From NCBI RefSeq assembly GCF_002198715.1, contig NZ_MWLK01000013.1:1-64000 (forward strand): a stretch of DNA of 64,000 bases. The letters are read 5' to 3'. Under the pieces are notes generated by a model, which searched no databases, was not told the origin of the DNA, and worked only from the letters and a program-made list of their open reading frames with translations. A program made the translations under genes and the position numbers. Origin of the DNA: Rhodomicrobium sp. R_RK_3. Lineage in GTDB: Bacteria; Pseudomonadota; Alphaproteobacteria; Rhizobiales; Rhodomicrobiaceae. This document shows positions 1-64,000 of the stretch, one piece after another (position 1 is the first letter of the stretch; each line of letters begins with the position of its first letter).

Positions 1-35
1 GAGGCGAGTGGGCCCCGGCTCTAACGGCCGGGGCG
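1..35. repeat. Palindromic intergenic repeat, hairpin family 1
   Basis: The arms gccccggc (12-19) and gccggggc (27-34) pair perfectly around a 7-base loop. The reverse complement of this stretch matches 52744-52778 with about two mismatches over 35 bases, so it is one copy of a dispersed element rather than a unique terminator. There is no T-run on either side. It could still end transcription or protect an mRNA 3' end. Confidence 0.6.
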
Positions 36-56
36 AAGGAATCGAAGTTTTGCAAA

Positions 57-92
57 GGTCTCCCATGGGAGAGGGAGCTTGGCTGCGGCATG
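57..92. repeat. Short CTCTCCC/GGGAGAGGG repeat, family 2
   Basis: The stretch around ctcccatgggagaggg, followed by gcttggctgcggc, recurs with variation at about 2217-2342, 33478-33508 and 47709-47860. All copies lie between genes. The core is self-complementary and can form a small hairpin. Confidence 0.5.
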
Positions 93-142
93 ATGAGAGC
101 GGGTCGGCTTAGATCGAAGCGGCTCGCCAGACCTCAAGCTTT

Positions 143-247
143 GTCATTCACGCGAAAGCGGGAATCCAGTACGCCGCAGCATTCGCGTTTAGGGCAATGC
201 CGAACGGAAATGTTGCCCTTTACTGGATCCCCGCCTTCGCGGGGATT
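143..247 (-). repeat. MITE-like palindromic repeat, family 3, copy A (inverted)
   Basis: The element begins gtcattcacgcgaaagcggg and ends ccccgccttcgcggggat. Each end is itself a hairpin, and the two ends are distinct. Read on the minus strand it has the same order as the copies at 17499-17592 and 58395-58503: a CCGCGAAAGCGGGGATCC(A/G)GTAAAGGG-type end, a variable middle, then GCGGCGTACTGGATTCCCGC. It sits just past the 3' end of cobT. Confidence 0.7.
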
Positions 248-271
248 TCGGTATTGCGGTTTGGGAGGCCC

Positions 272-2155
272 TCAGTGCAACTTCTTGCGCCCGCCGCGAT
301 AGCGCGCGGTCGGCACTTCGCGGGCGTGTTCGTCGAACAGCTCCGCCAGCTTCTCCGTCATCGCGCCGCCCAGTTCCTCGGCGTCCGTGATCGTCACGGC
401 GCGGCTGTAATAGCGCGTCACGTCATGGCCGATGCCGATGGCGATCAGCTCGACAGGGGAGCGCGTCTCGATCTCGCGGATGACCTGGCGCAGATGCCGC
501 TCCAGATAGGAGCCGGAATTCACCGAGAGCGTCGAATCATCGACCGGCGCGCCGTCCGAGATCATCATCAGGATGCGCCGCTGTTCCGGCCGGGCGAGCA
601 GGCGGTTATGCGCCCAGGCCAAAGCCTCGCCGTCGATGTTCTCCTTGAGCAGGCCCTCGCGCATCATCAGGCCGAGATTGCGGCGGGCGCGGCGCCAGGG
701 CATGTCGGCGGCCTTATAGATGATGTGGCGCAGATCGTTGAGACGGCCGGGCGCGGCGGGCTTGCCTTGCGCCAGCCATTTCTCGCGCGTCTGGCCGCCC
801 TTCCATTGCCGCGTGGTGAAGCCGAGGATTTCCACCTTCACGCCGCAGCGCTCCAGGGTGCGCGCCAGAATGTCGGCGCAGGAGGCGGCGACCATGATCG
901 GGCGGCCGCGCATCGAGCCGGAATTGTCGATCAGCAGCGTCACCACGGTGTCGCGGAAGGTGGTCTCGCGCTCGACCTTGAAGGAGAGCGGCTGATAGGG
1001 GTCGGTGACGACGCGCGACAGGCGGGCGGCGTCCAAAATGCCCTCCTCCATGTCGAAATCCCAGGCGCGGTTCTGCTGGGCGAGCAAACGCCGCTGCAAG
1101 CGGTTGGCGAGGCGCGACACCGCCACATGCAGATTGCTGAGCTGCTTGTCGAGGAAGCCGCGCAGGCGCTCCAGCTCATCGGTGTCGCAGAGATTTTCCG
1201 CCGCGACGGTCTCGTCGAACTGGCGGGTGAACACCTCGTAGCCGAAGGCGCTCGGGTCATCGAGCACCGAGAGGTTGGGGCGGCGCGGCGGCGCTTGCGT
1301 GCGCTGCTCGTCCTGGCCCTCGCCCTCCATCTCGCCGCGGTCGCTCGACTCGGTGAGCTCGGCCTCTTCCGAGCCGAGGGAATTGGGATCGGTCTCCTCG
1401 TCGGCGGCGACGGGCTTGGTCTCCTGGTCCTGGCCGCTCTGCTCGGACTCGCCGGCGGCCTGCTGGTTGCCCTCGTCCTCATCGCCGGTGGCGCTGTCTT
1501 CATTGCCCTGCGCCTGCTCGTCGATCAGCTCGAGCGCGGAGAGCACGTCGCGCAGCAGGCGGCCGAAGGCTTCCTGGTCGTCGAGATTTTCGGACAGGCT
1601 GTCGATCAGATCGCTGGCGCGGTCATCGATCCAGGGGCGCCAGGCCTCGACCATGGGCGCCGCGCGCTTGGGCGGCTTGAGGCCCAGCATCCGCTCGCGC
1701 ACGATCAGCGCCAGGCATTCGTCGAGTGGCGCATCCTCGCGCGCGGTCGGCATGGCGGCGCGGCCTTCGAACTTGGCCTCGGTCTTGGCGGCCAGATTGG
1801 CGGCGACGCCCCGCATCCGCGTCGCCCCGACCGCCTCGACCCGCGCCCGCTCGACCGCTTCGAACACCGAGCGCGCCATGCCGGCGGAAGGGGCGAGCTT
1901 GGCGTGCAGCGCCGGATTATGGCAGGCAACCGTCAGCGCCAGCGAATCGGCATGGCCGCGCAGCACCGCGACCTCCTTGCGGGAGGGCGCGCGCGAGGGC
2001 TGCGGCAGCGTGGCGGTATGGCCCTTGAGGCTGGGCGTTTCGGCCGAGTAGACGACCTGCAATTCATCGTCGCCGGCGAGCGCGCGCGTCGCCGCCGCCA
2101 GCGCCTGCTTGAACGGCAAACCGGGATCGCTCTTGCGTTTGTTCGAGGTCGGCAT
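272..2155 (-). CDS. cobT: Aerobic cobaltochelatase subunit CobT
   Basis: CobT works with CobS as the chaperone-like AAA+/VWA pair that helps CobN insert Co2+ into hydrogenobyrinic a,c-diamide in aerobic cobalamin synthesis. The 627-residue product has the family layout: a helical N-terminal half (about 1-210), a very acidic Glu/Asp/Gln-rich linker (about 215-290), and a C-terminal VWA domain with the MIDAS motif D410-N-S-G-S-M. Further on, SDGAPVDD supplies another metal-coordinating loop. Length is normal for the family. The gene follows cobS on the same strand with a MaoC-like gene between them. No cobN is present in this window. A long open frame on the opposite strand is a GC-bias shadow. 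Confidence 0.95.
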
Positions 2156-2216
2156 GGTCAGTCCATTCTACTCGACGGCGGCGGTTTTGGCTGGCCCCGA
2201 ACGAAGCACAGCCGGA

Positions 2217-2342
2217 CTCCCTCTCCCTTGGGGAGAGGGTTGGGGTGAGGGGTTGGTGCCTCACCGATAGCTTACAACCCCTCACCCGGCACGCTGACGC
2301 GCGCCACCCTCTCCCCATGGGAGAGGGCTAGGCTGCGGCGAG
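2217..2342. repeat. Compound CTCTCCC repeat, family 2
   Basis: Two hairpin cores, ccctctcccttggggagaggg and ccctctccccatgggagaggg, flank a ggggtgagggg / cccctcaccc pair. They fill most of the gap between cobT and the MaoC-like gene. Versions of the same words occur at 57-92, 33478-33508 and 47709-47860. Confidence 0.55.
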
Positions 2343-2375
2343 GTCGAGGCGTTGCTTCCAACCCATCGATCAATC

Positions 2376-2792
2376 CTAAGGCGCCGGCCAGTTCACGGAG
2401 CGCCCTTCGCAGGTCACGTAGACTTTGCCCGCCGCATCGACGATGCGGCCTTCGAGCGTCGCCAGATTGCCCTTCAGCCCGGCATGCGGCTCGATGCCGA
2501 GCACCTTCCAGGTCAGGATGGTGTCGGTGCCGGCGGGGATGGCCTTCTTGAAGTGGACGTGGAAGTCCAGTCCCACCCCGTCGCCGAGCCCCGTCGTGCG
2601 TGAGGCGACCAGCCCCATCAGCACCGCCGTCATATGCGGCCCGCTGGCGATGATGCCGCCGTAGCGCGAGGCAGCCGCGAACTCCGGATCGGAATGCAGC
2701 GGGTTCTCGTCGCCCGCCAGCCTGGCGAATTCACGGATGTTTTCGAGGGTGAAGCGGTACGGCTTCGCAATCTCATCGCCGACTTTGACCAT
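2376..2792 (-). CDS. MaoC-like (R)-specific enoyl-CoA hydratase family protein
   Basis: The 138-residue protein has the single hot-dog fold of MaoC dehydratases. The hydratase-2 active-site signature is visible as A-G-D28-E-N-P-L-H33, where the Asp and His are the expected catalytic pair. It probably hydrates an enoyl-CoA or related thioester; the substrate cannot be read from the sequence. The gene lies between cobS (16 bp upstream) and cobT on the same strand and is probably cotranscribed with them. Nothing known of cobalamin synthesis needs a hydratase, so the placement is probably fortuitous, or serves CoA metabolism linked to B12-dependent enzymes (inference). Confidence 0.85.
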   Translation of the reverse strand: MVKVGDEIAKPYRFTLENIREFARLAGDENPLHSDPEFAAASRYGGIIASGPHMTAVLMGLVASRTTGLGDGVGLDFHVHFKKAIPAGTDTILTWKVLGIEPHAGLKGNLATLEGRIVDAAGKVYVTCEGRSVNWPAP

Positions 2793-2808
2793 CGCCCGCG
2801 ACCCGCGC

Positions 2809-3795
2809 TCAGCTTAGAGCAACATTCACCGTCGAATCCGGCAGCTCTTCCCCAAAACAGCGCTGGTAGAACTCGGCCACCAGGCCGCGCTCGAGCTCGT
2901 CGCATTTGTTGAGGAAGCTCAGGCGGAAGGCAAATCCGACATCGCTGAAGATCCTGGCGTTTTCCGCCCAGGTGATGACCGTTCGCGGGCTCATCACCGT
3001 GGACAGATCGCCGTTAATGAAAGCGTTGCGGGTGAGGTCGGCGAGACGCACCATGGCGGCGATGGTCTTGCGGCCCTCGTCGGTGTTGTAGCTCTTGACC
3101 TTGGCGGCGACGATGTCGACCTCGTCGTCATGCGGCAGGTAGTTGAGCGTCACGACGATCGACCAGCGGTCCATCTGGCCCTGGTTGATCTGCTGGGTGC
3201 CGTGATAGAGGCCGGAGGTGTCGCCGAGACCGATGGTGTTGGTGGTCGCGAACAGCCGGAAGGCCGGATGCGGGCGGATGACTTTTGACTGGTCGAGCAG
3301 CGTCAGCCGGCCGGAGACTTCCAGCACGCGCTGAATGACGAACATCACGTCCGGGCGGCCGGCATCGTACTCGTCGAAAACGAGCGCGGTGTTGGATTGC
3401 AGCGCCCAGGGCAGGATGCCCTCGCGGAATTCGGTCACCTGCATGCCGTCGCGCAGCACGATGGCGTCCTTGCCGACGAGGTCGATGCGCGAGACGTGGC
3501 TGTCGAGATTGATGCGCACGCATGGCCAGTTCAGGCGCGAGGCGACTTGCTCGATATGGGTGGATTTGCCGGTGCCGTGATAGCCCTGGATCATCACGCG
3601 CCGGTTATGCGCAAAGCCCGCGAGAATGGCCAAGGTGGTTTCGCGATTGAACTGATAGTCGCTGTCGATCTCGGGCACGTGCTCGTTGGCCGTCGAATAG
3701 GCGGGCACTTCCAAGTCGGTGTCGATGCCGAAAAGCTGGCGCACCGACACTTTCATATCCGGCAGGCCGATCACCTCTGAACTGATGGCAGGCAT
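2809..3795 (-). CDS. cobS: Aerobic cobaltochelatase subunit CobS
   Basis: This is the AAA+ ATPase of the CobNST cobalt chelatase, acting in the cytoplasm with CobT. The 328-residue product shows Walker A G71-Y-H-G-T-G-K-S-T79, Walker B LVFDEYD (138-144) and a sensor-1 segment LFATTN (181-186). Length and N-terminal region fit alphaproteobacterial CobS. It stands first in a three-gene run (cobS, MaoC-like, cobT) and lies 92 bp after a J-domain gene on the same strand, an order often seen in Hyphomicrobiales. Confidence 0.96.
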
Positions 3796-3887
3796 ATGGG
3801 CTTCCTAGACTGATCTCGAATTGACGGGCGGAGCGTTCACCCGAGGCTGGACGGGCAAATTCTTATGGAGTCTCCAGGGTCGGCGCG

Positions 3888-4520
3888 TCAGCAAAACCCA
3901 GCCTGCTTGAGATAATTATAGGCCTGGATGATCTCGCGCAACCGATCCTCGCTGCCGCGGTCACCGCCATTGCTGTCGGGATGGTGACGTTTCACCAGGG
4001 CCTTGAAGCGCGCCTTGATTTCTTCCGGCGCGCTGCTCTCGGGCAGATCGAGCGCGGTAAAGCATTTGCGCTCGGCGTTGCGGATCGGACGGCGCTCCGG
4101 GACTTCCGCCCCCGCGCCGCCGCTCCTGGCCTGTTCGAAGAAGCCGAACGGGTCATGCGTGCCGAAATCGCGCTTGAAACCACCCATATGGCCCTGCGCG
4201 GCGGATTTAAAACCCGTCGCCGCCCAGGCATTGACGCCGGACGACCAGGTCGGGCGGTGGCCGGTGATGGAAGCCTTCTGATAGGTGGCGACGTCCTCGT
4301 CGCTCATGCCGGCGAAGTAATTATAGGACTTGTTGTAGTCGCGCACATGGTCGATGCAGAACAGGTGATAGGACCCCTCCTGCCCGCGGCCCTTCGGCGC
4401 CCGGTGCGTGCCCGGCTTGTTGCAGCCGACCCAGCCGCAGCCGGTCACTTGCTGCGAGCTCAGCCGATCCGCACCCGGCTTGACCCGGATACAATCGAAA
4501 TATTTGGAGTCCAGCTTCAT
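3888..4520 (-). CDS. DnaJ (J-domain) family protein, cobS-linked type
   Basis: The 210-residue protein ends in a J domain (about 153-210) with an intact H180-P-D182 motif, so it should stimulate an Hsp70 ATPase. Its N-terminal half is not DnaJ-like. It carries C28, C33, H39, C55 and H58 in a spacing that could bind zinc (inference). There is no G/F-rich linker or DnaJ zinc-finger domain. I start it at the ATG giving MKLDSKYFDC; an in-frame ATG five codons upstream is less likely. Its position just upstream of cobS suggests a chaperone role around CobST assembly, but that is unproven. Confidence 0.88.
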   Translation of the reverse strand: MKLDSKYFDCIRVKPGADRLSSQQVTGCGWVGCNKPGTHRAPKGRGQEGSYHLFCIDHVRDYNKSYNYFAGMSDEDVATYQKASITGHRPTWSSGVNAWAATGFKSAAQGHMGGFKRDFGTHDPFGFFEQARSGGAGAEVPERRPIRNAERKCFTALDLPESSAPEEIKARFKALVKRHHPDSNGGDRGSEDRLREIIQAYNYLKQAGFC

Positions 4521-4676
4521 GCTTCGTCTATCCAAAGGTCCATAGCAGGGCTATTTAGAGGCCATGCGACACAGCGCAAGTATGCTGCTTCGTGCGGGCC
4601 GACACAAGGGTAAGCAGCTCTTTGCGGCTCTATGGAGCCTGCCATTTAAGCCCTTGCGCCAACTCAGAGAATTCTC

Positions 4677-4967
4677 ATGCAAATCGAAACGCGGATCAGG
4701 GACAAGTTGACTGAGGCATTTTCGCCGGAACGCCTCAAGGTCGAGAACGACAGTCACAAACACGCCCATCACGTCGCCATGCGCGGCGTCGAAAAGACCG
4801 GCGAGACGCATTTCACCGTGACCATCGTCTCGGCGCAGTTTGCGGGCCGGTCGCTGGTCGAGCGCCACCGTATGGTGAACAGCGTGCTGGCCGAGGAACT
4901 GGCCTCGGGCGTGCATGCGCTCGCCATCAAGGCCAAGTCGCCGGACGAGCTGCCCGATGCCGGCTGA
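4677..4967 (+). CDS. bolA: BolA/IbaG family protein
   Basis: BolA proteins pair with monothiol glutaredoxins to handle [2Fe-2S] clusters and affect envelope and stress genes. The 96-residue product has the family features: a His-rich segment E-N-D-S-H-K-H-A-H-H (about 23-32), the FAGRSLVERHRMV helix and HALAIKAKSP near the end. It diverges from the J-domain gene, leaving a 156-bp shared upstream region. Its last 11 bases overlap the start proposed for the aquaporin-like gene, so the two are probably translationally coupled. Confidence 0.93.
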   Translation: MQIETRIRDKLTEAFSPERLKVENDSHKHAHHVAMRGVEKTGETHFTVTIVSAQFAGRSLVERHRMVNSVLAEELASGVHALAIKAKSPDELPDAG

Positions 4968-5673
4968 CGGCACCGACGGCTGGCGGCCCGAACGGCCGGA
5001 GCGGGCTCAAGCTTCGGACGCGCTGTTCCGCAGCGTCACCTCGGAAGCGATCGGCGCCGGACTGATGAGCTTCCTCATCGTCGCCGCCGGCCTCCTCGGC
5101 GAGCGCTTCGCCATCGACAATATCGCCATTGCCTCGCTGGCGACCGCGCTCACCGGCGCGGCGTCCTTTGCAGTGCTCGCCCGCGTGCTGGCGCCGGCGG
5201 CCGTCAGCTACTTCAACCCCGGCGTGGCGCTTGCGTTCATTCTGTCGGGACGAATTGATTTCGTGACGGGGCTTTGCTGCGCGGCGGCTCAGATCGCGGC
5301 GGCGTTTCTCGGCGTCATGATCGCTCATATCGTGACGAATACCGGCCTGGTCCAGGTCGCCACGCAAATTCAAAGCGGCGAAGGCGTCTGGGCCGGCGAA
5401 TTTCTCGGCACCGCGCTGTTCGTGTTCGCGCTGCTGTCGGTTTCGGCCCAATCGCCCGATCGTCTCCCCCTCACCGGCGCGTTCTGCCTGCTGGCCGCCG
5501 CGCTCGCGACGCCCTCGACCAGCTTCGCCAATCCCGCGCTGACCCTGGCCCGCACGCTGACGGACAGTTTTACCGCGATCAGGCTGAACGATGCCGTAAC
5601 GATCGCGGGAATACAGCTCCTCGCCGCGCTTGCGGCGTTTGCCCTGTACCGATGGATGAAGGCGGGGGCGTAG
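4957..5673 (+). CDS. MIP/aquaporin family channel with an altered first NPA box
   Basis: The 238-residue membrane protein has about six hydrophobic segments and the two half-helix loops of aquaporins. The first loop reads Y-F-N87-P-G89 instead of NPA; the second is intact, N192-P-A194-L-T-L-A-R, with the selectivity-filter Arg. The N-terminal 20 residues are polar. I chose the ATG at 4957 because the upstream in-frame ATG lies deep inside bolA and gives an Arg/Ser/Pro-rich tail. It probably conducts water or a small neutral solute. An arsenite or other metalloid role is possible for bacterial MIPs, but no ars genes are near. Confidence 0.8.
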   Translation: MPADGTDGWRPERPERAQASDALFRSVTSEAIGAGLMSFLIVAAGLLGERFAIDNIAIASLATALTGAASFAVLARVLAPAAVSYFNPGVALAFILSGRIDFVTGLCCAAAQIAAAFLGVMIAHIVTNTGLVQVATQIQSGEGVWAGEFLGTALFVFALLSVSAQSPDRLPLTGAFCLLAAALATPSTSFANPALTLARTLTDSFTAIRLNDAVTIAGIQLLAALAAFALYRWMKAGA

Positions 5674-5827
5674 CGCGCACTTGGCGACGCTTGACCGAAC
5701 AAAATAAGAACGGTATTTTCAGGTGGGCAGCTTTGCTACAGTTTGCCCACATCTCCGCTTGCGGCACTTGGCGCGGAGCACGATTTCAGTGCATATGGCG
5801 TCAGCACAAGGACAGTGAGCTACGGTC

Positions 5828-6379
5828 ATGGCACCATGGTTCAATATTCGCAAGGCGGCGCAGGTCGCGGCTTTCTTCACATTGAAGGAGCGCGGCGAGA
5901 TTTACGTCCTAAAGCTCGTCAAGCTGATGTATCTGGCGGATCGCCGGTTCATGGAGCTGTACGACGTTCCCATCCTCAATGATCAGCTCGTGTCGATGCA
6001 GCACGGGCCCGTCAATTCGATCTCATACGACTATCTCAACGGCGCGATGGAATCCGAGCACTGGAACGAATTCCTGCGTGACCGGGAAAGCCATCGCGTA
6101 TCGACGTCGAGGGACGATCTCACCGAGGCCGATCTGGACGAACTCAGCAAAGCCGAGCTTCGCGTGCTCCAAGAGGTGTGGGATCGGTTCGGACATATGG
6201 GGCGGTTCGAGATCAGGGACTATACGCACGACCATTGCCCGGAATGGGAGGACCCGAACGGCTCGAGCATGCCGATCCCTTACAGCCGCGTGTTCAACTT
6301 TCTGCGCAAGGCCAATAGCGCGGAGCTGGAGGACCGGATCCTGTCGGAGCGGCAGGTAGCGACCAGCTTCGACGAATAG
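5828..6379 (+). CDS. Panacea (SocA/DUF4065) domain antitoxin-like protein
   Basis: The 183-residue protein matches the Panacea domain: KLVKLMYLADRRF, the short YDVPILNDQLVSMQHGPV stretch and YDYLNG. Panacea domains act as antitoxins in many toxin-antitoxin systems and, as SocA, as a ClpXP adaptor for its toxin. The domain covers about residues 8-110; the rest is a helical tail ending ERQVATSFDE. The partner gene usually lies directly downstream. Here the next stretch (6382-6781) looks like that partner, broken by frameshifts. The upstream 154 bp probably carry the promoter. Confidence 0.85.
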   Translation: MAPWFNIRKAAQVAAFFTLKERGEIYVLKLVKLMYLADRRFMELYDVPILNDQLVSMQHGPVNSISYDYLNGAMESEHWNEFLRDRESHRVSTSRDDLTEADLDELSKAELRVLQEVWDRFGHMGRFEIRDYTHDHCPEWEDPNGSSMPIPYSRVFNFLRKANSAELEDRILSERQVATSFDE

Positions 6380-6381
6380 CC

Positions 6382-6781
6382 ATGCCCTACGAACCAGGCG
6401 GGGCAAAACCCTACTGATTCCCAGCGGCACCGCGAGAGATCCGAACAAGAAGCACTTGTTCGTCACGCTGACCAATGCCTGCCAAGATGGGCAGCATCTT
6501 CTCATCAGCATTTCGCGCGTGAAAGACGGCGTCCACTAGACGATGCGTGCGTCTTCGAACCCGGCGAGTATGCCTTCGTTCGCGAGAAAAGTTTTGCCGT
6601 CTACCGCCTCGCGAGAATTGAAAAGAGCACGCATTTGGCCCAGTGCGTCGACCGTTGGTATTTCACGCCCAAGGAAGATATGACGCCGGAGCTCGTCGCC
6701 CGGATGTGCGAAGGCATCAGCCAATCGGACTTCATTGCGCAGCGGATCGCTGAATATTATCGCCGGGTGAGCACAGCCTAA
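6382..6781 (+). pseudogene. Frame-disrupted partner (putative toxin) gene downstream of the Panacea antitoxin
   Basis: An ATG at 6382, two bases after the antitoxin stop, opens MPYEPGGAKPY and then stops. The next frame continues LIPSGTARDPNKKHLFVTLT to VKDGVH and stops at 6537-6539. A third frame then continues DDACVFEPGEYAFVREKSF to the end RIAEYYRRVSTA and a stop at 6779-6781. Joined, the pieces give one coherent protein of about 130 residues. Its composition is gene-like, not shadow-like. Each junction would be repaired by one extra base, so the copy has lost two single bases or carries two sequencing errors. I recognise it only as the kind of small protein found beside Panacea antitoxins. 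Confidence 0.6.
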
Positions 6782-6881
6782 TTCAACATCGTGCTTCGTG
6801 ACCGAATGCCGGCCCAGACGCGGCCGCGCCGCTCGCGATCTGCTGAGCGGCGCGGCAGAGTATGTTGCGTCTCGCTGCGGC

Positions 6882-7463
6882 CTAAGCGGCCGAATTGAAC
6901 CGCTGCAACAGCGGGAAATCCAGCACGGCCATGACGAAGCCGTTGCTGTTGTCGAGGGCCTCGCTCCACAGCGAGAGCGGGGTCGGCACCGACGGCTTCA
7001 ACTGCCCAACCACTTCACCGTGGTCGAAGAACAGGTCGGCCTCGTATTTCTTCGCGATGCGCTGCATTTTGCGGTTCTCCGACAGGCAGTTCATATAGAG
7101 CCTGTCGACGCCGCGATTGCGCGCCGCGAGGATGATCTTGCCGAGCAGCTCGGTTCCGACGCCGGAATCCTGATACTCGCGCTCGACCGAAAAGGCGGCC
7201 TCCGCATCGCCATGCCAGCTATCGCCGATCATGCGCAACTCGGCCGCCGCGTGCATCTCGCGTCCGGCGAACGAGCCGTAGATGACGCTTTGGAACTGTC
7301 CGGTGCGCTCGGCATATTTATGGACGAAGGCGTCGTCCACCAGCATCCCGAACCGCATGCGCCGGCTTTCCCGGTCCAGTCTCAGCAGGTGATCCCGAAA
7401 CTTCTCCGTTTCCGTGAACCACAATTTCCTTATCGTTTCTCCCCAGATGCGAGTTTCAGGCAT
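6882..7463 (-). CDS. GNAT family N-acetyltransferase
   Basis: The 193-residue protein has the GNAT core: a beta strand, then the acetyl-CoA loop in SVEREYQDSGVGTELLGKII (about 115-134; the Q/R-x-x-G-x-G/A element appears as QDSGVG), followed by ARNRGVDRLYMNCLSENRKM. The substrate is not evident. Residues such as RLDRESRRMRFGM resemble the uncharacterised GNAT group common in Hyphomicrobiales. I start at the ATG giving MPETRIWGET; upstream in-frame Met codons add a low-complexity basic tail. It is a single gene, divergent from mmsA. Confidence 0.8.
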   Translation of the reverse strand: MPETRIWGETIRKLWFTETEKFRDHLLRLDRESRRMRFGMLVDDAFVHKYAERTGQFQSVIYGSFAGREMHAAAELRMIGDSWHGDAEAAFSVEREYQDSGVGTELLGKIILAARNRGVDRLYMNCLSENRKMQRIAKKYEADLFFDHGEVVGQLKPSVPTPLSLWSEALDNSNGFVMAVLDFPLLQRFNSAA

Positions 7464-7835
7464 ACGCCAAACCTCCAACTGGTTGCTCGCAAAGCGAACG
7501 GGCGCCCTTCCCTCTGTGGCGGACGCCCGATTGCTGCGCTGCACAACTATATGCGCAGTGTGGCGGTTAAATGAAGGTCCACTTAGGTATTAGTGATGTT
7601 GCGGTATGGCAGCCATGCACGCATTGCGCGTCGGACAGCGCGCCACACTTGCTTTGCGAGCAGGCCGGCCGCACAATTCCGCTGGACGTCCCGGCGCTTA
7701 GGGTTAAGCAATTCGGCGGACCCCAATCCGTTGTGAGTAGGGACGAATTGGCGGTTTCGCCGCGCTCGGGGGCGGCGTCGGAATGGCCGGGCCTGGCCTT
7801 GGCTCAACAAGCAATTTTCAGTCGGGAGGCTGCGC
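7464..7835. other. Intergenic region between the GNAT gene and mmsA
   Basis: These 372 bases separate divergent genes and should hold both promoters. Open frames here are short or shadows. I see no convincing -35/-10 pair and no strong hairpin. The only clear signal is the gggagg ribosome-binding site just before mmsA. Confidence 0.4.
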
Positions 7836-9332
7836 ATGAAGGAGATCGGGCATTTCGTCGGCGGCAAACATGTCGCGGGCGAAAGCGGGCGTTATGGCGA
7901 CGTATTCGCGCCGCATACGGGCGAGGTGCAGGCCAAGGTCGCGCTCGCATCGGCCGCCGAGATGGCCAGGGCTTTGGAAAATGCCAAGGCGGCGCAGGTC
8001 GGCTGGGCCGCGCTCAACCCGCAGCGCCGCGCCCGCGTGCTGTTCAAATTCCTCGAGCTGGCGCAGAAGGAGATGCGCTCGCTGGCCGAGCTTTTGTCCT
8101 CCGAGCATGGCAAGACCGTCCCGGATTCGATGGGCGACATCCAGCGCGGGCTCGAGGTCGTCGAGTTTTGCTGCGGTGCACCACATCTGCTGAAGGGCGA
8201 ATTTACCGAAGGCGCCGGTCCCGGCATCGACATCTATTCGATGCGCCAGCCGCTCGGCGTCGTCGCCGGCATCACCCCGTTCAACTTCCCGGCCATGATC
8301 CCCTTGTGGAAGGCCGGCCCGGCTTTGGCCTGCGGCAATGCCTTCATTCTGAAGCCGTCCGAGCGCGATCCGTCGGTGCCGATGCGCATCGCCGAATTGC
8401 TGATGGAGGCCGGGCTGCCGGCGGGCGTCTTCAATGTCGTCAATGGCGACAAGGAGTCGGTCGACGCCATCCTCACCAACCCCGATATCAAGGCGGTGGG
8501 CTTCGTCGGCTCCACCCCGATTGCCGAATACGTCTATGTCACCGGCACGGCGCACGGCAAGCGGGTGCAATGTTTCGGCGGCGCCAAGAACCACATGATC
8601 GTCATGCCGGACGCCGATCTCGACCAGGCCGTCGACGCGCTGATCGGCGCGGGCTACGGCTCGGCGGGCGAACGCTGCATGGCGATCTCGGTCGCGGTGC
8701 CGGTCGGCGACAAGACGGCGGATGCGCTGATGGCAAAACTCATCCCGCGCGTCGAGGCGCTGAAGATCGGGCCCTATACCGACGAGAACGCCGATTTCGG
8801 CCCGCTGGTCACCAAGGCGCATATGCAGAAGGTGAAGGACTATGTCGATCTCGGCGTGAAGGAGGGCGCGACCCTCGCCGTCGACGGGCGCGGTTTCACC
8901 ATGCAGGGCTATGAGAACGGCTACTTCATGCGCGGCTGCCTGTTCGACCACGTCACGCCGGACATGCGCATCTACAAGGAGGAGATTTTCGGCCCGGTGC
9001 TGGCGGTCGCCCGCGCCAAGGATTACGCCGAGGCGCTGCGGCTGCCATCCTCCCATGAATATGGCAACGGCGTCGCCATCTACACCCGCGACGGCGATGC
9101 GGCGCGCGACTTCGCCAGCAAGGTCGATACCGGCATGGTCGGCGTCAACGTGCCGATCCCGGTGCCGCTCGCCTATTACACATTCGGCGGCTGGAAGCGC
9201 TCGGTGTTCGGCGATCTCAACCAGCACGGCCCCGATGCATTCCGCTTCTATACGAAGACGAAAACGGTCACGGCCCGCTGGCCCTCCGGCGTCAAGGAAG
9301 GCGCGGAATTCTCGATTCCGACGATGAAATGA
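7836..9332 (+). CDS. mmsA: CoA-acylating methylmalonate-semialdehyde dehydrogenase
   Basis: This aldehyde dehydrogenase superfamily enzyme converts methylmalonate (or malonate) semialdehyde, NAD+ and CoA to propionyl- (or acetyl-) CoA in valine and myo-inositol breakdown. The 498-residue length is typical. Visible marks are PFNFPAMIPLW, the ESVDAI / GFVGSTPIAEYV nucleotide-binding stretch, and the nucleophile in G-S-A-G-E-R-C281-M-A-I, the form specific to CoA-dependent members. The closing KTVTARWP is also characteristic. A strong gggagg sits 6 bases before the ATG. No other valine or inositol catabolic gene is next to it. Confidence 0.93.
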   Translation: MKEIGHFVGGKHVAGESGRYGDVFAPHTGEVQAKVALASAAEMARALENAKAAQVGWAALNPQRRARVLFKFLELAQKEMRSLAELLSSEHGKTVPDSMGDIQRGLEVVEFCCGAPHLLKGEFTEGAGPGIDIYSMRQPLGVVAGITPFNFPAMIPLWKAGPALACGNAFILKPSERDPSVPMRIAELLMEAGLPAGVFNVVNGDKESVDAILTNPDIKAVGFVGSTPIAEYVYVTGTAHGKRVQCFGGAKNHMIVMPDADLDQAVDALIGAGYGSAGERCMAISVAVPVGDKTADALMAKLIPRVEALKIGPYTDENADFGPLVTKAHMQKVKDYVDLGVKEGATLAVDGRGFTMQGYENGYFMRGCLFDHVTPDMRIYKEEIFGPVLAVARAKDYAEALRLPSSHEYGNGVAIYTRDGDAARDFASKVDTGMVGVNVPIPVPLAYYTFGGWKRSVFGDLNQHGPDAFRFYTKTKTVTARWPSGVKEGAEFSIPTMK

Positions 9333-9371
9333 GTTTTAACGTCCCGGTGACATCCCGCATATCCCAGAATG

Positions 9372-9665
9372 TCACTGGATCGTCCCGGCGACGGGCCCCG
9401 ATTGGGATGGGCAGAAGCAACCCGTCCCGACGGTGCCGCCCTGGTAAAGCGGACAGCGCCCGGCGCTCGGGGTGACGCATTGATTGCCGATCGCTGCCTG
9501 ACTTGAGCTGGCGGCGGCGGCGTTCGGGCAGCATTGCGCCTGTATAACCCAGGGCGCCGCGCCGCGTGCCCTCAGCGTATTCTCGCAGCCGGGGTTGCAT
9601 CCTTGCGCCGACGCGGACTGCGGCGAGATCAGCAATGGTAAAAGCAGAAAAATCGATTTTTTCAT
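9372..9665 (-). CDS. Small secreted cysteine-rich protein of unknown function
   Basis: The 97-residue product begins with a clear signal peptide (MKKSIFLLLPLLISPQSASA, cleavage near residue 20). The mature part has eight cysteines (23, 27, 45, 46, 63, 71, 83, 85), enough for four disulfides, and is rich in Ala, Gly, Ser and Gln. It should be periplasmic or extracellular. Its start overlaps the stop of the upstream membrane-protein gene in an ATGA, so the two are probably coupled. I do not recognise a family. Confidence 0.7.
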   Translation of the reverse strand: MKKSIFLLLPLLISPQSASAQGCNPGCENTLRARGAAPWVIQAQCCPNAAAASSSQAAIGNQCVTPSAGRCPLYQGGTVGTGCFCPSQSGPVAGTIQ

Positions 9666-10306
9666 GTCTGCGCTCCGCAGCTTTTATTGAATCGTGGGCT
9701 TTGGTTTTTCTCCTGGATGATTTCGAGCGCGCCGTTGCACTGCTTGATGCAGATTGACAGGCGGTGTGTCTTGGCGCCGTAGACCTGATCCGATGCGCCG
9801 ATGCTCGATGGCGGCAGATATTGGAAGTCCACCAGCTCGTTTCCGGCCGGGATGTCGTCGAAGATAATCACATAGCGGAAAATCGTATTGCCCTTCTGGG
9901 CGATTTTCTCGACATACATCTTGTATTTGTTTTCAGCGATACTTGGGATGAACTCATAATCCTCGGTCAGGCCCAGAATAAAACCGGAGATGATCCGTTT
10001 ATCCGCCGCCGCCAATTGCGCGCGATTCAAATAGGTGCGCTGGACATGGATCCACCAGCCGACCGCCGCGAAGACCAGGATCAGCCCGGAAACGGTTCCG
10101 GTTTTCCAGTAGAACGTATAGGCGGCCAAGGCAGCATTCCGCTCCTCACCCGACGCCGTTCTGCTTTCCAGGAAGCTGCGAAACCAGCGCTGCCCCATGA
10201 CCGGAACAAAGAAAATGAAGACGACCGCAAAGAAGAACGGCCCATATTGCTGAGCAATGGCTGAAAACTTCTCAAGCGTGTCTGGGGTCGGCAGCGTTTC
10301 CGTCAT
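9662..10306 (-). CDS. Membrane protein of unknown function with two transmembrane segments
   Basis: The 214-residue protein has hydrophobic helices at about 22-40 and 70-88, then a soluble domain of roughly 120 residues that probably faces the periplasm. That domain has two late cysteines (CIKQCNG) and the aromatic-rich stretch FRYVIIFDDIPAGNEL. I start at the ATG giving MTETLPTPDT; the longer frame adds a basic leader without support. Its stop overlaps the start of the small Cys-rich secreted protein (ATGA), suggesting that the pair works together at the envelope. No family was recognised. Confidence 0.65.
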   Translation of the reverse strand: MTETLPTPDTLEKFSAIAQQYGPFFFAVVFIFFVPVMGQRWFRSFLESRTASGEERNAALAAYTFYWKTGTVSGLILVFAAVGWWIHVQRTYLNRAQLAAADKRIISGFILGLTEDYEFIPSIAENKYKMYVEKIAQKGNTIFRYVIIFDDIPAGNELVDFQYLPPSSIGASDQVYGAKTHRLSICIKQCNGALEIIQEKNQSPRFNKSCGAQT

Positions 10307-10447
10307 GGCGCGAACCTTGAGCACTGGGGAGAAACTCAACGCTCTGCCCTTCGCGAGAGGGCGAAAGCTCGCAATCATTTCGATTGCAGGTCGCAAGACT
10401 ACGCGCAGAAGTCGAAAAAAGCCTTAATGGACGGGCCCTGAAGCCGC

Positions 10448-10633
10448 CTACCGCCCGCTGCGATTCCGCGTCGGATCCACGGGCGAATAGATCTGCCCCG
10501 GCTTCGGCGTCGGCGGCAACGGCTCGCCCTTCACGACGGTCCGCTCCTCGCCCGTCCGCCCGCCGCGCGGGCCGATGATCTCGTACTGGGCGGATTTCGG
10601 CGCCGTCTGCCCGGGCCTGAACGTCTCTTTCAT
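10448..10633 (-). CDS. YjzC-like small protein
   Basis: The 61-residue protein starts MKETFRPGQTAPKSAQYEII and continues with a Gly/Arg-rich GPRGGRTGEERT segment, VKGEPLPPTPKPG, and ends DPTRNRSGR. This matches the YjzC family of short proteins found in Bacillus and scattered Gram-negatives. Function is unknown. It is probably a soluble, mostly unstructured small protein. The start is the ATG giving MKETFRPG, preceded on the minus strand by purine-rich sequence. No partner gene is evident. Confidence 0.7.
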   Translation of the reverse strand: MKETFRPGQTAPKSAQYEIIGPRGGRTGEERTVVKGEPLPPTPKPGQIYSPVDPTRNRSGR

Positions 10634-10948
10634 CTCTGACCAATCCTTATGGGAAGCCTGGCGCCCGCCCTGCAAATCCGGCCGCTCAAAACCCGTTCAA
10701 ATCCAGTGCGTTATTGAGCAAAGCTGCGACGGGCTCGAAGCTGCCGACGCGTGACGCTGTTCAGCGCAGCACATTCCTGAGGAAAAAGTGCAATTTTCCA
10801 TGTGCCAGGAACGTATTAGTGTCTAACGAATACCAGCAAATCATTTTGACGGCAAGTTCTACCCAAAATAATATTGGAAACTTTCGGGGCCCGCCCTGCC
10901 CCGCATGCTAAAGCGCAAGCAATTCATTTTTGAAAAGATTGTACCCGA
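10634..10948. other. Intergenic region, nothing recognised
   Basis: This 315-base gap between divergent small genes is AT-richer than its surroundings in its second half (about 10780-10950). That fits promoters, but no clear -35/-10 pair stands out. The stretch cccgttcaaatcc near 10690 recalls a tRNA T-loop, but no stem or other tRNA parts surround it. Confidence 0.35.
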
Positions 10949-11218
10949 ATGAAACCGAGCGACGGAGGCTTCCCCTGGGGCCTTATATTGTTTGCAATTG
11001 TCCTAACCTCATCCAGCTATTTTGCGTCCAAGCATCACACGCTCAATCCCTGCACTGCGGCCGCGCGCGCCGTCAAAGCCGATTGCGGCAAGTTCCTCAG
11101 CAGCGAGGGCTGCTCGATCCTGCCGGCGCTCAGCGAGGAGACCTACGCCAAATATCTGGCCGACGAGAATACTTACGCGGGGTGCTATCTCATCATGGTG
11201 CAGAACGAGTTCAAGTAG
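10949..11218 (+). CDS. Small membrane-anchored or secreted protein, unknown
   Basis: The 89-residue product has one N-terminal hydrophobic helix (about 10-26, WGLILFAIVLTSSSYFAS) that could be a signal anchor. A mostly polar domain with four cysteines follows (in NPCTAA, ADCGKF, EGCSIL, AGCYLI). The spacing of the cysteines suggests two disulfides in the periplasm (inference). It ends 11 bases before the convergent uppP gene. Start-site support is weak, with only a poor ribosome-binding site, and no family was recognised. Confidence 0.55.
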   Translation: MKPSDGGFPWGLILFAIVLTSSSYFASKHHTLNPCTAAARAVKADCGKFLSSEGCSILPALSEETYAKYLADENTYAGCYLIMVQNEFK

Positions 11219-11228
11219 CCGGATGGGC

Positions 11229-12023
11229 TCACAGATAGAGCAGCACCAGCACGAAGCTGCCGAGCGCGACGCGGTAGATGGCAAAGGGCGCAAAGCCGAT
11301 CTTGCTGACCACGGAGAGGAACGGTTTCACCACCAGCAGAGCCGCGATGAACGCCGCGAAAAAGCCGACGGCGATCAGCCCGGCATCGTCGAAGCTGAGC
11401 ACCGCGCGGTTCTTATAGGCGTCATAGGCGAAGGCGGCGCCCATCGTCGGGATCGAGAGGAAAAAGGAGAACTCCGCCGCCGTGCGCCGTTCGAGGCCGA
11501 GCAGCAGGCCGCCGATGATGGTCGCGCCCGAGCGTGAGACGCCTGGGATCATCGCCACCGCCTGCGCCACGCCGACCAGGAAACCGGTCCTGAGCGGGAT
11601 GCTGTCGACATCGCGATAGAGCACGCGCTTCTGGGTTTCCTCGACGATCATGATGATGATGCCGCCGATGATGAGAGCCGCCGCCACGACGGTCGGCGAG
11701 AACAGCACTTGCTTGATGAAGCCGCCGAATGCCGCGCCGAGAACCAGCGCCGGCAAGAAGCCGAGCAGGATCAGCAGCGCGAAACGCCGCGCCGCCGGGT
11801 CGGTCGGCAAGCCGATGATGGTGCTGAAGATTTTGCGGAAGTAGATGACGATCAGCGCAAGGATCGCGCCAAGCTGGATCATCACCTCGAACGTGTGGCC
11901 GGGCGGGGCGGAGAAACCGAGCAGATCGACGAACAGGATCAGATGGCCGGTCGAGGAGACGGGCAGAAATTCCGTCAGCCCCTCGATGACGCCGAGCAAC
12001 GCGGCGATCAGATAGTTTTCCAT
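11229..12023 (-). CDS. uppP: Undecaprenyl-diphosphatase UppP/BacA
   Basis: This integral membrane enzyme removes a phosphate from undecaprenyl diphosphate to recycle the lipid carrier for peptidoglycan and O-antigen. It also gives bacitracin tolerance. The 264-residue protein has the two signature segments: EGLTEFLPVSSTGHLI near the N-terminus and MIPGVSRSGATIIGGLLLGL in the middle, plus about eight hydrophobic segments. I start at the ATG giving MENYLIAALL; four residues upstream lies another ATG without better support. It stands alone between a convergent small gene and divergent tspO. Confidence 0.96.
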   Translation of the reverse strand: MENYLIAALLGVIEGLTEFLPVSSTGHLILFVDLLGFSAPPGHTFEVMIQLGAILALIVIYFRKIFSTIIGLPTDPAARRFALLILLGFLPALVLGAAFGGFIKQVLFSPTVVAAALIIGGIIIMIVEETQKRVLYRDVDSIPLRTGFLVGVAQAVAMIPGVSRSGATIIGGLLLGLERRTAAEFSFFLSIPTMGAAFAYDAYKNRAVLSFDDAGLIAVGFFAAFIAALLVVKPFLSVVSKIGFAPFAIYRVALGSFVLVLLYL

Positions 12024-12242
12024 GATAGGCCCCAAACTGCGGCGCGGGAGGCGCGTCCGTCATGCCAATGGCCCCGCCAAGCTCCCCGAGTCAAGGCAAG
12101 AACGCCCGCAATGCGTGAGGCCCGCAACTGCCGCAGCGGAACGGTTAATAACCGTGCGGAATCTCTTCCGGGCCTAAGGAGTCGCGCGCTATTGAGGAAC
12201 CCGGTCAGTCCAGATGCGTTGCTGTAACGGAGATGAAGCCCG

Positions 12243-12725
12243 ATGCCCGACTGGTTTTCGCAAGATTTGATGGCATTGGTCGGATTTCTCGGCCTGGTCG
12301 CGGCCGCCGCGGCGCTTGGCGGGCAATGGGGTGCCCGTCCCTGGTACAACACCCTCTCCAAACCGAGTTGGACTCCGCCCAATTGGCTGTTCCCGATCGC
12401 CTGGACCGTCCTTTACGTCATGATCGCGATAGCCGGCTGGCTGATCTGGCGCACGCCACATCCGGAGCGGGAGCTGCTGCTGACGCTTTGGGGCGCGCAG
12501 CTCCTGCTCAATGCGCTCTGGTCCTACATATTCTTCGGGCGCAAGGCGGTCGCGCTCGCTCTCGCCGAGTTGATTCTGCTCTGGCTCAGCATTGCCACAT
12601 TTACGATCATAGCCTGGCGCGTCGATCGGAACGCCTCGCTGCTGTTCCTGCCCTATCTGATTTGGGTGAGCTACGCGGGAGCGCTCAACGCCGCGATATG
12701 GCAACGAAATCCGGTGCGCTCGTGA
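12243..12725 (+). CDS. tspO: TspO/MBR family tryptophan-rich sensory protein
   Basis: The 160-residue, five-helix membrane protein carries the TspO hallmarks: W-Y-N-T-L-S-K-P-S-W-T-P-P-N-W-L-F-P near residues 33-50, a WTVLYVMIAIAGWLIW helix, and LLLNALWSYIFFGRK. TspO binds porphyrins and affects tetrapyrrole and stress responses; in Rhodobacter it modulates photosynthesis genes. A ggagatgaag ribosome-binding site precedes the ATG. It is probably monocistronic: 219 bp separate it from divergent uppP and 113 bp from the downstream esterase. Confidence 0.95.
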   Translation: MPDWFSQDLMALVGFLGLVAAAAALGGQWGARPWYNTLSKPSWTPPNWLFPIAWTVLYVMIAIAGWLIWRTPHPERELLLTLWGAQLLLNALWSYIFFGRKAVALALAELILLWLSIATFTIIAWRVDRNASLLFLPYLIWVSYAGALNAAIWQRNPVRS

Positions 12726-12838
12726 GGCGCCCCGCGACAAGATGTGGGTTTTTGCCAAGAGCCCCGGGCCTTTATACCGGACCGCAAGATCGTCCGGCTT
12801 CCTTCGATCATCACTCCAGATGAAAATGCTTTAGGCTT

Positions 12839-13945
12839 ATGGGAATTTCAGCACCTCGGGGCAGTGCCATAGACCAGGACAGTCTCAGCGGGCGCCAGCG
12901 TCAGCGCACCAAGGCTTTGAGCCGGGCAGGCGCGTTCCTGCGCCGACTGATCGGGCGCCATCACGGGGCCATTCAGGAGGGCGCCGACACCGAAAAGCGC
13001 ACGCTCGCGCCCGATGCGCCGGTCACGCCGCAGGGCGGGCGGTTCATCACGGAAGTGTTCGCCAATTTCGCCGGCATGCGCAATTACCGGCTGTTCATCC
13101 CGAGCGCCTATCGCGGCCAGGCTTTGCCGCTGATCGTCATGCTGCATGGCTGCAAGCAATGGCCTGACGATTTCGCCGCCGGCACGCGGATGAACTATCT
13201 GGCTGAGGAATTTGGCTGTTTCGTCGCCTATCCGGCCCAGCCGAAAAGCGCCAACGGCTCGCGCTGCTGGAACTGGTTCAGCCCGCGCCACCAGCATCGC
13301 GGACGCGGCGAGCCCTCAATCATCGCCGGCATCACCCGCGAAGTCATGCGCCAATATGGCATCGACCAGAGCCGCGTTTATGTAGCGGGCCTGTCGGCGG
13401 GCGGCGCATTGACGGCGGTGCTGGCGGCAACCTATCCCGATCTCTACGCCGCTGTCGGCGTGCATTCTGGCCTCGCGCGCGGCTCGGCCCGCAACGTGCC
13501 GTCGGCGCTGTCGGCGATGCGCAATGGCCACGCCTCGGTCGCCGAAGCGCCTCTGCTCGGCACCGGGCCGGACGGTGCGCGGCGCTTCGTGCCGGCGATC
13601 GTTTTCCACGGCGACCGCGACGACACTGTCCATCCGCGCAACGCCGATCATGTCATCGCGCAGGTGCTGCCCGATGGCGGCAGTGCGCTGCGTCAGGCCA
13701 AGAAGCAGGGGCGCGTCAAGGGCGGCCACGCCTATAGCCTGACCCGCTACATCAATCCGCGCGGCCAGACCGTCCTGGAATATTGGGCGGTGCATAATAG
13801 CGGCCACGCCTGGTCCGGCGGCGACAGCACGGGGTCTTACACCGACAGCGCCGGTCCCGACGCCTCGCGCGAGATGTTGCGCTTCTTCCTCTCGCACCGG
13901 CTGGAAGCAGCGCGGGTCATGGAAGACGCAGCCATTTCCGGGTGA
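12839..13945 (+). CDS. PHB depolymerase family esterase
   Basis: The 368-residue alpha/beta hydrolase has the oxyanion segment VMLHGCKQ, the nucleophile elbow G-L-S186-A-G-G-A, an Asp in VFHGDRDDTVHP and a His in VHNSGHAWSGG. It belongs to the esterase group that includes extracellular PHB depolymerases and feruloyl esterases. The N-terminus (about 1-60) is polar and basic, with no signal peptide. It is therefore probably intracellular or exported another way, and its substrate is uncertain. It is convergent with the TerB-like gene, 23 bp away. Confidence 0.88.
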   Translation: MGISAPRGSAIDQDSLSGRQRQRTKALSRAGAFLRRLIGRHHGAIQEGADTEKRTLAPDAPVTPQGGRFITEVFANFAGMRNYRLFIPSAYRGQALPLIVMLHGCKQWPDDFAAGTRMNYLAEEFGCFVAYPAQPKSANGSRCWNWFSPRHQHRGRGEPSIIAGITREVMRQYGIDQSRVYVAGLSAGGALTAVLAATYPDLYAAVGVHSGLARGSARNVPSALSAMRNGHASVAEAPLLGTGPDGARRFVPAIVFHGDRDDTVHPRNADHVIAQVLPDGGSALRQAKKQGRVKGGHAYSLTRYINPRGQTVLEYWAVHNSGHAWSGGDSTGSYTDSAGPDASREMLRFFLSHRLEAARVMEDAAISG

Positions 13946-13968
13946 TGGGACCGCTGTGCCCGGCTGAC

Positions 13969-14382
13969 CTAGACGATTTGATGCCGCGCACGGGCGCCGC
14001 GCTCGATGGCGGCAATGACGAGCTTGTCGAGTTCGAGGCTGTCGCGCAGCAATTCCAGGAAACGGATTTCCTCATTGCTGACGGCGCGGTCGACCGCGGC
14101 AACTTCCACGGCCAGTGCGTAGGCGGTCTCGTGCAGCTTTTTCGGCAGTGACGCCGCGATCAGCTTCAGGATCGCATCCAGCCCATCCTCGTCGCTGAGG
14201 ATGTCGCCGCATTTCTCGGCCGTTTTCACCAGTTGATTTTCGTCGAAACTGGCGAAAATCGGAAGCTGGGCGACGATGCTGCCGATTTTTCGCAGCTCGC
14301 CGTCGGAGATGATGCGGTCCACCGCCGACATCGTCACCATGGCGTAGATCAAGGCTTCCTGGATGCTGGGTTTGGACGTCAT
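13969..14382 (-). CDS. TerB-like (tellurite resistance) family protein
   Basis: The 137-residue, all-helical acidic protein matches the TerB fold: S-A-V-D-R-I-I-S-D-G-E-L early and AVEVAAVDRAVSNEEIRFLE later, two related Asp-containing repeats that in TerB bind a metal. TerB-type proteins occur in stress and envelope contexts and are not proof of tellurite resistance. No terC, terD or terZ is near. It is convergent with the esterase and divergent from lysK, leaving 354 bp upstream. Confidence 0.85.
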   Translation of the reverse strand: MTSKPSIQEALIYAMVTMSAVDRIISDGELRKIGSIVAQLPIFASFDENQLVKTAEKCGDILSDEDGLDAILKLIAASLPKKLHETAYALAVEVAAVDRAVSNEEIRFLELLRDSLELDKLVIAAIERGARARHQIV

Positions 14383-14736
14383 GAAGCCAAAATCCTCCGC
14401 TTACGCTCCCGCTACTGCCCGCGTTTGTAAGGATTTTTACCGATCTGTTCAACCGGCGTGAGTTCGGGTTACGAAGGCGTGAAGAGCCGCGGCCGGCGAC
14501 GCGAAGCGTTGCCATTGGCCGGCCGGGGCGTCGATCCCTATATTCATGCGAAGCCGCCCCGCCGGATGCTCTGGAACGGTTCGCTAGCGCGGGTATTACG
14601 CGCATATGAGTAAGATATCCAAAGCTCGATGAGCCGTTGGGCTTCGTGGACCAACTGGTGAATTGACGCTTTGCGCGGCCCGCTCTACGGTCGCGGCTTC
14701 TTTCCACCTCGATATGGATGTTTGGCAAGGCAGTTG
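14383..14736. other. Intergenic region upstream of lysK
   Basis: These 354 bases separate the divergent TerB-like gene and lysK. Apart from the lysK promoter candidate at 14663-14691 I see no RNA gene, no strong terminator and no coding signal. Confidence 0.4.
14663..14691 (+). promoter_or_regulatory. Sigma-70-type promoter candidate for lysK
   Basis: TTGACG (14663-14668) is followed after 17 bases by TACGGT (14686-14691). Spacing is ideal and five of six -35 bases match consensus. Transcription would begin near 14698, about 40 bases before the lysK start. Confidence 0.5.
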
Positions 14737-16377
14737 ATGATGGCGATCGACGATACGGCATTGGCGGCAGCGGCGGGGGTCTCGAAGGCCTGGCCGTTTG
14801 AGGAAGCGCGCAAGCTGGTCGCCCGCATCGAGAAACGCGGCCACGGCACCGAGGCGATCTTCTCCACCGGCTACGGCCCGTCCGGCCTGCCGCATATCGG
14901 CACTTTCGGCGAGGTCGCCCGCACCAGCATGGTCCGCCGCGCCTATGAGGCGCTGACCGGCGCCAGCACGCGGCTGATCTGCTTCTCCGACGATATGGAC
15001 GCGCTGCGCAAGGTGCCGGACAATGTGCCGAACCGCGAGATGCTGGCCGCCCAGATCGGCAAGCCGCTGTCGAGCATCCCCGACCCGTTCACCAACGAAT
15101 ATCCAAGCTTTGCCGCCCACAACAATGCGCGGCTGATGCGCTTCCTCGACGCCTTCGGGTTCGACTATGAGTTCCTGTCGGCGACCGAGTGCTACAAGTC
15201 CGGCATGATGGACGCGACCCTGCTGAAGATGCTCGCCGTCTATGACAAGGTGATGGACATCATTTTGCCGACGCTGGGCGAGGAGCGGCGCAAGACCTAC
15301 TCGCCTTTCCTCCCGATCTCCGAGCGCACTGGCCAAGTGCTGCAAGTGCCGATGGTCGCGCGCGATGTCGAGGCCGGCACCATCACCTATGTCGATCCCG
15401 AGACCGGCGAGAAGGTCGAGACGCCGGTCACGGGCGGGCGGGTGAAGTGCCAATGGAAGGCGGACTGGGCGATGCGCTGGGTGGCGCTCGGCGTCGATTA
15501 CGAGATGGCCGGCAAGGATTTGATCGACTCAGTGACGCTGTCTTCAAAGATCTGCAAGGCGCTCGGCGGACTGCCGCCCGAGGGGTTCAATTACGAGCTG
15601 TTCCTCGACGAGAAGGGCGAGAAGATTTCGAAGTCGAAGGGCAACGGCATCACCATCGACGACTGGCTGACTTATGCGCCGCCGGAAAGCCTGTCGCTGT
15701 TCATGTATCAGAAGCCGCGCACGGCCAAGCGGCTGCATTTCGATGTTATCCCGAAGACGGTGGACGAGTATTTCACCTATCTCGCCAACTACCCGGACGA
15801 GGCGACCGAGCAGCGGCTGATGAATCCGGTCTGGCACATCCATGGCGGCCAGCCGCCGGCGACAGACGTGCCGGTCAGCTTCAACCTGCTGCTCAATCTG
15901 GTCAGCGCCTCCAATGCGAGCGACAAGGCGGTGCTGTGGGGCTTCATCCGCCGCCATGCGCCGGGCGTCTCGCCTGCTACCCACCCGGAGCTGGACCGGC
16001 TGGTCGGTTATGCGATCGCCTATTTCCATGATTTCGTGAAGCCGGCGAAGAAGTTCCGCACGGCCAGCGATAAGGAGCGCGCGGCCATCACCGAGCTCTA
16101 CGAAAAGCTCGGCAAGCTGCCGGAGAAGTCCAGCGGCGAGGACATCCAGAATGTCGTCTATGAGGTCGGCAAGGCGCATCAGTTCGAGCCGCTGCGCGCA
16201 TGGTTCCAGGGGCTGTATGAAGTGCTGCTGGGCCAGTCGCAGGGACCGCGCTTCGGCTCCTTCGTCGAGCTATACGGCATCGCCGAGACGCGGGCGCTGA
16301 TGGCGCGCATTCTCGGCCTGGATACCGACGCGCCCAAGCCGAAGCCGAAGAAGAAAACGGTCAAGGCGGGCGCTTAG
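14737..16377 (+). CDS. lysK: Class I lysyl-tRNA synthetase
   Basis: This enzyme charges tRNA-Lys by the class I mechanism, the archaeal-type form that most Alphaproteobacteria use instead of class II LysRS. The 546-residue protein has the HIGH-type signature in [13 protein letters not shown] and the KMSKS-type signature K-I-S-K-S-K-G-N. Between them is the expected Rossmann core, and helical anticodon-binding domains follow. The C-terminus is Lys-rich ([14 protein letters not shown]). Two adjacent ATG codons (14737, 14740) are possible starts; an upstream in-frame ATG lies at the predicted promoter and is unlikely. mutY follows 5 bp later, so the two are probably cotranscribed. Confidence 0.95.
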
Positions 16378-16382
16378 CTGAC

Positions 16383-17468
16383 ATGGCAAGGCCGCAGGCG
16401 CAACGGTCGGACACGGGTTCGGGCAGCGTCGCGGCCGATTTGCTGGCCTGGTACGACGTATCGGCGCGGGCGCTGCCCTGGCGGCAGCCGCCCGGCATCC
16501 CTGCCGATCCTTATGCCGTCTGGCTGTCGGAGATCATGCTCCAGCAGACGACGGTGAAGGCCGTTATCCCCTATTTCGCGAAATTCCTGGCCCGCTGGCC
16601 GCGCGTCACCGACCTCGCCGCCGCCGATCTCAACGACGTGCTCGCGGCCTGGGCCGGGCTCGGCTATTACTCGCGCGCCCGCAATCTGCACGCCTGCGCG
16701 CAAGCCGTCGCCGAGCGCCATGGCGGCCGTTTTCCGAGTGACGAGGCGCAGCTTCTGGCGCTGCCCGGCATCGGCGCCTACACGGGAGCGGCCATCGCGG
16801 CAATCGCCTTCGACCTGCGTGCGACGGCGGTCGACGGCAATGTCGAGCGCGTGGTGGCGCGGCTGTTCGCGGTAGAGGCGCCGCTGCCCGGGGCGAAGCC
16901 GGAGATCAAGCGGCTCGCCGCGCTGCTGACGCCTGCCGAGCGTCCCGGAGACTTCACTCAAGCCATGATGGACCTCGGCGCGACGATCTGCTCGCCGCGA
17001 TCGCCCTCATGTCTGCTATGCCCGATCGAGGCGCATTGCGCGGCGCGGGCGCGCGGCATCGCGGCGGCCCTCCCCGCCAAGGCCGCAAAGAAGGAGCGTC
17101 CGAACAGGTTCGGCGCGGCGTTCGTCGCGATCCGGGGCGATGGCGCGGTGCTTTTGCGGCGCCGGGCGCCGAAGGGGCTGCTCGGCGGAATGCTGGAAGT
17201 GCCCTCGACGGAATGGCGCGCGGAGCCGCCGGGCCCGGATGCCGCGCTTGCGTCCGCCCCGCTGGCAGCCGAATGGCAGCGCGCAACCGGGCCGGTCGGC
17301 CACACCTTCACCCATTTCCATCTCAAACTGGACGTCTATCTCGGCAGGATCCCGGCGACGCCCGACGCCCCTGAGGGCTGCCGCTGGTATCCACAGGCGG
17401 CTCTCCCCGGCGAGGCCCTGCCGAGCGTCATGCGCAAAGTCCTCGCCCGCGCCGTGGAGCGCGAGTGA
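16383..17468 (+). CDS. mutY: A/G-specific adenine DNA glycosylase MutY
   Basis: MutY removes adenine mispaired with 8-oxoguanine. The 361-residue product has the catalytic Glu in W-L-S-E50-I-M-L-Q-Q-T, the helix-hairpin-helix LPGIGAYTG (127-135) and the catalytic Asp in V-D151-G-N-V. The [4Fe-4S] ligands are C203, C210, C213 and C219 (C-x6-C-x2-C-x5-C). The C-terminal Nudix-like domain, which recognises 8-oxoG, runs from about 240 to 355 with VGHTFTHFHL. All key residues are present. It follows lysK by 5 bp. Confidence 0.97.
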   Translation: MARPQAQRSDTGSGSVAADLLAWYDVSARALPWRQPPGIPADPYAVWLSEIMLQQTTVKAVIPYFAKFLARWPRVTDLAAADLNDVLAAWAGLGYYSRARNLHACAQAVAERHGGRFPSDEAQLLALPGIGAYTGAAIAAIAFDLRATAVDGNVERVVARLFAVEAPLPGAKPEIKRLAALLTPAERPGDFTQAMMDLGATICSPRSPSCLLCPIEAHCAARARGIAAALPAKAAKKERPNRFGAAFVAIRGDGAVLLRRRAPKGLLGGMLEVPSTEWRAEPPGPDAALASAPLAAEWQRATGPVGHTFTHFHLKLDVYLGRIPATPDAPEGCRWYPQAALPGEALPSVMRKVLARAVERE

Positions 17469-17498
17469 CCTTACGATGCATAAGTAGCCACAGTTTTT

Positions 17499-17592
17499 AT
17501 CATTCCCGCGAAAGCGGGGATCCGGTAAAGGGCAAAATTAGCCGTTTGCATTCCCTTAGCACGACCGCTGCGGAGTACTGGATACCGGGAGA
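17499..17592 (+). repeat. MITE-like palindromic repeat, family 3, copy B
   Basis: It starts atcattcccgcgaaagcggg, continues gatccggtaaagggc, and ends gctgcggagtactggatacc. The left hairpin and both conserved inner words are present, but the right hairpin has decayed compared with the copy at 58395-58503. It fills the gap between the convergent mutY and Clp_N genes. Confidence 0.7.
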
Positions 17593-17619
17593 CAGCGGAG
17601 ATCGCTCCGGCCCACCCGA

Positions 17620-19332
17620 CTAATGCGCAAACGCCTTCATGCCGAGCATGGCCAATTCCGTCACCACGCCGCCAAGCGCCATCGCGGCGAGCCATTGCAC
17701 GCTGCGCAGGATCAGACGCCAGTAATTCGTCCGCACCCTGACCGTAATCACCTGATCCGGCAGGGCGACATCGCCGACAAGCCCGTTCTGGTCGATGCTG
17801 CGGGCGGCGACGATGAGTTGCAGCCGGTGCTGGCCCGTCTGCATCGGCGTCACCGACCAGCGCCAGCGGCCATAAACCTCGCCGCCTTCGGTGCCATCCG
17901 GGCGGTCGAAGATCCACTGCGTCTCGGGGCTGAGCGGCTCGATCATAAAGCCGCTGTCGGGCGCGCGCAGGATCACGCTCATAGCCTGGGTGATCATGAT
18001 CTCGTGCCGCACCGGCTGGCCGCTGCCTTCGAGCCCGCGCGCCATCGCCTGCGTCTCTTCGCGCGAGATGCGCACTTCGATCCGCTCCGCCGACAAGGCG
18101 CGCATCCGGCGCGGGATATTCTCGATCAGCCGTCCGATCAGCGCCTCATGCGGGCGGGGCGCGCGGCGGCTCCTGCCCTTCTGGCGCTCGGCGGAGGCGG
18201 GCGTGAGGACCTTGGCCGAGGGCGCGGACCGCTGCTTGGCGCTGCGGCTCGCGGGCTGCACCGGAGGAGGTGCCGGGGCGGGAGCGGGCGCCGCAACTTT
18301 CGCCCGCCCGGCGCTACCGACGCGCATTTCATCGAGCCGGTTTTGTGATGGCATCTGCGGCGAGGGGCGCGGGGCGGAGGCGGCGGGCGCCGCCTCCCGC
18401 GCACCATTGACCGTCTGGCGATGGGGCGCCGGATTCGGCGGCGGCGTCGGGACAGGCGGCGCTTCGGGCGCGGCGCGCTGCTCCCTGCGGAAGTCGCTCT
18501 TATTCTCAACCGCCCGGGCCGCCGGCTGCGCGACCGAATGCGCGATGCGGGCCGCGGCGCCGGCCCCCTGGCCGGGGCGCGGCACTTTTGCCACCGGAAC
18601 CGGCGGCGGCGGAGGCGGCGCCGGCTCTTCCTCAGCCTCGTCTTCGATGACTTCGAGCTCCAGCTCGTCCGGCTCCTCGTCCTCCGGCTCGGGCTCTGGC
18701 TCAGGCTCGGGCGCACGCGGCGGCTCGCTGCGGACCGGCTGCGGAGCGGGGGCGGGAGGCGGCGATGGATCAGCCGCCGGCACGGATTGCGCTCTCGCCG
18801 TAGCGGTGCGGCTGCCATAGGATTGGCCGCGATTGCCGTAGAGCCAGGTCATCGCCGCCGGATAGGTGAAGCCGTTGCGCTTCAAAATGTCCGCAGCCGG
18901 ATTATCGCTCTCGCGCGACAGGGCGGACAGCACAAAGGCCGCGTCCACCTCGCTGCAATTCAGCCGGTTGGCGTCGTCAGACGCCGTCTGCAGCACACGC
19001 TCCACCTTGTAGCTGGCGCGCAGATCGAACTGGCCGGGCGTATAGAGCGTCGCAAGGTTGCGGTTGACCGTATCCGTGGCGTTGCTGCGAATGGCGGGAA
19101 TGTCGGCGCGGATGGCCTCGAACAAGGCCAGCGCGTCGGGATCGTCGAGCAGCGCCAAAAGCAGATGTTCGAGCGTCACATAGCGGTGCGAGCGTTGCTG
19201 GGCGGCGGAGATCGCACGCCGTATCGAAAGCGACAAATAGGCCGATTGCGGAAGATCGGTCATAAATCCCGATGTCTCGGCCACGCCTCCCTCCGGAGAA
19301 TTAAGCAACTGTGAACGCCTCATGGTTGACAT
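17620..19332 (-). CDS. Membrane protein with an orphan Clp_N domain
   Basis: The 570-residue protein starts with a Clp N-terminal double repeat (about 30-155; YVTLEHLLLALLDDPDA is the ClpA/ClpC hallmark) but has no AAA+ ATPase domain. A long Pro/Glu/Ala linker with strongly acidic and basic blocks follows (about 180-400), then a soluble domain (about 400-535, probably beta-rich: RWRWSVTPMQTGQHRLQLIV), and a hydrophobic helix near the C-terminus (about 545-565). ClpS-like or ClpA-like substrate capture at a membrane is possible (inference). I place the start in MSTMRRSQLL, since longer readings run into divergent argB. The exact Met is uncertain (19332, 19323 or the later MTDLPQS). Confidence 0.75.
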   Translation of the reverse strand: MSTMRRSQLLNSPEGGVAETSGFMTDLPQSAYLSLSIRRAISAAQQRSHRYVTLEHLLLALLDDPDALALFEAIRADIPAIRSNATDTVNRNLATLYTPGQFDLRASYKVERVLQTASDDANRLNCSEVDAAFVLSALSRESDNPAADILKRNGFTYPAAMTWLYGNRGQSYGSRTATARAQSVPAADPSPPPAPAPQPVRSEPPRAPEPEPEPEPEDEEPDELELEVIEDEAEEEPAPPPPPPVPVAKVPRPGQGAGAAARIAHSVAQPAARAVENKSDFRREQRAAPEAPPVPTPPPNPAPHRQTVNGAREAAPAASAPRPSPQMPSQNRLDEMRVGSAGRAKVAAPAPAPAPPPVQPASRSAKQRSAPSAKVLTPASAERQKGRSRRAPRPHEALIGRLIENIPRRMRALSAERIEVRISREETQAMARGLEGSGQPVRHEIMITQAMSVILRAPDSGFMIEPLSPETQWIFDRPDGTEGGEVYGRWRWSVTPMQTGQHRLQLIVAARSIDQNGLVGDVALPDQVITVRVRTNYWRLILRSVQWLAAMALGGVVTELAMLGMKAFAH

Positions 19333-19467
19333 AGCTGAATCCTCGGCCTCGCGGAAGCGCTTTAGCGCCACAATTGCCTCCGCAAACACCCGTTCGCGTA
19401 AATCGTTTATGCGCCGGCCCGAAGCCGCTATAAATGCGTCCCGATGCCCCCTTTTTGAGCAGGATCG

Positions 19468-20382
19468 ATGGACACGCCCGCACATCTCGACAACCCGCCG
19501 CTGAGCCCGCAAACCCATGCCGTGATTCTGTCGGAGGCGCTGCCCTATATGCAGCGCTATGACCAGCAGACCATCGTGGTGAAGTATGGCGGCCACGCCA
19601 TGGGCGACGCTGACCTCGCCACCTGCTTCGCCAAGGATATCGTGCTTTTGGAGCAATCCGGGGTGCGCCCGATCGTGGTGCACGGCGGCGGCCCGCAGAT
19701 CGGCAAGCTGCTTGACCGGCTGCAGATCAAGAGCGAATTCGCCGACGGCTTGCGGGTGACGGACGCGGCGACCGTCGAAGTGGTCGAGATGGTTCTGGCC
19801 GGCTCGATCAACAAGCAGATCGTCGCCGAGATCAACAAGGCGGGCGGACGCGCCTGCGGAATTTCCGGCAAGGACGCCAATCTGCTGATCGCGAGGAAGC
19901 TCGAGCGGCGCGTGCGCGACCCGCATTCCAATATCGAGAGCGTGCTCGACCTGGGCTTCGTGGGGGAGCCGGAAAGTGTGAACCCGCGCATCGTCGAGGT
20001 CATCGCCGCCGGCGAGCTGATCCCGGTTATCGCGCCGATCGGCGCCTCTCGGGATGGCGTGACCTACAATATCAACGCGGACACTTTTGCAAGCGCCCTA
20101 GCGAGCGCGATGAAGGTGAAGCGGCTTTTATTGCTGACGGACGTGGCCGGCGTGCTGGACAAGACCGGCAAACTGATCCCGAAGCTGACGGTGACCGAGG
20201 CCAGGGCGCTGATCGCGGACGGGACGATTACGGGGGGCATGATCCCCAAGGTCGAAGGGTGCATTGACGTGGTCGAGTCGGGCGTCGAGGGCGTGGTGAT
20301 TATCAACGGCAAGGTGCCGCATGCGGTGCTGATCGAGTTGTTTACGAGGCACGGGGCGGGGACGCTGATTGAGAGGGATTGA
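19468..20382 (+). CDS. argB: Acetylglutamate kinase
   Basis: ArgB phosphorylates N-acetylglutamate, the second step of arginine synthesis, and is usually the arginine-feedback point. The 304-residue product has the amino-acid kinase marks K39-Y-G-G-H-A-M, H72-G-G-G-P-Q, the [14 protein letters not shown] stretch and a conserved C-terminal GTLIERD. The N-terminal helix before the kinase core is the one that mediates hexamer formation and arginine control in long-form enzymes. It is divergent from the Clp_N gene across 135 bp. No other arg gene is in the window. Confidence 0.96.
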
Positions 20383-20491
20383 GGGGCAGCGGCCCCTTTG
20401 TCTGGGGCCTAGCGACACCTTTTCAATGATCGGCCTAAGTGGCTCACCAGGGGTGGCGATAATCGGACGGCGTTGCGTAGGCGCCCGAACA

Positions 20492-22393
20492 TCACCCCTT
20501 CGGAACCCCCGCCGCCGCCATTTCCGGGAACAGTTGCCCCTTGATCCGACGCACCAGTTCCGCGGATCCCGCCGCCGTCAGGTGGCCATAGTCGAACTGG
20601 ATCGGCTCCGCCCTGTCCCCTAGCCAGACCGTGCATTCCGGCGCGCAGAGGGCGCCGTAGACCGATACATATTCCACCGGCAGCCCCTTCAGGGCCTGTG
20701 CAAACGCCCGGTCGGTCTTCTCCTGTTCAGGGTTGCGGTAACCGGCGATGGCCTTGCCGGTTTTGTCGCCCAAGGTCAGCGCCAGGACGCGCGGCAATGC
20801 CATCCTGTATTCCACGATCGGACCGAAGACGATGACGCGGTCGGTGAAGTCGCGCAGTTTCATCGCCGTCTGCTTCATTTCATCGACATTGCGGGCGCGC
20901 CAGCGGCTGCCCATGATGACGGCGTCGAGGCGGTTGGCGGGGAGAAACTGGTTGAACACGTAATTCATCAATTCCAGGCAGCTTCCCCTGCCGCCGCCGC
21001 CGAGGATCGGGCGGCAGCCCGAGGCGCTCGCCATCAGGAAATTGACCTCCGGATAGACCTCCCTCAGACCAGCCATCAGGTGTGCGGCATGGCTGTCGCC
21101 GACGACCAGGACATTTTTCCGCCCCGGCTTGAGCGCGAGGCAGCCGGCAATGTCGAAGGCGGAGAAGTCGTCGCGCTGGGAACTCAGCATGCATTTCGGA
21201 GTAGGCACGGCCGCCGTCTCCGCCCGCGCCGTTTCAGGCGGCGGGGTCATGAGGTTCAGGAGAGCTGTCACCTGCGGCGATTCATTGCGCACGACCCGGT
21301 TGGCGGGTCCGAGCGGCGCGGCGGCGACCGCGACGACCACCATCGCAATCGCGGCGGCGGCAAAGACCGGGTAGCGCGATGCGCCGGGCGCGCCTCGGCG
21401 GAAGGGCGTCTCGATATAGCGCCAGGAAAGCGTGGCGAGGGCGAAACTGAGCAGGATCAGCGCCAATTGGATGGCGAAATCAGGCTTGCCCCAGATGTGG
21501 ATATAGGCGACGCGGACGGGATAGTGCCAAAGGTAGAGCGAATAGGAGATCAGGCCGATGAAGCGCATCGGGGGCGCGCTGAGGAAGCGGGCGGCCCTGG
21601 TTTCGGCGGCCGCGCCAGAATGGATGATCAGCGCGGCGCCGAGCACGGGCGTGAGTGCACCAAGCCCCGGAAATGGCACCGATTTCGACATCAGCGCGAC
21701 GCTACCGATGACGAGGGCAAGGCCGGCGAGGCCCGCCGCATCCGCCAGCGATTGCCGCTTGAGGGCGGGCACCGCGCCGACCGCGATCAGCGAGCCGAAC
21801 AGGAATTCCCAGGCCCGGTACTGCATGAGGTAAAAGGCCGCCGGGGCATCCTTTTGCACCATCCATACGGACGCGGCGAAACTCACCGCCGCAATGCCGC
21901 CCAGTGCGAGATACCGTTTGCGCGCCGACAGATGGCCAAGGCCGATCATCAGCAGCGGCAGCACGATGTAGAACTGCTCCTCGACCGAGAGCGACCAGGT
22001 GTGCAGCAGCGGGTTGACCGTGCTGCCATCGTTGAAATAGCCGGTATCGCGATAGAAGAAGATGTTGGAGACGAAAAATACCGAGGAAAGCAGCGTCTTG
22101 CCGATGTAGCCGGCTTCGAAGGAGAAGGTGAAAAACAGCGCAAAAGCCAGCGTCGCGAGATAGACGGCGACCAGCGCCGGCAGGATGCGCCGGATGCGGC
22201 GGACGTAGAAATCGGCGATGCTGAAGCTGCCCGCGCTGACGCCATCATGAATCAGCTTGGTGATCAGGAAGCCCGAGATTACGAAAAAAATGTCGACCCC
22301 GACAAATCCGCCGTCGAGATAATCGAAGTGGAACAGCACGACAGAGAGGACCGCAAGCGCGCGCAAGCCATCGATATCGCTGCGATATTTCAT
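20492..22393 (-). CDS. Acyltransferase 3 / SGNH-domain O-acetyltransferase (OafA type)
   Basis: The 633-residue protein joins an N-terminal Acyltransferase_3 membrane domain (about 1-360, some ten hydrophobic helices; YRSDIDGLRALAVLSVVLFH and FFVISGFLI are signature) to a periplasmic SGNH hydrolase-like domain. The latter has V-G-D-S434-H and a C-terminal D-Y-G-H-L. Such proteins move acetyl groups from the cytoplasm onto surface polysaccharides, LPS O-antigen or peptidoglycan. The acceptor cannot be read from context. I start at MKYRSDIDGL; upstream in-frame sequence is not membrane-like. It is divergent from the HAD gene across 145 bp. Confidence 0.93.
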   Translation of the reverse strand: MKYRSDIDGLRALAVLSVVLFHFDYLDGGFVGVDIFFVISGFLITKLIHDGVSAGSFSIADFYVRRIRRILPALVAVYLATLAFALFFTFSFEAGYIGKTLLSSVFFVSNIFFYRDTGYFNDGSTVNPLLHTWSLSVEEQFYIVLPLLMIGLGHLSARKRYLALGGIAAVSFAASVWMVQKDAPAAFYLMQYRAWEFLFGSLIAVGAVPALKRQSLADAAGLAGLALVIGSVALMSKSVPFPGLGALTPVLGAALIIHSGAAAETRAARFLSAPPMRFIGLISYSLYLWHYPVRVAYIHIWGKPDFAIQLALILLSFALATLSWRYIETPFRRGAPGASRYPVFAAAAIAMVVVAVAAAPLGPANRVVRNESPQVTALLNLMTPPPETARAETAAVPTPKCMLSSQRDDFSAFDIAGCLALKPGRKNVLVVGDSHAAHLMAGLREVYPEVNFLMASASGCRPILGGGGRGSCLELMNYVFNQFLPANRLDAVIMGSRWRARNVDEMKQTAMKLRDFTDRVIVFGPIVEYRMALPRVLALTLGDKTGKAIAGYRNPEQEKTDRAFAQALKGLPVEYVSVYGALCAPECTVWLGDRAEPIQFDYGHLTAAGSAELVRRIKGQLFPEMAAAGVPKG

Positions 22394-22538
22394 AATTCCG
22401 GTCGTCCCCCAACGATTGCCCGTGGGCACCCTAGCCCGGGGCGGACCCGGCCGGCAAGTTTTCGCGAGCCGCCAGCCGGTCAGGAGCCAAAAGGGCGCGG
22501 ACGGTGACAAATCCGCTCCGGCAGCTTACTTTCCCCTC

Positions 22539-23285
22539 ATGCAATTCATCGCCCCCGCCTCCCTCGCCCCCTTCGCACGCGTCGAGACCTGGATTTTCGA
22601 CCTCGACAACACGCTCTACCCGGCCGAGTGCAATCTGTTCGCCCAGGTCGACCAGCGTATGGGAGCGTTTATCTCCGAATTCCTCGGCGTCAGCTTCGAG
22701 GAGGCGCGCCGCGTGCAGAAGGATTACTATTACCGCTACGGCACCACGCTCGCCGGGCTGATGCACGAGCACAAGCTGGCGCCCGAACGCTTTCTCGACT
22801 TCGTGCATGACATCGATCTGGCGCCGGTCTGCGAGGCGCCGGCACTCGGGGCGGCGCTGGAGCGGCTGCCGGGGCGGAAATTCATCTTCACCAACGGCTC
22901 GCGCGCCCATGCCGAGCGGGTGGCCGGCAAGCTCGGCATCCTCGGGCATTTCGACGAGTTGTTCGACATCGTGGCCGGAGATTATGTGCCGAAACCTTCG
23001 GCTGCGGCTTATGACCGCTTCCTGAAGGCGCATGGCGTCGCGGGCGCGTCGGCGGCGATGTTCGAGGACATCCCGCATAATCTGGAAGCGCCGCACGCGC
23101 TCGGCATGGCGACCGTGCTGGTGCGCTCGACCTATGTCGATCACCCCTCCCAGAAGGGCATCGCCGAGTGGCGCACGCTGCCGCCGCATGTCCACCATAT
23201 CACCGGCGATCTGACGGGCTTTCTGGAAGAGGTGCTCGCGGTGACGGGGGAAGGCAAACCTGGAGCGGCCGGCGCCGCTCAGTGA
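22539..23285 (+). CDS. HAD-superfamily pyrimidine 5'-nucleotidase
   Basis: The 248-residue protein has HAD motif I F-D21-L-D23-N-T-L-Y-P-A, motif II F-T-N-G-S, the motif III lysine in DYVPKPSAAAYD, and motif IV MFEDIPHNLEAP. This form (DNTLYPAE, long cap) is the SDT1/pyrimidine 5'-nucleotidase group, expected to dephosphorylate UMP/CMP or related monophosphates. An in-frame Met further upstream lies in non-coding-looking sequence near the divergent promoter. Its stop overlaps the convergent small gene by 7 bp. Confidence 0.88.
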   Translation: MQFIAPASLAPFARVETWIFDLDNTLYPAECNLFAQVDQRMGAFISEFLGVSFEEARRVQKDYYYRYGTTLAGLMHEHKLAPERFLDFVHDIDLAPVCEAPALGAALERLPGRKFIFTNGSRAHAERVAGKLGILGHFDELFDIVAGDYVPKPSAAAYDRFLKAHGVAGASAAMFEDIPHNLEAPHALGMATVLVRSTYVDHPSQKGIAEWRTLPPHVHHITGDLTGFLEEVLAVTGEGKPGAAGAAQ

Positions 23286-23530
23286 TGGCCGTTGCCGGGC
23301 TTCAGGTGGCGGTGCAGGTCGAGTTCGAGACGGCCGGGGACCATCACCACGGCGCGGGGGCCGTGGTCGCCTTCATACATGGCGAATTTGATGGCTTGGC
23401 TGCGCTCGACGAAGATGCCGCCGCTTTGGCCCTTCTCCTCGAGCACCACCCACCTGCCGCAGCCATTCTTGCCGATGAGATAGAGCGGCGTTTCTTCCGA
23501 AGGCTGGGCCGAAACACGATCTTTGCGCAT
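23279..23530 (-). CDS. Conserved small protein of unknown function, dapD-adjacent
   Basis: The 83-residue protein reads MRKDRVSAQPSEETPLYLIG, then a Gly-rich segment KNGCGRWVV and a hydrophobic stretch, and ends in a His/Pro tail. The pattern is that of a small beta-rich protein seen in Hyphomicrobiales genomes. It has no signal peptide. An in-frame ATG eight codons upstream (MPVSRIAF, at 23554) is the alternative start. It is convergent with the HAD gene and divergent from dapD. Confidence 0.6.
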   Translation of the reverse strand: MRKDRVSAQPSEETPLYLIGKNGCGRWVVLEEKGQSGGIFVERSQAIKFAMYEGDHGPRAVVMVPGRLELDLHRHLKPGNGHH

Positions 23531-23742
23531 GAATGCAATCCGTGACACGGGCATGTTGCCCGCACGGAATAGGTGCTGCCTCGGCCATATAAAATCGATA
23601 TTGCCTGCTCGACCATGGCGTAAGGAATTCATAAAATCGGCAAGCGCGGGCAGTGGCGCGGCGCTGGCCCTCGCGGCGGGCGTTGACAAACAAGGCGAAG
23701 TGCTGAGAAAACCGGCCAACCATTGTTTCCGAGGCGAAATTC

Positions 23743-24588
23743 ATGACCCACCCGCTGCAAGCCGTCATTGAGGCCGCATTCGAGGCGCGCGACACGATCG
23801 GCCTCACCACCCAGGGCGAAGTGCGCGACGCCGTGGATCAGGCGCTGACGCTGCTCGACAAGGGCGAGGTCCGCGTCGCCGAGAAGCGCGACGGCGCCTG
23901 GGTGGTCAATGAATGGCTGAAAAAGGCGGTGCTGTTGTCCTTCCGCCTGAACGACGTGGCGCCGATCGCCGGCGGTCCGGGCGGGGCGAGCTGGTGGGAC
24001 AAGGTGCCGTCCAAATTCGATGGCTGGGGCGAAGCGGAATTCCGCGAGGCGGCCTTCCGCGCCGTGCCGGGCGCCATCGTGCGCCGCTCCGCCTATATCG
24101 CGCCGGGCGTCATTCTGATGCCCAGCTTCGTCAATCTGGGCGCCCATGTCGGCAGCGGCACCATGGTCGACACCTGGGCGGCGGTCGGCTCCTGCGCGCA
24201 GATCGGCAAGAACGTGCATCTGTCCGGCGGCGTCGGCATCGGCGGCGTGCTGGAGCCGCTGCAGGCCGGGCCGGTCATCATCGAGGATAATTGCTTCATC
24301 GGCGCGCGCTCCGAAGTTGTCGAGGGCGTGGTCATCGGCGAGGGCGCGGTGTTGTCGATGGGGGTCTATATCAGCGCGACGACCAAGATCGTCGACCGCA
24401 CCACCGGCGAAATCCTGCAAGGCCGGGTGCCGCCTTATTCGGTCGTCGTGCCGGGCTCGCTGCCGGGCAAGCCGCTGCCGCACGGCAATGGCGAGCCGGG
24501 GCCATCGCTTTATTGCGTGGTCATCGTAAAGCGCGTGGACGCGCAGACAAGGTCCAAGACGTCGATCAATGAGCTGCTGCGGGATTAG
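23743..24588 (+). CDS. dapD: 2,3,4,5-tetrahydropyridine-2,6-dicarboxylate N-succinyltransferase
   Basis: DapD succinylates tetrahydrodipicolinate in the lysine and meso-diaminopimelate pathway. The 281-residue enzyme has an N-terminal helical domain, [12 protein letters not shown], and a left-handed parallel beta-helix of hexapeptide repeats (about 105-230, e.g. [20 protein letters not shown]). The C-terminal arm [20 protein letters not shown] is also typical. A cgaggcgaaattc leader precedes the ATG. The VapC gene converges on it 20 bp downstream. Confidence 0.97.
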
Positions 24589-24608
24589 GTCCGGCCCCTT
24601 CCGCGGCG

Positions 24609-25025
24609 CTAAGCCGACCGCCACGGGTTGACGATCTCCAATCCATCGAAGCGGAAATCCGCCTCGTTGCGGGTGACGAGACGCAGACCGTGATGCAGGG
24701 CCGTCGCGGCGATCAGGCTATCGATGGCGCCGGGCGTGCGTTCCGCCTGAGCCAGCAGCCGGCCCCAGCGATCCGCGACGCCCTGCGCGACGGGCATGAA
24801 CCGGTCGCCGAACCAGGCCGGCAGCTCCTGCTCCAGCCAGAGCCGCAATCGCTCCTTGCGCGCCCCGCCCTGCAGCCGCTCGACACCCTTGCGGATCTCG
24901 CCGAGGCTGAGCACGCTGAGATACAGGGACTCATTCGGCTTGTCCTTGAACCAGGCGACCACCTGGAGGTTGGGCTTAGGGCGCAGCAATTCGGACACGA
25001 CATTGGTGTCGAGCAGATAGCTCAC
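24609..25025 (-). CDS. vapC: PIN-domain toxin, VapC/FitB type
   Basis: The 138-residue protein is a PIN ribonuclease with the four acidic positions D6 (YLLDTNVVSEL), E43 (SLGEIRKG), D102 (AIDSLIAATA) and D123. The SELLRPKP start marks the FitB-like branch. It should cleave RNA, often initiator tRNA or rRNA in this family, when freed from its antitoxin. Its start overlaps the antitoxin stop by 4 bases (ATGA), the standard arrangement. All catalytic residues are intact. Confidence 0.93.
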   Translation of the reverse strand: MSYLLDTNVVSELLRPKPNLQVVAWFKDKPNESLYLSVLSLGEIRKGVERLQGGARKERLRLWLEQELPAWFGDRFMPVAQGVADRWGRLLAQAERTPGAIDSLIAATALHHGLRLVTRNEADFRFDGLEIVNPWRSA

Positions 25026-25270
25026 AGATCGACGTCGCGCGGGGGCGAGCCGTCGCGCTCCAGATCGAGCGGCATGCCCGCCAGCGGCGAGTTCCGCAGG
25101 AAGGCAACCAGATCGGGCTTTGGCCGCACCAGCGTGTCGTAATCCTTCTTCGCCATCACGATCACGGCAGGTTCGCCGCGAACGGTGATTTCCTGCGGTC
25201 CGTCGGCCTGCGCCTGCTTGATGAGTTCCGACAGGCGCGCCTTGGCGTCCTGCAAGGGCCAGTTCTTCAT
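25022..25270 (-). CDS. Phd/YefM-family antitoxin
   Basis: The 82-residue protein starts MKNWPLQDAKARLSELIKQA, the classic Phd/YefM opening that forms a DNA-binding dimer. It continues with ITVRGEPAVIVMAKKDYDTLV, and its C-terminal tail should wrap the toxin. A Phd-type antitoxin with a VapC/FitB-type toxin is a common hybrid. It probably represses its own promoter through the repeated ACTAGT site just upstream. Confidence 0.92.
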   Translation of the reverse strand: MKNWPLQDAKARLSELIKQAQADGPQEITVRGEPAVIVMAKKDYDTLVRPKPDLVAFLRNSPLAGMPLDLERDGSPPRDVDL

Positions 25271-25284
25271 GGATGCGCCTTTAA

Positions 25285-25299
25285 ACTAGTCTGACTAGT
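25285..25299 (-). promoter_or_regulatory. Candidate autoregulatory operator of the toxin-antitoxin pair
   Basis: ACTAGT-CTG-ACTAGT lies 15-29 bases before the antitoxin start and just downstream of the -10. ACTAGT is its own reverse complement, so the site is both a direct and an inverted repeat, spaced 9 bases centre to centre. That suits a dimeric Phd-type repressor. Confidence 0.6.
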
Positions 25300-25301
25300 C
25301 T

Positions 25302-25330
25302 AATATAGGCGCACCCCGCCTTGCGTGCAA
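25302..25330 (-). promoter_or_regulatory. Sigma-70 promoter of the toxin-antitoxin pair
   Basis: On the minus strand TTGCAC (25330-25325) is followed after exactly 17 bases by TATATT (25307-25302). Both boxes are close to consensus. Transcription would begin inside or next to the ACTAGT operator. Confidence 0.65.
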
Positions 25331-25331
25331 C

Positions 25332-27062
25332 TTATCCCCCGCACCGAAACCGCTCGGGCACCGCGCACGCGACGAGACTTTCCGGCGGCTTCGTCGTGAT
25401 CAGCAGCAGGCGCATGGGATCGCCGCCATTGATGTTGAAACCGTCGATGCAGGCGATGGTGCGCGGGGCCGGCTCAACGGTCGGCAGCCGGTCGGGACCG
25501 TCCTGGCGGATCAGCGCGAAGTCGGCCTTGCCCTGGCTGAGCGCGACATTGGCTTGCTCCACCGTCATCATCGGCGTCTTGGTGCCGAGGTTGAAGACGG
25601 CGCTCGGCTCGCGGTAACGGGTGAGGATGACGGGGCCGGGCGCGCAAGGTTTGAGAGCCGCGACGATTTCGGCGGCCTGCCGGCTCATCCAAAGCGGCTC
25701 AATGCTCGGCAGCACGAGCCGAAACGCGGCCAGATAGAGCAGCCCCGCGGTCACCACCGCCATGGCGATCGCGGCGTGGAATTTGCCGCCCCAGCTCGCC
25801 TTCGCCGTCAGCCATGACAGCCCAGCGAAGGCCCCCGCCAAAGGCAGCAACCAGAGCGAGGGCGCGATGCGAAAATAGGCGAACAGGCCGCCCAGGAAGA
25901 CCAATTGCGCCGCGGCGATGAACAGCCAGAGCGCCGCGCCCTGCCGGTAGGTGCGCATCGGCACTTGGCCGCGCAGCGTCACCTCGCGCAGCACCCAGGC
26001 GGCGGCCATGGCGATGGCGGGGAAATAGACCATGGCGTAATGCGGCAGCTTGGTCGGGGTCGCCTCCAGCACCAGCCAGAACGGGACCGTCCAGCCGATC
26101 AGGAACAAGGCGCGCCGGCTGGTCCGGTTGCGCCAGAGCCAGAGCGCCGCGCCGCCTGTGGCGACCAGGGCCGCCGGCCAAAAGCTCCACCAGAACACGA
26201 CGAAATAGAAACCGGGCGGTCCCCAATGCTTTTCCTGGCCGCCCTGAATCTTGCCGAGGAAATCCTCGCCGAATGCGAGCTGGAAGAATTGCCAGTCGGA
26301 CTTGACGCCGATGGCGATGAACCAGGGCAGCGTGATGGTCAGCATCACCGGGATGCCCCAGGCGGCGTGCAGGTTCTTCAGCCAGGAGCGGTCGCGGTCG
26401 AAGATGACGAGTGTGAGCGCGGTGAACAGCGCAACGCCCGGAGCGACGGGGCCCTTGACCAGGATGCCGAGGCCGAGCGCGATCCAGAAGGCGGCGGCGA
26501 TGCCGACCATATCCTGCCGTTTTCGGCGGAGGAGATAGATGCGGAACAGCGCGCCTTGCGCCAGCACGATGGTGGCCAGCAGCACCGCATCGGATTTGGC
26601 GATGCGGGATTCAAGGCTGATGGTCACGGCGGTGGCGAGCAGGATGGCGGCAAGCAGCGCCGTTTCTCGCCCGAATATCGGCCGGGCGGCCCACCAGCTC
26701 AGCAGCACGGCGGCGATGATGCCGATCAGCGAGGGCACCCGGTAGGCCCAGATCTGGGTCAGGTCATCGGGCGAAAGCAGGTTGACGCTGACGGCCTGCA
26801 GCCAGTAGATGCCGATCGGCTTCTTGTAGCGCGGCTCTTCCTGAAAACGGATGTCGATGGCGTCGCCGGTCTCGATCATCTGCTTGGTGGCCTGCGCGAA
26901 GCGTGCCTCGTCGCGGTCGGTGACGGGGAGCGAGGCGAAGCCGGGCAGGTAGAGCGCGAGGCAAAGGCCGATCAGAAAGGCGACGGCTAGGACTGGGCGC
27001 GAGGCCAGCCAGCCAAGCGCGCGTTTCGCCCCAAGATCGATTTGGGCGATCAAATGCCCCAT
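25332..27062 (-). CDS. ArnT/PMT-like family 39 glycosyltransferase
   Basis: The 576-residue polytopic membrane protein has the GT39/ArnT N-terminal signature V-T-D49-R-D51-E-A-R-F-A in the first periplasmic loop, then YKKPIGIYWLQA, and about 11-12 hydrophobic segments. The C-terminal soluble part (about 460-560) is short. Such enzymes use a polyprenyl-phosphate sugar donor to modify lipid A or other envelope glycans. No arn operon genes are here, so the sugar is unknown. It is on the same strand as pckA but 175 bp downstream, and probably has its own promoter. Confidence 0.88.
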   Translation of the reverse strand: MGHLIAQIDLGAKRALGWLASRPVLAVAFLIGLCLALYLPGFASLPVTDRDEARFAQATKQMIETGDAIDIRFQEEPRYKKPIGIYWLQAVSVNLLSPDDLTQIWAYRVPSLIGIIAAVLLSWWAARPIFGRETALLAAILLATAVTISLESRIAKSDAVLLATIVLAQGALFRIYLLRRKRQDMVGIAAAFWIALGLGILVKGPVAPGVALFTALTLVIFDRDRSWLKNLHAAWGIPVMLTITLPWFIAIGVKSDWQFFQLAFGEDFLGKIQGGQEKHWGPPGFYFVVFWWSFWPAALVATGGAALWLWRNRTSRRALFLIGWTVPFWLVLEATPTKLPHYAMVYFPAIAMAAAWVLREVTLRGQVPMRTYRQGAALWLFIAAAQLVFLGGLFAYFRIAPSLWLLPLAGAFAGLSWLTAKASWGGKFHAAIAMAVVTAGLLYLAAFRLVLPSIEPLWMSRQAAEIVAALKPCAPGPVILTRYREPSAVFNLGTKTPMMTVEQANVALSQGKADFALIRQDGPDRLPTVEPAPRTIACIDGFNINGGDPMRLLLITTKPPESLVACAVPERFRCGG

Positions 27063-27237
27063 ATATCAGTTCCCCGCTCAAAGCTGAGGCGCACCCCGCT
27101 TCGGCCCGGCCAAGCGAAATGTCCAGTTGCCCGCTTTGTAGCCGAAAGCTCAGGGCGCGCAAACAGATAGAGGCGCGCCTTGTCGAGGCGCGCCTCCGCA
27201 TTTCCAGCTTTCGGTTAATCCGAATATCTCGTCCGGC

Positions 27238-28851
27238 CTACTCTGCCGCCACCTGGATCGCAGGGCCGGCGCCCCGCACTTCGGCGTCGACATCGTCCTC
27301 GAAACGGCGGAAATTCTCCGCAAACATCGCCACGAGCTGGCGGGCATGGGTGTCGTAGTCCAGCTTGTCCGACCAGGTGCGGCGCGGATCGAGCAGATGC
27401 GGCGGCACGCCTTCCACATCCATCGGCACGTCAAAGCCGAACATCGGGTCGCGGCGGAAGCGGCCCGCCTGCAGCTTGCCGGACAACGCGCCATCGAGCA
27501 GGGCGCGGGTGAACTTCAGCGGCATGCGCTGGCCGACCCCATATTTGCCGCCGGTCCAGCCGGTGTTGACCAGCCAGCAATCGACGCCGTGTTCGGCGAT
27601 CAGCTCGCGCAGCATCTTGCCGTAGACGCTCGGATGGCGCGGCATGAACGGTGCGCCGAAGCAGGTCGAGAAGGTCGCCTGCACGCCGGAGACGCCTTTT
27701 TCGGTGCCGGCGACCTTGGCCGTATAGCCGGAGAGGAAGTGGTACATGGCCTGGCTGGGCGTCAGCTTGGCGATGGGCGGCAGCACACCGAACGCGTCGG
27801 CAGTCAGCATGACGATATTCTTGGGATGGTCCGAGCGGCCGCTCTTGCTGGCGTTGGGCACGAAGCTCAGCGGATAGGCCGAGCGGGTGTTCTCGGTCAG
27901 CGAGCCGTCATTGAAGTCCGGCTCGCGCGTCGCCGGGTCGAGCACGACGTTTTCCAACACCGCTGCCCAGCGATTGGTCGCGGCATAGATGTCGGGCTCC
28001 TGCTCCTTCGACAGCTTGATGGTCTTGGCGTAGCAGCCGCCCTCGAAATTATAGATGCCGTCCTTCGACCAGCCATGCTCGTCGTCGCCGATCAGCGTGC
28101 GGGCGGGGTCGGCCGAGAGCGTGGTCTTGCCGGTGCCCGACAGGCCGAAGAAGATTGCGGAATTGCCGCCGCCGTTCTCCTCGCTCGCCGAGCAGTGCAT
28201 CGGCATCACGCCGCGCTCGGGCAGCACGTAGTTCAGGTAGCCGAACACCGATTTCTTGGTCTCGCCGGCATAGGACGTGCCGCCGATTAGCACCAGCTTG
28301 CGGGTGAAGTCGCAGGCGATGACGGTCTCGGTGCGGCAGCCGTGGCGTGCCGGATCGGCGCGGAAGCTCGGCAGGTTGATGATGGTGAATTGCGGCGCAA
28401 AGCCCGCCAGTTCGTCTGCGGGCGGCACGATCAGCATGTGCTGGATGAACAGCGCGTGCCAGGCCAGCTCCGTATAGACGCGGGCGTTCAGCCGGTATTG
28501 CGGGTCGGCGCCGGCGTAGAGATCCTGGGAAATCAGCTCGACGCCGCCGGCATGGGCGAGGAAATCCTGCAGCAGCGCGTCGAAATGTTCGGGCGAAAGC
28601 GCCTTGTTGTTGCCCCACCAGATGGTGTCCTCGGTCAGCGCGTCGCGGACAATGAACTTGTCTGCGGCGGAGCGGCCCGTATGAGCACCGGTCCGCATCG
28701 ACAGCGCGCCTGTCGAGACCACTTCGCCTTCTCCGCGCTGGACAGCCAGCTCGTACAATTCGGCGGTGGATGGGTTTTTACGTTTGGCCGTCAGCTGGCC
28801 GGTCAGATTCACGGACGCCGGCAAGGACTTGCCGCTGGTCTCTTGGTTCAC
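27238..28851 (-). CDS. pckA: ATP-dependent phosphoenolpyruvate carboxykinase
   Basis: PckA makes PEP from oxaloacetate and ATP, the gluconeogenic entry for growth on organic acids. The 537-residue enzyme has the P-loop G-L-S-G-T-G-K242-T-T, the upstream [12 protein letters not shown] segment (kinase-1a region) and LIGDDEHGW with the metal-binding acids. It starts with GTG, well placed after an aggga ribosome-binding site. In Hyphomicrobiales pckA usually sits divergent to chvI-chvG; here a HugZ-like gene lies between, still giving a pckA / ChvIG / HPr-kinase block that ties gluconeogenesis to that regulatory system. Confidence 0.97.
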
Positions 28852-29043
28852 AGACTACTCCCTAATAATCCAGGTCTTCATGGGACGAGGATGACCGAGT
28901 CAAAGACGTGTTTTGCGTGATAATCAGCGTAGACGCGTTTAGGTTGCCACCGGCTTGAAATTATGTCCAGCCGGCTGAATGGCTTATAAATAACCGGCTT
29001 CATCGGCGCCGTTTTTGTTTGCATACAATTTAGGCAAAGCTGC

Positions 29044-29775
29044 CTACGCGGCGCGGCGGAAAAGCTCGAAGAGCGCGGCGGAAAGCTCGGCGGGCGCGGA
29101 AATCGGCGCCGGAAACGCCAGCCTGTGGGAGTAATCGCCGGCGGCGATCTCGCAGCCATCGGGGTCGCATGCGGCGACTCGCCACGGATGCGGCTGGGCG
29201 GATGCGCCTGCCGGAGCCAGGCGCGCGACGAGTTCCGCATGGGCGGAGTTGACCGCCTCGATCGCCGAATCGACATCCGCGTCCCAGGCGCGTGCTGCGG
29301 CCGGACCGAGCAGCACGTCGCCCCCCTCGAGGGTGGTGATGCGGCCGAAGCCGCCGACATAATGCGCGCGTTCGACCTTCAGCCGCCAAAAGCTGAAATC
29401 GGCGAAATCGGCGTAAAGCGCCGCGCTCGGATGGCGGGCGAGAAATCTGGCGCGGGCGCGCGGCTCGCTTGTCCTTTCGGCACGACCCATAAGGCTGACG
29501 CGGCCAAGATTGAGCGGATCGTCGCCCCCCGCTTGCGCCGAAAACAGGATCGAGGCACGGTCATCCGCCTCAAGATTGCGCGTATGCCATGCCAGTTTGG
29601 AGATCAGCATGATGGGCGAGCCATCGGTTTCGGTGGCGGCGGTAATCAGCGAAGCGTAAGGAGCGCCGGTTCCACATTCGAGCGTTGCCAAGGAAGCAAC
29701 GCCAGCCATACGCATCAACCCGCGGGCTGACGCCAAAATTAAGCCCCATTCCGCAGAGCTATGGGAGGACATCAT
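29044..29775 (-). CDS. HugZ-like pyridoxamine 5'-phosphate oxidase-fold protein
   Basis: The 243-residue protein has an N-terminal split-barrel FMN/heme-binding domain (about 10-165; MRMAGVASLATL and ISKLAWHTRNLEADDRASIL are typical) and a C-terminal DUF2470 domain (about 165-240; IEAVNSAHAELVARLA). This two-domain form is the HugZ/heme-utilisation group, some members of which degrade or store heme. There is no iron-uptake gene nearby. It sits between pckA and chvI, divergent from chvI by 130 bp. Confidence 0.87.
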   Translation of the reverse strand: MMSSHSSAEWGLILASARGLMRMAGVASLATLECGTGAPYASLITAATETDGSPIMLISKLAWHTRNLEADDRASILFSAQAGGDDPLNLGRVSLMGRAERTSEPRARARFLARHPSAALYADFADFSFWRLKVERAHYVGGFGRITTLEGGDVLLGPAAARAWDADVDSAIEAVNSAHAELVARLAPAGASAQPHPWRVAACDPDGCEIAAGDYSHRLAFPAPISAPAELSAALFELFRRAA

Positions 29776-29905
29776 TTCTCCGATTGCATTTTAGGAAGAG
29801 TGATCTACGATGCGTTCCTCTGCAGACCGTGACTTTTTTACCACATGGCAAGCCTGAAGCTTGAATCATAACCGCTGACATAGTGTCGCCGAGGCCGTGA
29901 AATTC

Positions 29906-30601
29906 ATGCCGACAATCGCACTTGTTGACGACGACCGCAACATCGTCACCTCCCTCCGAATGGTCCTGGAAGCCGAAGGCTACAAGATCCAGGCCTATAC
30001 CGACGGCGCCTCCGCCCTGGACGGCCTGTCGGCCGAGCCGCCGGACCTGGCGATATTGGATATCAAGATGCCCCGCATGGACGGGATGGAACTGCTCCGG
30101 CGCCTGCGCCAGCGCACCGAAATGCCGGTGATCTTCCTGACCTCGAAAGAGGACGAGATTGACGAGCTTTTCGGGCTGAAAATGGGCGCGGATGATTTCA
30201 TCCGGAAGCCGTTCTCGCAGCGCCTCGTGGTCGAGCGGGTGAAGGCGATCCTGCGCCGCTCCTCGCCGCGCGAGGCTTCCGCCGCCGTCGAGGATCCGGC
30301 AAAAATCATCGAGCGCGGCAAGCTCAAGCTCGATCCCGAGCGCCATACCTGCATCTGGGACAACAAGCAGGTGACGCTGACGGTGACCGAATTCCTCATC
30401 CTGCAGGCGCTCGCCCATCGTCCCGGGGTGGTGAAAAGCCGTGACGCGCTGATGGATGCGGCCTATGACGATCAGGTCTATGTCGACGACCGCACCATCG
30501 ACAGCCACATCAAACGCTTGCGCAAGAAGTTCAAGCTGGTGGACAATAATTTCGACGTGATCGAGACACTTTACGGGGTGGGCTACCGCTTTAAGGAATG
30601 A
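29906..30601 (+). CDS. chvI: Response regulator ChvI
   Basis: This OmpR/PhoB-type regulator has a receiver domain with phosphoacceptor D52 ([14 protein letters not shown]) and a C-terminal winged helix ending [17 protein letters not shown] and YGVGYRFKE. It is the ChvI/ExoS-partner regulator that in rhizobia and Agrobacterium controls the acid, exopolysaccharide and host-interaction switch. I use the ATG giving [10 protein letters not shown] (231 residues), which matches the family start; an in-frame GTG three codons upstream is possible. Its stop overlaps chvG in an ATGA. The ExoR periplasmic inhibitor is not in this window. Confidence 0.95.
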
Positions 30602-32397
30602 CGCTCGACGCACCGGACATCGCCATCGACGCCGGCCCGTCGCTGGCCAGGCGCGCGGCCGCCCGCTTCAGCCGCTTCAGTTGGCGGCGGCTGAAGAGCG
30701 CCTTGTCGCGCGTCGGATTCTACTATCACTTCACCAGCATCACCGGCCGCATCGTCGCGCTTAATGTCATGAGCCTCCTGGTGCTTTTAGGCGGGATGCT
30801 CTATCTCAGCGACTTTCGCGACCGATTGATCGGCGCGCGCAGCAACAGCTTGAAGATCGAGGCCGAGATCATCGCCAGCGCCGTGACGCTGGAGGGCACG
30901 CCGCGCGTCTCGGAGAGCATCGACGACGCCATTTTCGGCCCGCCCGTCGAGGCGGCCTATACGATCAGCCTGGAAAAATCCGCCGAATTGCTGCGGACCC
31001 TGATCGTGCCGTCCCAGACGCATGGCTATATCTACCATGCCGACGGCACCTGGCTGGTCGACAGCGACAAGATCTACAAGGCCGGCAAGCTCACCCGCTA
31101 CCAGAGCCCGAGCCGGCGCAGCGAGGAAGTCAGCAGCCTCTACCGGCTGTGGCTGAGCGTCGAGCGGATGCTGCGCGGCGAAAGCCTGCCCAAGCTGGGC
31201 GAAATCAGCATCCAGAACGGCAAGGCCTTCGCGGAAGTTAGGGCGGCTCTGCAGCAGGGCAGCTCGACGCAGCTCGTACGCGAGAACGAGCTCGGCGAGA
31301 CCATCCTCAGCATCGCCGCGCCGATCAAGAAGGGCGGCAAGGTGCTCGGCGCATTGCTGCTGACCACGGCGGATGGCGATATCGACGCCATTCTCGCCGA
31401 TGAGCGCGCCTCTGTGGTCCGGGTCTGGCTGTTCATCCTGATCGTGACGACGGCCGGCTCCTTCGTGCTCGCCGGCACCATTGCAAGGCCCATGCACCAG
31501 CTCGCCAGCGCCGCCGAAAGCGTGCGCCGGGATAGCAAGACCCGCGCCGAGATCCCGGACTATCCCGACCGGCGCGATGAGATCGGCCATCTGTCGCGCT
31601 CGCTGCGCGACATGACCAAGACGCTCTACGCCCGGCTCGACGCCATCGAAAGCTTCGCCGCCGACGTCGCCCATGAGCTGAAGAACCCGCTGACCTCCCT
31701 GCATAGCGCCGTCGACACCTTCTCCGTCGTCAGGAAGGACGAGGACCGCGACCGGCTGATCCAGGTCATGCGCCATGACGTGCAGCGGCTCGACCGGCTG
31801 ATTACCGATATCTCCGACGCCTCGCGGCTGGATTCGGAAATGGCGCGCGAAAGCCGCCAGCAGGTCAATATCGCCGCGCTGCTACACGATCTGTGCGGCG
31901 CGCTGAACGACGTTCACCGCGACAGCCGCGCGCGCATCGACGTACAGATCAAGGGAATCGCCCGGCCGATCGCCATGGGGGCGAAGAGCCCCTTCGCTAT
32001 CCAGGCGCATGAGGGCCGGCTGCAGCAGGTGGTCGCCAACCTGCTCGACAACGCCATGTCCTTCACGCCGAAGGAGGGCAAGATCCGCATCGTCTGCGGC
32101 ATTGTCCGCAAGTCGAACGAGATCGAACTGGCTGTCGAGGATGACGGCCCCGGCATTCCGGCCGAGAACCTGGAAAAGATTTTCGACCGCTTTTACACCG
32201 ATCGCCCGTCGCAAGAGGATTTTGGCAAGAATTCCGGCCTCGGCCTGAATATTTCGCGCCAGATCATTACGGCGCATGGCGGCCGCATCTGGGCGGAGAA
32301 CCGCATGGCGCCGCCGATCCGGACCAAGGCCGGCGCCTATACGCCGCCCCGTATCCTCGGCGCGCGCTTCGTCATCCGCCTGCCGGCGAGCGGATGA
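30598..32397 (+). CDS. chvG: Sensor histidine kinase ChvG
   Basis: The 599-residue membrane kinase has a first transmembrane helix at about 48-68, a periplasmic sensor domain of some 200 residues, a second helix at about 275-297, a HAMP linker, then the DHp domain with H359 ([15 protein letters not shown]). The ATP-binding domain shows the N box [10 protein letters not shown]1 DDGPGIP and G2 GLGLNIS. It phosphorylates ChvI. The signal in relatives is acidity and envelope state through ExoR binding. The gene overlaps both chvI and hprK by 4 bases. Confidence 0.96.
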
Positions 32398-32843
32398 GCG
32401 GTCAGGCCCAGTTGATTTACGGCACCTGCGTCGCGCTCGGGGAGAGCGCCGCTTTGCTGCGCGGGCCGTCGGGGAGCGGCAAATCCGATCTGGCGCTGCG
32501 CTTCGTACTCGGCATGGACCCGGTCCTCGACGCCGCTCTGGTATCCGACGATCAGCTCAGCGTCGCCGCCCGTGGCGGCCGGCTGATCGGCAGCCCGCCG
32601 CCCGCGCTGGCCGGACGGCTCGAAGTGCGCGGCGTCGGCATCGTCACCCTGCCCTACCGCCGCGAGGCCGAGCTGAAACTCATCGTCGAGCTGAGCGAAC
32701 CCGACGACGTGCCGCGCTTCCCCCCGCCCAAACTGCCCACCGAGACCGTCTGCGGCGTCGCGCTGCCGGTTCTGGCGCTCGCTCCCTTCGAAGCTTCGGC
32801 CCCGCTGAAACTACGGCTGGCGCTTCAACGCATCGCTCATTGA
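32394..32843 (+). CDS. hprK: HPr kinase/phosphorylase, short alphaproteobacterial form
   Basis: The 149-residue protein has the catalytic domain only, without the N-terminal half found in Gram-positive enzymes, as usual in Alphaproteobacteria. The P-loop reads G24-P-S-G-S-G-K30-S. DDQLSVAARGGRLIG and the signature GRLEVRGVGIVTL follow. It should phosphorylate HPr on serine, the one encoded at 33827. Overlap with chvG (ATGA) makes it part of the ChvIG transcript, linking the two-component system to the regulatory PTS. Confidence 0.95.
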   Translation: MSGQAQLIYGTCVALGESAALLRGPSGSGKSDLALRFVLGMDPVLDAALVSDDQLSVAARGGRLIGSPPPALAGRLEVRGVGIVTLPYRREAELKLIVELSEPDDVPRFPPPKLPTETVCGVALPVLALAPFEASAPLKLRLALQRIAH

Positions 32844-33009
32844 AAAAAATTGCTGCATCGCATCGAAAACGCGCAAATTCCTTTGATATCCGCCCGCTCT
32901 TCACCAGGATGGCGCGAGAGGCGGCGACGCCGAGGGCAAACCGTTATATAATGCATGCTAGCGTGAGATGGCTTGGGCCGTTTCCTGTCTGGCTGGGGCA
33001 GAATCGAGC

Positions 33010-33411
33010 ATGATCGGTGTGGTGATCGTCACACATGGCAATTTGGCCCGCGAATTCCGCGCGGCGCTTGAGCATGTGGTTGGACCGCAGGAGCAGATCG
33101 CGACGATCTGCATTCAGCCCGATGACAATATGGAGGAGCGGCGGCTCGCCATCCTCAAGGCGATCGGCAGCGTCGACACCGGCGATGGCTGCGTCCTCCT
33201 CACCGACATGTTCGGCGGCACGCCCTCCAATCTCGCCATCTCCGTGATGGACGAATCGCATGTCGAGGTGATCGCCGGCATCAACCTGCCGATGCTGGTG
33301 AAACTCGCCCGCGTCCGCGAGGAAAGCCCGATCTCGGAGGCGATCAAGCTCGCCCAGGACGCCGGCCGCAAGTACATCCATGTCGCCAGCCAGGTCCTGA
33401 CCGGCCGTTAG
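33010..33411 (+). CDS. PTS EIIA, mannose-type (regulatory)
   Basis: The 133-residue protein has the EIIA-Man fold with the phosphorylatable His in M-I-G-V-V-I-V-T-H9-G-N-L-A. TDMFGGTPSNLA is also characteristic. No sugar-specific EIIB or EIIC exists nearby, so this is the incomplete, regulatory PTS of Alphaproteobacteria, taking phosphate from HPr-His. I start at MIGVVIVTHG; the upstream in-frame Met adds residues not seen in the family. It follows hprK by 166 bp and may have its own promoter. Confidence 0.94.
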   Translation: MIGVVIVTHGNLAREFRAALEHVVGPQEQIATICIQPDDNMEERRLAILKAIGSVDTGDGCVLLTDMFGGTPSNLAISVMDESHVEVIAGINLPMLVKLARVREESPISEAIKLAQDAGRKYIHVASQVLTGR

Positions 33412-33826
33412 CTGGGCGCATTTGAAGCGGCCTCAAAGGCCGCCGCGATCCTTCCAGGCGTATGCCGCAGCCCTGCCGCTCCCCATGGGAAAGGGACACG
33501 GCTGCGGAGCAGGTCAGGCGCAGATTTAGTAGCCAATGCTCCGCCCGCGCACCGGATTGTGATCGGCGCGGGCCGAACTTGTCATGCGGCTGACGTGTTC
33601 AACCGCCAAGGTCTCCCCGAGACCGCCTTTATCGCCGCAAGGCGGGGCGTTGGTTCGACTGCGTTCCTGTGAATTTCCTGAGGATAAGTCGCAATTCGAC
33701 TTCGTTTGCGCCCTCCGCGCGAATAAGTCCTTGTGAGCGGAAACCGCTCAACAGACTTTTACTTCGGAGCGGCCTCGTGCATAATCCCTGCGCTCATTCG
33801 CGCGCCCATCAACCCACAGGGTAATC
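33412..33826. other. Intergenic region between EIIA-Man and HPr
   Basis: This 415-base gap has no coding signal. It holds a family 2 repeat core (gctccccatgggaaaggg and flanks, about 33478-33508), a perfect 7-base inverted repeat at 33734-33750 and a possible -10 at 33780-33785. Other bacteria of this group keep the two genes closer, so the repeat may have widened the gap (inference). Confidence 0.45.
33734..33750. promoter_or_regulatory. Inverted repeat upstream of HPr, possible operator
   Basis: TGAGCGG-AAA-CCGCTCA is a perfect 7+7 palindrome with a 3-base spacer. It lies about 30 bases before the CATAAT candidate -10 (33780-33785), which itself precedes the HPr start by about 41 bases. 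No T-run follows, so a protein-binding site is more likely than a terminator. The -35 (ttttac) is poor. Confidence 0.4.
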
Positions 33827-34126
33827 ATGACCCACATGTCTGCTTCCGGCGTCTATCAGTGCCTGGCTGAAGTCATGGTCGTGAATAAAAAAGGCCTGCA
33901 TGCACGGGCCTCCGCAGCCTTCGTCAAATGCGTCGAGAAATACGACGCCGAAGTCACCGTCACCAAGGATGGGCAAGGCGTCAGCGGTGCCTCGATCATG
34001 GGCTTGATGATGCTGACCGCCGGGCCGGGGTCGACCATCCTGATCGAGACCGAAGGCCCCGACGCCGAGGAAGCCCTGGACGCACTCACCGCACTGGTGG
34101 AGCAAGGGTTTTACGAGGAAGACTGA
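33827..34126 (+). CDS. ptsH: HPr family phosphocarrier protein
   Basis: The 99-residue protein has the PEP-dependent site H25 (K-K-G-L-H-A-R-A-S-A) and the kinase site S56 in G-A-S-I-M-G-L-M-M-L, the SIMG form recognised by HPr kinases. A ten-residue N-terminal extension is longer than in E. coli HPr. It should be phosphorylated on His by EI-Ntr (not in the window) and on Ser by HprK. Its 3' end overlaps the convergent glycosyltransferase gene by 16 bp. Confidence 0.95.
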   Translation: MTHMSASGVYQCLAEVMVVNKKGLHARASAAFVKCVEKYDAEVTVTKDGQGVSGASIMGLMMLTAGPGSTILIETEGPDAEEALDALTALVEQGFYEED

Positions 34127-34743
34127 GCCGGCAGCGTCGAGCGCGCGCCGAGATGGCCGACACGGCGATAGGACGAAATCTCATCGACATCGGTCAGCGC
34201 CGCCGCGAAGGCGACCTTGCGGTCCGACAGATTGTTGAGCGTATCGCCTAGCGCATGCGGCGTAGACCAGCGCACGCCGTCGAACAGGCCCGGCAGGTGA
34301 GGCAACGGGTTTAGCCCGATCAGCCAGAAACCGCCATCGGCGGCCGGACCGAAGACGGCCTCGTTGCGTTTCAGCAGCCGGAATGCCTCGGCAATATGCG
34401 CGGCGCTGACTTCCGGAATATCCGAGCCGATCAGCACCACAGGCCGGTGCCCCTGCCCCCGCAGCAGCCGCTCCATACGCGCGCCGAGATCGCCGCCGCC
34501 CTGCGCCACGCGCCGAACGCCCCGCGGCCAGAACCGCGAGCAGGCCTTCCGATCCGGCGTCACCGCCAAGACCGCCCGCCACCGCCGGTCGTAGGCAAGG
34601 CGCCGGATCAAACTCCCCGACACCCCGCGATAAAACCGCAAGCTCGCCGCTGCGCCGATCTCCGCCGCCAGACGCGTCTTCACGCGCCCCAGCAGCGGCT
34701 CCCGCACCATGATGATGAGACACCCGGCACGCGCGCCGTTCAC
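34111..34743 (-). CDS. DUF2064 / TIGR04282-type glycosyltransferase
   Basis: The 210-residue protein opens CLIIMVREPLLGRVKTRLA, the start shared by this nucleotide-sugar transferase group, and has the VVLIGSDIPEVSAAHI and FGPAADGGFWLIGL segments typical of it. The family name refers to arsenosugar gene clusters, but most members lie elsewhere and are uncharacterised. Its start overlaps the stop of the upstream TIGR04283-type gene by 4 bases, so the two act as a pair. No arsenic genes are present. Confidence 0.85.
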   Translation of the reverse strand: MNGARAGCLIIMVREPLLGRVKTRLAAEIGAAASLRFYRGVSGSLIRRLAYDRRWRAVLAVTPDRKACSRFWPRGVRRVAQGGGDLGARMERLLRGQGHRPVVLIGSDIPEVSAAHIAEAFRLLKRNEAVFGPAADGGFWLIGLNPLPHLPGLFDGVRWSTPHALGDTLNNLSDRKVAFAAALTDVDEISSYRRVGHLGARSTLPAQSSS

Positions 34744-35429
34744 CCGTAGAGCCGGGCGAGGACGTGCGGCGGCACGCGCATGTAATAGAGGCTGAGGCAG
34801 GTCAGGTTGCGCAAGGTCCGGCGGAAATAGCCCTCGGCGCGATAGCGGCGGGCGCTGGTGACGGCGATCGCCCGCAGAAAGCGCAGACGGCCCCGGCCGA
34901 GCCGCGCGATCATATCGACGTCCTCCATCAGCGCCATCGGCCTGAAGCCGCCGACCTCGTCATAGAGCCGGCGCGAGATCAGAAGGCCCTGGTCGCCATA
35001 GGGCATCCGGAACACCAGGCAGCGCAGGCCGACCATCAGCTTCAGATAGGATGCCCATAGGCCGCGATCGTCGAGCCCGAACCGGAAGACCGCCGCCGTT
35101 TGCGGCTGCCCGCGCAGCTCGATGCCTCGGATCATCTCCAGCGCTTCTTCTTCCCAGCCCTCCTGCAGCACCGTGTCGGCGTGGAGGAACAGCAACCAGT
35201 CGCTCTTGGCCGCGCCCGCCCCGGCGGCAAGCTGCTGCCCGCGCCCGCGCTGGGCCAGGACGAAGCGCGCGCCCGCCGCCTCGGCGACATTCGGCGTGCG
35301 ATCCGTCGACCCGCCATCCGCGACGACGACGTCGCGCACAATGCCATGAACGGCCGCCGGTACGAGGGCGGTCAGGGTGCGCGCCAGATGCGCATCCGCG
35401 TTCAAGGTGGGAATGACAACCGAGATCAT
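34740..35429 (-). CDS. TIGR04283-type family 2 glycosyltransferase
   Basis: The 229-residue GT2 protein starts MISVVIPTLNADAHLARTL. It has VVADGGSTDRT (nucleotide binding), the D-x-D-type LFLHADTVL, and MEDVDMIARL (acceptor side). It is the usual partner of the DUF2064 transferase that follows and overlaps it. A second ATG four codons upstream is possible. The sugar and acceptor are unknown; the pair may build a small glycolipid or a modified metabolite (inference). Confidence 0.86.
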   Translation of the reverse strand: MISVVIPTLNADAHLARTLTALVPAAVHGIVRDVVVADGGSTDRTPNVAEAAGARFVLAQRGRGQQLAAGAGAAKSDWLLFLHADTVLQEGWEEEALEMIRGIELRGQPQTAAVFRFGLDDRGLWASYLKLMVGLRCLVFRMPYGDQGLLISRRLYDEVGGFRPMALMEDVDMIARLGRGRLRFLRAIAVTSARRYRAEGYFRRTLRNLTCLSLYYMRVPPHVLARLYG

Positions 35430-35577
35430 GACCGGGATCATAATCGCTCACAACTTTTCCACAAGCGGCAGATGAGCGCGCGTTGCTCCGCTGGACGCTC
35501 GGCGCATTGGGACCCTTCGCGGCCACCAATGGAGAAGCGCCGAAGCGCCCGCATCGCGCCAAGCAAGGCCAACCGTC

Positions 35578-35970
35578 CTAGCGCTGCATATGCAAATTCA
35601 TCAGGTCGGGCGAGGGCATCATGTTCTCGTTTAGATTGTTCATGATCCAGAGCGATCCGAACATGACCACGAAAACGATCAGCAGGCCGAAGGCCAGCGC
35701 GAGCACGTTATTGGTGTTGTCGGGCCCGGTGGTGATGTGCAGGAAGAACACAAGATGCACGCCCATCTGGGCGACGGCCAGGACGGCAAGCCCAAGGCCG
35801 ACGCCCGGCCCCCAAAGCGCCGGCGTGTTGGCGACCCAGAACGATGTCGCCGTGAGCAGCACCGCCACCCCCAGCCCGATCGTGTAGACCAGCACGCCGG
35901 TTCCATGCCCTTCGCCGGTCTCGCTGAATGGCTCCGCCTCGCCGGGGGCGCGATCTTCGGGCGTCGTCAT
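35578..35970 (-). CDS. cyoD: Cytochrome o ubiquinol oxidase subunit IV
   Basis: The 130-residue protein has a polar N-terminus and three hydrophobic helices, with AQMGVHLVFFLHI and VLALAFGLLIVFVVMFGSLWIM, the usual CyoD pattern. It helps assemble the oxidase and its copper site. It is the last gene of the operon; its start overlaps the end of cyoC by 4 bases. No cyoE (heme O synthase) follows, so that function must come from elsewhere. Confidence 0.95.
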   Translation of the reverse strand: MTTPEDRAPGEAEPFSETGEGHGTGVLVYTIGLGVAVLLTATSFWVANTPALWGPGVGLGLAVLAVAQMGVHLVFFLHITTGPDNTNNVLALAFGLLIVFVVMFGSLWIMNNLNENMMPSPDLMNLHMQR

Positions 35971-36593
35971 GGGCGAACTCCCATCAGGTAAACCACGGTG
36001 AACAGCCCGACCCAGATGATGTCGAGCGCATGCCAGAACAGCGCAAAGCAGAGCAGGCGGCGCTCCACCCGGGCGCGGAAGCCTTCGAACGTCAGTTGCG
36101 CCATCAACACGATCAGCCAGACCAGCCCGGCAGCGACATGCAGGCCGTGGCAGCCGACAAGGGCGAAGAAGGCGGACAGAAAGGCGCTGCGTTGCGGCGT
36201 CGCGCCCTCAGCGATCATGTTTGAGAATTCTTGCAGTTCGAGCGCAAGGAATGCGCCGCCGAGCACGAATGTGACCGCCGCCCAGAGATAGGTTTGCAAG
36301 CGGTTGCGGGACGCAACCGCCAGGGACATCAATGCGCAGGTGTAGCTGGAGGCGAGAAGACAGGCGGTCTCGATCGCCACATTGGTCTGGCTGAACAGTT
36401 CGGCGCCGTTCGGGCCGCCCGCGGTCGCATTCACCAGCACCGCGTAGACGGCGAAAAACGCCGAGAACATTACGATGTCGCTGAGCAGGAAAATCCAGAA
36501 GCCGAAGCTGACATAGATCCGCTTCGGAGCAGGACCCGCTTCGCTCGCGGGGATCGGAGGAGGGCCATGATCGGCGGCGGCGGCGATGCTCAT
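35967..36593 (-). CDS. cyoC: Cytochrome o ubiquinol oxidase subunit III
   Basis: The 208-residue five-helix protein has the heme-copper oxidase subunit III marks [41 protein letters not shown] and [20 protein letters not shown]. It stabilises the complex in the inner membrane. Both ends overlap their neighbours by 4 bases (cyoB upstream, cyoD downstream). Confidence 0.96.
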
Positions 36594-38596
36594 GCGGCCG
36601 CCTCCGCTTCGCTCTCGTGCCGGACCGGGTGCTCGCGATCGAAGCGGGCGAGCTCCCCGGCCGGGATCTCGGTTTCCTCTTCATGGCGGAAGGCGTAGGC
36701 GAGCATCGTCGCGAAAATGCCGAGCACGCCGATGCCGGCCATCCACCAGATGTGCCAGATCATCGCGAAGCCGGCCATGACGGCAAAGAAGGCGATGATG
36801 AAGCCGGCCGGACTGTTCTTCGGCATCTCGATCGCCTCGTAATCGCGCGGCGCCACCGGGGCGTGCTGGCCCGTCCGCTGTTGCTCTTTCCAAACCCAGA
36901 ACGCGTCCTTGTCTTCGACCTGCGGCAGGACGGCGAAATTCCAGGGCGGCGGCGGCGAGGCGGTCGACCATTCGAGGGTGCGGCCGTTCCAGGGATCGCC
37001 GGTCAGGTCGCGGTTCTGCTCGCGGGCGCGGACCGACACGACGAGCTGGATGATCTGGCAGACGACGCCTGCCAGGATGATGAAGGCGCCGAGGGCGGCG
37101 ACGATGAGCCAGGGCTGCCAGGTCACGTCGTCATAATGCTGCATGCGCCGGGTCATGCCCATCAGGCCGAGCGCGTAGAGCGGCATGAAGGCGGTATAGA
37201 AGCCGATCAGCCAGCACCAGAACGAGGCGCGGCCCCAGCCCTCGTGCAGCGTGAAGCCGAAGGCTTTCGGGAACCAGTAATTGAGGCCCGCCATCGCGCC
37301 GAACACCACGCCGCCGATGATGACATTGTGGAAATGGGCGACCAAGAACAGGCTGTTATGTAATTGAAAATCGGCGGGAGGCACGGCCATCAGCACGCCG
37401 GTCATGCCGCCGATGACGAAGGTGATCATGAAGCCGATCGACCACAGGATCGGCGTATTGTAGCGGACGCGCCCGCCATACATGGTGAACAGCCAGTTGA
37501 ACACCTTCACGCCGGTCGGCACGGCGATGATCATGGTCATGACACCGAAGAAGCCGTTGACATTCGCGCTCGCGCCCATGGTGAAGAAATGATGCAGCCA
37601 GACCAGGAAGGAGAGAATGCAGATCGCCATGGTGGCGGCGACCATCGAGCGGTAGCCGAAGAGCGGCTTGCCGGAGAAGGTGGCGATGACTTCGGAAAAA
37701 ATCCCGAAGGCGGGCAGCACCAAAATGTAGACCTCCGGGTGGCCCCAGACCCAGAACAGGTTCACATACATCATGGCGTTGCCGCCGGCATCGACCGTGA
37801 AGAAATGAAAGCCGAGATAGCGGTCGAGCAGCAGCATGGCGAAGGTCGCGGTCAGCACCGGGAAGGCGGCGACGATGAGCAGGTTGGTGGCGAGCGCGGT
37901 CCAGCAGAAGACCGGCATGCGCATATAGCCCATGCCGGGCGCCCTGAGCTTTAGGATTGTGGTGACGAAATTGATGCCGGTCATGAGCGTGCCCACGCCG
38001 GAGATTTGCAGCGCCCACAGATAATAGTCGACGCCGACCCCGGGCGAGAATTGCAGCTCGCTGAGCGGGGGATAGGCGACCCAGCCGGCCTTGGAGAAAT
38101 CGCCGATCAGCAGCGAGAGGTTTATCAGCAGGACGCCCGAGGCGGTCAGCCAGAAGCTCACCGAATTCAGGGTGGGGAAGGCGACGTCGCGGATGCCCAA
38201 TTGCAGCGGCAGCACGAAATTCATCAGGCCGATCAGCAGCGGCATCGCCATGAAGAAGATCATGATGGTGCCGTGGGCCGAGAAAATTTGGCTGAAATGA
38301 TCCGGCGGCAGGTAGCCTTGCGCCCCGCCCGCCGCCATGGCTTGCTGCAGTCGCATCATGATCGCATCGGTGAAGCCGCGCAGCAGCATGATGAGCGCCA
38401 GCATGATGTACATGATGCCGATGCGCTTATGGTCGACGGAGGTGATCCACTCGCGCCAGAGATAGGGGAAATGGCCCTTCACGAAAATCCACGCCACGAT
38501 GGCGATGACGATGGCAAATACGGCGATACCGCTGATCAGGGGGAGGGGCTGAGACCAGGGGAGGGCGTCCCAGCCGAGATTGCCGAGCAGGTTCAT
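36590..38596 (-). CDS. cyoB: Cytochrome o ubiquinol oxidase subunit I
   Basis: This is the proton-pumping catalytic subunit that reduces O2 to water with electrons from ubiquinol. The 668-residue protein has about 15 hydrophobic helices, the first heme ligand region [12 protein letters not shown], the active-site [15 protein letters not shown] (Cu-B His, the channel Glu and the cross-linked Tyr), WLHHFFTMG (two Cu-B His), and the late [12 protein letters not shown] pair for the hemes. The frame is open far upstream into cyoA, but the real start is [10 protein letters not shown], which overlaps the cyoA stop in an ATGA. Confidence 0.97.
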
Positions 38597-39474
38597 TTGG
38601 CCATCTCCATCGTCGCCGGGTGGGTGTCTCGCGACGCCTCGTGCATGGGCGTTCCAGCGCTGACGATCTCGTCGAACAGGCCCGGCGCGACTGAGGGATA
38701 GGTGAAGGGGGCGACGCCCTGGCTCGGCTTGACCAGATCGGCATAGGCGGCGGCATCGAGCGTGGGCCCGCCGGCGCCGCGCGTTGCACTCACCCATTGT
38801 TCGAACTGCTCGGGCGGCACAGCTTCGGCGGGGAAGTCCATATCGGCAAAGCCGTCGCCGCTGAAATTGGCCGAAAGCCCGGGATAGGTTCCGGGATAGT
38901 CGGCCTGCAGGTGCAGCCGTGTCGCCATTCCTGCCATGGTGTAGATCTGGCTGCCGAGCTGCGGCACGAAGAAGCTGTTCATCACCCCCGAGGAGGTCAG
39001 ATCGAAACGGATCGGCGTGCCGGTGGGGATGGTCAGCCGGTTGACGGATGCGATGCCTTGCTCCGGATAGATGAACAGCCATTTCCAGTCGAGCGAGACC
39101 ACCTGGACATTGACCGGCTTCACCGCCGAGGCGAGCGGCTTGCGCGGATCGAGATCGTGCGCGCCGACCCAGGCGACGCCGCCGACCAGTACCACCGTCA
39201 TGGCGGGGATGGCCCAGACCAGCAGCTCGATGCGGCCGGAATATTCGAAATCGGGCATGTAGGTCGCGCGCCGGTTCGAGGCGCGGAACCAGAAGGCGAC
39301 GGCCAAGGTGGCGAGGATGGTCGGAATGACGATCGCCAGCATGATGCCGAGCGAGTTGAACAGGATCAGCCGCTGCGCTTCCGCAACGGGACCCTTCGGA
39401 TCCAGCACGCCCTGGCCGCAACCACTGAGGGTCACGGCGCTGATGGCGAGGGCGGCCCGCAAAATATATCGCAT
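38593..39474 (-). CDS. cyoA: Cytochrome o ubiquinol oxidase subunit II
   Basis: The 293-residue lipoprotein starts [20 protein letters not shown], with a lipobox L-S-G-C. Two transmembrane helices follow, then a periplasmic cupredoxin domain ([38 protein letters not shown]). The CuA cysteines of cytochrome c oxidases are absent, as expected for a quinol oxidase. It is the first gene of cyoABCD; the promoter should lie in the 444-bp gap upstream. Confidence 0.96.
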
Positions 39475-39918
39475 TTCAGACCTCCGCTTCCCCGGCCGTC
39501 GGGGGAAGGGCATGAAATTCGGAACGCAATGAAGGGGTTCGGCTAGCGCGAACGCTTGCCGCCCTTGTTGACGGGAATGTGGGAGACCTTGATGAGTTCC
39601 GTGGCCGGCGGCGAGGCCGCGAATAAGATAAACAGATTGGAAAGGCTAAGAACCGCCTGCCGACCGTTTCACAAGCACCGCCGGGCCGCGATGCGAATGG
39701 CAGGCACAGCGAATCTTGCTGCCAATCAAGGCTCGCGCGGCGCGGCAGGCGTCGAGGCGATTGTTGGAGCGACCGAGCTGACGGGGACGGCGGTCATGAA
39801 AAGATAACCCTTTATTCACTAACGCCCCAATCCAAACCTGCTCCATGGCGCTCCGGCCTTCGCGGGCAATTGTCAAACTCCGCTTGACCTCCCTCCGCCA
39901 ACCCCTCACCTTCCGCGC
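39475..39918. other. Intergenic region between cyoA and the molybdenum/tungsten island
   Basis: The 444 bases separate divergent units. Short open frames here look like shadows. On the minus strand, just upstream of cyoA, a start-less frame ends in KVSHIPVNKGGKRSR; it could be a remnant of a small gene. I see no clear promoter boxes, Moco-riboswitch-like structure or terminator. Confidence 0.35.
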
Positions 39919-41049
39919 GTGGACCCCTCGCCCATCAATCCCCGCATTCTGCGCCTGACGCCATTGGACATTGCGCTCTCGCGCTTGGCGGCGCTCACCC
40001 CGCCCGCCGGTCCGATCGATCGCCCTCTGATACAGGCGCTTGGCGCGGTCCTCGCCCGCGACGTGCATGCGCCGGTGGCTTTGCCGGTGCAGCCGACGGC
40101 CCATGCGGACGGCTGGCTGGTGAAGGCCGAGGATGTGCAGGGCTCCAGCGCCTATAGCGCGGCCATGCTGACCCCCCCTCCGGATTGGGTGGATGCGGGC
40201 GATCCGGTGCAGGGCGGCAATGCGGTCCTGCCGCCCGAGGCCGTCAGCATCGCGGCGCCTGGAGTGGCGGAGGCGACCGCCTCTGCCACGCATGGCGACG
40301 GTGTTCGGGCCGCCGGCGAGGACATTTCGGCGGGAGCGTTGATCCTTTCCGCCGGGACGCGCCTAACGCCGCGCCATCTCGGACTTCTGACGGCCTGCGG
40401 CCTCGCCTCGATCCCGGTGCGCTCCCCCAAAGTGCGGCTGATAATCGCCAACGCCGCCCTCGCGGCGCATTCAGACTGGGTCGGTCTCTGGCTGGAAGCT
40501 GCGGGGGCCCAGCTTACGGATATTGCGGTGATGCCCGCTGGCTCGGCAGCGCTCGCCGCGTGCTTTGCGCGTGCGGATGCCGATCTTGTGGTTTCGGTCG
40601 GCGGCACCGGTCAGGGACGCAATGATTGCGCCGTCGCCGCCCTGGCAGAGGCGGGCTCGGTCGGACTTTACGGTCTTGCATTGAATCCGGGTTCGAGCGC
40701 CGCCTTCGGGCATGTGGCCTCGATGCCTGTCATCCTGGTGCCAGGGCGGATCGATGCGATGATCGCGGTGCTCTTGCTGCTGGTCGGGCCTCCATTAGCC
40801 GCCGCTGCGCGCGCGGAACCGCTTGCTGCATCGACTCCGTTCCGGCTGACGGAAAAGGTGACCTCCACCGTCGGCTTCGACGAGCTTTTCCTCGGCGTCG
40901 CATCAGGTTCCGAGATCCGGCCGGTGCCGCTCGCCGGTGCGAATTTCGACGCAATCGCGCGCGCCGTCGGCTGGTTTGTCGTGCCGCCGTCTTCGGAGGG
41001 CATTGCCGCTGGAGACACCGTGCAATTACGGAGCTTCGAGACTAAATAG
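39919..41049 (+). CDS. Divergent MoeA-like molybdopterin-binding protein
   Basis: The 376-residue protein aligns in layout with MoeA: an N-terminal PLDIALSRLAAL helix, the A-D-G-W segment in place of (D/V)DG(Y/F)A, HGDGVRAAGEDISAGA, and a MoCF-type core with VVSVGGTGQGRND. The STGDEL-like motif present in the two downstream MoeA genes is not visible (IIANAALAA instead), so it may not be a full molybdate transferase. It starts with GTG. Six bases separate it from the next MoeA gene, so they are cotranscribed. It could be a carrier or regulatory paralogue for the metal cofactor (inference). Confidence 0.75.
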   Translation: MDPSPINPRILRLTPLDIALSRLAALTPPAGPIDRPLIQALGAVLARDVHAPVALPVQPTAHADGWLVKAEDVQGSSAYSAAMLTPPPDWVDAGDPVQGGNAVLPPEAVSIAAPGVAEATASATHGDGVRAAGEDISAGALILSAGTRLTPRHLGLLTACGLASIPVRSPKVRLIIANAALAAHSDWVGLWLEAAGAQLTDIAVMPAGSAALAACFARADADLVVSVGGTGQGRNDCAVAALAEAGSVGLYGLALNPGSSAAFGHVASMPVILVPGRIDAMIAVLLLLVGPPLAAAARAEPLAASTPFRLTEKVTSTVGFDELFLGVASGSEIRPVPLAGANFDAIARAVGWFVVPPSSEGIAAGDTVQLRSFETK

Positions 41050-41055
41050 AGCGCT

Positions 41056-43032
41056 ATGAGCGACATACCGGTTCTCGAGCAGGTCCGCCGCGCGGCGCGG
41101 CAGGAACAATTTCTCGAAGTCGTCTCGCGGGACGAGGCGGAGCAGCGCTTTCGCAATGCTGTGCCGTACGTCGCTTTGCCGCCGGAGCGGGTGTCTTTGG
41201 CCGATGCCTCGGGCCGGATACTGGCGGAAAACCTTTTCGCCCCCATCGACCTGCCGCCGTTCGACCGCTCGTCGGTCGACGGCTTTGCCTTGCGCGCCCA
41301 CGACACGCTCGGCGCGAGCGAGAGCAAGCCAGCCCGCCTCCGTCTCAACCCGGAAGTCCTCGCCTGCGGCACGGCGCCCGCCATGCCTGTCGCGGCGAAG
41401 ACCGCGACCGTGATCTCGACCGGCGGCGTCGTGCCGCGAGGCGCCGATGCCGTCGTGATGATCGAGCACACCGCCTTCGGTGAGGACGCCGGCGGGCCTT
41501 ATGTCGAGATCCGCCGACCCGTCGCGGCCGGCAATTTCATCGCTTTCGCCGGGTCCGATGTCGGCCGGGGCGAGGCCGTGCTGTGGCAGGGCGTCGAGCT
41601 CACCTCGCGCGAAATCGGCATCATCGCCGCCTGCGGGCTCGCCCATATCCCGGTCGTCCGGCGCCCGCGCGTCGGCATCATCTCGACGGGCGATGAACTG
41701 GTCCCGCCCGGCGAAGCGCTGCCGCATGGCGGCATCTACGATTCCAACCACGCCATCATCGCCGCCGCCGTGAAGGAAAATGGCGGTGTCCCCGTCCCCT
41801 TCGGCATCGTGCGCGACGATGAGGCAGCGCTCGCCGCCATCGTCAAAAGCGCCATCGCCGAGACCGATCTCGTCGTGCTCTCCGGCGGCACCTCGAAGGG
41901 CGCGGGCGACGTCTCCTACCGCATCCTGTCGGAGCTGGGACTGCCCGGCATCATCGTTCACGGCGTGGCGCTGAAGCCGGGCAAGCCGCTCTGCCTCGCC
42001 GTCGTCCATGAGAAGCCCGTCGTCGTGCTGCCCGGCTTCCCGACCTCGGCGATCTTCACCTTTCACAGTTTCGTCGCGCCGCTGATCCGCGCTATGGCCG
42101 GCCTGCCGCCGCATGGCGGCGATCTGCTGCGGGCGACGCTTCCCGTTCGCGTCCCGTCGGAACTCGGCCGCACCGAATATGTAATGGTGTCGCTGAGCGA
42201 GGGAGAGGCGGGCGTCGCGGCCTTCCCGCTCGGCCGCGGATCCGGTTCGGTGACCGCCTTTTCGCGCGCCGACGGCTTCTTCGCCATCGATGCGCTGGCG
42301 GATGCCGCCGATGCCGGGTCGCAGCACGACATCCAGTTGATCGCCAAGGATCTGCGCCTGCCCGATCTGGTGCTCGCCGGAAGCCAGGACATCGGCCTGG
42401 ATGCCGTCGTGGGCCTGCTTCTCCAGCAAGGGCTCGCGGTGCGCACGCTGGCCATCGGCAGCATGGGCGGTCTCGCGGCGCTGAAGCGCGGCGAATGCGA
42501 CCTTGCGCCGGTGCATCTGCTCGACGCCAAGAGCGGCACGTATAATGCGCCTTTCCTGGGGCTGGGCATGTCGCTGGTTCCAGGCTGGCGCCGCCAGCAG
42601 GGCATCGTCTTCCGCAAGGGCGACGATCGTTTTGAAGGACTGACGGCGAAAGATGCCGTCGCCTCGGCGGCGGCGAACGCGGATGCGATCCTCGTCAACC
42701 GCAATGCAGGCTCCGGCACCCGCATTCTGCTCGACGGCATTCTTGGCGGCGCTCGTCCGGCGGGATATGCCAACCAGCCGAAATCGCACAACGCCGTCGC
42801 GGCGGCGGTCGCGCAGGGCCGGGCAGACTGGGGCATGGCCATCGAGAATGTCGCCCGGCTCTACGGCCTTGGCTTCCTGCCCGTCGCGGATGAGCATTAC
42901 GATTTCTTCCTGGCCGACAGCCGCCGGGACCGCCCGGCCGTGCAGGCTTTCCTTGCCGCGCTGGCGAGCGCGGAGGCCCGGGCAGCGCTCAGGCGCCTTG
43001 GCTTTACTCCGTCCGGGGCCGGTCACACATAG
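41056..43032 (+). CDS. MoeA fused to a periplasmic-binding-like (COG1910) domain
   Basis: The 658-residue protein has a complete MoeA domain (about 1-415) with SSVDGFAL, RRPVAAGNFI, IISTGDELVPPGEAL and GGTSKGAGDVSYRIL. A PBP-like domain follows (about 437-640; GSQDIGLDAVVGLLL, NRNAGSGTRILLDGIL, KSHNAVAAAVAQGRADWGMA). MoeA inserts molybdate or tungstate into adenylated molybdopterin. The PBP-like domain belongs to the group found in molybdate-related regulators and may sense or channel the oxyanion or a cofactor intermediate (inference). There is no signal peptide, so it works in the cytoplasm. Confidence 0.9.
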   Translation: MSDIPVLEQVRRAARQEQFLEVVSRDEAEQRFRNAVPYVALPPERVSLADASGRILAENLFAPIDLPPFDRSSVDGFALRAHDTLGASESKPARLRLNPEVLACGTAPAMPVAAKTATVISTGGVVPRGADAVVMIEHTAFGEDAGGPYVEIRRPVAAGNFIAFAGSDVGRGEAVLWQGVELTSREIGIIAACGLAHIPVVRRPRVGIISTGDELVPPGEALPHGGIYDSNHAIIAAAVKENGGVPVPFGIVRDDEAALAAIVKSAIAETDLVVLSGGTSKGAGDVSYRILSELGLPGIIVHGVALKPGKPLCLAVVHEKPVVVLPGFPTSAIFTFHSFVAPLIRAMAGLPPHGGDLLRATLPVRVPSELGRTEYVMVSLSEGEAGVAAFPLGRGSGSVTAFSRADGFFAIDALADAADAGSQHDIQLIAKDLRLPDLVLAGSQDIGLDAVVGLLLQQGLAVRTLAIGSMGGLAALKRGECDLAPVHLLDAKSGTYNAPFLGLGMSLVPGWRRQQGIVFRKGDDRFEGLTAKDAVASAAANADAILVNRNAGSGTRILLDGILGGARPAGYANQPKSHNAVAAAVAQGRADWGMAIENVARLYGLGFLPVADEHYDFFLADSRRDRPAVQAFLAALASAEARAALRRLGFTPSGAGHT

Positions 43033-43144
43033 GCTTCAATAAACCCAGCAGGCATCATTCCGTGACGAAACGCCCGCATTCTTGTGATGATGCCCGCCAT
43101 CGGACCTCCCGGTGTCAAACCCGGTCGGCCAGCCAAGGACACGC

Positions 43145-44410
43145 ATGAACGCCAAGCTGCTCGACGATTGCTTCCTGCATGACAAGGATCGTCTCCTGCA
43201 CGCCGAGGCGCTGGCGATCCTGAAGGAGCGCCTGCGGCCTGTCGTGGGCACCGAAATGGTGGCCCTCGCCGATGCAGCAGGGCGGATCGCTGCGGCCCCC
43301 GTCATCGCCCCGCGCCCGATCCCCGCGCATAACAATGCGGCTGTGGACGGCTATGCCTTCGCCTTTGCCGATTACGACGCGGTTTCCGGCTCGCGGCTCA
43401 AGATCGGCGGACGCGCGGCGGCGGGCCACGCGCTGCGCGACGCCCTCAAACCTCACGAGGCCGCCCGCATTTTCACCGGCGCCACCATGCCGGAGGGCGC
43501 GGACACCGTCATCATGCAGGAGGATGTGACGCTGACCGAGGCGGGCGCGGACAGGCTCGTGGATCTCCCTCCAGGCATGAAGTCAGGCGCCAATCGCCGT
43601 CTGGCCGGCGAGGATGTGATGGCTGGCCAAGCTCTGCTGGCGGCGGGCGACAGGCTGCGTCCGCAAGATGTGGCCGCCATCGCGGCTGCCGGCTTTGGCG
43701 CGGTGGAGTGTTTCGCCCGGTTGAAGGTCGCGATCATCTCCAGCGGCGACGAAGTCATCCGCCCCGGCGACCCTTTCGAGCCCGGCAAGGTCTACGATTC
43801 CAACGCGCCGATGCTAGTGACGTTGGCCCGCTTAGCGGGCGCGGATTGCGTGGATCTCGGCGTCATGCCCGACAATGCCGAGGCGGTGGCGCGGCAATTG
43901 CGCGATGCGGCATCCCGCTTCGACGTGCTGATCACGACGGGCGGCGCGAGCCGCGGCGAGGAAGACCACGTCGTCAAGACACTCGACGCGCTCGGCAAGC
44001 TGCGCATGTGGCAGCTCGCCATCAAGCCGGGCCGCCCCATGGCCTTCGGCCAGATCGGCGATTGCGTCGTTCTCGGCTTGCCCGGCAATCCGGTCGCCGT
44101 CTTCGTCTGCTTCCTGCTCTATGCGCAGCCTCTGATCGGCGCGCTCGGCGGCAGCGCTTGGCGCGAGCCCGGGCGCCTGTCCCTGCCGGCAGCCTTCTCG
44201 CTCGGCAAACGCAAGACCGGCCGGCGCGAGTTCTGGCGCGGCAGGCTCGTCGACGGCGCGGTCACCAAATTCGAGCGCGACGGCTCCGGGCTGATTACCT
44301 CCTTGCGCGACTCCGACGGCCTGATCGAAATTGCCGAAGACGTCCCCGCAGTGTCCGAAGGCGATCTCGTCAGCTTCATCCCCTACACCGAGTTCGGCAT
44401 TCGGCACTGA
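43145..44410 (+). CDS. moeA: Molybdopterin molybdotransferase MoeA
   Basis: The 421-residue protein is a single-domain-set MoeA/gephyrin-E homologue: NNAAVDGYAFAFADYD, PHEAARIFTGATMPEGADTV, IISSGDEVIRPGDPF, TTGGASRGEEDHVVKTLDAL and IKPGRPMAFGQ are all in place. It should catalyse the last step of Moco (or W-cofactor) synthesis. I start at MNAKLLDDCF; an in-frame ATG 11 codons upstream is less likely. It is the third MoeA-type gene in a row, on the same strand, after 112 bp. Confidence 0.94.
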   Translation: MNAKLLDDCFLHDKDRLLHAEALAILKERLRPVVGTEMVALADAAGRIAAAPVIAPRPIPAHNNAAVDGYAFAFADYDAVSGSRLKIGGRAAAGHALRDALKPHEAARIFTGATMPEGADTVIMQEDVTLTEAGADRLVDLPPGMKSGANRRLAGEDVMAGQALLAAGDRLRPQDVAAIAAAGFGAVECFARLKVAIISSGDEVIRPGDPFEPGKVYDSNAPMLVTLARLAGADCVDLGVMPDNAEAVARQLRDAASRFDVLITTGGASRGEEDHVVKTLDALGKLRMWQLAIKPGRPMAFGQIGDCVVLGLPGNPVAVFVCFLLYAQPLIGALGGSAWREPGRLSLPAAFSLGKRKTGRREFWRGRLVDGAVTKFERDGSGLITSLRDSDGLIEIAEDVPAVSEGDLVSFIPYTEFGIRH

Positions 44411-44434
44411 GCGCCCTGCCCTCCCCGGCGGCCA

Positions 44435-45319
44435 TCACGGAGCCCAGCGGATCCGTCCGGCGCCGGTGACATCGAGCCCGCCCAGTTCCGTCGCCCGCGC
44501 CGCGAAGCGAGGATCGGCCAGCAGGCCAAGCATCGCCTGCATCGGCGGGCGAAAATAGTCGCGCTGGCGCAGCAGCAGGTCGAAACGCTCATGGGCGAGC
44601 GACAGGAAGTCGAGCCCCGCCGACGCCGCGATACTGCGGGTGGCGATGCCGCAATCGGCGTGGCCGCCGCGAATGGCCTGGGCAATATCGGCGCCGGTCG
44701 GCGCGGTGCCGCTTGCTCGCGTAAGCTTGGCGTATTGCAACCGCTGCCGGTTGAGCAGCGCGTGCAGCAATTGCTGCGCTCCGGCTCCGTCCGGGCGGGT
44801 GGCAAACCGCGCGCCGGAAGCTGCCGCGCTCTCCAGGTCCACGATCCCGAGCGGGTTGCCGCTGGCGAGAAGCAGCCCTTGCTCGCGAATGGCGAAGCCG
44901 ACCAGCACGGCGTCATAAAGCTGCGGCTCGGACTGCACGGCGGCGATATTCGCGTCCGCGTCCGGATCCTCCACATCATGGAAATGGATGGCGGCTGCGA
45001 CGACTTTTCCCTGCAGCAGCTTGGCGAAGCCGGCCTCGCTCCCCTCCGCGAGCGACGCCAATTCGCAGCGGCTCTCCAGCAGCGCCCATTGCAGCAGCGG
45101 ATCGTGACTGCCGCCGATGATGGGCGGCGGATCGGCGGGGGTTAACCCGAGCGGCCGCGCCATGCCGGCGAGCAGCCAGCGGTCGAGTTCGGCGCGCGGG
45201 AAAACCCATTTGCCGGTGACCTTGGTGCAAGGGATCTGCCGCTCCGCGACCAGTTCGTAAAGCTTGCGCTCCTTGATCCGCAGATAGTCGGCGGCTTCGG
45301 TGGTCGTCAGCAATTCCAT
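44435..45319 (-). CDS. One-component regulator: excisionase-type HTH plus PBP-like domain
   Basis: The 294-residue protein starts with a MerR/excisionase-like DNA-binding domain (MELLTTTEAADYLRIKERKL, residues 1-55, with the GKWVFPRAELDRWL wing). A periplasmic-binding-like domain follows (about 65-285; RPDGAGAQQLLHALL, GGHADCGIATRSIA), similar in kind to the one fused to the upstream MoeA. It should bind an oxyanion or cofactor in the cytoplasm and control the divergent transporter. I chose the ATG with an agga ribosome-binding site at the best distance; two ATGs lie 2 and 6 codons upstream. Confidence 0.88.
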   Translation of the reverse strand: MELLTTTEAADYLRIKERKLYELVAERQIPCTKVTGKWVFPRAELDRWLLAGMARPLGLTPADPPPIIGGSHDPLLQWALLESRCELASLAEGSEAGFAKLLQGKVVAAAIHFHDVEDPDADANIAAVQSEPQLYDAVLVGFAIREQGLLLASGNPLGIVDLESAAASGARFATRPDGAGAQQLLHALLNRQRLQYAKLTRASGTAPTGADIAQAIRGGHADCGIATRSIAASAGLDFLSLAHERFDLLLRQRDYFRPPMQAMLGLLADPRFAARATELGGLDVTGAGRIRWAP

Positions 45320-45330
45320 ATGCATTTTCC

Positions 45331-45346
45331 TGCGCATGGCTGCGCA
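45331..45346. promoter_or_regulatory. TGCGCA repeat, candidate operator of the tup/regulator region
   Basis: TGCGCA-TGGC-TGCGCA lies 12-27 bases before the regulator's start and just upstream of the transporter promoter. Each half is palindromic and the two are exactly 10 bases apart, one helical turn. That suits a dimer, and the HTH-PBP regulator is the obvious candidate. Confidence 0.5.
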
Positions 45347-45357
45347 ATTTCTAAAGT

Positions 45358-45387
45358 TTGACTCTTGCGGAAGGAACGGCGGATAAC
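45358..45387 (+). promoter_or_regulatory. Sigma-70-type promoter candidate for tupBCA
   Basis: TTGACT (45358-45363) is followed after 18 bases by GATAAC (45382-45387). It sits 12 bases downstream of the TGCGCA repeat. A start near 45394 would give a leader of about 20 bases. Confidence 0.5.
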
Positions 45388-45414
45388 AAGGGGAAACTCC
45401 AAGAATGGACAGCA

Positions 45415-46104
45415 ATGGACGGGAGCAGCGCCCTCGACCTTATTCTTGCTGGCGACGCCAATCTGTTCGCGATCGTTCGGCTTTCCCTCCTCGTGAGCTT
45501 ATCAGCGACCCTGTTGGCCGCAGCCGTCGCGCTGCCGCTCGGGGCCTTTGTGGCGCTAAAGCCGTTTCCTGGCCGCGACGCCGTCATCGTGCTGCTGAAC
45601 GGCCTGATGGGCCTGCCGCCGGTCGTCGTCGGGCTGCTGGTCTTCCTGATGCTGTCGCGCTCGGGGCCGCTCGGCGCCCTCGGCATCCTGTTCACGCCCC
45701 AGGCGATGATCCTCGCCCAGACCATCCTCATCGCCCCGATCCTCGCCGCGCTGACCCGGCAGGTCATCGAGGATCTGTGGACCGAATATCGCGACGAGCT
45801 GAGCGCCATGAATCTGGGGCCGCTGGCGAGCGTCGGCGCGCTGTTGTGGGATGCGCGCTTTTCGCTGGCCACCATCATGCTGGCCGGTTTTGGCCGGGCG
45901 GCGGCCGAAGTCGGCGCGGTGATGATCGTGGGCGGCAATATCGACGGATTTACGCGCGTCATGACGACCTCGATCGCGCTGGAGACCTCGAAGGGCAACC
46001 TCTCGCTTGCCATCGGCCTCGGGATCATCCTGATCGGGCTGGTGATGGCAGTAAACGCGATTGCCTGGACGGTCAGGCGCTGGTCCGAAAATTACGCAGG
46101 GTAG
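45415..46104 (+). CDS. tupB: Tungstate-type ABC transporter permease (TupB-like)
   Basis: The 229-residue membrane protein has about five to six hydrophobic segments and the permease loop LSAMNLGPLASVGALLWDARF with FGRAAAEVGAVMIVGGNI, matching the TupB/ModB group. I start at MDGSSALDLI; the longer reading begins within the promoter. In this family the cognate binding protein shows the STTSTQDSGL opening, as does the one encoded here. tupC follows 4 bp later. Confidence 0.9.
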   Translation: MDGSSALDLILAGDANLFAIVRLSLLVSLSATLLAAAVALPLGAFVALKPFPGRDAVIVLLNGLMGLPPVVVGLLVFLMLSRSGPLGALGILFTPQAMILAQTILIAPILAALTRQVIEDLWTEYRDELSAMNLGPLASVGALLWDARFSLATIMLAGFGRAAAEVGAVMIVGGNIDGFTRVMTTSIALETSKGNLSLAIGLGIILIGLVMAVNAIAWTVRRWSENYAG

Positions 46105-46108
46105 GGTC

Positions 46109-46825
46109 ATGCGCGACAGAGCGAGCGATCTACCCATCGCATTCGCAGCCGTCAGCTACAGCGCCGGGCCGGTGATGATCCTCGACCGCATCTCGCTGAT
46201 GCTGGAGCCGGGCGCGCCGACCGCGCTGATCGGGCCGAACGGCTCGGGCAAGACGACGCTGCTGAAGCTCGCCATGGGCCTGATCCAGCCCACCTCCGGC
46301 CGCATGACATGGGGCGGGCGCAGCGGTGGACCGCCCGTGCGCCGCGCCTTCGTCTTCCAGAAGCCTGCCATGCTGCGCCGCTCGGCGGCGGCCAATGTCG
46401 CCTTCGCCCTGAGCGCAGCCGAACGCAGCGCCGATCGGGCGACCGTCAACGCTTTGCTGGAGCAGGTCGGGCTCGGCGCCCGCGCCAGCCGTCCCGCCCG
46501 GCGGCTCTCCGGCGGCGAGCAGCAGCGGCTGGCGCTCGCCCGCGCGCTCGCGCGCAATCCGGAAGTGCTGTTCCTCGACGAGCCGACCGCCAGCCTCGAC
46601 CCATCAGGTACCAAGGCGGTCGAGGACATCATCGCCGAAATCGCCGCTTCGGGCGTGAAGGTGGTGTTCTCGACGCATGACCTCGGTCAGGCGCGCCGGC
46701 TCGCCGCCGACATCGTCTTTCTCGTCACCGGCCGCATCGCCGAACATGCGCCGGTACAGCAATTCTTCGCGTCCCCCGCGAGCGCGCAAGGGTCGGCCTT
46801 CCTGCGCGGCGATCTCGTCATCTAA
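46109..46825 (+). CDS. tupC: Tungstate-type ABC transporter ATP-binding protein (TupC-like)
   Basis: The 238-residue ATPase has Walker A I-G-P-N-G-S-G-K-T-T (41-50), the signature R-L-S-G-G-E-Q-Q-R-L-A-L-A-R and Walker B V-L-F-L-D-E-P-T-A-S-L-D, followed by the switch His in FSTHDLGQAR. It lacks the C-terminal regulatory TOBE/Mop domain of ModC, as TupC proteins do. It is preceded by tupB and followed by tupA after 26 bp. Confidence 0.91.
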   Translation: MRDRASDLPIAFAAVSYSAGPVMILDRISLMLEPGAPTALIGPNGSGKTTLLKLAMGLIQPTSGRMTWGGRSGGPPVRRAFVFQKPAMLRRSAAANVAFALSAAERSADRATVNALLEQVGLGARASRPARRLSGGEQQRLALARALARNPEVLFLDEPTASLDPSGTKAVEDIIAEIAASGVKVVFSTHDLGQARRLAADIVFLVTGRIAEHAPVQQFFASPASAQGSAFLRGDLVI

Positions 46826-46851
46826 AAGCAGATCCCAAAGGGAGGAACACC

Positions 46852-47679
46852 ATGTCGCGCCTTATTGCCTTTGTCGCCGCCTGGTTTTTGCTGGCGGGCG
46901 GCGCTCCGCTCCATGCGCAGGACAAATCCATCGTCGTCGCCTCGACCACCTCGACCCAGGATTCCGGCCTGTTCGGCTATCTCCTGCCGCTGTTCAAGGC
47001 CAAGACCGGCATCGATGTGAAGGTTGTCGCGCAAGGCACCGGTCAGGCGCTCGAAACCGGCCGGCGCGGCGATGCCGACGTGCTGTTCGTGCACGCCAAG
47101 CCGCAGGAGGAGAAATTCGTCGCCGAAGGGTTTGGCGTGAAGCGGTTCGACGTCATGTATAACGACTTCGTGCTGATCGGGCCGAAAACCGACCCCGCCG
47201 GCGTGAAGGGCGGCACGGACGTGGTCGCGGCGCTGAAGCGCATCGGCGAGATGGCGGCGCCCTTCGTCTCGCGGGGCGACAAGAGCGGCACCCATACGGC
47301 CGAACTGGCCTTGTGGAAGCTCGCCGCGCTCGATCCGGCGGCGGCCAAGCCGGGCTGGTACCGGGAGATCGGCCAGGGCATGGGCGCGGCGCTCAACACC
47401 GCCGCCGCCATGGGCGCCTATGTGCTGGCGGACCGCGGCACCTGGCTCGCGTTCAAGAATAAGGATGCGCTGGAGATCGTGGTCGAAGGCGACAAGCGGC
47501 TGTTCAACCAATATGGCGTCATGCTGGTCAATCCGCAGAAGCATCCGAGCGTGAAGAAGGAGCTCGGCCAGAGCTTCATCGACTGGGTCATCTCGCCGGA
47601 GGGACAGGGCGCGATCCGCGGCTACCGCATCGAGGGGCAGCAATTGTTCTTCCCCAATGCCGGCGGCCTAGCGGGCTGA
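46852..47679 (+). CDS. tupA: Tungstate-type ABC transporter substrate-binding protein (TupA-like)
   Basis: The 275-residue periplasmic protein has a signal peptide (about 1-22, ending in A-H-A-Q). Its mature start reads VASTTSTQDSGLFGYLLPLF, the oxyanion-binding TTST(Q)DSG segment of TupA. PFVSRGDKSGTHTAELALW and MGAALNTAAAMGAYVLADRG also match the family. TupA binds tungstate with very high selectivity over molybdate in characterised cases; this protein's own preference is not shown by sequence alone. A ggaggaaca ribosome-binding site precedes the ATG. Confidence 0.93.
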   Translation: MSRLIAFVAAWFLLAGGAPLHAQDKSIVVASTTSTQDSGLFGYLLPLFKAKTGIDVKVVAQGTGQALETGRRGDADVLFVHAKPQEEKFVAEGFGVKRFDVMYNDFVLIGPKTDPAGVKGGTDVVAALKRIGEMAAPFVSRGDKSGTHTAELALWKLAALDPAAAKPGWYREIGQGMGAALNTAAAMGAYVLADRGTWLAFKNKDALEIVVEGDKRLFNQYGVMLVNPQKHPSVKKELGQSFIDWVISPEGQGAIRGYRIEGQQLFFPNAGGLAG

Positions 47680-47708
47680 AACGGGCTGGCGCCGCTGGCA
47701 TTGAGCTC

Positions 47709-47860
47709 GCGGCTCCCCCTCACCCGGTCGCCTGACGGCGCCCGCCCTCTCCCTCCAGGGGAGAGGGCGACGCTGAGCTGGCTTCAGGTGCAGAGGTCGC
47801 CCTCGCGCCGCACTTGCCCTCTCTCCTCAAGGGACGCGAAGCGACCGGGTGATGGGGCTT
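47709..47860. repeat. Compound CTCTCCC repeat, family 2
   Basis: It holds ccctcacccggtcgcctgac, ccctctccctccaggggagaggg and, further on, ctctctcctcaagggacgcg with gcgaccgggtgatgggg. The outer words cctcacccggtcgc and gcgaccgggtgatggg are inverted complements, so the whole can fold into one long structure. It occupies the 355-bp gap (47680-48034) between tupA and fdhB. Confidence 0.55.
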
Positions 47861-48034
47861 TTTCTTCGATCGCCCGCAAAGCCATCCGCCTAAGATGTCC
47901 CCATTGCCCCCTCGCACAGGGTTTTTCCGCGTTCCGATCCATGCATCAATGTCTTTCTCAACCACGTTTCCCGCTTGGCATGCGGCATACCAGGGGTTAG
48001 GGTTGCGTAGTAATTAGGCGGGTTTGGTGGTTCG
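47861..48034. other. Upstream region of the formate dehydrogenase genes
   Basis: This is the non-repeat rest of the gap before fdhB. The word ttggcatgcggcatacc near 47975-47991 faintly recalls a sigma-54 site but lacks the TTGC element. No convincing sigma-70 boxes are seen. The fdhB ribosome-binding site is weak (ggtgg). Confidence 0.3.
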
Positions 48035-49744
48035 ATGTCAGATAGCGTGCAGAAAGTTCGACCGTTCGACCACCCCGGCCAGGGCCGGCGGCGGGCTAAG
48101 TCGACGCCGAAGGGCCGTCAGATCGATCCGCAAGCCGCGTATGAGATCGGCCTGCTGCTCGGCGACCGGCCGCGCCGGCGCGACATGCTGATCGAGCATC
48201 TGCATCTGGTCCAGGATACCTACCGCCAGATCTCCGCCGCTCACCTCGCCGCCCTCGCCGACGAGATGAAGCTGGCCTTCGCCGAAGTCTTCGAGACGGC
48301 GACGTTTTACGCCCATTTCGACGTGGTCAAGGAAGGCGAGCCGGACATTCCGGAGCTGACCATCCGCGTCTGCGATTCCCTCACCTGCGCCATGTTCGGC
48401 GCGGAAAAGCTGCTGCAGGAGCTGCACAGCGCGACCGGGCCTAGCGTCCGCGTCGTGCGCGCGCCTTGCGTCGGCCGCTGCGATACGGCGCCCGTCGCCG
48501 AAGTCGGCCATCATTTCGTCGATCATGCCAGCGCCGCCAGCGTCCTGACCGCCATCGGCAACGGCGACACCCACGCCCATCTGCCCGATTATATCGATTA
48601 CGACGCCTATGTCGCCCAAGGCGGCTATGCCCTGTTGGCGCGGCTGCGCTCCGGCGAGATCGGCAAGGAAGAGCTGCTGAAATCGCTCGACGACGCCTCG
48701 CTGCGCGGCCTCGGCGGCGCCGGCTTCCCAACGGGGCGCAAATGGCGCGCCGTGCTCGGCGAACCCGGCCCGCGCATGATGGCCATCAATGGCGACGAGG
48801 GCGAGCCCGGCACCTTCAAGGACCGCCATTTCCTCGAAACCGATCCGCACCGCTTTCTCGAAGGCACGCTGATCGGTGCGCATGTGGTCGAGGCCAACGA
48901 CGTCTACATCTACATCCGCGACGAATATCCGGCCTCGCGCGAAATTCTTGAGCGCGAGATCGCCAAGCTGCCGCCCGGCGGCCCAGTGCTGCATATGCGG
49001 CGCGGCGCGGGCGCCTATATTTGCGGCGAGGAATCGGCGCTGCTGGAAAGCATCGAGGGCAAGCGCGGCCTGCCGCGCCACAAGCCGCCTTATCCGTTCC
49101 AGGTCGGGCTGTTCGGCCTGCCGACGCTGATCAACAATGTCGAGACGCTGTTCTGGGTGCGCGACATCGTCGAGCGCGGCGCCGGCTGGTGGAAGAGCCA
49201 TGGCCGCAACGAGCGCCAGGGGCTGCGCAGCTATTCGGTCTCTGGCCGGGTGAAAAATCCGGGCGTGAAGCTGGCGCCGGCGGGCATCACCGTGCGCGAG
49301 CTGATCGAGGAATTCTGCGGCGGCATGGCGGACGGTCACACGTTCCACGCCTATCTGCCGGGGGGCGCCTCGGGCGGCATCCTGCCGGCGAGGATGGACG
49401 ACATTCCGCTCGATTTCGGCACGCTGGAAAAATACGGCTGCTTCATCGGTTCGGCGGCGGTCATCATCCTGTCCGACAAGGACGATGTGAAAGGCGCCGC
49501 GCTGAACCTGATGCGCTTCTTCGAGGACGAGAGCTGCGGTCAATGCACGCCCTGCCGGGTCGGCACCCAGAAGGCGGCGCTGCTGATGGAACAGCGCGAG
49601 TGGAACCGCGATCTGCTGGAGGAATTGAGTCAGGCGATGCGGGATGCCTCGATTTGCGGGCTCGGCCAGGCGGCTTCGAATCCGCTGACGTCAGTCATAA
49701 AATATTTCCCCGACGAATTCGCACCGAAGATCGCTGCCGAATGA
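48035..49744 (+). CDS. fdh1B: NAD-dependent formate dehydrogenase beta subunit (NuoE-NuoF fusion)
   Basis: The 569-residue diaphorase subunit passes electrons from the alpha subunit to NAD+. The N-terminal NuoE-like domain (about 30-180) has the [2Fe-2S] ligands C113, C118, C145 and C149. The NuoF-like part (about 190-560) has GLGGAGFPTGRKW (NADH site), NGDEGEPGTFKDR and GAGAYICGEESALLES (FMN site). The [4Fe-4S] ligands are C501, C504, C507 and C541. This fused form is that of Methylorubrum FDH1 rather than the separate FdsG and FdsB of other formate dehydrogenases. fdhA follows after 49 bp. Confidence 0.95.
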   Translation: MSDSVQKVRPFDHPGQGRRRAKSTPKGRQIDPQAAYEIGLLLGDRPRRRDMLIEHLHLVQDTYRQISAAHLAALADEMKLAFAEVFETATFYAHFDVVKEGEPDIPELTIRVCDSLTCAMFGAEKLLQELHSATGPSVRVVRAPCVGRCDTAPVAEVGHHFVDHASAASVLTAIGNGDTHAHLPDYIDYDAYVAQGGYALLARLRSGEIGKEELLKSLDDASLRGLGGAGFPTGRKWRAVLGEPGPRMMAINGDEGEPGTFKDRHFLETDPHRFLEGTLIGAHVVEANDVYIYIRDEYPASREILEREIAKLPPGGPVLHMRRGAGAYICGEESALLESIEGKRGLPRHKPPYPFQVGLFGLPTLINNVETLFWVRDIVERGAGWWKSHGRNERQGLRSYSVSGRVKNPGVKLAPAGITVRELIEEFCGGMADGHTFHAYLPGGASGGILPARMDDIPLDFGTLEKYGCFIGSAAVIILSDKDDVKGAALNLMRFFEDESCGQCTPCRVGTQKAALLMEQREWNRDLLEELSQAMRDASICGLGQAASNPLTSVIKYFPDEFAPKIAAE

Positions 49745-49793
49745 TGAGCATCCAGCATGTGTTCGTTCCGGTGTTTGCCGACGAGGTTTCGAT

Positions 49794-52697
49794 ATGAGCA
49801 ATGACAGTCCGACGCCGCAGGGTTACGGCCATGACGAGAAGGGCAAGGCCGGCGGAACGTCGGCGCCCGACGGCAAGGTCAATGTCGCCCACACCCAGCC
49901 GGTCGGCGCGGTCGGCGGAGCGGGATCAGGCCCGAAGGCCATCCAGTTCGAGCTCGACGGCGAACAGGTCGAGGCGCGGGCCGGCGAGACCATCTGGCAG
50001 GTCGCCAAGCGGCAGGGCCGCGAGATCCCGCATCTGTGCTATTCCCCGCAGCCGGACTACCGCCCGGACGGCAATTGCCGCGTCTGCATGGTCGAGATCG
50101 AGGGCGAGCGCGTGCTGGCGCCGTCCTGCAAGCGCACGCCCACCGTCGGCATGAAGGTGAAGTCGGCCAGCGCCCGCGCCGTCGCCGCGCAAAAAATGGT
50201 GATGGAACTGCTGGTCGCCGACCAGCCCGAGCGCGCCACCTCGCACGATCCGGATTCGAAATTCTGGAACTGGGCCGACAAGGTCGACGTCACCCAGAGC
50301 CGTTTTCCCGCCGCCGAGCGCTGGCAGAGCGATGTCAGCCATCCGGCGATGAGCGTCAATCTGGATGCCTGCATCCAATGCGGGCTCTGCGTGCGCGCCT
50401 GCCGCGAGGTGCAGGTGAACGACGTCATCGGCATGGCCTACCGCAATCACGATTCGAAGATCGTCTTCGATTTCGACGATCCGATGGGCGAGTCGACCTG
50501 CGTCGCTTGCGGCGAATGCGTGCAGGCCTGCCCGACCGGCGCGCTGATGCCCTCCGCTCTGCTCGACGCCAACCAGACCCGCGTCAATTACGCGGACCGG
50601 CTGGTGGATTCGCTCTGCCCGTTCTGCGGCGTCGGCTGCCAGGTCACCTATCAGGTCAAGGACGAGAAAATCATCTACGCCGAAGGCCGCGACGGCCCGG
50701 CCAATCACAACCGGCTCTGCGTCAAGGGCCGTTTCGGCTTCGACTATATCCACCATCCGCACCGCCTGACCAAGCCGCTGGTGCGCCTGCCCAATGCCAA
50801 GAAGGACGCCAACGATCAGGTCGATCCGGCCAACCCGTTCACCCATTTCCGCGAGGCGAGCTGGGACGAAGCGCTCGATGTCGCCGCCAAGGGGCTCGCC
50901 CGCATCCGGGACGAAAAGGGTGTCAAGGCGCTGGCCGGCTTCGGCTCGGCGAAGGGCTCGAACGAAGAGGCCTATCTGTTCCAGAAACTGGTGCGCACCG
51001 GCTTTGGCTCCAACAATGTCGATCACTGCACGCGGCTGTGCCATGCTTCGTCGGTTGCGGCGCTGATGGAGGGGCTGAATTCGGGCGCGGTGTCGGCGCC
51101 GTTCTCGGCGGCCCTGGATGCCGAGGTCATCATCGTCATCGGCGCCAATCCGACCGTCAACCATCCGGTCGCGGCGACCTTCATCAAGAATGCGGCCAAG
51201 CGCGGCGCCAAGCTGATCGTCATCGATCCGCGCCGCCAGAGCCTGTCGCGCCACGCCGATCTGCATCTTGCCTTCAAGCCGGGCAGCGACGTCGCCCTGC
51301 TGAATGCAATGATCCACACCATCATCACGGAAGGGCTGACCGACGAGCAGTATATCGCGGGCTACACGGACGGCTATGAGGACCTGAAGGCGCGGATCAA
51401 GGATTTCTCGCCCGAGGCGATGGAGCCGATCTGCGGCATCCCGGCGGAAACGCTGCGCGAAGTGGCGCGGATGTATGCGCGCTCGCGGGCCTCGATCATC
51501 TTCTGGGGCATGGGCATTAGCCAGCATGTGCACGGCACCGACAATGCCCGCTGCCTGATCGCGCTTGCCCTGATTACCGGCCAGATCGGCCGCCCCGGCA
51601 CCGGCCTGCATCCCTTGCGCGGCCAGAACAATGTGCAGGGCGCCTCCGACGCCGGGCTCATCCCGATGTTCCTGCCGGATTACCAGCCGGTCGGGCGCAC
51701 CGACCTGCGCGAGCCATTCGAGAAGCTGTGGCATTACGATCTCGATCCCAATCGCGGCCTGACGGTGGTCGAGATCATGGATGCGGTGCATGCCGGCGAA
51801 ATCACCGGCATGTTCATCGAGGGCGAAAACCCGGCCATGTCCGACCCGGACGTGCAGCATGCCCGCGAGGCGCTGGCCAAGCTCGACCATCTCGTGGTGC
51901 AGGACCTGTTCGTCACCGAGACCGCCTTCCATGCCGACGTGATCCTGCCGGCCTCGGCCTTCGCCGAGAAGGTCGGCACCTTCACCAATACCGACCGGCG
52001 CGTGCAGATCGCGCGCGAGGTCATCAAGGCGCCGGGCGATGCCCGCCAGGACTTGTGGATCATCCAGGAGATCGGCAAACGCCTCGGCCTCGACTGGAAT
52101 TACAGCGGCCCCGCCGACGTCTTCGCCGAAATGACGCAGGTGATGCCGTCGCTGAAGAACATCACCTGGGAGCGGCTCGAGCGCGAAGGCGCCGTCACCT
52201 ATCCGGTCGATGATCCCCAGAAGCCCGGCAACGAGATCATCTTCACCACCGGCTTCCCGACCGAGAGCGGCCGCGGCAAGATCGTCCCGGCTCATGTGCT
52301 GCCGCCGGACGAATTGCCGGATGACGACTATCCGATGGTGCTCTCGACCGGCCGCGTTCTCGAGCACTGGCACACCGGCTCGATGACCCGCCGCTCCAAC
52401 GTGCTCGACCAGATCGAGCCGGAGGCGGTCGCCTTCCTGTCGCCCAAGGATCTGCGCCGGATGAATGTCGCGCCCGGTGAGTTCCTGCGCCTGGAGACGC
52501 GGCGCGGCGCCGTCGAGATCAAGGTGCGATCGGACCGCGACGTGCCGGAGAACATGGTGTTCATGCCCTTCTGCTACGCGGAGGCGGCCGCCAATCTGCT
52601 GACCAATCCGGCGCTCGACCCGTTCGGGAAAATCCCCGAATTCAAGTTCTGCGCCGTGCGGGCGAAGCGGGTTGCGGTGCTGACCGCGGCTGAGTGA
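49794..52697 (+). CDS. fdh1A: NAD-dependent formate dehydrogenase alpha subunit
   Basis: This catalytic subunit oxidises formate to CO2 at a Mo- or W-bis(pyranopterin) site. The 967-residue protein has a 40-residue Gly/Ala leader, an N-terminal [2Fe-2S] domain (CYSP..., GNCRVCMVEIEG, SCKRTP), a His-Cys-cluster-type segment and two [4Fe-4S] groups (CIQCGLCVRAC; CVACGECVQAC). The pterin domain starts CPFCGVGCQ. The active-site Cys416 lies in V-D-H-C-T-R-L-C-H, where E. coli FdhF has selenocysteine. The cofactor-binding C-terminal domain ends near 955. Metal choice is inferred from the adjacent tup genes and from the W-containing FDH1 of Methylorubrum, not from residues. Confidence 0.95.
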   Translation: MSNDSPTPQGYGHDEKGKAGGTSAPDGKVNVAHTQPVGAVGGAGSGPKAIQFELDGEQVEARAGETIWQVAKRQGREIPHLCYSPQPDYRPDGNCRVCMVEIEGERVLAPSCKRTPTVGMKVKSASARAVAAQKMVMELLVADQPERATSHDPDSKFWNWADKVDVTQSRFPAAERWQSDVSHPAMSVNLDACIQCGLCVRACREVQVNDVIGMAYRNHDSKIVFDFDDPMGESTCVACGECVQACPTGALMPSALLDANQTRVNYADRLVDSLCPFCGVGCQVTYQVKDEKIIYAEGRDGPANHNRLCVKGRFGFDYIHHPHRLTKPLVRLPNAKKDANDQVDPANPFTHFREASWDEALDVAAKGLARIRDEKGVKALAGFGSAKGSNEEAYLFQKLVRTGFGSNNVDHCTRLCHASSVAALMEGLNSGAVSAPFSAALDAEVIIVIGANPTVNHPVAATFIKNAAKRGAKLIVIDPRRQSLSRHADLHLAFKPGSDVALLNAMIHTIITEGLTDEQYIAGYTDGYEDLKARIKDFSPEAMEPICGIPAETLREVARMYARSRASIIFWGMGISQHVHGTDNARCLIALALITGQIGRPGTGLHPLRGQNNVQGASDAGLIPMFLPDYQPVGRTDLREPFEKLWHYDLDPNRGLTVVEIMDAVHAGEITGMFIEGENPAMSDPDVQHAREALAKLDHLVVQDLFVTETAFHADVILPASAFAEKVGTFTNTDRRVQIAREVIKAPGDARQDLWIIQEIGKRLGLDWNYSGPADVFAEMTQVMPSLKNITWERLEREGAVTYPVDDPQKPGNEIIFTTGFPTESGRGKIVPAHVLPPDELPDDDYPMVLSTGRVLEHWHTGSMTRRSNVLDQIEPEAVAFLSPKDLRRMNVAPGEFLRLETRRGAVEIKVRSDRDVPENMVFMPFCYAEAAANLLTNPALDPFGKIPEFKFCAVRAKRVAVLTAAE

Positions 52698-53021
52698 GGT
52701 CGGGTCGGGGGCGATTTAGCTTCCGGCACATCCCATCATCCGTCGCCCCGGCCGTCAGAGCCGGGGCCAACTCGCCTCTCCTCTTGCCGCAGCGCTTGCG
52801 GATGCGGGATTGGCTCCCGGCTCGCCATTGCGGGCGTCCCGGACGACGGGAGGGGACCTTCTCCCACGGGAGTGCGCGTCCGCTGATCGGAATTCGCGTC
52901 GCTAAATTCTGGTGGCCGGGCTGGCGAAGGCCTCGGCCGACGGCTCGTCGAAGTCGATCGTTGGGCCACCCAAATAGAGCCGTTAAGGAGCGGGATACGG
53001 GCGTCCGGCGTGGCGCCCAGG
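52698..53021. other. Intergenic region after fdh1A
   Basis: The 324 bases separate convergent genes. Apart from the family 1 hairpin repeat at 52744-52778 and GC-rich sequence resembling decayed repeats (tcccggacgacggga), nothing is recognised. No accessory genes (FdsC or FdsD type) are present. Confidence 0.45.
52744..52778. repeat. Palindromic intergenic repeat, hairpin family 1, second copy
   Basis: gccccggc (52745-52752) and gccggggc (52760-52767) pair perfectly around a 7-base loop. With the flank ccaactcgcctc it matches the reverse complement of positions 1-35 with about two differences. It lies 46 bases after the fdh1A stop. Confidence 0.6.
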
Positions 53022-54104
53022 TCAGAAAAGCTGCAATTGCGCTGGGCCGGGGCCCGGCACCTTGAATTCCGAGAGGTTGAGCTGGGGCAAAGTGCGGTCG
53101 AGGCCGAAACGCTTCCTGGCCACACGGAACCGCTGGGCCATCGCTTCCGCCACCGGCCCCTCGCCCCGCATACGCGTCCCCCATTGGCTCTGATAGGCGG
53201 CGCCGCCCCGCATCTGCCTGACCAGGGACATGACCCGCTTGGCCCGGCCGGGATGATCGGCCTCAAGCCACTCCTCGAAAAGATCCTTCAGCTCCAGCGG
53301 CAGCCGCAGGGCGACATAGCCGACACCCACGGCCCCCGCTTGGGCGGCCCTTTCGACGATGGCCTCGATCTCGTGGTCATTCAGGCCGGGGATGACCGGC
53401 GCGACCATGACCACCGTCGGGATGCCGGCCTCGGAAAGCTGGCGCACCGCATCGAGCCGCTTCTCCGGCGTGTAGGCCCGAGGCTCCATGCTCCGCGCGA
53501 GCCGCCTGTCGAGCGTCGTGACCGAAACGGCGGCCCTCACCCGATTTCTGGCCGCCAGAGGCGCCATGACATCGATGTCCCGGCAGATCAGCCCCGATTT
53601 GGTGATGATGGAGAAGGGATGGCTGAACCGGGCGAGCGTCTCGACTATGCCACGGGTAATCCGCAGCTCGCGTTCGTCCGGTTGATAGGGATCGGTGTCG
53701 CCGCCGATATGGATCACCTCGGGCTTGTAGCGGGGCGCCGAAAGCTCCCGCTCCAGGAGGCTGGCGGCTTCGGGCTTGTAGAAGAGCTTCGTCTCGAAAT
53801 CCAGGCCCGCCGACAGGCCGAGATAGGCATGGGCCGGCCGCGCGTAACAATAGATGCAGCCGTGGCTGCACCCGCGGTAAGGGTTGATCGACCGGTTGAA
53901 ACCGACATCGGGGCTGGTGTTGCTGGCGATGATCGTGCGGGACTTCATCGCCGTCAGCGTTGTCCGGATCTGGCCGATGCCTTCATCCGGTTGCCAGCCG
54001 TCGTCGAACGCTTCCACCTGCTGGCTCTCGAAGCGGCCGCTCCGGTTCGATTTCGCTCCCCTGCCTCGGGCGAGCGGCGCTGACGGTTTGATGGGCGATT
54101 GCAT
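53022..54104 (-). CDS. Radical SAM protein of the SplB-like / PA0069 family
   Basis: The 360-residue protein has the cluster motif C79-S-H-G-C83-I-Y-C86-Y-A-R-P, the form typical of this spore-photoproduct-lyase-like group, and a TIM-barrel half with IHIGGDTDPYQPDERELRIT. VSVTTLDRRLARSMEPRAYT and VAPVIPGLNDHEIEAI also match. The substrate is unknown; despite the name, members outside spore formers are not shown to repair DNA. It is convergent with fdh1A and divergent from rnhB. Confidence 0.87.
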   Translation of the reverse strand: MQSPIKPSAPLARGRGAKSNRSGRFESQQVEAFDDGWQPDEGIGQIRTTLTAMKSRTIIASNTSPDVGFNRSINPYRGCSHGCIYCYARPAHAYLGLSAGLDFETKLFYKPEAASLLERELSAPRYKPEVIHIGGDTDPYQPDERELRITRGIVETLARFSHPFSIITKSGLICRDIDVMAPLAARNRVRAAVSVTTLDRRLARSMEPRAYTPEKRLDAVRQLSEAGIPTVVMVAPVIPGLNDHEIEAIVERAAQAGAVGVGYVALRLPLELKDLFEEWLEADHPGRAKRVMSLVRQMRGGAAYQSQWGTRMRGEGPVAEAMAQRFRVARKRFGLDRTLPQLNLSEFKVPGPGPAQLQLF

Positions 54105-54339
54105 GGTGGGAATGTGCTACGCGAAAGAGAACATTTCAAGAACTTTTTCGCCTACCCGCTCGGCGCGGAAGCGCGGATCGAAGGGGCCGCCTCGCCAATC
54201 CGCGCCGCACACCAAGCAGATCGGACCGGGCGTGCCGCGCACGAAGGCCGCTCGCCGCATACCGCAATCAGCCGCTAGATCTGTTCAAATCCTGACAAAG
54301 CCTCTTGCGATCATGCGCGCGGCGTGCACGCTGCTGCGG

Positions 54340-55020
54340 ATGATCGCGACCGGCACAACCGTCAAAGCTCCGACCTTCCGCACCGAGCGCACGCTCGCCG
54401 GACGCGACTGCACCCTCGTCGCCGGGGTCGACGAAGCCGGGCGCGGACCGTGGGCAGGGCCAGTGGTCGCGGCGGCGGTGATCTTCGCCAAGCCGAAATC
54501 GGCGCCCAAGGGCCTCCACGATTCCAAGCTGCTGACCGCCGAACGCCGCGAAGCCCTGTACGACGCCATCCGCGCGACGGCCCTGGTCGGCGTCGGCATC
54601 GTCTCGGTGGAGGAGATCGACCGCATCAACATCCTGCAGGCGACCTTCCGCGCCATGATCGACGCCGTCGCGATGCTCGATGCCGGCCCGGACGTGGTGC
54701 TGGTCGACGGCAATCGCTGCCCCAAGCTCACGCAGCGCGCCGTGCCCGTGATCGAGGGCGACCGGCTCTGCCCCTCGATCGCCGCCGCCTCGATCATCGC
54801 CAAGGTCACGCGCGACCGGATGATGGCGGGGCTGGCAGGGGAGTTTCCCGGATATGGCTGGCACACCAATAAGGGCTACGGTACGCCCGGCCATGCCGAA
54901 GCCATCGCCAAGCTCGGCGTCACCCAGCATCACCGCCGCTCCTTCGCCCCGATCCGCGCGGCGCTGGAGGGCCGGGTCAACGAGATGAACGAGGCCGCTT
55001 TAAGGTCCATCCAGATTTGA
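54340..55020 (+). CDS. rnhB: Ribonuclease HII
   Basis: RNase HII removes ribonucleotides from DNA. The 226-residue protein has the catalytic GVDEAGRGPWAGPVVAAAV (first Asp and Glu), VLVDGNRCP (Asp), CPSIAAASIIAKVTRDRMM and the C-terminal GYGWHTNKGYGTPGH. All four metal-binding acids appear present. Start is uncertain: ATGs at 54313 and 54340 are both possible, with no strong ribosome-binding site; the shorter one gives a family-typical length. Confidence 0.94.
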   Translation: MIATGTTVKAPTFRTERTLAGRDCTLVAGVDEAGRGPWAGPVVAAAVIFAKPKSAPKGLHDSKLLTAERREALYDAIRATALVGVGIVSVEEIDRINILQATFRAMIDAVAMLDAGPDVVLVDGNRCPKLTQRAVPVIEGDRLCPSIAAASIIAKVTRDRMMAGLAGEFPGYGWHTNKGYGTPGHAEAIAKLGVTQHHRRSFAPIRAALEGRVNEMNEAALRSIQI

Positions 55021-55070
55021 TGTGCTGCGTGGCAGGAATCGGAACCGCATCTGACGAAAGGCACGCGTCC

Positions 55071-55256
55071 ATGAAGCTGAGCACCCCCTCCTTCGGCATT
55101 TTCGCCATATCGAGCCTCTTGGTCATTCTCATTATTCTGGCGAAATATTTCGCCGTCGAGGTTCCGATCCTCACGCCCGTCGTCGAGGGCCATCCTTTCG
55201 AGATTACGCTCATCGCATGGGCGCTCCTATTCGCAGGTGTGACTTTCAATCTGTAA
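55071..55256 (+). CDS. Small two-helix membrane protein of unknown function
   Basis: The 61-residue protein has two hydrophobic segments, about 7-26 (SFGIFAISSLLVILIILAKY) and 44-60, joined by a short loop with EVPILTPVVEGHPF. It has no signal-peptide cleavage pattern. An in-frame ATG 18 codons upstream overlaps the rnhB stop and gives a Cys-rich tail, so MKLSTPSFGI is preferred, with cgaaagg upstream as a weak ribosome-binding site. Its role is unknown. Confidence 0.6.
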   Translation: MKLSTPSFGIFAISSLLVILIILAKYFAVEVPILTPVVEGHPFEITLIAWALLFAGVTFNL

Positions 55257-55352
55257 CGGGGCGCGCAATATTGGCACACCGGGGGCTGGAACCAGTCTTC
55301 CGGCTGACTGTTTCAGCTTGGTCGCCGCCCGGGGCCCCTGCTTTGCGAGGAA

Positions 55353-57197
55353 ATGCGCGTGTCCGTAAGGCTCAACCCCTATCGCTCCTTCGCCAGCAGC
55401 CTGACCATCCTCTCCCTCCTCCTGGCGCAAATGCCGCCGGCGATGGCCCAGGAGTCTCCCCGCACCGGCGTCGCCATCGAGCAATGCCGCGACCTCGGCG
55501 ACCCGGAAGTGCGGGCGCAGATCAAGGCGCTCACCGAAGACGCGCTGAAGGGCGAACTGGCCCAGGTGGATTACGCCGCCCTCGTCGATAAGCACTGGCG
55601 CGACGTGCGGATGAGCGAAAGGCTCGACGTCGAGATCGACGAGGCCGTGCGCGTGGTGCGCGCCGACACCAACATGCTCGACCGCGCCTATTCCACCATC
55701 AGCCGCGAGACCGCCGAGCGCACCGCCATCCTGGTCGCCGAACGCGCTTACGGCTCGGAGGGCTTCAAGAGCGCGCTTGCCGATCTCGCCCAGGGCGTCG
55801 GCGCCGATTTCGGCGCGCGCGTCGAGCAGGCGGCGGCCAAGGTGTCCGGGCCGGTGATTTCCTGCGTCCGCACGGCGCTGCAAAGCCGGTACGGCGGCGC
55901 GATTGCGACGGTTTTCGCGCGCGAGACCGAGTCGAATATCGATGCCGCCTCCAGCAAGGTAGGCGGCGCCAAGATCGACGCCGGCGATCTCATCCTGCAG
56001 AACACCGGCACCATTTCCGGCATCGTGCTGATCGTCTCCCGCCGCATCATCGCGCAGATGGTGGCGACCATCGGCCGGCGCGTTGCGGGGCTTGTCGCCT
56101 CGCGCATCATCTCCACCTTCACCGGCCTGATCGGCCTTGCTTTGATCGCCCGCGACATTTACGAGGCAAGCGAAGGCGTCTTCCCGCTGATCTCCGAGCG
56201 CATGAAGTCGGATGAGGCGAAGAACCTGATCAAGCAGGAGATCACCCGCTCGATCGAGGCCGATCTCACTCAGCAGGTCGGCGTCATCGCCGAGGAGACG
56301 ACCGAGCGCATCTACGCCTTCTGGCAGGATTTTAAGCAGAAATACAATGTCCTGCTGAGCCTTGCCGAGAAGAACCCGGACTTCGCGCAATTCCTGAAAA
56401 ACCGGACCGTCGACCAGCTCGGGCGGCTCGGACGGCTCGTCGCCTATTTGCTTCGCGAGGACGGCGAGGCGGGCGTCTTGCAGCGGACGCGCGACGGCTC
56501 GCTCAGCCGCGCCATGACCGAGCTGAACGACCAGGGCATCGCCATGGCCATCGAGACCAAGTCGCTCGACCGGGCACTGGCCTGGGCGGAACTGGCCGGC
56601 TCGCGCCTCCCCAAGGCCATCGATTACGGCCTGCCGCAACTGATCGCGCCGGATGACATCACGCCGGCCCAGCTTGCGACGCTGCTCGATTTCGACAATC
56701 GCGCCGCCGCGACCCGCATCGCCCGCCTCGACCGCGCCGCCCGCGACGCGCTGCTCTCGCTGCCGCCCGCCACGCTGAAGGAGCTGTCCCGCCGGCTCGG
56801 CGAGCGCGATCTGGCGGCGCTGGCCGCCTATCAGGAAGGTCTCGAGAAGCCCGCCGCCTCCCGCGTGCTGCGCGAGGTGGCGCAAGACCCCAGCCTGATG
56901 CACACGCTCGGCAAGAACTCCATCCGCGAGGCCATCGTCGGCAGCCGCGACCAGCTCGCCGCCGTGACCATGCTGCTGCGCGACAATTCCGTGCTGAGTC
57001 TCACCAATATCGGCGGCGATTTCGGCCTTGTGCGCCAGGGCGAGGTGAATTACCGGGTTTTCATCGAGCGCTATTGGGCGGGGCTGATCGTCGGTCTTCT
57101 CCTCGCCCTGCTCATCCTGATGGTGCTGCGCCGCGTGATTTTCGGCCGTCCCACTACCATCGTCGTCAGAACGGCCGATAGCGGAGGCAAGAGATAG
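55353..57197 (+). CDS. Large envelope protein of unknown function
   Basis: The 614-residue protein starts with a basic stretch and a hydrophobic signal (about 12-32, ending in A-M-A-Q). A long helical region follows (about 35-220, rich in Arg, Glu, Ala and Asp), then a hydrophobic hairpin-like segment (about 228-268). More helical, repeat-like sequence (about 280-560) and a C-terminal transmembrane helix (about 573-593) with a basic tail complete it. It should sit in the periplasm, anchored at its C-terminus. I do not recognise a domain. The next gene (YbjQ-like) starts 4 bp later, so the two are probably an operon. Confidence 0.7.
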   Translation: MRVSVRLNPYRSFASSLTILSLLLAQMPPAMAQESPRTGVAIEQCRDLGDPEVRAQIKALTEDALKGELAQVDYAALVDKHWRDVRMSERLDVEIDEAVRVVRADTNMLDRAYSTISRETAERTAILVAERAYGSEGFKSALADLAQGVGADFGARVEQAAAKVSGPVISCVRTALQSRYGGAIATVFARETESNIDAASSKVGGAKIDAGDLILQNTGTISGIVLIVSRRIIAQMVATIGRRVAGLVASRIISTFTGLIGLALIARDIYEASEGVFPLISERMKSDEAKNLIKQEITRSIEADLTQQVGVIAEETTERIYAFWQDFKQKYNVLLSLAEKNPDFAQFLKNRTVDQLGRLGRLVAYLLREDGEAGVLQRTRDGSLSRAMTELNDQGIAMAIETKSLDRALAWAELAGSRLPKAIDYGLPQLIAPDDITPAQLATLLDFDNRAAATRIARLDRAARDALLSLPPATLKELSRRLGERDLAALAAYQEGLEKPAASRVLREVAQDPSLMHTLGKNSIREAIVGSRDQLAAVTMLLRDNSVLSLTNIGGDFGLVRQGEVNYRVFIERYWAGLIVGLLLALLILMVLRRVIFGRPTTIVVRTADSGGKR

Positions 57198-57201
57198 GGG
57201 C

Positions 57202-57528
57202 ATGGCACTTTATACGGTCGACCGGATTTCCGACCGCAAGGTCAGGGAAGGCGAAATGCTGTGGGTCTCGGCGGTGAACGCCGCCAATATCCTGCGCGAT
57301 GTGCGCGAAATGATCACCAATACCTTCGGCGGCAAGATGCGCCGCTATGAGCGGCTGATGGAGCTGACGCTGCAGCGGGCGCTGGCCGATCTGGAGGCCA
57401 AGGCCAAGGATAAGGGCTATGACGGATGCCTCGCGGTGCGCATCAGCCACCCCCGCATCGCCGACGGCGCCTGCGAAATCTTCGTCTACGGCACGGCCTT
57501 CCATTTTGTCGCCGAGGAATCGCATTAA
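57202..57528 (+). CDS. YbjQ (UPF0145) family protein
   Basis: The 108-residue protein shows the YbjQ pattern: ANILRDVREMITNTFGGKM, a helix YERLMELTLQRALADLEAKA, GYDGCLAVRISHPRI and a closing GTAFHF. The family forms small pentameric barrels; metal binding has been suggested but not shown here. It follows the large envelope protein by 4 bp on the same strand and lies 64 bp before an SDR gene. Confidence 0.85.
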   Translation: MALYTVDRISDRKVREGEMLWVSAVNAANILRDVREMITNTFGGKMRRYERLMELTLQRALADLEAKAKDKGYDGCLAVRISHPRIADGACEIFVYGTAFHFVAEESH

Positions 57529-57592
57529 GCATTTGACTACGGCCTCGTTTTTGTGCCGTTCATTCCAGCCGCATGTAGTTGAGGGTTGAACC

Positions 57593-58369
57593 ATGAGACT
57601 TGGCAACGATATCAGCGCCATCGTCGCCGGTGGCGCCAAGGGGCTTGGAGCCGCCGCCGCCACCAAGCTGGCCGCCGCCGGCTGCAAGGTCGCGATACTG
57701 GACATGTACCGCGAAGAAGGTGAGGCGCTCGCCTCGCGCATCGGCGCGATCTACCGCCATCTGGAAATCTCGAGCGAGATCACCGTCGACACCGCCCTCG
57801 ACTTCGCCCGCGAGGAGAACGGGCTGGAGCGCGTGCTGGTCAATTGCGCCGGCATCGCCCTCGATCAGGCCGCCGTCTGGCGCGACAAGGGCAATGGCCG
57901 CATCCTGACCCATGACGTGCCCAGCTTCGAGCGGCTGCTGCAGGTCAACCTGACAGGCACCTTCTACATGGCGACGCGCTCCGCCGCCGCGATGATGACG
58001 CTGCCGGCGCTGGATGGCGGCGTGCGCGGCATCATCATCAACTCGGCCTCGCTCGCGGCCGAAGACGGCCAGGAAGGCCAGGCGGCCTATGCGGCCTCCG
58101 AAGGCGGCGTGCTCGCAATGACGCGCCCGCTCGCGCGCGACCTCGTCAATGAAGGCATCCGCGTCGTCACCATCATGTCGGGCCGCTTCGACACCGCCAT
58201 GTTTGCCGAACGCTCCGAGGACATGACCGAGCGCGTCGGCGCCAAGGAGCGCGAGACCTCCGGCCTCGCCGATCCCGGCGAATTCGCGGACACGGTGCTG
58301 AAGGTCATCGGCGATGACGAGATCAATGGCCAGTGGGTGCGCATGAGCGCGGCGAAGACGAAGGGCTAG
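57593..58369 (+). CDS. SDR family protein, 3-hydroxyacyl-CoA dehydrogenase type II-like, with a lost catalytic Lys
   Basis: The 258-residue short-chain dehydrogenase has the Rossmann motif GGAKGLGAAAATKLA, the NCAG element and the expected catalytic Ser (S153 in NSASLAAE) and Tyr (Y166 in QAAYAASEGG). Relatives read Y-x-x-x-K-G-G; here the Lys position is Glu170 (codon gaa, one base from aaa). The remaining frame is intact, including the MTRPLARDLV and RFDTAMF segments. The likely ancestral role is 3-hydroxyacyl-CoA oxidation in fatty or branched acid breakdown. Present activity is doubtful unless the change is a read error. Confidence 0.85.
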   Translation: MRLGNDISAIVAGGAKGLGAAAATKLAAAGCKVAILDMYREEGEALASRIGAIYRHLEISSEITVDTALDFAREENGLERVLVNCAGIALDQAAVWRDKGNGRILTHDVPSFERLLQVNLTGTFYMATRSAAAMMTLPALDGGVRGIIINSASLAAEDGQEGQAAYAASEGGVLAMTRPLARDLVNEGIRVVTIMSGRFDTAMFAERSEDMTERVGAKERETSGLADPGEFADTVLKVIGDDEINGQWVRMSAAKTKG

Positions 58370-58394
58370 GGCGGGACTAGCGACGCTCTTCTTT

Positions 58395-58503
58395 GTCATC
58401 CCCGCAAAAGCGGGGATCCGGTAAAGGGGAAACTTTCCCGTTAGGCGCTGCCTAAGTTCCGACCGCTGCGGCGTACTGGATTCCCGCTTTCGCGGGAATG
58501 ACA
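58395..58503 (+). repeat. MITE-like palindromic repeat, family 3, copy C (most complete)
   Basis: It begins gtcatccccgcaaaagcggg, continues gatccggtaaaggggaaac, and ends gcggcgtactggattcccgc plus tttcgcgggaatgac. Both end hairpins are intact, and the outer bases gtcat...atgac are inverted. It lies between the convergent SDR and hydrolase genes. Confidence 0.75.
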
Positions 58504-58519
58504 CTGTGCTTTTACGAAC

Positions 58520-59434
58520 CTAGGTACGCGCCCGGCGCCAAGCGCCCCTCTCCCATTCAGGGTCTGACGCGGCGCTATCGGTTGCCGCCTTCGGCCTGGC
58601 AGCGCCCGCGAACCGGATCTGCGCGCATTCCTCGATATGCTGGCGTACGAGCGTGAACACCGAATCCCGATGCGAGACCGGGCTCATATGTCCGGCTCCG
58701 GCGATGGTCTCGACGCGGGCATCCGGCAAACATCCGGCGAGGATCTGCACGACCGCCTTCGCCGGCTTGCGGGTGCGGCTGCCCTGGATCAGCAGCGCCG
58801 GGACATCGAGCGACCGGAACGCGCCGAGCAATGGCATGTCCGCATCGCGCGCCGCCTGGAACTCCAGCCCCACCTTATCGATGGTCTGGACGATGTTCTC
58901 CTTCAGCCGGCGCGGCGCCAGCCACCAGTTCAGCCGGCCGAGCCAAAAGCCCATATAGGCCGAGGCCGCGCCCTCTTTATCGCCCGCCGCCAGCTTGCCA
59001 TTGACGGACGCGATCAGCCTTTCGATCCGGGTCCATTCGGCCTGCCGGCCGGCCGCGCGCAGCAGCGGGAAAGCGACCGGCTCGATCAGCGTCATGCCGC
59101 GGGCCCGGCCGCCGAGCCGGCGCACCGCCTCCAGCGCCATCGCGCCGCCATAGGAGTGGCCGACAAAATGCACCCTGCCCTCCGCCATCCCGGCAAGATC
59201 GACGAGGATTTGCGCGTCGGCGCCGGGATCGAACGGCCGGTCGGCGGGCCACAGCGCGGACTGTCCATAGCCGCTGAGATCGGGCGCGAGCACCCGGAAA
59301 TCGACCTTCAGCCGGTCGATCAGCCGCTGCCACATTCGGTGCGACGCGCTGGAACAATGGGCCAGAATGATCGTTTTCCCTTTGCCCTCATCAGCATAGG
59401 CAATCGGCAGCCCGGAACTCGTCAGCGTCTTCAA
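58520..59434 (-). CDS. Alpha/beta-fold hydrolase
   Basis: The 304-residue protein has the usual fold marks: ILAHCSSASHRMW (oxyanion region), LAPDLSGYGQS and the nucleophile elbow F-V-G-H-S-Y-G-G (near residue 95). The late ALLIQGSRTRKP and a His in AGAGHMSPV complete a triad candidate. The C-terminal 30 residues are Ala/Arg-rich and look unstructured. The substrate is unknown. It is convergent with the SDR gene and divergent from the ATP-grasp cassette. Confidence 0.87.
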   Translation of the reverse strand: MKTLTSSGLPIAYADEGKGKTIILAHCSSASHRMWQRLIDRLKVDFRVLAPDLSGYGQSALWPADRPFDPGADAQILVDLAGMAEGRVHFVGHSYGGAMALEAVRRLGGRARGMTLIEPVAFPLLRAAGRQAEWTRIERLIASVNGKLAAGDKEGAASAYMGFWLGRLNWWLAPRRLKENIVQTIDKVGLEFQAARDADMPLLGAFRSLDVPALLIQGSRTRKPAKAVVQILAGCLPDARVETIAGAGHMSPVSHRDSVFTLVRQHIEECAQIRFAGAARPKAATDSAASDPEWERGAWRRART

Positions 59435-59765
59435 AATCGGTCTCCACCGCTTGGGTCGGAATACGTCAAATTTCTAGCCAGATGCACAAACTTTGGGCGC
59501 GCTTCGCAACTCTACCGGCTGGGCCGTCAACCGATATCGTTCGGACGGTCGTCTTAATCGATCAACACCGGTAACTGGGGATTTATTCGGATAAGAGCTT
59601 GCGGCACCGAAAATTCCGTCAGGAAAAATGCTCAGATTTTGAGCAGGGTTTCGCCTTTCGCTGCCGTGAAGGCTTATGTTAGGCTGTTAGTAACCATAAA
59701 AGGTTAGACTAAAACAACGAGGGTGGAAGGGCCGAACGCGATCGACTTTTCACGAGGGAGACCTA
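59435..59765. other. Upstream region of the ATP-grasp cassette
   Basis: This 331-base divergent gap is AT-richer than its surroundings in the second half. It contains an inverted repeat, tgctca (59629-59634) and tgagca (59640-59645), which may bind a regulator. A gaggga ribosome-binding site lies before the 59766 start. Clear -35/-10 boxes are not seen. Confidence 0.4.
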
Positions 59766-61265
59766 ATGGCAACCGTTACGGTGTTACGCAATCCGGGTAT
59801 GGCAGCAACGCTCGATGAATACGACGCAGGCTCCTCATATTGCGAACTCCTCGGTAGCCCCGACAATCCCAATCAGGAACTGACCAAGCTCTGGCACCGG
59901 CTCCAGCAGATGGAGCTGACGGACCTGGCCGCGCGGGCCAAGGACGCCGAGCGGGAGCTGTTCATGCTCGGCATCACCTTCACCGTCTATAGCGACAGGA
60001 ATGCGATCGACCGCATCCTGCCTTTCGACGTCATTCCGCGCGTCATCCCCTCCAAGGACTGGGCGCTGATCGAGGCGGGCATCAAACAGCGCGTCAAGGC
60101 GCTGAACCTGTTCATCTGGGACACCTATCACGACCGCCACATTTTCAAGGACGGCACGCTGCCGACCGACCTGGTGTTCGGCAATGTGAACTTCCGCAAG
60201 GAGATGGTGGATTACGATCCGCCGGGCGGCACCTATATCCACGTCGCCGGCACCGACATCATTCGCGACGAGAACGGCCGCTTCCTCGTGCTCGAGGACA
60301 ACAGCCGCACGCCCTCCGGCGTCTCCTATGTCGTCGAGAACCGCCATCTGATCCAGCGCGCCTTCCCCGATCTGATGGAAGGCTTCGCCATCGAGCCGGT
60401 CTCCGATTACGGCCTGCAGCTCGCCAACAAGCTCGGCGAAGTCGCCCCGCCCGTGCTGAGCGACGCCCAGATCGTGCTGCTCTCGCCGGGCGTGTTCAAC
60501 TCCGCTTATTTCGAGCACATCTTCCTAGCCCGCGAAATGGGCGTGCCGCTGGTCGAGGGGCGCGACCTCTTCGTCGAGAACGACCGCGTCTTCATGAAGA
60601 CCGTCGCCGGGCCGACGCCGGTGCATGTCATCTACCGGCGCCTGAACGACGATTTCCTCGACCCGGAATGCTTCAACAAGGAGAGCATGCTCGGCGTCCC
60701 CGGCCTGATGCGGGCAGTGCGCGCGGGCAATGTCACGCTCGCCAATGCGGTCGGCACCGGCATCGCCGACGACAAGGCCGTCTACGCCTATGTGCCGCGC
60801 ATCATCCGCTATTACCTCGACGAGGAGCCGATCCTGCCCAATGTCGAGACCTATATCTGCCGCGAGCCGCGCGCGCTCGCCTATACGCTGGACAATCTCG
60901 ACAAGCTCGTCGTGAAGCCGGTTGGCGAATCAGGCGGCTATGGTATCTGCGTCGGGCCGAAGGCGACCAAGGCCGAGATCGACGAGTGCCGCGACCGGCT
61001 GAAGAAGGATCCGAGCAATTACATCGCCCAGCCCATGATCAATCTTTCGGTCTGCCCGACGCTGGTCGGCGACGCGGTCGAGCCGCGCCATGTGGACCTC
61101 AGGCCCTTCGCCGTGACCGGGCGCGAGACCTGGGTGATGCCGGGCGGGCTGACGCGCGTCGCGCTGCCGAAAGGCTCGATCGTGGTGAATTCCTCGCAAG
61201 GCGGCGGCACCAAGGACACCTGGGTCTTGAAGGGCGACGGCATCGCCAGGGGGAATGGCCGTTGA
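59766..61265 (+). CDS. Circularly permuted type 2 ATP-grasp protein
   Basis: The 499-residue protein matches the circularly permuted ATP-grasp family: FDVIPRVIPSKDWALIEAGI, the NFRKEMVDYDPPGGTYIHVA stretch, LVLEDNSRTPSGVSYVVENR, and a later KPVGESGGYGICVGPKAT loop for ATP. ATP-grasp enzymes join carboxylates to amines through acyl-phosphates. The family is predicted to make or attach short peptides, but no member's substrate is firmly known to me. The gene is first in a three-gene run; its stop overlaps the next start (TTGA). Confidence 0.93.
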   Translation: MATVTVLRNPGMAATLDEYDAGSSYCELLGSPDNPNQELTKLWHRLQQMELTDLAARAKDAERELFMLGITFTVYSDRNAIDRILPFDVIPRVIPSKDWALIEAGIKQRVKALNLFIWDTYHDRHIFKDGTLPTDLVFGNVNFRKEMVDYDPPGGTYIHVAGTDIIRDENGRFLVLEDNSRTPSGVSYVVENRHLIQRAFPDLMEGFAIEPVSDYGLQLANKLGEVAPPVLSDAQIVLLSPGVFNSAYFEHIFLAREMGVPLVEGRDLFVENDRVFMKTVAGPTPVHVIYRRLNDDFLDPECFNKESMLGVPGLMRAVRAGNVTLANAVGTGIADDKAVYAYVPRIIRYYLDEEPILPNVETYICREPRALAYTLDNLDKLVVKPVGESGGYGICVGPKATKAEIDECRDRLKKDPSNYIAQPMINLSVCPTLVGDAVEPRHVDLRPFAVTGRETWVMPGGLTRVALPKGSIVVNSSQGGGTKDTWVLKGDGIARGNGR

Positions 61266-62323
61266 CGACGACGCTGCTCTCCCGCCACGCCGAATGCGCC
61301 TTCTGGCTCGCCCGCTATCTCGAGCGGGCCGAGAGCATGGCGCGCATCCTGGAGGCGCATTCCTCCTTTCAGCGCGGCCGCTCCGATGGGCAGAACTGGG
61401 CCTGGATCATCGCGCTCTATTCGGACCAGGAGAATTTCGCCAAGAAATTCCCCGAAACGAGCGCCAAGAACGTCATCTCCTATTATGTGACGCAGCTCGA
61501 CAATCCGTCCTCGATCCAGGCCAGCATCCGCTCGGCGCGCGAAAATGCCCGCGCCCTGCGCCCGCTGATCTCGACCGACATGTGGACCCAGCTCAACGAT
61601 TTCTACAATCGCATCTTAGGGCTCGGCGAAGGCGACTTCTCCGAAAACCGCCTCTCCCGCAGTTGCGACACCATCAAGCGCGGCTGCTATGCCGAGATCG
61701 GCGTCGCCGAGAGCACGCTCTACCGCGATGAGAGCTGGCCGTTCTTCCGCCTCGGCCTGTTCATCGAGCGCGCCGACCAGACGTCCCGCCTGCTCGACGT
61801 GCAGTTCGCCCAGCGCGCCGTGGGCGTTGCCACCAACATTCCGGAGCAGCAGGTCGCGCTCTGGAATGCATTGCTGCGCTCGGCGTCGGCCTATCACTCC
61901 TTCCGCCGCGCCCATCACCGCGGCCTCGACCCGGCCGATGTCGCCCGCTTCCTGATCTTCGACACCCGCTTGCCGCGCTCGATCGCCTTCTGCGCCGGCG
62001 AGATCCAGCGCATGGTCAGCCAATTGCGCGGCGAGTTCCGGCTGCGCAACGCCCAGCGCGCCTTCGAGCGCGTCGAAAGTTTCCAGGCCGATCTGCAAAA
62101 AGCGGTGCGCAACGAAGGGCTGCTCGACGGGCTGCACGGTTTCAACGACTGGGTGCAGAGCGAGCTGATGCAATTGACCTCCGAACTCGGCACGGCGTTT
62201 TTCGGCCATCTGCACGAAACGGCCAGCCCCGAAATCGAGCCGACACCGACGCCGCCGCCGGGCATTTCGAACGGGGCGCAGTCTCAATCCAGCCAGTCCG
62301 GCCAGATCCAGTCGCAAAGCTAG
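61262..62323 (+). CDS. Alpha-E domain protein (DUF403)
   Basis: The 353-residue helical protein opens TTTLLSRHAECAFWLARYLE, the alpha-E signature, with the usual RADQTSRLLDVQF and SAYHSFRRAHHRGLDPADVARFLIFD segments. The Pro/Thr and Gln/Ser-rich tail (about 325-353) is unstructured. No ATG fits; the TTG at 61262 overlaps the ATP-grasp stop (TTGA) and gives the family-standard N-terminus. The alpha-E protein is an almost constant neighbour of the ATP-grasp gene and probably a partner subunit (inference). Confidence 0.9.
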   Translation: MTTTLLSRHAECAFWLARYLERAESMARILEAHSSFQRGRSDGQNWAWIIALYSDQENFAKKFPETSAKNVISYYVTQLDNPSSIQASIRSARENARALRPLISTDMWTQLNDFYNRILGLGEGDFSENRLSRSCDTIKRGCYAEIGVAESTLYRDESWPFFRLGLFIERADQTSRLLDVQFAQRAVGVATNIPEQQVALWNALLRSASAYHSFRRAHHRGLDPADVARFLIFDTRLPRSIAFCAGEIQRMVSQLRGEFRLRNAQRAFERVESFQADLQKAVRNEGLLDGLHGFNDWVQSELMQLTSELGTAFFGHLHETASPEIEPTPTPPPGISNGAQSQSSQSGQIQSQS

Positions 62324-62416
62324 CGGCGGCCTCGGCCAGGCGAGAAGAAAAACATCGCATTCTGCCTCGGGCATCGCTAAGGGGCGGCAAACGGGGCGGC
62401 TTGCCAAGAGGGGCTC

Positions 62417-64000
62417 ATGACACTTCACGTCGCGCTGACGCATAAGACCGAATATCATTATGACCGGCTGACCGGCCTCGGGCCGCAGATCATCCGCCTG
62501 CGTCCCGCCCCGCATTGCCGCACGCCGATCCTGAGCTATTCGCTGACCCTGTCGCCGAAAGAGCATTTCCTCAACTGGCAGCAGGATCCTTTCGGCAATT
62601 ACCTCGCCCGGCTGATCGTGCCGAACAAGACGCGCGAATTCTCGGTGACGGTCGATCTCGTCGCCGACATGGCGGTCATCAACCCGTTCGATTTCTTCGT
62701 CGATGATGCGGCGCGCGAATGGCCGTTCAAATATGATCCGGTGCTGAAGCAGGAGCTCGGGCCGTATCTGGAGCCCATCCCCACCGGCCCGCTGTTCAAG
62801 GATTATCTCGCCGGGCTGAAGACCGCCTCGCCGACCTCGATCGACGTGCTGATCGAGCTGAACCGGCAGGTGCAGCAGGACGTGAAATATCTGATCCGCA
62901 TGGAGCCGGGCGTGCAGACGCCGGACGAGACCTTGCAGCGCGGCGCCGGATCGTGCCGCGACAGCGGCTGGATGCTGGTGCAGATCCTGCGCCATTACGG
63001 CCTCGCCGCCCGCTTCGTCTCCGGCTACCTGATCCAGCTCCTGCCCGACGTGAAGCCGCTCGAAGGCCCGGCCGGTCCGACCTCCGATTTCACCGACCTG
63101 CACGCCTGGGCCGAAGTCTATTTGCCCGGCGCCGGCTGGGTCGGCCTCGACCCGACCTCCGGGCTGCTCGCCGGCGAAGGCCACATCCCGCTCGCGGCGA
63201 CGCCCAATCCGACCAGCGCCGCGCCGATCACCGGCGGCCATGACGAGGCCAAGGTCGAATTCGGCTTCGAGATGAAGGTGACGCGCATCGCCGAGTCGCC
63301 GCGCGTGACCAAGCCCTATAGCGAGGCGCAGTGGACGGCGATCAACACCGTCGGCCATCAGGTGGACGAGCGGCTGAAGGCGGGCGATGTGCGCCTGTCG
63401 ATGGGCGGCGAACCGACCTTCGTCTCCGTCGACGACATGGATGGCGGCGAATGGAACACCGCCGCCGTCGGCCCGACCAAGCGCCGCTATGCCGAGGATC
63501 TGGTGCGCCGCCTGCGCGATCGCTTCGCGCCGGGCGGGCTTTTGCACTATGGCCAGGGCAAATGGTATCCCGGCGAGCAATTGCCGCGCTGGGCCTTCGC
63601 CGTCTATTGGCGCGCCGATGGCGAACCGCTCTGGCAGGACGCCGCCCTCATCGACGACGAGATCACCGAGCAGAACGCCACCATCGAGGACGCCCAGCGT
63701 TTTGCCGAGACGCTGACGCAGTCGCTCGGCCTGCCGCTCGACAGCGCCATCCCGGCTTTCGAGGACCCGGCGCATTTCCTGCTGGTCGAGCAGAAGCTGC
63801 CGATGAATCTCGAAGCCAAGACCAACAAGCTCGAAGACCCCGCCGAGCGCGCCCGCCTGATCCGCGTCTTCGACCGCGGCATCGAGGAGCCGACCAGCTT
63901 CGTGCTGCCGATCCAGGTCTGGCAGGCTCAGGCGCGCGGCCGCCGCTGGGTGACGGAGCGCTGGGCCTTCCGGCGCGAAAAGCTGTTCCTGCTGCCGGGC
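62417..64000 (+). CDS. Transglutaminase-like protein, N-terminal part (runs past window end)
   Basis: The reading frame is open from the ATG at 62417 to the last base of the window (528 codons, no stop). It has the bacterial transglutaminase N-terminal domain (about 1-90; HKTEYHYDRL, IRLRPAPHCRTPILSY) and the catalytic core with Cys180 (GAGSCRDSGWM), His229 (DLHAWAEVY) and Asp245 (GLDPTSGLLAGEGHIPL). A DUF2126-like region then begins (LSMGGEPTFVSVDDMDG). Relatives reach about 1,100 residues. It follows the alpha-E gene by 93 bp and completes the known cassette. It may act as a peptidase or amide-forming enzyme. Confidence 0.93.
   Translation, partial: MTLHVALTHKTEYHYDRLTGLGPQIIRLRPAPHCRTPILSYSLTLSPKEHFLNWQQDPFGNYLARLIVPNKTREFSVTVDLVADMAVINPFDFFVDDAAREWPFKYDPVLKQELGPYLEPIPTGPLFKDYLAGLKTASPTSIDVLIELNRQVQQDVKYLIRMEPGVQTPDETLQRGAGSCRDSGWMLVQILRHYGLAARFVSGYLIQLLPDVKPLEGPAGPTSDFTDLHAWAEVYLPGAGWVGLDPTSGLLAGEGHIPLAATPNPTSAAPITGGHDEAKVEFGFEMKVTRIAESPRVTKPYSEAQWTAINTVGHQVDERLKAGDVRLSMGGEPTFVSVDDMDGGEWNTAAVGPTKRRYAEDLVRRLRDRFAPGGLLHYGQGKWYPGEQLPRWAFAVYWRADGEPLWQDAALIDDEITEQNATIEDAQRFAETLTQSLGLPLDSAIPAFEDPAHFLLVEQKLPMNLEAKTNKLEDPAERARLIRVFDRGIEEPTSFVLPIQVWQAQARGRRWVTERWAFRREKLFLLPG

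Follow-up and report, generated by a model that had tools for sequence, protein, structure and literature searches.

A Clp_N protein without an ATPase, with an Ig-like domain and a putative membrane anchor, in Hyphomicrobiaceae and neighbouring families

What does a Clp_N domain do in a protein that has no unfoldase attached to it? The question is raised by a gene in the window, the 64,000-nucleotide stretch of Rhodomicrobium DNA analysed here. The encoded protein is built, in this order, from a Clp_N domain, a Pro/Ala-rich linker, an Ig-like beta-sandwich and a C-terminal hydrophobic helix (Table 1). The reading that we favour, tentatively, is that of a tail-anchored, ATPase-free Clp_N scaffold which may hold Clp_N ligands, and ancestrally perhaps also PopZ clients, at the membrane. 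The reading frame is far beyond chance, as about 100 homologous loci retain both the frame and the domain order, with the exceptions listed below. An alternative start, GTG 19284, would give a protein of 554 aa; it is the likelier start, as it is preceded by GGAGGGAGG and aligns with the region where the nearest relative, L056, begins. A role in defence was considered, and no PADLOC family matched.

Table 1. Coordinates of the gene, its parts and its divergent neighbour in the window.
Feature	Position	Strand	Basis or remark
Whole reading frame	17620..19332	minus	570 aa from ATG 19332; stop 17620; homologues found
Clp_N domain, ClpA type, residues 31-173 of 570	18814..19242	minus	Pfam, predicted model, Foldseek
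Disordered Pro/Ala/Glu-rich linker, residues 174-388	18169..18813	minus	Composition; many relatives carry the PopZ-type motif here
Acidic stretch EPEDEEPDELELEVIEDE, the best yet poor PopZ-motif match in the window copy	18637..18690	minus	Score -2.4
Ig-like beta-sandwich, family-less, residues 398-534	17731..18141	minus	Predicted model, pLDDT 87
C-terminal hydrophobic helix, putative membrane anchor, residues 537-569	17626..17724	minus	Model, hydropathy
argB, divergent neighbour	19468..20382	plus	Pfam AA_kinase

The initial annotation had proposed a Clp_N domain of ClpA type that lacks an ATPase, and both parts of this proposal are borne out. Pfam PF02861 (Clp_N) matched in two stretches with 59.2 bits, the cut-off being 20.7 (E 4.6e-16), and it was the sole family in the Pfam search of the protein at E <= 10, in which no AAA+ ATPase family appeared. 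The N-domain of E. coli ClpA was matched by sequence (E 2.3e-11), and ClpA is the nearest protein among both curated models and solved structures. Against the full-length ClpA model the score is only 55 bits, where the cut-off is 993, which places the protein outside the ClpA/ClpC unfoldases. Residues 1-180 were modelled from 49 aligned sequences with a mean pLDDT of 84 and most of the core above 90, and the predicted fold is that of Clp_N. The top Foldseek matches were structures of the E. coli ClpA N-domain (1mg9_B, 1r6o_B and 1k6k; E 1.7e-8 to 5.2e-8), with TM scores by target of 0.86-0.90 and an rmsd of 1.4-2.4 for the top four.

The remaining elements had been described as a long charged Pro-rich linker, a separate soluble domain and a C-terminal membrane helix. 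The linker is evident from its composition (23% Pro, 20% Ala and 10% Glu over residues 176-388), and the soluble domain is found in the model of residues 390-570 (55 aligned sequences, mean pLDDT 87), which predicts an Ig-like beta-sandwich and, after it, a helix of 33 residues. The third element stands as a hydrophobic helix, yet it is only marginal as a membrane span: its best 19-residue Kyte-Doolittle hydropathy is 1.59, and the value is 1.6 or more in 29 of 71 family members, so a span is no more than probable. The searches assigned the C-terminal half to no known family. Pfam gave none for the C-domain of the window copy, Foldseek with the C-domain model gave no match at E <= 0.001, and a search of solved structures by sequence returned one chance match only (E 2.1). 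VIA-align matched many Ig-like domains; its best Z of 8.4, with complement, S-layer and filamin Ig domains among the matches listed, reflects the common Ig arrangement of the predicted model, and families outside that listing may match as well. DUF7363 (PF24063), which is Ig-like, gave weak matches in 10 of 55 members (best E 0.0024), and hhalign gave E 0.23 (probability 0.3%) against two members and E 0.41 in another comparison; on such weak matches, DUF7363 as a possible remote relative of the C-domain is a lead. DUF7363 was also seen in L171 and L172, proteins of CHAT type as we read their sequences.

Looked for across Alphaproteobacteria, the whole architecture recurs, mainly in one order, where it is found in Hyphomicrobiaceae and neighbouring families and is no local oddity. 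All eight genomes of the window's taxonomic family, from four genera, gave a protein match, some of the matched places being ClpA itself. A survey of the order with the C-terminal 192 residues found a match in 44 of 297 genomes. A class-wide draw found one among 385 genomes, the window's own, with at most nine candidates scored per genome, and absence there is no proof. Scanning the named genome collection directly with the window protein gave 60 pattern matches and no confirmed relative; relatives in that collection were found via a C-domain alignment of nine family members. This named scan yielded 64 loci, nearly all from Hyphomicrobium, Filomicrobium, Hyphomicrobiaceae, Methyloligella or unplaced alphaproteobacterial or proteobacterial assemblies.

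Clp_N and the C-domain share a single frame at 58 of these 64 loci; five of the six exceptions begin within 16 bases of the edge of the stretch, and the sixth, L156, has a divergent Clp_N start by eye. The same is true of 35 of 40 loci in the other locus set, where the exceptions are L062, split over two frames, L074, L084 and L087, whose short frames lie at a contig edge or close to one, and L088. The two sets overlap, some of their loci lying on the same contigs. Three observations stand apart. The full-length homologue at L156 (5090-7516) comes from an assembly labelled Myxococcales, and may reflect transfer or a mislabelled or mixed assembly. L088 (6311-7261) encodes the C-domain with an N-terminal hydrophobic segment and without Clp_N, and the full-length protein is encoded in that genome too; by this one case, Clp_N and the C-domain are separable. 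In genus g15 the homologue is directly adjoined by another Clp_N protein that lacks an ATPase and has a long coiled-coil-like tail (L082 7626-9659; also L083 and L085).

The usual site of the gene is between engB-yidC and a divergent argB (neighbour names were read from sequence, that of argB also by Pfam). Among the 64 named-scan loci, argB adjoins the gene divergently in 51, engB adjoins it convergently in 53, both do so in 43, and yidC is present in 55. The corresponding numbers in the other set are 26, 20, 19 and 20 of 36 counted loci, four of the 40 having been set aside for broken or edge frames; some of the misses are contig-end cuts or overlapping stop-to-stop frames. The window retains argB and has mutY at the usual engB position, and at the genus g4 loci (L057-L059, L061 and L062) neither argB nor engB is adjacent. 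Neither clp nor popZ genes turned up at the conserved locus. The initial annotation mentions neither this argB/engB setting nor the PopZ-type motif of the relatives described below. Whatever that motif does, the protein defines a family of Ig-like domains, so far unassigned, whose place in the genome is fixed in most carriers. Elsewhere in the window, a TerB-like protein (Pfam PF05099; 13969-14382, minus strand) adjoins the gene for class I lysyl-tRNA synthetase, and a small protein starting MSYLLDTNVVSELLRPKPN (24609-25025, minus strand) presumably resembles a PIN-domain VapC-type toxin.

This genomic setting bears on a first alternative, that the Clp_N domain has been repurposed as a helical module for peptide binding, unconnected with proteolysis, in a protein that serves inner-membrane biogenesis or budding growth. 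The conserved neighbours yidC, engB, rnpA and argB include no proteolysis gene, and the protein is restricted to a group that includes Hyphomicrobium and Filomicrobium, which are budding genera. However, these neighbours have housekeeping roles and the gene runs antisense to them, an arrangement that does not imply an operon, and the Clp_N core is well preserved. We hold repurposing to be rather unlikely.

The residues of the domain bear on a second alternative. In ClpA, E23, E28 and T81 are the positions that we take to be the ClpS contact residues. Position 23 is E in the genome's own ClpA and R in the window protein; among 56 members of the protein family, E23 is kept in none and E28 in 49, and T81 is replaced by S in 46. 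Four ClpA rows of one alignment (L018-L021) were dropped, as such rows came from loci that lay on the minus strand or broke off ahead of the N-terminus. Because position 23 is never E in the 56 members and is E in the genome's ClpA, simple ClpS docking is disfavoured and ClpS is doubtful as the ligand. The same genome encodes ClpA beside ClpS, as well as a second ClpS, and the Clp_N fold is intact, which would suit a decoy or sequestration factor that diverts ligands or small molecules from ClpA, here at the membrane. There is a precedent in mycobacterial ClpC2, a homologue of the ClpC1 N-domain that sequesters cyclomarin, according to excerpts of its description (PMC10030653). We judge a decoy unlikely, however, as E23 is lost throughout, sequestration requires neither an anchor nor an Ig domain, and the locus is constant in most relatives, unlike that of an inducible accessory gene.

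The favoured reading, a membrane scaffold, takes its ancestral PopZ clients from the linkers of the relatives. PopZ N-termini hardly vary within this order (EPSMEEILASIRRIISDD; 26 loci, 16 distinct 18-mers), and a position matrix built from them was used to scan each linker against 300 of its own shuffles. All 300 shuffles were outscored by 31 of 78 linkers, the other 47 being without the motif by this strict criterion. A score above 4.2 bits, that of the top non-family frame among the best 15 of 1268 background frames, was reached by 20 of the 78; this background still included some members of the protein family, which filled its top three places. The best match, EPTLEDMLATIRDVIDEE with 27.5 bits, is in L060, from the window's taxonomic family, and is PopZ-like over all 18 positions. 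Further matches are DRFMEDMLASVRSILDSE and DDGMDDMLASVRDILEAE, and STEEILASARERLQNR-like forms occur in Hyphomicrobium. Independently, when 92 residues of the window genome's PopZ, an N-terminal query, were searched against whole genomes, the homologue was the best match in genome G001 (E 0.0185), ahead of the PopZ of G001 (0.08); PopZ was the best match in the other six genomes. That the motif is merely a convergent amphipathic helix, used for example in membrane binding or self-association and sharing no client with PopZ, would fit the Hyphomicrobium form STEEILASARERVQSR, which diverges from PopZ in its second half, and the low scores in many copies, but it sits poorly with the L060 match and with the first rank of the homologue in G001, and we consider it quite improbable.

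Within the window's taxonomic family, six of eight proteins outscore all of their shuffles, and the window copy and L056 do not. A PopZ motif in the window's own protein was rejected, as its best score of -2.4 was reached by 5 of 300 shuffles; the L056 linker has no acceptable match either (91 of 300 shuffles reach its score). From these comparisons, we judge the PopZ-type motif to have been lost from the window copy. PopZ itself, as gauged by DUF2497 matches in a survey of the order whose scores were tabulated by hand, has diverged in the clade that carries the protein: the match is weak or missing in 23 of 24 genomes with the protein versus 9 of 97 without it, and strong in 88 of those 97. 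The association between the protein and a divergent PopZ is strong and most likely a clade effect, and for that reason it is not counted toward function. Paired DUF2497 matches about 1.4 kb apart in two genomes that carry the protein (G008:C2 131206-132607 and G059:C8 55610-57038) may represent a PopZ duplication.

Clients of Caulobacter PopZ include the ClpXP adaptors CpdR and RcdA. Excerpted reports state that the PopZ N-terminus binds eleven clients or more, CpdR included (PMC11519897), and that the client-binding helix is followed by an acidic proline-rich arm (PMC9512792). In the scaffold that we propose, the C-terminal helix would act as the anchor and fix the protein to the inner membrane from the cytoplasmic side; every domain would lie in the cytoplasm, the Ig-like one at the membrane. 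The disordered Pro/Glu-rich arm, some 200 residues long, would present Clp_N, which would capture a ligand, protein or peptide. The arm of most relatives from the window's taxonomic family would also display a short helix that copies the client-binding helix of PopZ, and on this basis PopZ clients and Clp_N ligands were probably brought together by the ancestral protein at a single place on the membrane. The window copy no longer has this helix, and only Clp_N and the membrane parts remain. The domains, the fold, the missing ATPase, the conserved locus, and the motif of the relatives and its loss in the window copy are observed, and membrane location, ligand binding and a polar or proteolytic role are inferred. 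Points against the scaffold are that the motif is missing from the window copy and, by the strict criterion, from 47 of 78 linkers, that the C-terminal helix is only moderately hydrophobic, that E23 is lost, that neither clp nor popZ turned up at the locus, and that Clp_N and the C-domain are separable.

A wider and more doubtful proposal is that the protein family forms a second membrane-tethered polar hub, in which the PopZ client helix and Clp_N gather PopZ clients, protease adaptors included, and ClpA-type ligands at one place on the membrane, and which couples polarity to regulated proteolysis in budding alphaproteobacteria with a diverged PopZ; the window copy would then be a derivative without the PopZ-type contact. 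If the motif does bind PopZ clients, the recognition helix of PopZ would be transferable and shared between proteins, and the family would offer a direct handle on the tie between polarity and Clp proteolysis in bacteria that form stalks and buds, Hyphomicrobium and Rhodomicrobium among them.

Among known systems, the N-terminal domain of E. coli ClpA (PDB 1k6k, 1r6o and 1mg9) has the same fold and belongs to the same sequence class as the window Clp_N. In contrast to ClpA, the window protein has neither the AAA+ rings nor the part that docks ClpP, its position 23 is not E, and its Clp_N is fused to a linker, an Ig domain and a helix. ClpT1 and ClpT2 are ATPase-free Clp_N-like proteins bound to the ClpPR core, and we know of no Ig domain or anchor in either. 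Excerpts of one report describe them as accessory proteins of a Clp system in plant plastids (PMC7966870). Mycobacterial ClpC2 is, in the excerpts of its description, likewise a partial ClpC1 homologue that resembles the N-terminal domain only; ClpC2 carries the homologous region at its C-terminus and is reported to repress its own gene by binding DNA, whereas the window protein has an N-terminal Clp_N, a disordered arm and a putative anchor (PMC10030653). The resemblance to PopZ (DUF2497, PF10691) lies in its N-terminal client-binding helix and Pro/Glu-rich disordered arm, which recall the linkers of many relatives; unlike PopZ, the window protein has no match to the DUF2497 oligomerisation domain at E <= 10. 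In the literature search, no ATPase-free Clp_N protein was described with a disordered arm and a putative membrane anchor, and none with a PopZ-type client helix. ATPase-free Clp_N proteins as such are already known from ClpC2 and ClpT, and what is new here is the PopZ-type motif in the linkers of the relatives.
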